A stretch of 24,279 nucleotides of DNA from a virus: the IMG/VR virus record IMGVR_UViG_3300042503_000036, positions 1 to 24,279 of that record; one strand, given 5' to 3'. Made by a program: the position numbers and the translations under genes. This document shows positions 1 through 24,279 of the stretch, piece by piece. A model generated the notes under the pieces. That model did no database searches. It saw nothing but the letters and a program-made list of their open reading frames with translations, and was not told the origin of the DNA. Each line of letters begins with the position of its first letter. Within the stretch, counting starts at the first letter, position 1.

Positions 1-77
1 CGTTCTTCTAATAGCTTAAAATTGTCATCGTAAATATTTATAATTGCAATAAAATACCTGTTTACTTTCTTTTTCAT
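1..77 (-). CDS. Hypothetical protein, truncated by window edge
   Basis: An ATG at 77 overlaps the TGA of the exonuclease gene in an ATGA junction. The frame is open to the window edge and encodes about 25 residues starting MKKKVNRYFIAIINIYDD. The tight overlap shows it is the next gene of the recombination operon. Too little is visible to name a function. Confidence 0.6.
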   Translation of the reverse strand, partial: MKKKVNRYFIAIINIYDDNFKLLEE

Positions 78-742
78 TGATTCATTAGTTGATTATATAA
101 TACTGATCCTATTTGTATTTTCTCTTTTGCTCGTTCAATATCTTGCTCGTTGTAATCTACATAAAATTGTTTGATTCTTTCGTGTTTAGGTATGTGATCA
201 AAATTATGCTGGGCCTCAACGTAAGCTCTTAACTCTTGGCTTTCGTCAATTAAATTCTGCTTCCAGTGTTCTCTGCGGATCTCATCCTCAAGGATTAAGT
301 AAGGTGTATTGATTAGGCAGTAAACAACCAATGCTCTACGCTTACCGGTCAACCACATATAAGCCTGCATTTGCCAATAATAATCCGTGTTTGGTAACTC
401 ATCTTCAAAGAACGGAAACGTACTTGCTGACCAGCTTACCTTAGTATCTATAATCAGGTCATTTGTAATTACATCCGGAGTACCTTTAACAAAATCATTC
501 TGGAATTTCTCTTCATTCTTAAATACAAATCCAAGATCCAAAACATCAGCAACTAATTGTATTGCTTCATCTTCTGTTTGGTTACCCTTGTCCGTGTATC
601 TTGAATTAAACTCTTTGTAAATTCCGTACTTGTCCTGTAACACTACTTCTTTAATGTAGCTTTTAGCGGTCTGAGAAAGCATCTCCCCTTTTGATCGGGG
701 AGTAGCCATCATTTTACCTAAAGCAGAGGCTCTAACTTTCAT
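74..742 (-). CDS. YqaJ-like PD-(D/E)XK exonuclease (lambda Exo type)
   Basis: A 222-aa protein with the layout of YqaJ/lambda-exonuclease family nucleases. E58 lies in an N-terminal helix. The metal-binding core is seen as G-T-P-D90, then D99-T-K101 (the D-x-K form of the (D/E)XK motif), and the downstream helix begins Q124-M-Q-A-Y. Enzymes of this family resect double-stranded DNA 5' to 3' and hand the 3' single strand to an annealing protein. That partner is present as the ERF gene immediately upstream, and the two genes overlap by 4 nt, so they form an exonuclease/annealase pair for phage recombination. The 222-aa length suits the family. The exact substrate and polarity are inferred from the family. 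Confidence 0.85.
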   Translation of the reverse strand: MKVRASALGKMMATPRSKGEMLSQTAKSYIKEVVLQDKYGIYKEFNSRYTDKGNQTEDEAIQLVADVLDLGFVFKNEEKFQNDFVKGTPDVITNDLIIDTKVSWSASTFPFFEDELPNTDYYWQMQAYMWLTGKRRALVVYCLINTPYLILEDEIRREHWKQNLIDESQELRAYVEAQHNFDHIPKHERIKQFYVDYNEQDIERAKEKIQIGSVLYNQLMNQ

Positions 743-1266
743 AATGCGTTTAAGATATCAATTTGACCTTGTGTTAATGCAAATGCCTTTTCTAAGTTTT
801 CACGCTTGTAAGATCCAGCTATGATTGCTTTTATTGCTTCTTGGAATCTCTTTTCGTCAATACTTGGTGATATCTTTTCTTTCTTTACTTGTTCACCAGA
901 AGCATCCGTGTCTTTGTCCGTTACTAATGCAAGACTACTTGCTAATGCATACCTGCGATAGTAAGTTACGCCAGATCCAAAAGATTGGTAATCATTCATA
1001 CCTTTTAAACTTACGCTTGGGATCTCAGTTCGGCTTTCAAGGCTTTCTCCGCTTTCTACGTGGTAAATAATAGTGTCTAAGTAATTAATACCATCCTTTG
1101 AATTAAGCAACTGCGTAAAGCCTAATCCGTGTTTTTTTAATAATGGATTGATTTTGTCGAATATCGCTGGAAGATCAGCATACGAGTAACCAAATCCTTG
1201 CGTTCCTTTGTGAATTACCGGAACTTCTTGCTGAAATGCAGCTAAACTTTTAAATAAATTTTTCAT
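739..1266 (-). CDS. erf: ERF-family single-strand DNA annealing protein
   Basis: A 175-aa protein matching the ERF recombinase superfamily. The N-terminal half has the typical pattern G-Y-x-Y-A-D-L-P-x-I (about residues 26-36) followed by a helix and G-L-G-F (47-50). The core ends with Y-Y-R-R-Y-A-L-A-S-S-L-A-L and an acidic D-K-D-T-D (about 102-121), which are ERF hallmarks. ERF proteins coat single-stranded DNA and anneal complementary strands. The C-terminus (125-175) is a charged extension. It sits between a 72-aa unknown gene and the YqaJ-type exonuclease, with 4-nt overlaps on both sides, which indicates translational coupling and joint function in recombination or genome circularisation/concatemer formation. 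Confidence 0.88.
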   Translation of the reverse strand: MKNLFKSLAAFQQEVPVIHKGTQGFGYSYADLPAIFDKINPLLKKHGLGFTQLLNSKDGINYLDTIIYHVESGESLESRTEIPSVSLKGMNDYQSFGSGVTYYRRYALASSLALVTDKDTDASGEQVKKEKISPSIDEKRFQEAIKAIIAGSYKRENLEKAFALTQGQIDILNAL

Positions 1267-1481
1267 TTTGTTTTGTTTTTAGGGGTTATTACTTTAATTA
1301 ATTCTTTTTCGATTAGTTTGGTTCTTTCTTTTCTTGCATTTAATACTAACTCAACAATAAAAGGGAGATCATTGTAAAGCGTTTCGCAGTCAATAATTAC
1401 GGTTTTATCATCTGAAACCAAATGAAGTTCTCCGTTAGCTTCAAATATTGTATGCGTATCTGGCAAATATGTATATTCCAT
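1263..1481 (-). CDS. Hypothetical 72-aa protein
   Basis: A 72-aa ORF starting MEYTYLPDTHTIFE, without a family I recognise. The first half looks like short beta strands and the last 25 residues are rich in Lys and Glu. It overlaps the ERF gene by 4 nt and starts 2 nt below the stop of the upstream gene, so it is a coupled member of the recombination operon. Codon use matches its neighbours, which supports it as a real gene. No catalytic motif is visible. Confidence 0.65.
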   Translation of the reverse strand: MEYTYLPDTHTIFEANGELHLVSDDKTVIIDCETLYNDLPFIVELVLNARKERTKLIEKELIKVITPKNKTK

Positions 1482-1483
1482 AA

Positions 1484-1759
1484 CTAAGATATTATTGAAT
1501 TATATGCTTCTTCATAAGTATCAAAAAATTCTTCATCTCCGTTTTTAAAATCGTATACAATATATTCAACCTGTTGACCGAAACAAGATACTATTTGAAC
1601 TCCGTTCTCTAATGCTATGTAAACATAACCAGTCATTTGGTTAAATCCGCATTCCATTATGTCTTCTTTTTGAGCAAATTCCTTATATGCTCTTTGTACT
1701 AATATCCAGCTTTCGAGATCTGAATTTCTTAATTGTTGGATTAATTCTTGTGTTTGCAT
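1484..1759 (-). CDS. Hypothetical 91-aa protein
   Basis: The frame is open from an ATG at 1786, but the ATG at 1759 (MQTQELIQQLRN) is chosen. A -7-type promoter box lies at 1784-1791, so transcription should start near 1778 and the longer form would not be on the message. The protein has an N-terminal amphipathic helix, then an aromatic beta-rich half (V-Y-I-A-L-E-N-G-V-Q-I-V) and an acidic C-terminus. I do not recognise a family. As the first gene after the promoter it heads the recombination operon, so a regulatory or accessory role is possible but not shown. Confidence 0.65.
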   Translation of the reverse strand: MQTQELIQQLRNSDLESWILVQRAYKEFAQKEDIMECGFNQMTGYVYIALENGVQIVSCFGQQVEYIVYDFKNGDEEFFDTYEEAYNSIIS

Positions 1760-1783
1760 TGTTTTTAGTTTTGAATTATAGAA

Positions 1784-1791
1784 CAAATATA
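1784..1791 (-). promoter_or_regulatory. Bacteroidetes-type -7 promoter box for recombination operon
   Basis: The minus strand reads TATATTTG, matching the TAnnTTTG consensus of Bacteroidetes housekeeping promoters. It lies in a very AT-rich gap of about 70 bp between the stop of the nuclease gene (1832) and the ATG at 1759. No TTG sits at the ideal -33 distance (candidates are 11 and 28 nt away), so the assignment rests on the -7 box and on its identity with the box at 5060-5067, including flanking bases. Confidence 0.5.
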
Positions 1792-1831
1792 ATATTATTT
1801 TTCAATATAAAATAGTTTCCAAAAAATATTT

Positions 1832-2215
1832 TTAAATTTTTTTAGCCAAACTAATATCCAGCATTCCGTAAGTTTTCTCAATACGTTCCGTGTTTTCAAA
1901 TTCAGTTGTTTTAGGCATCCTGCTATCTGTTTGCCATTGCGGTTCAATCCAACGTAAATCAAAAACAAATACTCCTTTTGGTGTTGAGTTTATATACAGT
2001 GGTATGTTGTTGAATATTGTGTAATGGGCCATAAGTTCCGTGTACTTGTCTATTTCGATCATTAAGCTGGAGTAATGCGTATTTCTTGATTTTAGTTCTA
2101 TTCGTGTTTTGTACTGATCGCTATAACAATCCCACCTGCTATATTGATCATCTGCTCTGATTAGATCCGGAAAGTAAACTTGTTTTAAATAGTCGAATAG
2201 TTTAGCTTCATTCAT
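1832..2215 (-). CDS. Putative PD-(D/E)XK nuclease, possible resolvase
   Basis: A 127-aa protein. Near its N-terminus it shows R-W-D29 followed by I-E40-L-K42-S-R, the spacing of a PD-(D/E)XK active site (D, then E-x-K on the next strand), and a Y-x-E-L-M helix about 15 residues later. This suggests a small endonuclease or Holliday-junction-like nuclease acting on recombination intermediates. Its position directly downstream of the NinG-like gene, with a 4-nt overlap, fits that role: lambdoid phages carry NinG and a resolvase together. The fold is inferred from the motif only. An alternative is a virulence-associated or modification-linked nuclease-fold protein. Confidence 0.5.
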   Translation of the reverse strand: MNEAKLFDYLKQVYFPDLIRADDQYSRWDCYSDQYKTRIELKSRNTHYSSLMIEIDKYTELMAHYTIFNNIPLYINSTPKGVFVFDLRWIEPQWQTDSRMPKTTEFENTERIEKTYGMLDISLAKKI

Positions 2216-2730
2216 AATTGCTTAATTTTTTCTTTGTAGTGTTTAATTAGATCTCTGAGTTCTTCTCTGGTATACTTTACTGACTTATGCGCTTTTTCGT
2301 GTAGCTGCATTAATCTTTCTCCTCCAATACGTTGCTCAATTCCTATTTGATATTGTATAAGGTTTCCGTGTTTCCATTGGTTACAGGCTACGCATTGACC
2401 GTGTACGTTATCTTCATCAAAGGTTACTGCTTTATGTCCTCCAGAACTAAAATAATGTCCGGCGTCAAATTTATCTTCCAGCTTTGAGCCACAACTAATG
2501 CAAGGTTGAGCCTTATCTCTTTCTCGTATGTACTTATTAAATACAATCTGAGCTGCTTTCATTAATTCCTGTACGGTTTCAATTTCAGCTTTCATTTTCT
2601 TTTTCGTCTTTTTCCAATTCTGATCCTTTGCTTCGCTTACCCATACTTTAACGCATTCCGGATCAAAGCAAAATTTTTGGTTAAAACGCACCGGCTCAAA
2701 TTTCTGCTTACAATTTTTGCATCTGGGCAT
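2212..2730 (-). CDS. ninG: NinG/Rap-like recombination protein
   Basis: A 172-aa protein with the NinG layout: an N-terminal zinc site (C4-x2-C7 and C21-x4-C26), a long basic helix (about 35-75), then a second Cys/His cluster (C77-x2-C80, G-H92, C113-x2-C116, H121) that resembles an HNH-like metal centre. In lambda, NinG (Rap) stimulates Red-dependent recombination and targets branched DNA. The gene overlaps the zinc-finger gene upstream by 23 nt and the putative nuclease downstream by 4 nt. Together with ERF and the YqaJ-type exonuclease it completes a recombination set. Length and Cys spacing match the family well. Confidence 0.85.
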   Translation of the reverse strand: MPRCKNCKQKFEPVRFNQKFCFDPECVKVWVSEAKDQNWKKTKKKMKAEIETVQELMKAAQIVFNKYIRERDKAQPCISCGSKLEDKFDAGHYFSSGGHKAVTFDEDNVHGQCVACNQWKHGNLIQYQIGIEQRIGGERLMQLHEKAHKSVKYTREELRDLIKHYKEKIKQL

Positions 2731-2971
2731 CTTTTAGGAATTTAAGTGCTTGGTTTTTATTCTTGAAATGGTATATTACAAACTTTCTGTCTGTAAAGTC
2801 GTATCGCACTGCTCGTAATTCACGCAGCACTCTTGCTCGTGTGCATCTGCGGCAACTGAATAGCTTTCCTTTTTGTGATGGTCTTTGATATTCTCGGTGG
2901 TTATCGTCAAAGTGTTTTGTTTCTCTGAACTTAAAACAGGTGAAGCATTGTATTTTGTCATAATTCTGCAT
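2708..2971 (-). CDS. Small zinc-ribbon protein
   Basis: An 87-aa protein with two CxxC knuckles, C9-x2-C12 and C40-x2-C43, flanking a polar segment, which should bind one zinc. It is followed by an Arg-rich helix (R-A-R-V-L-R-E-L-R) and a basic C-terminus. This composition suggests nucleic-acid binding. It overlaps the NinG-like gene by 23 nt and the coiled-coil gene upstream by 14 nt, so it belongs to the replication/recombination operon. No specific family is recognised, and the function is inferred from the zinc knuckles and context. Confidence 0.65.
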   Translation of the reverse strand: MQNYDKIQCFTCFKFRETKHFDDNHREYQRPSQKGKLFSCRRCTRARVLRELRAVRYDFTDRKFVIYHFKNKNQALKFLKDAQMQKL

Positions 2972-3260
2972 CTATATCTTTAAATTTTAATTCATCTTTT
3001 AGTTCTTGGTAGGCTACTCTAAGCTGAGCGTTACGCCTTGCAAGCTGATTGAGTTCTCGGTTCAATCCTTTAATCTCGTTTTCCATTTCGATTATAACCA
3101 ATTCGGTTTTGAGTAACTGCTCTTCTGATTCCTTACTTCCGTTAATATAATCTTTAGCTTCGGGTTTGTCAATCTCCAGCTTTTCTCTTACGTTCTTAAT
3201 TCGTTCTCGCACTACCCAAATAGTGTTTTTTGCCCATAATATTTTTAGTGATAAATCCAT
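2958..3260 (-). CDS. Hypothetical coiled-coil protein
   Basis: A 100-aa, highly charged helical protein. Residues about 40-98 have heptad-like spacing of Leu, Ile and Val (for example I-E-M-E-N-E-I-K-G-L-N-R-E-L-N-Q-L), which predicts a dimeric coiled coil. It lies 1 nt below the ATPase gene stop and overlaps the zinc-finger gene. A role as a structural or loading partner of the replication proteins is possible, but nothing in the sequence proves it. Confidence 0.65.
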   Translation of the reverse strand: MDLSLKILWAKNTIWVVRERIKNVREKLEIDKPEAKDYINGSKESEEQLLKTELVIIEMENEIKGLNRELNQLARRNAQLRVAYQELKDELKFKDIDAEL

Positions 3261-3261
3261 T

Positions 3262-4149
3262 TTAAAAAGGTGTTTTAAGTTGCACTGGCGGTTTTACTCT
3301 AAAGTTCTTTAGCGGATCTACTGCGTTAATTTCAAAACCAATACCGGAGTTAAAATTACAAATAATTGGCTCATTCAAAAGCGTATGCTTTCCGCCTGTT
3401 TCTGTATCCTTGACTTTTTCCACGTTGATCCAAGTTGAATATTTCCATTCTGGATGCTTAATTAAACGGTGTATTACAAACATATCATCGCATCTATTTA
3501 AAAATGCCTTACCGCCTTCAATGTGATCCTTAAGCGGTGGTTTCAAATGTCCTTTCCAATCTCCGTCTTGATATAAATTTGCGTTCCTGCCGGATTCAGT
3601 GTTTGGATGGGTATTTATGTATAAAGTTTTTCCAGTGCTATTTACAAACTGTCTGGCGTTATTCATAAAAGTATAATTGCCATCAAAGGTCATTTGCCGA
3701 TCAAGTCCTGTGAATGGATCAATCAAACAAACATCCGCCTCTGATTGTACAAATAAATCAAATAACTCTTCTGGTTTATACAGCTTTGAATTGTCTACAA
3801 ACGTAAAGAACTGTTCTAAGTATGCGGTGTGCCTGTGAATTTCATCGTAACTTAATTGCTTGAATGGCTTACCGGAATACATCTGTACAAGATCTCTTAG
3901 TATCTGGCCTTTTTGGTTTTCTCCGGACCATAAACAAAAACTTAACCCGTGTTGTAATGCGAGGTTTAGAAAGTACCAATTAATCCAGTACGTCTTGCCT
4001 ACGTTATCGTGGCCTAAAATGATGTTTACTTGCTTAGGCTTGAACTTTAAGTGCTCGTCTAAATAGCAGCCTATACCTAAACCTTGTTTGATTTTTCCGT
4101 CTTTATAATCCAGTAAGTACTGAATTGAATCACCCTTGTTTTTTAGCAT
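3262..4149 (-). CDS. RecA/DnaB-type AAA ATPase, putative replicative helicase or RepA-like
   Basis: A 295-aa P-loop ATPase. Walker A is G46-H-D-N-V-G-K52-T53. Walker B is the hydrophobic strand ending C-L-I-D144-P. A later strand ends Y-I-N-T-H-P, placed like the sensor/Q-loop region of RecA-fold proteins. It resembles the AAA_25/RepA-like group and the C-terminal core of DnaB helicases, without a DnaB N-terminal domain. Its start overlaps the end of the initiator gene by 20 nt. An initiator followed by an ATPase is the usual phage replication pair (compare lambda O and P or DnaB-like helicases), so it most likely acts as helicase or helicase loader at the phage origin. Confidence 0.75.
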   Translation of the reverse strand: MLKNKGDSIQYLLDYKDGKIKQGLGIGCYLDEHLKFKPKQVNIILGHDNVGKTYWINWYFLNLALQHGLSFCLWSGENQKGQILRDLVQMYSGKPFKQLSYDEIHRHTAYLEQFFTFVDNSKLYKPEELFDLFVQSEADVCLIDPFTGLDRQMTFDGNYTFMNNARQFVNSTGKTLYINTHPNTESGRNANLYQDGDWKGHLKPPLKDHIEGGKAFLNRCDDMFVIHRLIKHPEWKYSTWINVEKVKDTETGGKHTLLNEPIICNFNSGIGFEINAVDPLKNFRVKPPVQLKTPF

Positions 4150-4786
4150 ATTGTCTTAGTATTTGTAATTCTCGTGGTTCTTCAAACTTAATACTTTCTT
4201 TTGGTTTAGCCCAATTACGTACTGCAGCTTTCCAATCTTTCATTTTGTTTTTACCAACCATCCATCCTTTAGATTCGTAGAAATTTAAAAATTTATGTAC
4301 GTCTAAATCAAGATCATTTTGCATACAATATTCAAGTATATCATTGAAATTAGGTACTATAAATATATTCTTTACTTCTTTACTTTCTTTTATTGGTTTC
4401 GTTTGAATTTCATTTGTGTTTCGTTTGTGTTTCACTTGTGTTTCATCTGCGTTTCGTTCAGCTTGGTAACTATCATAGTTACAAATAGTTAGCTGTGTCG
4501 TTATGTTGTCTGAAACTAATTCAATCATTGAATCATTTTGAAGCAAATTTAAAAACCTACGAACCTTGCTTTTATCCCAATTCCAACGCTTTCCCCAGCT
4601 TTCTAAGCTCATTATGCTTTGTCCTCTTTTTACCTCATACAACTTACCCTTAATCATAGTTTTGCTATCGCTATAATTAACATTAAGCAAAAGATCATAC
4701 CAAGCTTCCAGTTTACTAAATACTCGCTTTTCAGAATAAAGCCAATGATCAGTAATTGACCTATGTATTTTAATCCATCCGCTCAT
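4130..4786 (-). CDS. Replication initiator with winged-helix and DnaD/DnaT-like domains
   Basis: A 218-aa protein in three parts. Residues 1-105 hold the motif G-W-I-K-I-H-R-S-I-x-D-H-W and a winged helix-turn-helix (about 55-95, with S-W-G-K-R-W-N-W-D-K-S-K-V-R-R-F), typical of phage replisome organisers. Residues 109-135 are a polar low-complexity linker encoded by tandem 11-bp repeats. Residues 147-192 end in G-W-M-V-G-K-N-K-M-K-D-W-K-A-A-V-R-N-W, a DnaT/DnaD-like C-terminal signature. Such proteins bind the origin and recruit the helicase. The ATPase gene follows directly. The repeats inside the gene suggest that the protein binds its own coding region, as lambda O does. Confidence 0.75.
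   Translation of the reverse strand: MSGWIKIHRSITDHWLYSEKRVFSKLEAWYDLLLNVNYSDSKTMIKGKLYEVKRGQSIMSLESWGKRWNWDKSKVRRFLNLLQNDSMIELVSDNITTQLTICNYDSYQAERNADETQVKHKRNTNEIQTKPIKESKEVKNIFIVPNFNDILEYCMQNDLDLDVHKFLNFYESKGWMVGKNKMKDWKAAVRNWAKPKESIKFEEPRELQILRQYAKKQG
4397..4462. repeat. Six tandem 11-bp repeats inside initiator gene, candidate origin iterons
   Basis: On the plus strand the units start at 4397, 4408, 4419, 4430, 4441 and 4452 and follow TTTCRYTTGTG (for example TTTCATTTGTG, TTTCGTTTGTG, TTTCACTTGTG). The last unit is degenerate. The 11-bp period is close to one helical turn and is not a multiple of three, so protein repetition alone does not explain it. The array is flanked at about 4330-4396 by very AT-rich DNA that could unwind. 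This combination is the layout of an origin embedded in the initiator gene. Confidence 0.6.
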
Positions 4787-4943
4787 AAAAATCTTTTAGA
4801 ATTTGAATTAAATCCGCAACTTCTTCTTTTTCAAAATGTACTCCGTTTTGAATTGTGTTTAAAATTAATCTTCCAGAAGCAATACCAATTGAAATAGTAA
4901 ATTGTTCTTCACTTAATGTTTCATAAAATTCCTTTTTAATCAT
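4770..4943 (-). CDS. Hypothetical 57-aa protein
   Basis: The ATG at 4943 (MIKKEFYETLSEEQ) is preferred over a TTG at 4979, because the upstream segment is part of a structured RNA and a poly-T tract. The 57-aa product is acidic and helical, with an isoleucine-rich middle segment, and ends in F-Y-E-R-M-D. It overlaps the initiator gene by 17 nt and is the first gene downstream of the structured leader, so its expression may depend on read-through of that leader. No family is recognised. Confidence 0.6.
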   Translation of the reverse strand: MIKKEFYETLSEEQFTISIGIASGRLILNTIQNGVHFEKEEVADLIQILKDFYERMD

Positions 4944-4963
4944 ATATGAATTTTTAATAATAT

Positions 4964-5055
4964 AAAAAAACCCCTGCAAATCCGTAGCCTCTCACCTCTA
5001 CTTCATTACAAGGGTTAATAATTTCTTGTGGTTTTATAATGTGAGAGGAAACCAT
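4964..5055 (-). ncRNA. Structured RNA: candidate phage small RNA or attenuator leader
   Basis: Starting just after a good promoter, the minus strand carries CCTCTCAC (5048-5041), AACCCTTG (5016-5009), a hairpin GTAG/CTAC (5001-4998 and 4987-4984) whose 10-nt loop contains GTGAGAGG (4995-4988), then CAGGGGTT (4976-4969) running into a 7-T tract (4970-4964). AACCCTTG pairs with CAGGGGTT over 8 bp with one G-U, making a terminator-like stem. CCTCTCAC is perfectly complementary to the hairpin loop, giving a pseudoknot topology. The RNA would be about 90 nt if it terminates. An alternative reading is a 33-codon ORF from ATG 5055 to TAA 4954. I favour RNA because the paired segments are the only GC-rich blocks in the region. 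Confidence 0.5.
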
Positions 5056-5059
5056 AGAA

Positions 5060-5095
5060 CAAATATAACTATTTTATTTTAATAGCTGATCAAAA
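5060..5095 (-). promoter_or_regulatory. Promoter TTG-23-TATATTTG upstream of structured RNA
   Basis: The minus strand has TTTTG at 5095-5091 (TTG 5093-5091) and TATATTTG at 5067-5060, with 23 nt between TTG and the -7 box. This fits the Bacteroidetes consensus TTG/TAnnTTTG, at the long end of the accepted spacing. It overlaps the 3' end of the upstream gene. Transcription would begin near 5055, so the CCTCTCAC segment is at the extreme 5' end of the RNA. Confidence 0.65.
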
Positions 5096-5364
5096 GTAAA
5101 GTTTTCTTTTACCCATTGTCTAAATGCACGTTGAATGTCAATCTGTTGGTTCTGAGCATCTGCATCGGCACTGTCAATTATTAACCTATCCGTTTTTCTG
5201 ATCTCATCCAGAAACATATTAGCTCGGCGTTTGACGTTCTTTTTAAAGATATTAGCATCGTTAAGATCTTCAATATAATCTCCAAGCACTGGGAGTATTG
5301 CAGTTAGTACAATAAGCTTTTCTAAATTACGCTTTACTGCTTCGGTGTATTCTTCTTTTTCCAT
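5074..5364 (-). CDS. Hypothetical 96-aa helical protein
   Basis: A 96-aa protein predicted to be largely helical, with a hydrophobic helix L-I-V-L-T-A-I-L-P-V-L around 17-27 that is too short and interrupted for a clear membrane anchor, followed by a basic K-K-N-V-K-R-R-A patch. It ends in F-T-F-D-Q-L-L-K. It is the last gene of the first early block, and its coding end overlaps the promoter of the structured RNA. No family is recognised. Confidence 0.65.
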   Translation of the reverse strand: MEKEEYTEAVKRNLEKLIVLTAILPVLGDYIEDLNDANIFKKNVKRRANMFLDEIRKTDRLIIDSADADAQNQQIDIQRAFRQWVKENFTFDQLLK

Positions 5365-5369
5365 TTTAT

Positions 5370-5549
5370 TTATTTTTTATTTTCTAATTCGTAAATAAAT
5401 TTTAACAATCCTCTAAATGTCCAAGTAGCAAGTACATTGTTTTCATATGTCGTAGTAACTATTTCATCATAAATTGGTAGGTCTTTTCCGTCTTTTATTT
5501 TCTCTTTGCAGAAATTCCATAGAATATCTCTTGCTAATTCTTTATTCAT
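5370..5549 (-). CDS. Hypothetical 59-aa protein
   Basis: An ATG at 5549 overlaps the TGA of the upstream gene in an ATGA junction, and the frame stops at TAA 5370, giving 59 aa (MNKELARDILWNFCKEK...). It fills an otherwise empty gap of about 180 bp, uses codons like its neighbours and ends 5 nt before the next start. The product has an N-terminal amphipathic helix and a C-terminal helix F-R-G-L-L-K-F-I-Y-E-L. The function is unknown. Confidence 0.6.
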   Translation of the reverse strand: MNKELARDILWNFCKEKIKDGKDLPIYDEIVTTTYENNVLATWTFRGLLKFIYELENKK

Positions 5550-5827
5550 ATTCTTGATTTTACGATTTGGTAAGTTCTTCCATCTATATCAGCCATATCA
5601 ACTTCACGTGATAGCTTGTAATCTTGTCTACCGTACATTAAAAACATCTTGCCAGCATATTTATACGTATGATCAATTTCTTGCGTTCCGGAAAGGATAT
5701 GCTTGCGTAATTCTTCAACCATAGTATCAAAGCAAGGTTCGTTAGTGTACTCAACAATGATTTGCAAGCGTTTTGTTTTGTGCAGTATATTCTGAGCTTG
5801 GTTGTTATAGTATTGTTCTTTAGTCAT
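5546..5827 (-). CDS. Hypothetical 93-aa protein
   Basis: A 93-aa mixed alpha/beta protein with no recognised family. The C-terminus (S-R-E-V-D-M-A-D-I-D-G-R-T-Y-Q-I-V-K) looks like a beta hairpin. It overlaps the upstream membrane-protein gene by 8 nt and the downstream 59-aa gene by 4 nt, so it is a coupled member of the early operon. No catalytic motif or signal peptide is seen. Confidence 0.65.
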   Translation of the reverse strand: MTKEQYYNNQAQNILHKTKRLQIIVEYTNEPCFDTMVEELRKHILSGTQEIDHTYKYAGKMFLMYGRQDYKLSREVDMADIDGRTYQIVKSRI

Positions 5828-6071
5828 TGTATTTACGATTATAGCATCCTTCAGCGTATTTTGCCCAAGATCCTTTTAGTTCGTAATTAGGTTTCATTTC
5901 AGTTTGCGGATTCGGTACTTTAGCATCCAATACAGGCGGCGTATTTGTACTAACCAACCAAACAAAGATTGAAGCGATAGGAATAAAGAAAATTAAAATA
6001 TGTCGGAAAAAGTCTTTGTCATAATCCGGTAACTCTTTCCATTCTGCGATAATTGTTTTTACTGTGTTCAT
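5820..6071 (-). CDS. Hypothetical 83-aa single-pass membrane protein
   Basis: An 83-aa protein with one clear membrane segment at about residues 24-41 (I-L-I-F-F-I-P-I-A-S-I-F-V-W-L-V). A charged N-terminal helix precedes it, and a Pro-rich polar C-terminal half with one Cys follows. The ATG at 6071 overlaps the stop of the upstream 55-aa gene (TAATG). As an early membrane protein it could act in takeover of the host or in superinfection control, but the sequence does not show this. Confidence 0.65.
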   Translation of the reverse strand: MNTVKTIIAEWKELPDYDKDFFRHILIFFIPIASIFVWLVSTNTPPVLDAKVPNPQTEMKPNYELKGSWAKYAEGCYNRKYND

Positions 6072-6238
6072 TATTTCTGAGTTATATAGTTAATTAATTC
6101 GTTTACTTCTTGCCAAATGGCGTAGTGTCTTTTAGTAACTGCGTGCAAGTTTCCGTTTGCATCACGTGCTTCTAAATACTCCTCCCAGAGTTGACGTTCT
6201 CTGGCTTGAATAAACTGGATAATTTCGTTTGCTTTCAT
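6071..6238 (-). CDS. Hypothetical 55-aa protein, first gene of early operon
   Basis: An ATG at 6238 (MKANEIIQFIQARERQLW) opens a 55-codon frame ending in TAATG at 6071, which overlaps the next start. It lies about 20 nt below the -7 box at 6261-6268, so it is the promoter-proximal gene. The product is one charged amphipathic protein, helical throughout except for D-A-N-G-N-L-H in the middle. No family is recognised. The position next to a strong promoter and the coupling to the next gene support it as real. Confidence 0.6.
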   Translation of the reverse strand: MKANEIIQFIQARERQLWEEYLEARDANGNLHAVTKRHYAIWQEVNELINYITQK

Positions 6239-6260
6239 AGTATTGTTTTAAATGTTTAGA

Positions 6261-6290
6261 CAAAACTAATATTATTTTTGAATATACAAA
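6261..6290 (-). promoter_or_regulatory. Promoter TTTG-18-TAGTTTTG for early operon
   Basis: The minus strand has TTTG at 6290-6287 and TAGTTTTG at 6268-6261, separated by 18 nt. This is a close match to the Bacteroidetes consensus TTTG, spacer, TAnnTTTG. It lies in a 168-bp gene-free interval between the late terminator and the first early gene, with an expected start near 6255, about 17 nt upstream of the ATG at 6238. Confidence 0.72.
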
Positions 6291-6329
6291 CTATTTTAAC
6301 GGATTTTTTTTAAAAAAGTTTCAGAAAAT

Positions 6330-6363
6330 AAAAAAGGGTTACCGCTTTCAACTGGCAACCCTT
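6330..6363 (-). terminator. Intrinsic terminator after lysis cassette
   Basis: The arms 6354-6363 and 6334-6343 pair over 10 bp with one mismatch (minus strand AAGGGTTGCC and GGTAACCCTT, 10-nt loop). A T-rich run follows on the minus strand at 6335-6330. It lies about 45 bp below the lysin stop and ends the late transcript before the early promoter. Confidence 0.8.
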
Positions 6364-6407
6364 CTTCTAATAACACTAAAAACAATTATGCTCTACAAAT
6401 GTAGCAT

Positions 6408-6983
6408 TTAAAATTCATCAACCAAACAATACGTTACAAATTTTTCGTTTTTAAGCAATTTAATCATCGTTTTGTAGTTAGAAATGTTGTTAACTACTTG
6501 GCAACCGGCACTCCACCAGCCTATATTTGTTCCGGATCCTTTACTCAGATCATAGGTATTAGGATGAAAATTAATCCCAAAATAACCCGACTGCAAAGCT
6601 CCTTGTTCTTCTGAATTTGAATCTCGGTCTGTATCTCTATAAACTTGCACTTTGTTTCCGAGCTGTAACAAGGCTTCAACCTTTCCGTTATGCTTACCAT
6701 ACTTCCAAACGTTATAATACCACTGATCAGCTTTTAATACTGCTGCTCCGTCTTTATTTACCTTTTCAAATTGTTTCAGCGTATTGGTGCCGGGATTAGT
6801 TGTGGCTGAAGTAACCAATACAAACTCTTCTCCTTTGAATAAATATATCTTATCATCAAACGTATTCGGGATATCATCCAAAGATCTTACGCCTAATAAC
6901 CAATATCCAGCAGGAATGTTCTTAAAACTATCCAGCTCCTTAACTCTTGCAAGCAACTGCTTGTCTGTATATTGTCTAACCAT
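6408..6983 (-). CDS. L,D-transpeptidase-fold (YkuD-like) protein, probable phage lysin
   Basis: A 191-aa protein whose C-terminal half carries the YkuD signature: F-G-I-N-F-H140, 17 residues, then S158-A-G-C161-Q, where Cys161 would be the nucleophile and His140 its partner. The preceding strands (K-V-Q-V-Y-R-D at 111-117) fit the beta-barrel fold. There is no signal peptide, so export would depend on the holin. The gene is last in the late operon after holin and spanin candidates and before a terminator, which is where an endolysin belongs. YkuD-fold enzymes normally form or exchange peptidoglycan crosslinks. Use as a lytic peptidase or amidase is inferred from context. Confidence 0.65.
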   Translation of the reverse strand: MVRQYTDKQLLARVKELDSFKNIPAGYWLLGVRSLDDIPNTFDDKIYLFKGEEFVLVTSATTNPGTNTLKQFEKVNKDGAAVLKADQWYYNVWKYGKHNGKVEALLQLGNKVQVYRDTDRDSNSEEQGALQSGYFGINFHPNTYDLSKGSGTNIGWWSAGCQVVNNISNYKTMIKLLKNEKFVTYCLVDEF

Positions 6984-7464
6984 TGATTAATAAATAACGT
7001 CTAACTGCACGAACCACAAAAAACAAGCCAATAAGTAACAAACTAAAGAAGATCCAACGCATAGCATCAGCAAAAGTATTTTTGTTTTCACTCTTTACTT
7101 GCTTTAAATCAGTTTTAAGCGTTGTTTTCTTTGTTTTAAGCGCATATTTAAGCGAATCTGAGTAGATAGTTCGGATATGTTCTAAACTATCATTAAAACG
7201 CTTTAAATCGAATCTTTGGATTATACGTGTTTTTGGAACGTACTGCGTCTGGATTTGAATAATTGTATCTTTCTGCGTAATGTACTTTTCCCAAACTATC
7301 GAATCACGAACAATAACCGGAAAGGAATCAACCGTATTAATACGAATTGTATCGTATACCGGTGGCTTGTAACCTTTCTTGATCGCTTTATTCAAATGGT
7401 AGTTCATTGAGCAACCTGTCGCAAGAATAGTAGATATTAACGACAAAATAAAGATCCTTTTCAT
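6976..7464 (-). CDS. Putative unimolecular spanin (lipoprotein plus C-terminal membrane segment)
   Basis: A 162-aa protein with a lipoprotein signal peptide (K-R, a hydrophobic stretch, then L-A-T-G-C18) and a C-terminal membrane segment at about 137-151 (W-I-F-F-S-L-L-L-I-G-L-F-F-V-V) followed by a positive R-A-V-R-R tail. The periplasmic part (19-136) is polar, beta-like at first and then a Lys-rich helix. An outer-membrane lipid anchor plus an inner-membrane anchor in one chain is the topology of T1 gp11-type u-spanins, which fuse the two membranes in the last step of lysis. It lies between the holin candidate and the lysin, with 4-nt and 8-nt overlaps. Residue -3 of the lipobox is Ala, a weaker match. 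Confidence 0.6.
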   Translation of the reverse strand: MKRIFILSLISTILATGCSMNYHLNKAIKKGYKPPVYDTIRINTVDSFPVIVRDSIVWEKYITQKDTIIQIQTQYVPKTRIIQRFDLKRFNDSLEHIRTIYSDSLKYALKTKKTTLKTDLKQVKSENKNTFADAMRWIFFSLLLIGLFFVVRAVRRYLLING

Positions 7465-7676
7465 TCCTTAATAGTTTTATTCCATACTGTTAATCCAATC
7501 GCAGTAGCTGAATAAGTAAGCAGGCCTACAAAAACAAACTCGTGTACTTCAAACGGTCTGAAAAGCGGAATCAAAGCATAAGCAACCGATAGCCAAAAAG
7601 ACGTAAAGGCACTTAATCGTTTAATAGACCACTTGCCATTAGGCTTTAGTGTTTCTGCGATTAGTTTTTTTATCAT
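7461..7676 (-). CDS. Putative holin, 71 aa, two membrane segments
   Basis: The ATG at 7676 (MIKKLIAETLKPNGKW) is chosen over a longer open frame to 7775, because it leaves a shorter overlap with the preceding gene and gives a compact protein. Two hydrophobic helices, about 20-38 (S-A-F-T-S-F-W-L-S-V-A-Y-A-L-I-P-L-F) and 45-65 (F-V-F-V-G-L-L-T-Y-S-A-T-A-I-G-L-T-V), are joined by a short charged turn. Both termini are charged. Size and topology fit class II holins. The location immediately before the spanin and lysin genes supports a pore-forming lysis-timing role. The holin assignment is inference from topology and context. Confidence 0.55.
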   Translation of the reverse strand: MIKKLIAETLKPNGKWSIKRLSAFTSFWLSVAYALIPLFRPFEVHEFVFVGLLTYSATAIGLTVWNKTIKE

Positions 7677-7866
7677 TAGGTAAGATTGCAAATAAGCGTT
7701 CTGGAATGTCAATTCGTGTATTTGTAGTTTGTCTAAACGTCTGTTCTTTATAGCAGTCATACAAAGCAGTTTCAACCTTATTCAAGCGGTTGTCAGTATG
7801 CCAAAGCCATAAGGCAAGCACTCCGGTTACTCCGTACTTTTTAATGATCGTAACGAACTCGGTCAT
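7639..7866 (-). CDS. Small membrane protein of lysis cassette
   Basis: A 75-aa protein with a short N-terminal hydrophobic segment (about 10-22, Y-G-V-T-G-V-L-A-L-W-L-W), followed by a helical region (D-N-R-L-N-K-V-E-T-A-L-Y-D-C-Y-K-E) and a basic tail. The layout recalls XhlA-type or antiholin-like phage proteins. It begins in an ATGA overlap with the upstream gene and overlaps the holin candidate by 38 nt. It may help anchor or time the holin, but no family is firmly recognised. Confidence 0.6.
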   Translation of the reverse strand: MTEFVTIIKKYGVTGVLALWLWHTDNRLNKVETALYDCYKEQTFRQTTNTRIDIPERLFAILPNDKKTNRRNTKA

Positions 7867-8213
7867 TCCTCAGTCAATAATTGCGGTTCGTAAGGAAATT
7901 CCTCTTTAACACTATGCCCAGCAAATGCGTGCTTAGGGTTTTTAGGCTCTACTAAGTTAGCACCGAAGTCATAAGTTTCAGTTGACATAACGTCATAGTG
8001 GTAGCCGTCTGCGTAGATAGGTTGCTCGATTACTTCCATTCCTTCCATTACGGGAGGGGTTAACATAATCAATCCTATCTCTACAACTGCTTGAACTCCG
8101 CTTCCGTAGGATTCGTGTTTTTCTCCGTTGAACTCCACCTCAACAAGAATGCCTTTTGCTTTCAAGTCTGCGAGTGCTTGTTCCTTGTCTGTGTATGTTA
8201 GCTTGTAAATCAT
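7863..8213 (-). CDS. Hypothetical 116-aa protein downstream of tail fibre
   Basis: The ATG at 8213 (MIYKLTYTDKEQALADLKAKG) is chosen because it overlaps the tail-fibre stop in an ATGA junction; a longer frame to 8261 runs inside the fibre gene. The N-terminus is a beta-alpha unit (strand, then the helix T-D-K-E-Q-A-L-A-D-L-K-A-K-G), followed by beta-rich sequence with a short Pro-rich stretch. Small proteins after phage fibre genes often act as fibre chaperones or attachments. That role is only suggested by position here. Confidence 0.6.
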   Translation of the reverse strand: MIYKLTYTDKEQALADLKAKGILVEVEFNGEKHESYGSGVQAVVEIGLIMLTPPVMEGMEVIEQPIYADGYHYDVMSTETYDFGANLVEPKNPKHAFAGHSVKEEFPYEPQLLTEE

Positions 8214-9970
8214 ATCGTTGTAAGTTGTGCGAGTTGAGTATTTGTAAGGCGAGTTTTCCAAAGGGCAGCTGCGTTAATTTCCATTCTTTGTTTGTATGTA
8301 TCTGGCAAAGCGTAATAGTCATTGAATGTTATTGCATCTGTTGAAATTACCGAACCACTTGTATCTGTTCCAATAAGGTCTCCATTAAGGTACAAAACAA
8401 AGTCGTTATTTGCGTATGCACCTGCTATTTTATATCTACCTGCTGCGAGTGAATTTGGAGAAAGTATTGCAGCATCAGGACCAACCTCAAAAGCTAATCT
8501 TTTAGTTGAGTTTAAATAAAGCTGATTGACATTAAATTGACTCGCATTTTGAAATGTCTGCATTAACACGAAATTACTTGAAACACCATCAAAATAAAAG
8601 TCTAAAAAGAATACCCCCTCTGTTTGTCCTATAAGCGAACTAATACCAGTCTTTGAAATAACATCTGCGTTGCGTGTTACACTTGCTGAGGTTGTAGGTA
8701 TGTAACTTGTGCTATAGCTTCCGAGTTCGAGTTGTGCACCCCAAACATATAATCCCGAAGTTCCGTTGCCTAAATATGTGATTTGACCTAAATCATTTGC
8801 AATATAAATACGCATTCTCATATTGGTTTTAGCCCCAATGCTTCCCGCTCCAGTTATTCTATACCAACCATTTGGTAACTCCTCTATTGTTGCTCCTACA
8901 AATGTCGCTCCGTTATATGCTTGTTGAACAACTAAAGTTCCCGATACTAAATTTGCTTCAATATATACGTTTTCAAAAGGACTTGAAACAGAAAGTAATT
9001 GTATAACAATACGACTTCTTTCTGCGGCTTTTGCATATAAACTAAACGCGTATGTAGTTGATGCAATAGAAGTAAAAGATTGTTCTAAATAGTGCTCAAC
9101 ATTTGTAGTGTCTTCAATAAATTTATCAGCAGTCAAAGTACCGCTTGGAGAGGTAATTGCATTTGAAGTTAATGAGCCATATGCTTTAGTCCAAGTCGCA
9201 TTTGCAAAATCCTCTGAATAGTTTAAAACATTAGTCCTCTGCGGTTCTACAAGTAAACTTGGACAAGTTCCGTTTGAGTAGTCAAGTCTTGGGATGTTTA
9301 GGCGTGTTTCCGTTTTTTGGTAGTCTTTAGCGGTTGAGCCTTCGACAAGTTGTGCGCCCCAAACTTCAATAGTAGTTCCAGAAGTCATTGAGGCACTTCC
9401 TGATGCGTTAGAACCACCAATAGCAAATAAATGTGAAGATGAAGATGCGGTTGAAACACCGACTATCCTTACCCAACCATTACCTACATTAGTAGCGGTT
9501 ATAGTAACACCCGAAGCAGCCGAAACTGCAAGCGTTGTTAAATTAACATAAGATGCACTTGAACTTGTTGTTTGCATCCAAGCAAAATTAGCAGTGCCTT
9601 TTTTCGCATAAAACGAAAACGCATAAACACTTCCAGAACTATTTGTAACAAATCTATAGCAATAACCAAAATTACCACTTCCAGCTGTTAAAGTTTGTGC
9701 GGTTGTCGTGCCATCTGGTGCGGTTGCATTGGTTGCAAATGAACCATTATTTAAATCTTTTATCCAATCTGCATTGGTAAAATCTTGACTATATGTTAAT
9801 AGGTTGTAAGGCACTAACTCCACCAAGCCAGCAGAGTTTACTCGCGTTGCGGTGGTCGCTCTTACGACTGACAAATCGCCAGAACCATCGGACGGAATAA
9901 CGGAATATAATTTGCCCTCTTTAACCGCATTCGGTGTCACGATAAGGCTGGCAGTATCTAATAGGCTCAT
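8210..9970 (-). CDS. Tail fibre / receptor-binding protein with duplicated jelly-roll domains
   Basis: A 586-aa protein. The ATG at 9970 (MSLLDTASLIVTPN) is used because it overlaps the upstream stop (ATGA). Residues about 1-45 are a short virion-attachment region. Two homologous beta-rich domains follow. Each begins with Y-S-(Q/E)-D-F-x-N-A-x-W, contains S-F-Y-A-K or S-L-Y-A-K and N-G-W-(V/Y)-R-I, and ends with V-W-G-A-Q-L-x-x-G-S. They look like carbohydrate-binding jelly rolls. The last about 140 residues resemble a LamG/concanavalin-type sandwich (F-F-L-D-F-Y-F-D ... L-Y-L-N-G-D). The composition is rich in Ser, Thr, Ala and Gly as in fibres. It likely binds host surface glycans. Its place before the lysis genes fits. 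Confidence 0.75.
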   Translation of the reverse strand: MSLLDTASLIVTPNAVKEGKLYSVIPSDGSGDLSVVRATTATRVNSAGLVELVPYNLLTYSQDFTNADWIKDLNNGSFATNATAPDGTTTAQTLTAGSGNFGYCYRFVTNSSGSVYAFSFYAKKGTANFAWMQTTSSSASYVNLTTLAVSAASGVTITATNVGNGWVRIVGVSTASSSSHLFAIGGSNASGSASMTSGTTIEVWGAQLVEGSTAKDYQKTETRLNIPRLDYSNGTCPSLLVEPQRTNVLNYSEDFANATWTKAYGSLTSNAITSPSGTLTADKFIEDTTNVEHYLEQSFTSIASTTYAFSLYAKAAERSRIVIQLLSVSSPFENVYIEANLVSGTLVVQQAYNGATFVGATIEELPNGWYRITGAGSIGAKTNMRMRIYIANDLGQITYLGNGTSGLYVWGAQLELGSYSTSYIPTTSASVTRNADVISKTGISSLIGQTEGVFFLDFYFDGVSSNFVLMQTFQNASQFNVNQLYLNSTKRLAFEVGPDAAILSPNSLAAGRYKIAGAYANNDFVLYLNGDLIGTDTSGSVISTDAITFNDYYALPDTYKQRMEINAAALWKTRLTNTQLAQLTTI

Positions 9971-10170
9971 ATTTGAGAAAGGTTTAAAATGGTTAAAGAC
10001 ATACAAAAAGACGATTCCAATACTCCACCCTCTGAGGCTACTCTTAACTCAAGTTCAAAAGGTGCATTAAAGGTTGTAGTTGCATAATCATACGTAGAAT
10101 CTGCGGTGTTAATTTGATCACCCCACCACGTTGATTCGTAGATCTTTCCCCAACTGATATTATTTGACAT
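9967..10170 (-). CDS. Hypothetical 67-aa small protein
   Basis: A 67-aa ORF starting MSNNISWGKIYESTWWGD, ending in an ATGA overlap with the fibre gene. The opening S-W-G-K-I-Y-E-S-T-W-W-G is aromatic and looks like a beta strand, as in small virion decoration or fibre-joining proteins. The C-terminus is hydrophobic (C-M-S-L-T-I-L-N-L). Its position between the connector and fibre genes suggests a minor structural protein. No family is recognised. Confidence 0.55.
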   Translation of the reverse strand: MSNNISWGKIYESTWWGDQINTADSTYDYATTTFNAPFELELRVASEGGVLESSFCMSLTILNLSQI

Positions 10171-10261
10171 TTTCTTTTGCTATTTTTTGTAAATAAACCT
10201 GCAACTTTTCTACGTTTTCTTTTTTCGGTTTGTAGCTGCCTAACTTTATTCGTTTTTTCAT
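10160..10261 (-). CDS. Very small basic protein, 33 aa
   Basis: The ATG at 10261 overlaps the TGA of the connector gene (ATGA), and the frame ends with TAA at 10160, overlapping the next start by 11 nt. It encodes 33 residues, mostly Lys and hydrophobic (MKKRIKLGSYKPKKENVEKL...). It accounts for an otherwise empty gap of 87 bp, and the end-to-end coupling supports translation. The function is unknown. Confidence 0.5.
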   Translation of the reverse strand: MKKRIKLGSYKPKKENVEKLQVYLQKIAKENVK

Positions 10262-10758
10262 ATGTACCAAGAAGTGTAATTATTCATTCGATCCGGATAC
10301 ATATCATCATTAGAGTTAGTATTGTACTCCGGAAACAAGTAATTATTAAAACACATATAATTAATGAAACGCTCCGTGTAATGCTGAGCAATAGATCTTT
10401 CTTTTTCTGTTAAATAATCAATCTCGTTCTTTTCTGCATTGGTTGCGTTTTCTGATCCGTGTTTATATACGCCTTTGTTAGCGATTGTATAAGCGGCAAA
10501 AGGCAAGTATTCAAACATTGCCCAGTGGATCAACATTGGCTTAACGTATGTCGTAACTAAACTTAGGTAATTACCGGAAAGCGTGCCAGCAATAATATCT
10601 GCTTCAATCTTCTCAAGTAACTTGGTACCTAAATAGTTTTGTATGTGAATATCTTGAGCAATCTTAATGAATTGCACAAATTTGTCTACGTCTACATTTC
10701 CGTTTGTAGCGGTAAACTTTACCAGATCAGCGTCTGTTATTAATAGTGCTTGTGCCAT
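10258..10758 (-). CDS. Head-tail connector (neck adaptor) protein
   Basis: A 166-aa mostly helical protein. It begins A-L-L-I-T-D-A-D-L-V-K-F-T and contains K-I-A-Q-D-I-H-I-Q-N-Y-L-G-T-K-L-L, the pattern of gp6-like/DUF6712-type phage adaptors, in which an N-terminal helix bundle docks below the portal. Further helices follow (I-H-W-A-M-F-E-Y-L-P) and a polar tail. It directly follows the portal gene with the stop and start sharing a base. Proteins of this type form the dodecameric ring that joins portal to neck. The family call comes from motif pattern and position. Confidence 0.7.
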   Translation of the reverse strand: MAQALLITDADLVKFTATNGNVDVDKFVQFIKIAQDIHIQNYLGTKLLEKIEADIIAGTLSGNYLSLVTTYVKPMLIHWAMFEYLPFAAYTIANKGVYKHGSENATNAEKNEIDYLTEKERSIAQHYTERFINYMCFNNYLFPEYNTNSNDDMYPDRMNNYTSWYI

Positions 10759-12554
10759 TATCTTGTAATTGTGCGTTTAGGTTGAGGATTGCTTGGTAAA
10801 AATCCATAATTAGGCATATCAACAGGCCGCTTAGTAACAAGCTCATTGTTTGTAACTACGTAACCACGAGCAGCAGCCTTACTTACTGCAATTTGTCTGA
10901 TTTTAGGATCATTAATATTGATTGCCTTTCCTTCAATAGCAGCATAAACCTGTTTGTTCCATCGGTGGTGGCAGTTACCTCCGCCTTTGTATAACCAAAT
11001 ATCATACGTTGCAGCTCCTTCTGGGCCCCAACCAGCATTAACTGCTTGTCCGGACATTTTCTGGATATCTTCTTTGCGGTAAACTTTACCTGCTGCCATC
11101 ATCTTCTGGCAAAATTCTCTTGAATTACTGCCTAAAGAACCAGCGTAAACATAACGAGTAATAAATTTAACGCCATCAATTACCTTATCTTGATTGCTTC
11201 GGATATTTGGGCGGCTATCCCCAGTGCTTACCAATTCGATCAGCTTGCTAAATAAGCTTTGTTTAGGCTCATTAGAAAGCATTTCGTTCTCTTGATCATC
11301 TGTATCATAGTCAACTTCTTTTTCGTCTATTAGAAGCCAATTATCAGCAGGGCTTTCTCCTAAAGCAATAAGCGGTTCTGCAATCGCATCTAATCCGCAA
11401 TCGTGTTTGCTTAACTCAGTACCGGTTTCTTCTTGTACTTGTTCTTCTGTAATTGCGTTTTCGAGATCCGTAAATTCTAAAGGTTGTAAAGTTTTAAAGA
11501 AAAGACGAACTGAAAGGCCATTAAAGTGCAACACTTGCTCAAAAGCAGCAATTATTTCATCTTGGATAGGCCTAATAACCATATTATCAAACAATACAGC
11601 AGAGTTTTTAAGCTCATCTGCATTTGAACTAAAGCCATTTGTTGAAGCAACACCAAATAACAAAGGAGAAGTAACGTTATGGCCAAGCATAATTTTACGC
11701 ATACACTCCTCAGATAAATACTGATAATGTTCCGGAGCATCATTCAAAGGAATGGCATCAACCGTAGTTTTCATTTCAGCATTCTCGTTGTATGAAGTAA
11801 CTACCTTTTTACCTTTAGGACCAGTAAGCTGGCTTTTAACTTTGGCATCAATGATATTCATTTGCTCCTCAGTCGGTACTCCGTTGTTGAAGTTTACGAT
11901 CATCGTTGGAGAAAAGCCATTCTGAACATCGTTTATCAGATACTCGGCTATTTCTTGCTCCATTAAGGCATAGGGTAATGAACCTTGATAGTCTGGATAC
12001 GCATAGTATTTCATACCTACCGTGTAGGGCTTTGAATAAATGATCTCAATCAATTCATTCTTTCCGCCGAATCCAAAAGCTGGAATGCGTTTAGGCTCAA
12101 ACTTACGTGTATCCGTCCAATCATCAGAGTAATAATAACCCTCTATTTCTCCGTCTTTGTTACATTTTTCTGCTCTAAGCAAGTTGACTGGCATATGGTA
12201 TGCCTTGAGTATTTTTGACTTGCTTTGGTTGTAGTGTACTTGCAATGCGAATTGTCCCAATAACTTGCGGTCCATAACGATTTTACGGATGCAATCATCG
12301 TGAAACAACGATTTGACTTGTGCATATTCATTAGGTTTGCGATCTGCGTTTAAAACGCCTAAACCACGACCATAAATCAAACGTGTTACGTTGTTTATAA
12401 TTGCGGCATTGGTTGTACTGTGATTATAGCGGTCAATTAAGAACTGAAAGTAATTATTTTCACCCCCAAATTCAACCCAGTTATCTCGTTTGCTTTCCGT
12501 GATAATAGGTGGCTCGTATTGGCTTAAATTGACAAACTGTATGTTACTGCTCAT
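10758..12554 (-). CDS. Portal protein with C-terminal MuF-like domain
   Basis: A 598-aa protein. Residues about 25-400 show the portal pattern: W-V-E-F-G-G-E-N-N-Y near the N-terminus, a helix with N-N-V-T-R-L-I-Y-G-R-G-L, a clip/stem region, and P-L-L-F-G-V-A-S-T-N-G-F-S-S-N-A-D-E-L late in the core. After an acidic linker (about 400-450) comes a separate domain (about 455-535) with S-R-E-F-C-Q-K-M, G-K-V-Y-R-K-E-D-I and G-G-G-N-C-H-H-R-W, which matches the MuF head-morphogenesis domain usually encoded by its own gene. The portal forms the dodecameric DNA gate in the capsid. Here it lies downstream of the capsid gene, unlike lambda or HK97. Confidence 0.85.
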   Translation of the reverse strand: MSSNIQFVNLSQYEPPIITESKRDNWVEFGGENNYFQFLIDRYNHSTTNAAIINNVTRLIYGRGLGVLNADRKPNEYAQVKSLFHDDCIRKIVMDRKLLGQFALQVHYNQSKSKILKAYHMPVNLLRAEKCNKDGEIEGYYYSDDWTDTRKFEPKRIPAFGFGGKNELIEIIYSKPYTVGMKYYAYPDYQGSLPYALMEQEIAEYLINDVQNGFSPTMIVNFNNGVPTEEQMNIIDAKVKSQLTGPKGKKVVTSYNENAEMKTTVDAIPLNDAPEHYQYLSEECMRKIMLGHNVTSPLLFGVASTNGFSSNADELKNSAVLFDNMVIRPIQDEIIAAFEQVLHFNGLSVRLFFKTLQPLEFTDLENAITEEQVQEETGTELSKHDCGLDAIAEPLIALGESPADNWLLIDEKEVDYDTDDQENEMLSNEPKQSLFSKLIELVSTGDSRPNIRSNQDKVIDGVKFITRYVYAGSLGSNSREFCQKMMAAGKVYRKEDIQKMSGQAVNAGWGPEGAATYDIWLYKGGGNCHHRWNKQVYAAIEGKAININDPKIRQIAVSKAAARGYVVTNNELVTKRPVDMPNYGFLPSNPQPKRTITR

Positions 12555-12880
12555 ATTACGATAAATTCGTTGTTAGATACGTTAGACGTATATTGGTTGT
12601 AGTTTACACTAAAATTAGTTAAAGGCGAATCAGTGCAATATATCTTATCTCTGTAAATAATATTAGATCCGTTTTTTAATACCAATAAATAACTGCGGCC
12701 TTCAACAAGATCAAACGTAGCAGTAATTGAATGAGTATAATCTCCGGCAACACTTGACGTAATCGAAACTGTTTCCGTTGTATTCTCAATTTCATCAATA
12801 ATCTGCATAGTATTGTAACCTGTTTTGCGAGGTACAAAGCTAAACGTTTGCGCTGAGTTTGAAGTTGTAAGTACAATCAT
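12551..12880 (-). CDS. Hypothetical 109-aa beta-rich structural protein
   Basis: The ATG at 12880 (MIVLTTSNSAQTFSFVPRK) is preferred. The frame stays open to a GTG at 12928, but that codon lies in the stem of a terminator hairpin. The product is a beta sandwich by pattern (F-S-F-V-P, S-I-T-A-T-F-D-L, R-S-Y-L-L-V-L-K-N-G, I-I-Y-R-D-K-I-Y-C) and has few charged residues. It ends in an ATGA overlap with the portal gene. Position and fold suggest a virion component such as a head decoration or tail adaptor; the exact role is not clear. Confidence 0.6.
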   Translation of the reverse strand: MIVLTTSNSAQTFSFVPRKTGYNTMQIIDEIENTTETVSITSSVAGDYTHSITATFDLVEGRSYLLVLKNGSNIIYRDKIYCTDSPLTNFSVNYNQYTSNVSNNEFIVI

Positions 12881-12913
12881 ATCTTCATAACTACTTTCAT
12901 TCAATTTTGTTGC

Positions 12914-12947
12914 AAATAAAAAAGCCACCCGATTAAGAGTGGCCTTT
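12914..12947 (-). terminator. Intrinsic terminator after major tail protein gene
   Basis: GCCAC (12943-12939, minus strand) pairs with GTGGC (12928-12924), and three A-T pairs extend the stem past a bulged base. TTTTTTATTT follows. It lies about 20 bp below the stop of the 180-aa tail protein, so it should reduce transcription into the portal genes. Confidence 0.72.
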
Positions 12948-12966
12948 CCATAGTAGTTAGTAGATC

Positions 12967-13509
12967 TTAGTTGCTATCAATAGTTGCACCACCAAAAGCA
13001 GTTGCTAATGCAGTTTCAGAAGCAACGTCAATGAAATTGGCTAAAAGCTTCTCTTGACCAACCATTGTAAAAGTGTAACCGTTTAGATCACCCATCGCAG
13101 TTCCGTTAACAACGTTAGCAGTAGTTACCTCTAAACCGTGCTCAAGGCCAGCAAAGAAATAAGAACCATTGCGTGAACGAACAACAACGTGAGGACGTCC
13201 GTAAGCCAAAAGCTTAGCAGTTTTATGCGTAGTAATATCTTGGTTTTTCAAAGTGAAAGTCAAAGTTTGCTCAGCAAATGTAGTTCCGTTTTCACGTGAA
13301 GAGTTAATAACTTGATCGAAAGAGTTTGTACCCTTAAGTTCAAATTTGTAAAGTGTGGTAACACCAGCAACTGAATCAATTACATCAGTGTTTGTACCAT
13401 CGTAAGTAATACCTGAATAATCTCCGTAATTAACAAAATAGATAGCATCAATACCACCTACTGCTGTCTTACATACCTCAAGTCTACCGTTAGCTAAATC
13501 GCAGCTCAT
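12967..13509 (-). CDS. Putative major tail (tube) protein
   Basis: A 180-aa beta-rich protein. Its second half has the pattern A-M-G-D-L-N-G-Y-T-F-T-M-V-G-Q-E-K (about 140-160), which resembles the strand-turn-strand of phage tail-tube proteins of this group, and it ends in a small Ala/Gly-rich tail. It directly follows the major capsid gene and is bracketed by strong terminators on both sides, an arrangement expected for a highly expressed, separately dosed structural protein. It also shares a 15-nt initiation region with the capsid gene. There is no other good tail-tube candidate in the window. A head decoration protein is the main alternative. Confidence 0.6.
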   Translation of the reverse strand: MSCDLANGRLEVCKTAVGGIDAIYFVNYGDYSGITYDGTNTDVIDSVAGVTTLYKFELKGTNSFDQVINSSRENGTTFAEQTLTFTLKNQDITTHKTAKLLAYGRPHVVVRSRNGSYFFAGLEHGLEVTTANVVNGTAMGDLNGYTFTMVGQEKLLANFIDVASETALATAFGGATIDSN

Positions 13510-13532
13510 ATCTTAAAATTTTTAAAGTTTAT

Positions 13533-13565
13533 AAAAAAGGGAGGGAAGTTTTTTACCGCCCTCCC
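13533..13565 (-). terminator. Strong intrinsic terminator after major capsid gene
   Basis: GGGAGGG (minus strand, 13565-13559) pairs perfectly with CCCTCCC (13545-13539) around a 13-nt loop, and six T follow. It lies 23 bp below the capsid stop and before the tail-protein start. It probably gives partial termination and stabilises the capsid message end. Confidence 0.85.
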
Positions 13566-13587
13566 CAGTTATTTAGGTTAATTAAGA

Positions 13588-14538
13588 TTAGTTAGCAGAG
13601 TTTGTGATTCCGTAAGTAACCATATCTTCAGCAAAACCGTATTTAGCATCTGCGGTGAAACGCATAATTACTCTCACGTTCTCAGATCCGTCAAGGTCTG
13701 CCATATCCAATACTTTAACAAGGTTCATATCGTTTAAGATACCTGTTGCAAAGTGAAGGTTTGAAGATGGAGTAGCCATAGCTGTGTTAGCAGCCATACC
13801 GTTAGCCATAAATACCGGAATACCGTCAAAGAATACATCACCAAGAACTTGGTTTGTACCTTGATTGTTATAACCGTTAGCACCAACACCAGAAGCAGCA
13901 AAACCACCTAAAGCACGTACATATGCTTTGTAGATGTTTTGAGAAACGTAAAGTTTAAGATCTGGGTGACCGTAAAGGCGAGCAGGAATAGCATCAACCA
14001 ACTTTCCAAGCTCCGTGATAGCGTTAGCCGCAGTTACCGTAGTTCCCGCTACTTCTTGAGCAGATGGCAAAGCAGCATCAGCAGCAATTTGAGTAGAGAT
14101 ACCTGCGAACTGACCAGCAGTGTTGTTAACACCTGTCCAGATAGTTGTTTCCATATTGGCAGCAACTTTCTCAGATACGTGAGCAATCAAGAAGTCAACA
14201 AAAGACTTAGGCATAACATCGAATGCAGAAAAGCCCATTTCAGCAGCCTGCCAAGTCGAGTGAAAGTCTTTTTTACAAAGTTGTAAGTTTACTTGGAACT
14301 CTTCCGGTTGCAAGATACGCTCAGTAAGTGTTACAGTTGATGTTGCATCGAAGTCACAAGTTGCGTTCTTGATGATGTCGTCTGTACCAACTTTTTGAAT
14401 TACTTGCTTGTACTTAACATTCGGGTGGATAGTGAATCCGCCTTTCTCCAAAGTTGGAGCAGATAACAATGCAGCAGCGATATATTTTCCGCTAAATTCG
14501 CCAGCATATGTTGTAGTGATTGAAGTGGTAGTAGCCAT
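13588..14538 (-). CDS. Major capsid protein
   Basis: A 316-aa protein with an N-terminal arm rich in Thr and Ser, then G-K-Y-I-A-A-A-L-L-S-A-P-T-L-E and long helices (P-K-S-F-V-D-F-L-I-A-H-V-S-E-K-V-A), alternating with beta segments. The C-terminal part has V-R-V-I-M-R-F-T-A-D-A-K-Y-G, typical of the axial domain strand of HK97-fold capsids in Bacteroidetes phages. It directly follows the protease and scaffold genes and has a strong terminator behind it. The length suits a capsid protein without a large cleaved delta domain. Abundant codons and an optimised initiation region fit its role as the main virion protein. Confidence 0.82.
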   Translation of the reverse strand: MATTTSITTTYAGEFSGKYIAAALLSAPTLEKGGFTIHPNVKYKQVIQKVGTDDIIKNATCDFDATSTVTLTERILQPEEFQVNLQLCKKDFHSTWQAAEMGFSAFDVMPKSFVDFLIAHVSEKVAANMETTIWTGVNNTAGQFAGISTQIAADAALPSAQEVAGTTVTAANAITELGKLVDAIPARLYGHPDLKLYVSQNIYKAYVRALGGFAASGVGANGYNNQGTNQVLGDVFFDGIPVFMANGMAANTAMATPSSNLHFATGILNDMNLVKVLDMADLDGSENVRVIMRFTADAKYGFAEDMVTYGITNSAN

Positions 14539-14561
14539 TTCTTAAAATTTAATTTAGTTAA

Positions 14562-15182
14562 TTATTTGTTTAGTTTTTCAAGGATTGAATCCATAGTTGT
14601 ACGAGCCTTTTTAGGAGCAAATTTGAATAGCTCAACAGGTTGTGCGTTTTCTGGATTATGTAAAATTGGTTTTGGCTCAGCATCAACAGCAGCTAACTCA
14701 ACCGGAGCTTCTTCTTCTTTTGCTTCCTCAGTTGGTTGTGCAGATAGTTTTGCCAATTCAGCTTTTAATGTTTCGTTCTCTTTTTGTAAAGCTTCCATTT
14801 CTTTAAAATGAGATTCTTTTACAATAGATTCAATGATCTTCTTTGCAGTTGGCGCAGCATCTGACATTTCTTCTTCAACAGGCATTCCTGCTTCGACTTC
14901 TGGTTGCTCAACTTCAACTTCAACTTCTGGCTCAGCAGCTTCACGAACATCAGCAATAATACCTTCCTCTAATACAACGAGAATACGCATATCCTCCAAT
15001 TCGTAATCTCCAACAGGCAAAGGAATTTTTTGCTCATCTTCTGTTACAATAAACACTTCGTTACCAGCTTCAAAAGCATCAGCTTCCAAAACAGATACAC
15101 CATCAGTTAATTTCATTTGTTCTAACTTAACTTCCAATCCAAGAAGCGTGCGAACTTTGTTTAAAATCTTGTTTTCGTTCAT
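14562..15182 (-). CDS. Scaffold-like head assembly protein
   Basis: A 206-aa very acidic protein. Residues 1-80 form a beta-rich domain (D-G-V-S-V-L-E-A-D-A-F-E-A-G ... Y-E-L-E-D-M-R-I-L-V-V-L-E-E-G). Residues 80-105 are an acidic run with E-V-E-V-E-V-E-Q. Residues about 115-150 are a coiled coil (M-E-A-L-Q-K-E-N-E-T-L-K-A-E-L-A-K-L). The C-terminus is basic (K-K-A-R-T-T-M-D-S-I-L-E-K-L). An acidic coiled coil with a basic C-terminal end is the usual scaffold layout, and the gene sits between protease and capsid genes. The N-terminal beta domain is unusual for a scaffold and could bind capsid or portal. Confidence 0.65.
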   Translation of the reverse strand: MNENKILNKVRTLLGLEVKLEQMKLTDGVSVLEADAFEAGNEVFIVTEDEQKIPLPVGDYELEDMRILVVLEEGIIADVREAAEPEVEVEVEQPEVEAGMPVEEEMSDAAPTAKKIIESIVKESHFKEMEALQKENETLKAELAKLSAQPTEEAKEEEAPVELAAVDAEPKPILHNPENAQPVELFKFAPKKARTTMDSILEKLNK

Positions 15183-15233
15183 TTTTTAGCTTTTATACGT
15201 CTTTAACTATACTTGTTATATTCTGTTGCGTTT

Positions 15234-15434
15234 TTATCCGTTTACGCCTGTAATAGTTCTCGGTTGGTTCGTGTTTGTAACGGTACTCGATCCTTGCTGA
15301 ACCAAAGCACCTACGCCTTGATTTTGTAGATCTCCATTGCAGCAATCTTTTGAATATTTACCATCATCGCATAAGCATCCACGTTTACCACCTCTTGGGC
15401 TTGATTTACTTGGTGTTTTCTTTAAAAATGACAT
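15234..15434 (-). CDS. Cys-rich small phage protein
   Basis: A 66-aa protein with a basic N-terminus (K-K-T-P-S-K-S-S-P-R-G-G-K-R) and a cysteine motif C20-L-C22-x-D-x-x-x-Y-S-x-x-C31-C32, followed by G-D-L-Q-N-Q-G-V-G and a flexible tail. Four clustered Cys suggest metal binding or disulfide formation. It lies between the protease and scaffold genes, 1 nt below the protease start region of the operon, so a head-assembly role is plausible. I recognise this as a recurring type of small structural-region protein in Flavobacteriia phages, but no function is known to me. Confidence 0.6.
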   Translation of the reverse strand: MSFLKKTPSKSSPRGGKRGCLCDDGKYSKDCCNGDLQNQGVGALVQQGSSTVTNTNQPRTITGVNG

Positions 15435-15435
15435 A

Positions 15436-16323
15436 TTATTTATTTTTAAGTTGTTCTAATTTTCTTTGTGCCCATTCAATACCGGCATCTCCACCCCAAG
15501 CTAACCACATCAATCTGCCGCATCCATCGCCTAACTCCTTTTGTGAGTTTTGTCTGTGACGTTCAAAGGCAGCCATTCTGCTGATCGTTTCTTGAGATAT
15601 AGGTTCTCCGTTTGCTAATTGGTTTGCACGTTGTTTTCCTACCGGTGTGCCGCAAGATCCCCATCCGTTTTCAGCAGCCCAACGCAAAGCAATTTTAGCA
15701 TTTTCTTTAGCAGCTTTTGGATAGTCAGTATAAGATTCAAGTTTGATATCTAAGATCTCTTTTAAATACGCTATTACTTCGTCTTTTTCTTCTGTTTGTG
15801 CGCTCATTTCGTATTTATCAGCAAAGTAGCCTTCAATAGAAAATCCTTTAACTTCTCCGGCCTTTACTCGCTTCCAAATATCATCGTTGTTTACTTTCAT
15901 TGATATCATCCAAGTTCCTTTAGGTAAATCAAAACCATATAACTTAGATTTGTCAGTTTTAGGATCATCAATAATCCAGCTTTCAACTACTGACATACCA
16001 TCAATTTCTTTAGCGTGTTCTAACGTAGCATTGTTCTGATTAGATCGCATTAAGAACAACTCAGATGCCTTACGTACTGTATCTTCAGAAAAGAATATTT
16101 CCCACTCACGTTTCGTCTTTTCATCGTTACGATAAATCTTTTTGTTAGGCGTTAATGCTGGGCCCATCAAAATGCGCTTCTCTTGATCAACTTCTTTGAG
16201 TTGTACTTGGTGCTTATTCAAAGCAATAAAGTTTTCCTCAATGGCCGGAAATTCAACAACGCTTACCGCTTCGATCCCGTGCATTGGATCCTTCTCGTCA
16301 ATGATTAATTCTATTAAATCCAT
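15436..16323 (-). CDS. Prohead protease (XkdF/S78-like) with C-terminal Cys/Trp domain
   Basis: A 295-aa protein. Residues 1-170 match XkdF-like phage serine proteases: V-S-V-V-E-F-P-A-I (21-29), a likely catalytic His103 in T-L-E-H-A-K, V-V-E-S-W (112-116) and the nucleophile Ser162 in K-G-F-S-I-E-G. Residues about 198-293 form a second domain with Y-P-K-A-A-K-E-N-A-K-I-A-L-R-W, C-G-T-P-V-G (224-229), R-A-N-Q-L-A, and G-C-G-R-L-M-W-L-A-W-G-G-D-A-G (267-281). The protease matures scaffold and capsid in the procapsid, which fits its place before those genes. The second domain is conserved-looking but of unknown function, possibly a capsid-targeting or zinc-binding module. Confidence 0.75.
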   Translation of the reverse strand: MDLIELIIDEKDPMHGIEAVSVVEFPAIEENFIALNKHQVQLKEVDQEKRILMGPALTPNKKIYRNDEKTKREWEIFFSEDTVRKASELFLMRSNQNNATLEHAKEIDGMSVVESWIIDDPKTDKSKLYGFDLPKGTWMISMKVNNDDIWKRVKAGEVKGFSIEGYFADKYEMSAQTEEKDEVIAYLKEILDIKLESYTDYPKAAKENAKIALRWAAENGWGSCGTPVGKQRANQLANGEPISQETISRMAAFERHRQNSQKELGDGCGRLMWLAWGGDAGIEWAQRKLEQLKNK

Positions 16324-16344
16324 ATTCCCTAAACTTAAAATGGT

Positions 16345-18186
16345 TTATAATGTTGCGTTTTCTACTCTGTTGCGGTCTAAACTTTGAGCAGTAGTTACCT
16401 GTCCAGAAACAACGTAAGCCTGTACCGGAGTTTGTTGTAATTGCGCTAATTGGTTTATACCAGAGTTACCTACAACATTAAATGATGGTGCCTGACCTTG
16501 TGCAGTGGCACCGCTAAATGTATTATTTAAATTTGAAGGTCCAGGACCACCACCGCCAGGAGTTTTTACTGAAGTGATTGCTTGAATATTTTTAATACCT
16601 GCTGCAATAGCTAAACCTGCATTGATTGGTGCCAAAACAGGCCCAACAACAGGAACACCAATAGTAGATGAGTAAGCTTTTTGTGCTGATAGAAATGTTT
16701 GAATAGTTGCCTCTGCAATAGCTGCCGCCTTACCTGCTTTTGTTTGTTCGCCTAATAATTTTGATAATTGACCAAGAGTTCCAGCAGTTGCACTTAACGC
16801 ATCTTCTTGAGCTTTCTTCTTTTTATCTTCAATAGATTTTTCTATTTCATATAAACGTTCTTTTGATTCAGCAACGCCCTGTAAACCTTTCTTTTCAAGT
16901 TCTTGAAATTCTTTGGTTTTCTTAATGCCAGTAATTTGTAATCTATCAACTTTATCTAAACCTTCTCTTGTTAGATCAACTTTTTTAGATTCTAAACGTG
17001 CAATCTCAGCTGCTTCATTTGCTTTAAGTTGAGTAACGTCTAAATTGAACTTTTTAGCCTCATCGTAAAGAGCTTGGTATTTACGTTTCACGTTTGCAAT
17101 TTCTCTATCCTGCTCGCTTAGTAAACTATCTGCGTAATCTTGCTCCGCTTGTTTTATTTTAGCTAATACGTCTTTATGTGCTTTTAATCTTTCTTCTTCT
17201 GCGGCTGCTTTTTCTTTAGCTCGTTCTTTAGCGGCAGCGGCTGCTTCTTTACCCTCTGAAATTTCTTGACGTAACAACATTTTACGTTGTCTATTCAATT
17301 TTATTCCAGTTTGAGCATTTTCGGTTTCAGCTTCATTCAAGGCAATTGTAGCATCTCTAATTTCTTGCTTCATCTTGACCTCAGCTTGACCGCCTAATGC
17401 TTTAGCTTTAGCTTTTAAGATATCTAAGTCAACTTTAGCAGTTCTTACTTTTTCAGCAGCACTTTCCTTTTCTGCTTTAGTAACTTCTTCTAATGCTTTC
17501 TTTTTTTGTTTTATACTTGCAGTTTCATCAGTTAAAATCTCTCGTGATTGTACGAGTAATTTGTTAATTTCTGATTCACGAACTGCCTGCTCTTTTTTAG
17601 CTTTGTTGTTAGCTTGTTGTTGCTTTTCTAAACCTCTAACAATAGCGAAAGTTGTACCGTTAGCAGCATTAGTTAATTGATTGAATGACGTAGCAGCTTC
17701 TCCGTTAGCTTTTTTCATTGCTTCGGATGCTCCTTTAAAGTCAAGAGTTATGAATTTAAACGCTGCTTCTGCTGCATAAACCAAAGCACGTGTTAAACCA
17801 AATATTGCATCTTTTACCTGAGTACCTACTGCACTTAAACCCTCCCAAACTGCTGCGATCTCTTTTCCTATTTTTACATTGGATTGGAACGCTTCATAAA
17901 TAAATTTTAACGCACCAACTATTACAGTTAGAATAAGAACAACAGGATTTGCCATTAATGCTTTTAATGACGCTCCAAATGAATTTACTCCACCTTCAGC
18001 AGCTTTAAACTGAGGAACCATTGAAGTAACTACATTTTTAATATCTGTAAATACTTTCATCCTACCACCAGATTTTTCACTTGTGGTAGCAAGATTTTCA
18101 GTTGCCTGTGTTACTTGGTTTATATCTTGAGTAACCTCTTTTGCATTAGTGCTTACATTGATCTTTATTGTTTTAGTTTCCGCCAT
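16345..18186 (-). CDS. Tail tape measure protein
   Basis: A 613-aa protein. The N-terminal 70 residues are polar (many Thr, Gln and Asn). A hydrophobic segment follows (about 73-97, A-L-M-A-N-P-V-V-L-I-L-T-V-I-V-G-A-L). Residues about 190-480 are a long charged coiled coil rich in Lys, Glu and Ala. An Ala/Gly-rich hydrophobic stretch lies at about 500-545, and the C-terminus is low complexity. This is the standard tape measure plan: helical ruler plus membrane-inserting segments. At about 1.5 angstrom per residue it predicts a tail near 90 nm. It is followed by head genes rather than distal tail genes, so tail proteins here lie upstream. Confidence 0.82.
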   Translation of the reverse strand: MAETKTIKINVSTNAKEVTQDINQVTQATENLATTSEKSGGRMKVFTDIKNVVTSMVPQFKAAEGGVNSFGASLKALMANPVVLILTVIVGALKFIYEAFQSNVKIGKEIAAVWEGLSAVGTQVKDAIFGLTRALVYAAEAAFKFITLDFKGASEAMKKANGEAATSFNQLTNAANGTTFAIVRGLEKQQQANNKAKKEQAVRESEINKLLVQSREILTDETASIKQKKKALEEVTKAEKESAAEKVRTAKVDLDILKAKAKALGGQAEVKMKQEIRDATIALNEAETENAQTGIKLNRQRKMLLRQEISEGKEAAAAAKERAKEKAAAEEERLKAHKDVLAKIKQAEQDYADSLLSEQDREIANVKRKYQALYDEAKKFNLDVTQLKANEAAEIARLESKKVDLTREGLDKVDRLQITGIKKTKEFQELEKKGLQGVAESKERLYEIEKSIEDKKKKAQEDALSATAGTLGQLSKLLGEQTKAGKAAAIAEATIQTFLSAQKAYSSTIGVPVVGPVLAPINAGLAIAAGIKNIQAITSVKTPGGGGPGPSNLNNTFSGATAQGQAPSFNVVGNSGINQLAQLQQTPVQAYVVSGQVTTAQSLDRNRVENATL

Positions 18187-18334
18187 TTCTTATCACTTTA
18201 ATTTCTCGTTTAGCTTGTTTGAACGCCTTTCTAAAAGACGTATGTAATTTGTATTTACCTTTTGCAATTTCAATGTATTCTCCTTCTCCGTAGAAATCAT
18301 CTATTTGCAACATTGCTATTATTTGCTTTATCAT
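18173..18334 (-). CDS. Hypothetical 53-aa protein before tape measure
   Basis: The ATG at 18334 overlaps the TGA of the large tail protein (ATGA), and the stop at 18173 overlaps the tape measure start by 14 nt. The 53-aa basic product begins MIKQIIAMLQIDDFYGEGE and has a C-terminal amphipathic helix (S-F-R-K-A-F-K-Q-A-K-R-E-I). It fills the only gap in this tail segment and is coupled on both sides, so it is likely translated. It may be a small tail-assembly factor; no family is recognised. Confidence 0.58.
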   Translation of the reverse strand: MIKQIIAMLQIDDFYGEGEYIEIAKGKYKLHTSFRKAFKQAKREIKVIRNGGN

Positions 18335-20739
18335 ACCACTACTATATTTATTGTTTCATCTGTTCTTATTCCATTCGTGTTTGTATAAGCTACACTTATT
18401 GAATATGCTGTACCTGCTGAAGCAGCCGGAGTTGTTACGGTAATATTCTGGCTTGATGTTAATGTATAAGCACTTAAAACCAAATCAGAACTTGATGGAG
18501 TTAATACTGCTGATCCTCCTCCGTTTGGTAAGTTGATTGCAGTTGCTATTGATCCTCCAGAAGTTGGTACTTGATAAAAAGGAACTTTGTTGATCATCGG
18601 CCTAAAGTCAAGATAAAGCGAAAAGTTTACTTCTCCGGATGTTAGGTTAGTTTGCATATCGTTAATGATATAACGTTTATCTCTGATAATTAATCTATCG
18701 TTTAGCTTTAATCCGGTAAGCAGGCTTATTGGTAATTTAGTCTTTACGTTGATCAATCTTTGCTTCAAATTGTAAAGGTTGAAAAGGTAAGAGAAATAAT
18801 ACTGAGCAAATAACGTATTTTGTATTGGCGTAAGTAATAAGCTGGAAGTTTCCGGAGCAAAGTTTAAAGTAAGATCCGTGTTATTGAATCTTAGATCTTG
18901 ACCAAAAGGCGTGTAATTGGTAATTGTTACGTGCGAGCCTACCATTAACTTAAAATTGCAGTCTTGGTTGTCATACTGATAAAGCAAAATAGGCTTCGGT
19001 GTATATGGAGCAAACTCATTATTTAAAGCATAACCAACCTGTAACTCTGTACCTGTAAACTTCTGTTGCAAGATATTCTCAAAAGGTAAATCAACCGTAT
19101 ATTCGCCTCCATCGTAATCATATTGATACGTCATATCTCCGTATCCTCTGGAATATACTTGGCTAAATTGTTTGTTTAAGAAGCACTCTGAATCTTGGTA
19201 TTTAAACGTGATCTTTTTGTAAAGCGGCATACGTGATACGTCAATACTTTCAACGCTTGTGTATTTAGTTATGTCTACAATAGCTCCTTGTCCGTACCAA
19301 TCGTCAATAGGCGCAAGCTCATACGTGTTTTCATCCGTACCTACGCAAACCATATTAAATACCTTGAGGATGCCAGAAAAGAAATCTGCAATCTTCATCT
19401 GAGGTGCGTTGTACTCTAAACTCTGCGTGAGAATCATATTAGATGCCGAGTTTGTTGTTGACTGCGTTTCGGTAACCAAAGACGAACCACTTAAATAAAG
19501 AACTGAGTATTTAAGGGAATGAGTTACGTTAACTGCTGCTGCTGGTCTTAAATAAACTTGGTAAACTGCATTTAAACCAGAAGTTTGATTAACTATATCT
19601 AAAGTATAAACACCTGTTGCGCTGATCTCAACTGAGTTTAATAAGTTTCCGTTTTGAAACACATCTGCGTAAATAGTTGCAGCAGTAGACAAGGAAAGAA
19701 TCTCAATCTCAAGTTGATGCGTAAGCACTCCGTTTATTTCTGTAAATGTTACAGTGTCATTAGTGGTATCTATGTAAGGAGAAAGATCATATAAACCAGT
19801 TGGAGCAGAAACGGATTGAATATCTACTAAATGTTGCTTTCCTACAATTTCAAATTCTCCTTTGTTTTTATAGTAAAGAAATAATTTTGTAAAGCGATCA
19901 TCTTGTAAGAAAGTACCTGTAAATGTTACTCCGTATTTTGCTTGAATTAATTTAAATATTTTACTTACTCTAAAAGCAGGAAAAAGCTCATTGTATTTAA
20001 CTGCTCCACTTGTTGCGTAGATATTGTTGTCAGATATTGAAGTAACATCAAGCCAGTTTGGTGTTGTAGCGTTAACGTATGTAGATTGATAGTGCCAAAT
20101 GCGTTTAGAACTGATTAGCGGATACTTTACATCGTATTGGTTAGTACCGTCTGAAATTCTGTTTGCTATTTCTGTACCGGTGTAAACGTGGTTATAATCG
20201 GTGTAGTCTAAGTCAGAAAGTAAGTCCTCGCCAAAGTAATCTTTTAAAGTACGACCATCTCCGTAAAATGTTACTGAGTAGCTTTCTGGCCTTCCGTTTT
20301 TTAGGTTCGCTTTCTCAATCTGTAATTTACCCCTGCGGAAAAACGTTAAGTCAATCTCAATGAATGAATCTAAACGTATATTATAATCAATCAACGAATT
20401 TACATCTGATTGATAAAAGTGTTGCAGGATCCTATTATTGTGATCATTAGCAGGAATTGTAAACGACTGAGAAAAGTCCGTGAACGTTTTAGAAATATCT
20501 TGTACGTTTTGCACTGTACTTGTTACGCTGATCTGCTCATCGTTAAACAATTCAAGTTTTTCAGAAGATGTCAATAGTCCGGAAATCCCACCAAGCGATG
20601 TTAGATAATCGAACATACAACCGGTAGCTTCGCACGTTCCTCCGTTATTAGTTACAGACGTAACAAAATTATTAACTACGGAAGTTGTAGCATCTTGAAA
20701 TCTTGTAGTGCTTACGTATAAATGTACCTTTCTTTTCAT
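18331..20739 (-). CDS. Large distal tail / baseplate hub protein
   Basis: An 802-aa protein. The N-terminal third contains F-T-D-F-S-Q-S-F-T-I-P-A-N-D-H-N-N (about 85-105), an opening often seen in distal tail proteins of Bacteroidetes siphophages. The middle alternates beta domains with N-x-Y-x-L-A-P-I-D-D-W-Y. Residues about 620-720 resemble hub/tail-associated folds, and the last about 80 residues form an Ig-like beta sandwich ending T-N-I-V-V-V-like (I-N-I-V-V-V). There is no hydrolase motif that I can see. It lies between the 346-aa tail protein and the tape measure. Its most likely role is the tail tip, holding the tape measure end and fibres. Confidence 0.65.
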   Translation of the reverse strand: MKRKVHLYVSTTRFQDATTSVVNNFVTSVTNNGGTCEATGCMFDYLTSLGGISGLLTSSEKLELFNDEQISVTSTVQNVQDISKTFTDFSQSFTIPANDHNNRILQHFYQSDVNSLIDYNIRLDSFIEIDLTFFRRGKLQIEKANLKNGRPESYSVTFYGDGRTLKDYFGEDLLSDLDYTDYNHVYTGTEIANRISDGTNQYDVKYPLISSKRIWHYQSTYVNATTPNWLDVTSISDNNIYATSGAVKYNELFPAFRVSKIFKLIQAKYGVTFTGTFLQDDRFTKLFLYYKNKGEFEIVGKQHLVDIQSVSAPTGLYDLSPYIDTTNDTVTFTEINGVLTHQLEIEILSLSTAATIYADVFQNGNLLNSVEISATGVYTLDIVNQTSGLNAVYQVYLRPAAAVNVTHSLKYSVLYLSGSSLVTETQSTTNSASNMILTQSLEYNAPQMKIADFFSGILKVFNMVCVGTDENTYELAPIDDWYGQGAIVDITKYTSVESIDVSRMPLYKKITFKYQDSECFLNKQFSQVYSRGYGDMTYQYDYDGGEYTVDLPFENILQQKFTGTELQVGYALNNEFAPYTPKPILLYQYDNQDCNFKLMVGSHVTITNYTPFGQDLRFNNTDLTLNFAPETSSLLLTPIQNTLFAQYYFSYLFNLYNLKQRLINVKTKLPISLLTGLKLNDRLIIRDKRYIINDMQTNLTSGEVNFSLYLDFRPMINKVPFYQVPTSGGSIATAINLPNGGGSAVLTPSSSDLVLSAYTLTSSQNITVTTPAASAGTAYSISVAYTNTNGIRTDETINIVVV

Positions 20740-21779
20740 TAGATAACCGAATTGATAGTATCAAATGCGTATTCAAATTCCAACTGATAGTTGATCATTT
20801 TAGTATTGATTGACTTAAATAGATCAGTTGACTTCGTGTTGATTTTAGCAGCCTTTTCGTTTACTAATATCTTTTCGCTTAACAATAGTTGTTTAATAGT
20901 TTCTGAATAGCTTTCTTCAACCCAGTCAGTGTTTAATCTTATTGTTTGCTTTCCGTTAGCGTTAAATACTTCTCTTTGTCCTTCTGTTTGTAGGTAGTTC
21001 GGGAATTGAGATTGTAAGATATTATATTCCGTGTTTTCAACGTTTAAACTATCATAAGAAGCACCAAACATCCATTCACGTTGCCAAGCTCCGTATTTAT
21101 TTACAAAGTCAACTTGAACTGGAACGTATTTACATTTTTCTTTAGGATAAAAATACGAGGTCCATAAAACACCATTAGCTGAATCTAAGATCTCTAATTT
21201 GTTTCCTACCGCTTCCCAAGTTGGATAAACTCTATTTACATCCCTGACGGTGTTTGTTGAAAGGTTAATTAATTGCGTTGCAGCAGTGCTTAAATTGGTC
21301 CAGCGTGCTTTTACTGCGGTTTCAGTGTAAACAGTAACCCAACCAACGTTGCTTATTGGATTATAATAGTAATTACCCTGCGGCAATAATATATCTGAAA
21401 CTGTTGGATTGTATCCATCTGTATAATATCCAAACCCTTCAAATCCTAAACCTGTAATATCAGATCCAACCTGCGTGAAAGTTGTACCTACTCTTTTGTA
21501 TTCCTTAATTGTATAATTACAATACTGCGCTGTTGGTGTAGCTGCTTGAGTGTTTGGCTGCGTTTGTAGGCTGTTATGGCTTATAAATTCACGTATATAA
21601 GGAGAAACATCATAATAAGTAGCCGGAGCATTTGTAGCGGCTATTAGCTTATTTAGAATGTACTGCGGAGCACTTGGCATACTTCCGGTATTCCATAAGT
21701 AAAGCTCAATCTTTGTTTCTACTTGCCCTGTTTCGTTTATTTCAACTATGTATGGGCTTCTTGCAAATATGTTAGCCAT
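20739..21779 (-). CDS. Tail protein, probably distal tail (Dit-like)
   Basis: A 346-aa beta-rich protein starting ANIFARSPYIVEINE. It contains aromatic strands (G-F-G-Y-Y-T-D-G-Y, G-N-Y-Y-Y-N-P, Y-G-A-W-Q-R-E-W-M-F-G) and ends with a helix (S-E-T-I-K-Q-L-L-L-S-E-K-I) and strands Y-Q-L-E-F-E-Y-A-F-D. The start overlaps the neck protein stop by 8 nt, and its stop shares bases with the start of the 802-aa hub gene. Position between neck and hub genes and its beta-sandwich character suggest a distal tail adaptor. A tail-tube function is an alternative. No enzymatic motif is visible. Confidence 0.58.
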   Translation of the reverse strand: MANIFARSPYIVEINETGQVETKIELYLWNTGSMPSAPQYILNKLIAATNAPATYYDVSPYIREFISHNSLQTQPNTQAATPTAQYCNYTIKEYKRVGTTFTQVGSDITGLGFEGFGYYTDGYNPTVSDILLPQGNYYYNPISNVGWVTVYTETAVKARWTNLSTAATQLINLSTNTVRDVNRVYPTWEAVGNKLEILDSANGVLWTSYFYPKEKCKYVPVQVDFVNKYGAWQREWMFGASYDSLNVENTEYNILQSQFPNYLQTEGQREVFNANGKQTIRLNTDWVEESYSETIKQLLLSEKILVNEKAAKINTKSTDLFKSINTKMINYQLEFEYAFDTINSVI

Positions 21780-22317
21780 TTTTCTTAATTATTTGGTCTA
21801 TTTGTTCGTTAAATAATTGCTCTGAATCTAATGCAAAAGATTTGATCAACTCATCGGGTAAATTCTTATAAGCTGCTTCAAATGGCTTTGTAAAAAACAT
21901 ACTGGGCCTAATTCCTTTATTATAAATTCCTCTTGTAATTAGAAAAGCGGTTGATTCATAACTCAAATACTTTCCTGTCTTTTTATCTGAAAATTGAAAT
22001 CTTTTTTGCTTTACCCATTTGTTAATTGCTTGTGTTAATCCACCCGGCCTTCCTGTTCCAGTTCCAAATTTATAAGGGCTATTAGGTGCTTTACTTGAGC
22101 TTGTTTTACCTTTTACTCCTAAATCTTGATAAACACCATAATCTGCCATACTAAACTCTAAAGAGAATGAGTTTTGACTTACGGTTATTTCTCCTTTGAT
22201 TGAATTGTATAAATTCTTTGTAACGTTCTTGTTGCTGTTAGTCAAGTTTCTTCTTGAAACACTAACAACGTGATTCCTAAATCTTTCTAAAGCCTTTTGT
22301 ACTTCCGTCTTTTTCAT
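21772..22317 (-). CDS. HK97 gp10-like neck / tail completion protein
   Basis: A 181-aa basic protein. An N-terminal helix (A-L-E-R-F-R-N-H-V-V-S-V-S-R-R-N-L) leads into L-Y-N-S-I-K-G and the beta strand F-S-L-E-F-S-M-A-D-Y-G-V-Y-Q-D-L-G-V-K-G. The Y-G-x-Y-Q-D-x-G motif is the hallmark of gp10/HK97-type head closure and tail completion proteins. The C-terminal half has I-R-P-S-M-F-F-T-K-P-F, also typical. These proteins form part of the neck ring joining head and tail. It follows the 150-aa gene with a shared base and overlaps the next tail gene by 8 nt. Confidence 0.75.
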   Translation of the reverse strand: MKKTEVQKALERFRNHVVSVSRRNLTNSNKNVTKNLYNSIKGEITVSQNSFSLEFSMADYGVYQDLGVKGKTSSSKAPNSPYKFGTGTGRPGGLTQAINKWVKQKRFQFSDKKTGKYLSYESTAFLITRGIYNKGIRPSMFFTKPFEAAYKNLPDELIKSFALDSEQLFNEQIDQIIKKNG

Positions 22318-22769
22318 TAACAGATAGTCATTTCATTAGGAACAACAATATCAAACGTCATAGCCCAACCTGCCAGATTGTTCTCAAAACGCTCTGAGAA
22401 TGGCTCTAAAGTGGCTTCATCTTCAATTACAACCTTAGCATCCCACAAGCTACCGGCTTTCATTAGTTTGTAAGCTCTGATAAGTACAGAATGCATTGCA
22501 TTTAGCGCATCTGTTTCGTTATCCATACCATAGAATAAATCCGTATCCTGCGCTTTGCTTAGATCAACTATATCCATTGCCATAATAGTTATATTGTAAC
22601 GTATTACAAACTCCTCAGCAGTTGAGTTGTTGATCATAATATGAACCAACGGAAAGATAGTTTTCTTGTTTAAGTCAATAGAAAATATATCTCCTTGCGT
22701 TATTTCGTTAACTACTGGATCCGAAGCAAAATGCGCTCTTAAGGTATCTATGGTTGTAAAGTAATTCAT
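22317..22769 (-). CDS. Tail terminator / completion-like protein
   Basis: A 150-aa protein with an N-terminal helix (F-T-T-I-D-T-L-R-A-H-F), strands F-P-L-V-H-I-M-I-N-N-S and V-I-R-Y-N-I-T-I-M-A-M-D-I-V, the D-x-x-x-x-T-D-x-F-Y segment, a long helix (D-A-L-N-A-M-H-S-V-L-I-R-A-Y-K-L) and a final strand W-A-M-T-F-D-I-V-V-P. This alpha/beta layout fits tail terminator proteins of siphophages. The ATG at 22769 forms ATGA with the stop of the -1 frame of the chaperone gene, linking the two. The assignment is from pattern and neighbours. Confidence 0.65.
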   Translation of the reverse strand: MNYFTTIDTLRAHFASDPVVNEITQGDIFSIDLNKKTIFPLVHIMINNSTAEEFVIRYNITIMAMDIVDLSKAQDTDLFYGMDNETDALNAMHSVLIRAYKLMKAGSLWDAKVVIEDEATLEPFSERFENNLAGWAMTFDIVVPNEMTIC

Positions 22770-23038
22770 CGTCTTAATCTATCAAGTTGTCTTTTTTCAA
22801 TTTCGTTTTTCTGCTGTTCAAAAGTGAGAAATGTGAGGCATTTAGTAAGTCTAAGTTTGGCAACCTCATCGAACTTTGTAACGTCTCCTTTAGCGAGTGC
22901 ATATAAGCTTTGATACCATCCCCATTGCTTTGCAAATTGAGCTGTTTCGCTAAAATCGTCAACGTTTCCGGATTCTTCTTGATCTCCTTCTCCAAATAAT
23001 TGAGGATAGCCGGCATTAATTCGTTTCCTAAATTCCAA
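22766..23038 (-). CDS. Tail assembly chaperone, -1 frame C-terminal extension
   Basis: Read in the -1 frame after the slip site, this segment adds 90 residues to the first 165 of the upstream frame, making a 255-aa fusion. Its core Q-W-G-W-Y-Q-S-L-Y-A-L-A-K-G-D-V-T-K-F-D-E-V is a strong family-like motif of phage tail chaperone extensions, followed by a helical L-T-F-E-Q-Q-K-N-E-I-E-K tail. Codons are A/T-ending like the rest of the genome. The frame has no ATG; only a TTG at 23062 could serve as an independent start. Its TGA overlaps the next ATG (ATGA), the junction style used throughout the window, which favours this as the native end of the gene. Confidence 0.7.
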   Translation of the reverse strand: MEFRKRINAGYPQLFGEGDQEESGNVDDFSETAQFAKQWGWYQSLYALAKGDVTKFDEVAKLRLTKCLTFLTFEQQKNEIEKRQLDRLRR

Positions 23039-23532
23039 AAAAAAAGCGATGCGGCAATACAAACATCAAGCGGAGCATTTTTCATTAACTCCTCCATTTC
23101 TGGCTTTGGATCATACTCGGCAATCTGATATTTATTGCCTTGTTTCTTTGTGATCGGCCTGTAAAGTTTAGCCATTGCTTTGTGAAATGATTGCCAGCTA
23201 TTTAAAGTGCTTTCTAAATCTACGTACTCAGCAAATGTGATCTCTTCAAGTTCCGGAATAAATCCAAACTCAATATCTCCGATCTTAAACGTAGGTTTAA
23301 ACTTTGGCTTTACATCAAACAATGTAATAAAATGAGCAACCAACTCCTGTAAAGACGTAAGCTTTATTTTTACAATATCCTTTAGCTGAATATCGCAAAA
23401 GATCTCAATCATCTTCTGGGCCACAAATTCCTCATCATTGGATTTTTCCTGCATATCAATATAAGCTTGGTAACGCTTTAACGTTATTTCACTTAGATCA
23501 GTAGGTACATTTATTTTTAAATCCATACTCAT
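22774..23532 (-). CDS. Tail assembly chaperone, zero-frame product (252 aa)
   Basis: A 252-aa protein starting MSMDLKINVPTDLSEITLKRYQ. Residues 1-162 form a conserved-looking alpha/beta domain with D-E-E-F-V-A-Q-K-M-I-E-I-F-C and G-F-I-P-E-L-E-E-I-T-F-A-E-Y-V-D-L, a pattern seen in chaperone-type tail proteins of Bacteroidetes phages. At codons 163-166 (CTT TTT TTT TGG) lies a T9 run, 23045-23037. Beyond it the zero frame stays open for 87 codons, but its third positions become richer in G and C, unlike neighbouring genes. A second frame becomes the better coding frame there. The chaperone role is inferred from frameshift layout and tail-gene context. It would coat the tape measure during tail assembly. 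Confidence 0.7.
   Translation of the reverse strand: MSMDLKINVPTDLSEITLKRYQAYIDMQEKSNDEEFVAQKMIEIFCDIQLKDIVKIKLTSLQELVAHFITLFDVKPKFKPTFKIGDIEFGFIPELEEITFAEYVDLESTLNSWQSFHKAMAKLYRPITKKQGNKYQIAEYDPKPEMEELMKNAPLDVCIAASLFFWNLGNELMPAILNYLEKEIKKNPETLTILAKQLNLQSNGDGIKAYMHSLKETLQSSMRLPNLDLLNASHFSLLNSRKTKLKKDNLID
23038..23044 (-). promoter_or_regulatory. -1 ribosomal frameshift slippery heptamer
   Basis: In the chaperone zero frame the heptamer is T TTT TTT (X XXY YYZ form) inside a T9 run, followed by TGG. A one-base backward slip joins residue 165 to the -1 frame. I see no obvious strong stem-loop just downstream; the stimulator, if any, was not identified by eye. Confidence 0.65.
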
Positions 23533-23537
23533 ATAAC

Positions 23538-23705
23538 TTATTTTTTAGTTTGTTGTTGCACGTAGTTATACGCTTCACGTAGCATTATTAAGTGAACTCG
23601 CAACTTCTGGGGGTTATTAAAGATTATTTGTATCCGTTTTCCTGTACGGTGTTGTATGTAAGCCTCGACTACATAGCACATTGCTCTTGTGTAATCTTCA
23701 GCCAT
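23538..23705 (-). CDS. Hypothetical 55-aa protein between terminase and chaperone
   Basis: An ATG at 23705 shares its base with the TAA that closes the displaced terminase frame (TAATG). It opens a 55-codon frame (MAEDYTRAMCYVVEAYIQHR...) that stops at 23538, six bases before the chaperone start. The product is basic and helical (K-L-R-V-H-L-I-M-L-R-E-A-Y-N-Y-V-Q-Q-Q). The coupling to the terminase end in the displaced frame is itself evidence for where terminase originally stopped. The function is unknown. Confidence 0.62.
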   Translation of the reverse strand: MAEDYTRAMCYVVEAYIQHRTGKRIQIIFNNPQKLRVHLIMLREAYNYVQQQTKK

Positions 23706-23848
23706 TAGCGAATGTTATAAGTACCGTAGTTTTTCTTTAGGCCTAACGTTTCCATTTCGTGATATCTCAAAGCATCTATGGCGTGATCCAATCCACCGGC
23801 AGGGTTTCTGCCTCTGTTTCCTGACCTGTCAACATCCCAACAGTAATT
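23705..23848 (-). pseudogene. Displaced C-terminal tail of terminase large subunit (-1 frame)
   Basis: In the frame one base behind the main terminase frame, 47 residues read as the expected family C-terminus: N-Y-C-W-D-V-D, then P-A-G-G-L-D-H-A-I-D-A-L-R-Y-H-E-M, ending N-Y-G-T-Y-N-I-R and TAA at 23705. This holds the third catalytic Asp cluster. About five family residues between N-L and N-Y (usually I-K-E-L-R) are missing, so a short deletion, not a single-base slip, explains the break. Confidence 0.75.
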
Positions 23849-24279
23849 AGGTTTGTACTTTGTTTGGTTACTAAATACTCTTGCTGTTGCATAACATCAA
23901 TACCGTAGTTAATTGAATCTTTGCCTTTCGTTACTCCTTTAATCGTCTTTCCGTAGCGTTTAATCTCATCAATACTTTTTGGTTCTGAACTATCAGCATA
24001 AATAATAACGCCAGACGGTAGTGCTTTGGCAATATCAGAGTTAAGCATTCCATTACGGTAAACTAATTCGTTTACTATTCGCTTTCCATTCCAATTATAA
24101 ACCTCAATGATTGCTGTTGGATCATTAGTATATCCAAAGTCAAGTCCTATTCCAACCAAACGTGCATCTTGCGGTACTTTATCAATTTCTTTCCAATTCT
24201 CAAATATTACGCCCTCAAGCATACCTACTTCTCCTAATCCATACACTCGCCACCAATTAGCCCAATATGAACTCGTAGC
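23776..24279 (-). CDS. Terminase large subunit, C-terminal nuclease part, frame-disrupted and cut by window edge
   Basis: The frame is open through the right window edge; the first visible residues are ATSSYWANWWRVYGLGE. The nuclease domain is clear: G-I-G-L-D-F-G-Y-T-N-D-P-T-A-I with the first catalytic Asp, and V-I-I-Y-A-D-S-S-E-P-K-S-I with the second. After S-T-N-L (about residue 143 of the visible part) the frame yields 24 residues (ending V-D-W-I-T-P) unlike the family and stops at 23776. The third acidic motif (D-H-A-I-D-A) lies in the -1 frame just below. As sequenced, the nuclease would lack it. Terminase cuts and translocates phage DNA into the prohead, and the ATPase part is outside the window. 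Confidence 0.8.
   Translation of the reverse strand, partial: ATSSYWANWWRVYGLGEVGMLEGVIFENWKEIDKVPQDARLVGIGLDFGYTNDPTAIIEVYNWNGKRIVNELVYRNGMLNSDIAKALPSGVIIYADSSEPKSIDEIKRYGKTIKGVTKGKDSINYGIDVMQQQEYLVTKQSTNLITVGMLTGQETEAETLPVDWITP

Follow-up and report, generated by a model that had tools for sequence, protein, structure and literature searches.

A probable replication origin of the SPP1 oriL type within the DnaD-like initiator gene of a phage genome fragment

The window analyzed here, a stretch of 24,279 nt of viral DNA, very probably carries, within the gene for the phage initiator itself, a theta-replication origin of the SPP1 oriL type. The putative origin consists of an iteron array at 4397-4462 and an AT-rich tract beside it. 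A first-pass annotation had named a candidate replication origin in this gene, and the proposal was supported by repeats at the same place in related initiators, by the homology of the initiator to gp38 of phage SPP1, and by agreement with SPP1 oriL. Judged by the sequences of the relatives, the two-part layout is old and widespread, being shared by phages of many bacteria. The features are as follows.

4130-4786, minus strand: initiator gene, 218 aa, DnaD-like and SPP1 gp38-like (PHROG 2514, tblastn)
4466-4786, minus strand: winged-helix N-terminal domain, residues 1-107 (model, wHTH fold matches, iteron covariation)
4397-4462, minus strand: iteron array of six head-to-tail 11-bp units (sequence, Tandem Repeats Finder, codon null, relatives)
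4397-4407, 4408-4418, 4419-4429, written on the plus strand: array units 1-3, TTTCGTTTGAA, TTTCATTTGTG, TTTCGTTTGTG
4430-4440, 4441-4451, 4452-4462, written on the plus strand: array units 4-6, TTTCACTTGTG, TTTCATCTGCG, TTTCGTTCAGC
4356-4396, minus strand: second element, the probable unwinding element, a purine-rich AT tract (sequence, G+C drop in relatives, frame-independent motif)
4211-4348, minus strand: C-terminal domain, residues 147-192 (model; domain-swap pairs)
3262-4149, minus strand: RecA-core ATPase, probable replicative helicase partner (PHROG; phage primase-helicases)

The array units are direct and non-palindromic, with the consensus RYGAAACRCAA on the coding strand, equal to TTTCRYTTGTG on the plus strand. 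The coordinates first given for the six units were exact, but the motif was good in the inner four only, the outer two being degenerate. Tandem Repeats Finder reported 4396-4455 with period 11, 5.5 copies, and a score of 71, the top of 25 rows for the window, and 11 bp was the strongest lag among lags 8-25 across the entire window. With the protein held fixed, the observed lag-11 score was matched in 10 of 20,000 synonymous-codon permutations within the initiator gene. No second array was found in the window, which elsewhere showed just isolated one-mismatch matches. The 11-bp pitch had been taken to place all sites on nearly the same DNA face, and this holds only roughly; at 10.5 bp per turn, arithmetic gives a drift of ~17 degrees per unit, or ~86 degrees over five steps.

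The initiator matched PHROG 2514 ‘DnaD-like helicase loader’ (E 5e-28), as did 42/42 members of alignment A2, SPP1 gp38 among them. In tblastn it aligned with SPP1 gene 38 at 42% over residues 3-130 (E 4e-26). The model gave a pLDDT of ~90 or more for residues 31-100 and below 50 for the linker, residues 111-140, which is predicted to be disordered, is polar, and contains most of the array. The array encodes residues 109-130, which confirms its reported position at the linker between the winged-helix and C-terminal domains. The fold of residues 1-103 matched the RepA_N initiator 4pt7 with a Z of 7.8, a weak match that was tied or exceeded by wHTH regulators. Sequence comparison with solved structures gave nothing convincing (best E 0.012, a FadR-family wHTH), no Foldseek match reached E 0.001, and the Pfam scan of the initiator detected no family at threshold.

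The product of the next gene, 3262-4149, matched PHROG 18375 and 239 (DNA primase/helicase) with E values of 1.4e-17 and 2.5e-17, respectively, and resembled primase-helicases of Cellulophaga and Maribacter phages. This minus-strand gene is like the helicase half of Cellulophaga phage primase-polymerases, without the primase part, and shares a 20-base overlap with the end of the initiator gene. Among the nine replication-side window proteins scanned no helicase loader was recognised, the next gene encoding a RecA-core ATPase only.

The layout had first been compared with the logic of lambda O. The lambda origin works alike, but the nearest precedent is SPP1 oriL with gp38, a homologue of the window protein, rather than lambda O. 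In the available text of PMC6316719, SPP1 oriL is described as a gp38-bound site within gene 38 that combines direct repeats with an AT-rich unwinding element, and oriL and oriR are placed ~13 kbp apart; the available text of PMC5615212 gives the oriL clone as 35801-36151. In SPP1 gene 38, the homologous linker place holds an 11-bp array, and AACAATGAT-type repeats come after it. Record L092 (44,010 bp) holds 100% gp38 and was taken as SPP1. Its AAAMGACAS matches stood in 11-bp register at 35939-35980 and its 9-mers started at 35995, 36004, and 36013, all within the oriL clone if the numbering is shared with that of PMC5615212. Four more of the 12 AAAMGACAS matches in L092 were located at 4809-4909, ~12.9 kb away round the circle, followed by ATAAACAACAATGATAAACAATGAGAACAAT; distance and layout suggest that this cluster is oriR. 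The tract frame at the second cluster is broken by a stop, and therefore the second element exists outside an initiator coding frame. A 96-aa minus-strand mechanical ORF over part of this cluster was taken as chance.

The window thus resembles SPP1 in its homologous initiator, in the 11-bp array at the same linker position, in the probable location of the origin in the initiator gene, and in the AT-rich element on the same side. It differs in unit sequence (RRAAAMGACAC in SPP1, RYGAAACRCAA in the window), in having no second array, and in its helicase genes, as SPP1 has a separate loader and a DnaB-type helicase downstream (genes 39 and 40) whereas the window has the RecA-core protein only. 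Because the window has no recognisable separate loader comparable with SPP1 gene 39, the helicase loading step must differ.

Viral contigs, phage records, and genome contigs supplied the relatives, and an HMM of the N-terminal domain was then used to find the initiator genes among them. The 197 HMM matches were reduced to 195 by coverage and to 118 at 80% identity; in one relative set the initiator gene was obtained at 79/80 loci. The related initiators carried repeats at the same place, so the origin proposal withstood the refutation set for it, and their unit sequences differed, as the comparison suggested with it had called for. Of the 118 relatives, 94 were best fitted by a pitch of 11 bp and 13 by one of 12 bp (log-likelihood 8 or more), no other pitch of the 8-14 tried won in any of them, and 11/118 stayed below 8 at every pitch. 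A log-likelihood of 12 or more was reached by 91/118 initiators compared with 0/1500 control windows from other parts of the same loci. These 91 genes were used in the fourfold, G+C, and second-array tests, and 88 in the domain-swap test, three being too short. In the 96 nt after the N-terminal domain of the 118 genes, mean identity at lag 11 was 0.523, compared with 0.342 in codon shuffles, and the autocorrelation z against such shuffles was 46, 37, 21, and 12 at lags 11, 22, 33, and 44, respectively. No array clusters outside the initiator gene were found in the 91 loci scanned, with flanks of mostly 1.5-6 kb, a span from which distant oriR-like sites would be missing.

Some search seed peptides lie in the linker (DETQVKHK, NNNDNNEN, NKNVKNEK, NNGNNENK), and the prevalence of the second element is therefore inflated, most in one relative set. 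In 69 representatives whose proteins lack any seed peptide (window excluded), the array was present in 61/69 and the second element in 47/69. As the seeds were back-translated degenerately, third-base results are unaffected. Arrays of 12-bp pitch were observed at L072:5005-5065 and in the initiator genes of L041, L099, L194, and L212; this pitch keeps the reading frame, resulting in true four-residue protein repeats (QSVT in L072). The longest arrays found, of ~ten units, were those of the L035 and L168 initiator genes. The L016 initiator had more units than the window class, apparently by a 33-bp (three-unit) gain with the frame kept.

As 11 is not a multiple of 3, successive units are read in different frames, and the protein sequence of the linker would be dictated by what the putative origin DNA permits. 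Fourfold-degenerate sites equalled the leave-one-out iteron consensus in 539/648 cases, where codon usage predicted 188 (z 32), and twofold and threefold sites did so in 777/956 (478 expected). The base preceding GAAAC was T in 50/86, and in 0/45 where TGA would be an in-frame stop. Coding thus constrains the site, which otherwise prefers T. The early suggestion that an origin would explain the odd low-complexity linker was thus borne out at the fourfold-degenerate sites, and it extends to the AT-rich part.

The AT-rich DNA noticed beside the array was also confirmed, with a G+C of 0.209 at 4330-4396 against 0.361 for the window; 1.5% of 67-nt windows were equally low. Over the 91 genes, G+C showed a drop of 0.113 across the 30 nt directly 3' of the array and of 0.087 across the next 30 nt. 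The AT-rich tract is itself a conserved element. On the 3' side of the array it holds 9-mers, AAKAATGWA, common to 24 of the 27 iteron classes, and AABAATGW or RTAAAGAA was present in 94/118 tracts compared with 45/1572 control stretches. An Asn/Lys/Asp/Glu tract was encoded 3' of the array in 74/118 genes with third bases nearly fixed: its first Asn was AAC in 70/74 (32 expected), the next Lys AAG in 47/47, and then Asn AAT in 71/71. Lys codons AAG:AAA stood at 189:57 across the tract, compared with 489:1222 elsewhere. In other genes, that of the window included, the second-element DNA is read in an alternative frame and gives a Lys-Glu repeat. RTAAAGAA was counted 70 times, with 48 in frame 0, 22 in frame 1, and none in frame 2, where its TAA would be a stop; codon shuffles gave a mean of 10.9 and a maximum of 18. 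In the window tract, GTAAAGAA occurs twice on the coding strand (4376-4383 and 4368-4375), followed by AATATATTTATAG. The two successive copies are read in two different frames, once each, with a spacing of 8, not 9.

AnnA on the coding strand (TnnT on the other) was counted 1471 times against 1328 in base shuffles; this excess is due at least partly to the codon period, so the likeness to the DnaD recognition element is a lead only. PMC10201434 describes TnnT pairs, lying opposite the DnaA-trios, as the single-stranded sites to which DnaD binds in B. subtilis. We propose that in the 9-mers the T-rich strand may be the counterpart of the DnaD-bound TnnT.

The 88 arrays tested gave 27 iteron sequence classes. 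Unit similarity had a median of 0.952 in the 153 pairs of initiators alike in the N-terminal but unlike in the C-terminal domain. In the 36 pairs alike in the C-terminal but unlike in the N-terminal domain it was 0.813, which does not exceed the 0.822 of unrelated pairs. Iteron similarity had a partial correlation of 0.365 with the N-terminal domain (0/1000 permutations) and of 0.066 with the C-terminal domain (29/1000 permutations; a weak residue remains). The array forms a single module with the N-terminal domain, and the C-terminal domain is exchanged in relatives independently of the iterons. Part of this covariation could stem from physical linkage of the array to the N-terminal domain, the breakpoints lying beyond the array. 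The reader-domain columns that track iteron class comprised recognition-helix residues 72, 73, and 77, plus residues unlikely to touch DNA, the phylogeny not being removed from this comparison.

The array might instead be an operator, an initiator-bound control site that blocks the gene's own transcription and limits the amount of initiator while replication starts elsewhere. Many initiators autoregulate, and the array does lie inside the operon. However, it is positioned mid-gene and not at a promoter, it adjoins a low-G+C element, it matches the published SPP1 oriL segment, and no copies were observed near promoters in the 91 loci scanned, which makes this explanation very unlikely. It is extremely improbable that the array is another type of nucleoprotein site, for instance one used in partition, packaging, or the arrest of forks (the late function ascribed to oriR in SPP1): gp38 bound at SPP1 oriR has been proposed to stall forks, but theta replication was reconstituted in vitro from the oriL-type copy in the initiator gene (both in the available text of PMC6316719). 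That the array is only a low-complexity polar linker or a neutral microsatellite, DNA without function, is scarcely credible, since the linker is indeed polar and predicted to be disordered but the 11-bp period is not divisible by 3, bases at synonymous sites agree with the iteron (z 32), the pitch is kept across 27 unit classes, and the AT element is read in two frames; family autocorrelation, fourfold sites, and frame independence refute it as sole explanation, and the last two together with the 11-bp period rule out a protein-level repeat or microsatellite.

For the oriL-type origin that we favor, the following mechanism may be proposed. Protomers of the DnaD-like initiator would occupy neighboring 11-bp units, binding them with the winged-helix N-terminal domain, the probable reader of the iterons; plasmid initiator monomers line up on direct iterons in this way according to the available text of PMC5043065. 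The bound protomers would form a tight nucleoprotein filament straining the adjacent A-rich/T-rich tract. The tract would then open, and the initiator, or else its helicase, would probably hold the conserved 9-mers in single-stranded form. The likely helicase-recruiting part is the C-terminal domain (residues 147-192), and the RecA-core protein encoded by the adjoining gene, 3262-4149, is the probable helicase.

Like lambda O and ori-lambda, the window shows iterons and a purine/pyrimidine-asymmetric AT-rich element within the initiator gene. Lambda iterons are longer and more widely spaced than the 11-bp units. They are inverted repeats bound by O dimers (available text of PMC5043065), unlike the window units, which are direct, 11 bp long, and without inverted symmetry. 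The window also resembles Staphylococcus phage 80alpha ORF20 and Lactococcus phage TP901-1 Rep in having a DnaD-like initiator with repeats in its gene. The repeats in 80alpha ORF20 and TP901-1 Rep are of 15 bp (L275:2250-2380 and L276:2090-2180), and the 80alpha record annotates a putative origin in ORF20. Tuc2009 Rep, in which the record says the origin is contained, was best at 15 bp and had a weaker 11-bp run. From the 15-bp pitch in the more distant 80alpha ORF20 and TP901-1 Rep, it follows that the 11/12-bp pitch marks the gp38-like branch and is no law for all DnaD-like proteins. In 80alpha ORF20, AATAATGAT-like DNA was observed after the 15-bp repeats.

ORF20 of 80alpha has been suggested to carry an origin in its gene as SPP1 does (available text of PMC5499656), so the general idea of an origin inside a DnaD-like gene is already in print there. 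The RepA_N initiators (pSK41, pTZ2162, PLE RepA) have a winged-helix N-terminal domain of DnaD-related fold that binds direct iterons, and the PLE origin iteron is located in a noncoding region (both in the available text of PMC7145576); the window protein showed only the weak fold match and no sequence match to them. The window is a further case of the known SPP1 oriL-type origin. In the literature searched, with most subscription papers outside its scope, we found no description of the family-wide 11/12-bp pitch rule, the reader-site pairing, or the shared second element.

All main window genes are on the minus strand, which renders the GC skew uninformative; the cumulative curve showed no turn at 4.4 kb and fell almost throughout. 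The capsid protein resembles those of Nonlabens phages, and together with the Cellulophaga/Maribacter-like helicase core this makes a flavobacterial host likely. We take 23776-24279 (minus strand) to reflect a terminase-like gene in or just beyond the record end. As the 24-kb record ends in or just before this gene, the genome is probably incomplete, and another origin outside the fragment is possible. The non-coding stretch 4965-5065, upstream of the initiator operon, holds CCTCTCAC and GTGAGAGG ~50 bases apart, a possible operator or terminator.

With somewhat more doubt than confidence, we suggest that phages of Bacteroidota, Firmicutes, and Proteobacteria may share a two-part origin code, in which a fast-diverging 11/12-bp array is read by a co-inherited winged helix and is joined to the near-universal AAKAATGWA, constant across iteron classes and reading frames. 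The 9-mers would then be a strand-specific single-strand recognition sequence, the counterpart of the DnaA-trio/DnaD element of bacterial oriC, loading the helicase on one strand.

Most phage origins are unmapped, and here a probable origin becomes readable from sequence for a large initiator family, so the two-part layout may help to locate replication starts in phages that have yet to be studied. The abundance of Asn, Lys, and Glu in the linkers of DnaD-like phage proteins would be explained as origin DNA and not as protein design. The 27 iteron classes, each paired with a reader domain, offer a ready set for a winged-helix specificity code, and the second element is a concrete, mutable target for studying how DNA is opened by phage initiators and how they select the strand on which the helicase is loaded.

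Follow-up and report, generated by a model that had tools for sequence, protein, structure and literature searches.

A conserved -1 slip run and a long overlap under apparent selection in both frames of a putative G/GT-type tail assembly chaperone gene of Bacteroidota phages

The slip gene and its surroundings

The window, i.e., the whole stretch of viral DNA that was analysed (24,279 nucleotides; positions 1 to 24,279 of IMG/VR virus record IMGVR_UViG_3300042503_000036), carries on its minus strand a gene that contains a run of nine T and is referred to here as the slip gene (Table 1). Codons 163-166 of its 252-aa frame read CTT TTT TTT TGG, and re-reading of the sequence confirmed the predicted slippery heptamer T TTT TTT at codons 163-165. 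A -1 slip leads into 90 further codons (LEFRKR...WGWYQSLYALAKGD...RLRR) that end with TGA at 22768-22766, resulting in a product of 165 + 90 = 255 aa with the WGWY motif in its tail, as had been proposed. After the slip, the 87 codons of the 0 frame and the 90 codons of the -1 frame overlap nearly completely. The stop codon of the -1 frame forms the predicted ATGA junction with the next gene, whose ATG begins at 22769; this junction is common to most of the long-tail clades described below.

Table 1. Features at and downstream of the slip gene (window coordinates)
Feature	Position	Strand	Remarks
0-frame product, 252 aa	22774..23532	-	ORF; composed of 165 aa of shared N-domain and 87 aa of 0-frame tail
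Shared N-terminal domain, slip codons included	23038..23532	-	Homologous in about 240 loci; AF2 pLDDT mostly 70-90
T9 run, with the heptamer T TTT TTT at 23044-23038 inside	23037..23045	-	9-11 T in all relatives
-1-frame tail, 90 codons + stop; T-like domain with WGWY motif	22766..23038	-	Conserved in the -1 frame
0-frame tail, 87 codons + stop, apparently overprinted on the -1 tail	22774..23037	-	Suppressed fourfold sites; frame open in all long-clade members
Next gene, 150 aa; ATG overlaps the -1 stop as ATGA	22317..22769	-	ORF; PHROG 30964
Tape-measure-like protein, 613 aa	16345..18186	-	phrog_3336 (tail length tape measure), E 2.2e-06

Codon log-odds were +24.3 bits for the -1 tail, +1.9 bits for the 0-frame tail and -99 for the third frame. 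Codon bias thus favours the -1 frame, in agreement with the original prediction, and the 0 frame is nonetheless coding-like. Runs of at least eight T occur at two places only in the window, versus 16.7 expected matches (T or A runs counted), the second one (at 6304) being located between listed minus-strand genes. The tape-measure-like gene is separated from the slip gene by the five genes originally given, provided that a short ORF near 18190-18330 is included.

Between the terminase gene and the slip gene, a short conserved ORF (MAEDYTRAMCYVVEAYIQHRTGKR...; 23538-23708, minus strand) was found, which is also present in the related loci L002-L007. The gene of the terminase large subunit (23776-24279, minus strand) loses its frame close to the C-terminus owing to an 11-base deletion in comparison with L002 and L003 (...NLIKELRAYCWDVD...); this loss is either an assembly fault or a natural lesion. 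An XkdF-type phage serine protease is encoded at 15436-16323 on the minus strand (Pfam Peptidase_S78_2, E 9.8e-18), and the head genes of the window phage come after the tail genes.

Conservation of the T run and nature of the frame change

Searches with the N-domain returned 80 close viral loci, 80 more distant and 80 further ones, with some loci repeating contigs. The domain was also found in the Nonlabens phages P12024L and P12024S (29% identity) and in three host-labelled Bacteroidota MAG contigs, including Flavobacteriaceae and Winogradskyella. In all of the about 240 related loci, which derive from Bacteroidota phages, the N-domain ends in 9-11 T, with no run below nine and some extended to T10 and T11. 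The heptamer T TTT TTN is in frame in every scored locus, and the WGWY tail follows in the -1 frame in every scored relative with the sole exception of L137, so that run and frame are retained in homologues as anticipated. T9 is likewise present in L002, a separate assembly of this virus that encodes an identical protein. Elsewhere in the N-domain, 64% of the Phe codons are TTT, and TTT is the codon at the slip site. As judged from this comparison, the heptamer is kept in frame and appears to be under selection, and the gene would yield two products from one start, with a programmed switch of frame close to where the first domain ends.

A run length uniting both halves of the gene in one frame was not seen in L002, the Nonlabens phage records, the three MAG contigs or over 200 other loci. 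In L137 (5-730), a T11 run fuses the N-domain and the WGWY tail into one 242-aa frame; since this sequence lies near a contig end, the fusion is possibly an indel artefact. Homologues with a single uninterrupted frame, which the original prediction had named as contrary evidence, were represented among the loci by L137 only. BFVD contains several viral proteins of 226-267 aa (e.g., A0A516L5A8, A0A516L611 and A0A6J5N0W0) to which the N-domain model and the T-domain model both match, and these distant relatives may be single-ORF fusions or indel artefacts.

Concerning the mechanism, ribosomal -1 frameshifting at the T9 run is favoured over transcriptional slippage, by analogy with lambda gpG/gpGT (reviewed in PMC5009743) and other known G/GT systems, which slip at the ribosome (PMC5009743). 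Alternatively, RNA polymerase might slip on T9 and add an extra U to some transcripts, resulting in two mRNAs that are both translated normally; we regard this as possible, if doubtful. It would agree with a run that never falls below nine T in the loci and extends to T11, because programmed transcriptional realignment typically takes place on homopolymers of about eight or more (PMC3711429). It would further agree with the finding that no downstream RNA structure was detected at the slip site in 29 representatives (mean z of +0.3 for 50 nt and +0.17 for 80 nt, pseudoknots being outside the scoring). Such a stimulatory structure frequently accompanies ribosomal -1 frameshifting but is not required for it. 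The phase of the heptamer, however, is maintained in all loci, and the two flanking T are attributable to hydrophobic residues, i.e., Leu, Val, Ile or Phe with a middle T and Leu or Phe in the -1 frame.

Length of the 0-frame tail and selection on both frames

The 0-frame tail after the slip comprises 16 and 25 codons in the P12024L group, about 46-62 codons in a broad middle group, and 70-79 and 79-101 codons in the remaining clades, including the window with 87. On a tree of the N-domain and the -1 tail, these length classes require only four changes, with a support of 100/97 for the longest-tail clade. The shifted product of the window is not clearly longer than the unshifted one (255 versus 252 aa), whereas the respective lengths in P12024L are 231 and 175 aa. 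Since the 0-frame tail of the other clades is clearly shorter, near-equal isoform length is the trait of one clade and not of the family; the original proposal of two isoforms of nearly the same size therefore holds for the window and does not extend family-wide. Judging from the sequences, the conserved -1 tail is probably ancestral and the 0-frame tail looks to have been overprinted on top of it. Because clades with all of these tail lengths coexist, the way in which an overprinted protein segment lengthened can be traced on the tree.

For the analysis of selection, 55 independent pairs were picked on N-domain identity only, 42 of which have long overlaps. In the long overlap, the substitution rate was 0.53 at sites synonymous in both frames, 0.159 at those synonymous in the -1 frame only, 0.065 at those synonymous in the 0 frame only and 0.052 at those synonymous in neither, with an N-domain synonymous rate of 0.314. 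These rates imply strong constraint on the -1 frame and moderate constraint on the 0 frame. Beyond overlap codon 15, fourfold sites of the -1 frame differed in 107 of 962 cases (0.111), compared with 469 of 1912 (0.245) in the N-domain and 657 of 2177 (0.302) in the next gene. The overlap/N-domain ratio of 0.45 has a 95% interval of 0.36-0.53, and fourfold divergence was below that of the N-domain in 42/42 independent pairs (Wilcoxon p 1.6e-8). No fourfold suppression was observed in the single-coding T region of the clade with short 0-frame tails (14/59 versus 35/155, from only 3 independent pairs). In the middle clade, the next gene and the single-coding part are slow, too.

Codons 1-15 after the slip (22994-23037, minus strand) are strongly constrained in both frames, as evident from 2 differences at 194 fourfold sites, and doubly synonymous sites in this stretch still differ at 0.66. 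Since these sites diverge freely, the constraint concerns the amino acids of the 0 frame, and RNA-level constraint as the cause of the low divergence was ruled out.

Whether the 0 frame is open by chance was assessed in a simulation in which the -1 protein was held fixed and synonymous codons were redrawn from family usage in 10,000 trials. For the window, about 1 of 10,000 trials left the 0 frame open as far as it is observed. Among eight long-tail sequences, seven gave 0 to 5 such trials and the eighth gave 32, leading to the rejection of chance openness for the long clades. For the middle clade, p was about 0.01-0.06. The short clade revealed no openness signal, its 0 frame often being open by chance in the simulation. 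No use was made of the depletion of stop-creating changes inside pairs, since freedom from stops is what defines the overlap in the first place. The comparison of relatives thus shows a conserved slip run, with both frames open and both under selection, and supports truly dual-coding overlaps in the long-overlap clades, as originally proposed. By the same measures, constraint on the 0-frame tail is strong in the first about 15 codons and weaker but measurable beyond.

It might be argued that the 0-frame tail has no protein function and is open so that unshifted ribosomes end at the next start, with translational coupling, or cover the mRNA. Among 65 sequences of the clade with the longest tails, 44 have their 0-frame stop 4 nt ahead of the following ATG, which the -1 stop overlaps; short 0-frame tails go with a gap of 33-130 nt between the -1 stop and the start of the next gene. 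Both findings would fit such coupling. Yet coupling needs only the absence of stops, whereas 0-frame amino acid changes that create no stop are also suppressed, about twofold, and the 0-frame stop of the middle clade is mostly 60-94 nt before the next start. We consider coupling without protein function unlikely. The 0-frame tail as a second protein module is favoured, as its amino acid changes are suppressed.

Putative identity and role of the two products

The slip gene belongs to PHROG 32199, annotated as 'unknown', with residues 5-172 of the 0-frame product covered at E 1.3e-16. Weak matches to phrog_166 ('tail protein') were obtained for 30 of 66 members (best E 0.0005). In the family libraries, neither a Pfam family nor a named TAC family matched the slip gene, and the PDB fold search gave no match; VIA-align rows for the 0-frame product with Z under 5.2 were rejected as helical look-alikes. 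The BFVD search yielded many uncharacterised phage proteins and one named TAC, which matched weakly (E 0.64).

In the AF2 model of the 0-frame product, the N-domain is fair and is followed by a weak helical stretch at residues 166-221 and a disordered end; pLDDT of the 0-frame tail is about 64, with the last 31 residues below 50. For the -1 tail, a pLDDT of 79.9 and three confident helices were obtained (residues 31-89 at about 82-92). This model suggests that the -1 tail is an extra helical T domain of the shifted product, its T identity being assigned by analogy.

The lambda tail assembly chaperones gpG/gpGT were reportedly described by Levin in 1993 and Xu in 2004. Like the slip gene, lambda G/GT has one start and two C-termini via a -1 change at a slippery heptamer, with a T-like domain that the unshifted product lacks and a location on the same strand upstream of the tape measure gene. 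In contrast, slipping lengthens the product in lambda, where the unshifted frame terminates shortly past the slip site, while here both have 252-255 aa and about 87 codons would be dual-coding; besides, no sequence or solved-fold kinship was detectable, and the slip gene does not adjoin the tape measure gene. A clearly longer shifted product is usual for G/GT and was not taken as defining. Phage P2 gpE/E+E' is likewise a tail gene with a -1 slip, at a heptamer rich in T, but this heptamer is T TTT TTG and the shifted product is clearly longer.

The Nonlabens phages P12024L and P12024S share the N-domain, T9 and the WGWY tail in the -1 frame (P12024L_40, annotated as hypothetical). Unlike in the window, the 0 frame of P12024L stops 25 codons past the slip, which corresponds to the usual G/GT layout. 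In its record (L082:8001-8695), the -1 frameshift from P12024L_40 into the frame of P12024L_41 is unannotated and the 231-aa fusion is absent. A programmed frameshift in a TAC gene is also found in the actinobacteriophage set of SEA-PHAGES, where the distance from the slip to the 0-frame stop averages 26 nt (PMC10885494) as opposed to 261 nt in the window gene.

Based on the architecture and the tape-measure-like gene downstream, the best reading is a G/GT-type tail assembly chaperone of a Bacteroidota (probably Flavobacteriia) phage, whose unshifted isoform gained a long overprinted tail; we regard this as quite probable. Of the originally predicted programmed -1 frameshift in a chaperone, the conserved -1 change stood, and the word chaperone is inferred from the architecture, position and T-domain look rather than from a database or solved-fold match. 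A frameshifted phage protein of another kind, e.g., a neck or packaging-linked factor, would be consistent with the lack of a TAC family or fold match and with a gene that directly follows the terminase region, five genes from the tape measure gene. A G/GT architecture, i.e., an N-domain of about 160 aa with a helical -1 extension of about 85 aa, argues against it, as does the location on the same strand as, and upstream of, the tape-measure-like gene, and we judge such a factor to be improbable.

For the chaperone, we infer expression of both isoforms, the efficiency of the shift and the role of the 0-frame tail as follows. At T TTT TTT within T9, a minority of translation would shift to -1, via tandem tRNA slippage or a transcript with an extra U. 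Unshifted translation would give the N-domain with the 87-aa 0-frame tail, and shifted translation the N-domain with the conserved helical T-like domain. By analogy with lambda, the abundant 0-frame isoform would coat the tape measure protein, and tail tube protein would be recruited via the T domain of the rarer -1 isoform. As the 0-frame tail spans the whole T-domain region, about 87 codons code twice.

G/GT frameshifting is already known in long-tailed phages, where in described cases unshifted reading terminates shortly past the slip; frame choice in the slip gene exchanges two tails of similar size. In a literature search with most subscription papers outside its coverage, a slip gene with such a long dual-coding tail was not found described. 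We lean towards the view that in a large clade of Bacteroidota phages the unshifted half of G/GT was overprinted into a second full-length protein, with frame choice swapping selected C-terminal modules from the same 80-100 codons instead of adding one. The comparison also identifies the widespread family PHROG 32199 as a frameshifted pair, the T half of which is missed or called as a separate gene, which matters for the annotation of Bacteroidota phages.

One ordinary ORF, with T9 due to an indel error or to a recent mutation, is hardly conceivable. Such a reading could draw on L137, the BFVD proteins matching both models and the terminase deletion, but the run is T9-T11 and the T domain lies in -1 throughout the independent assemblies, the Nonlabens phage P12024L and the MAG contigs. 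Dual-frame constraint would not come from an error, and sequencing error was rejected because, with run and -1 tail conserved in independent sources, neither error nor chance accounts for them.

In Elizabethkingia phage TCUEAP1 (L166:2164-2706), a single-frame protein of 180 aa directly after the terminase was found to contain a faint T-like segment (LSGGDILKYDAI; E 0.6).
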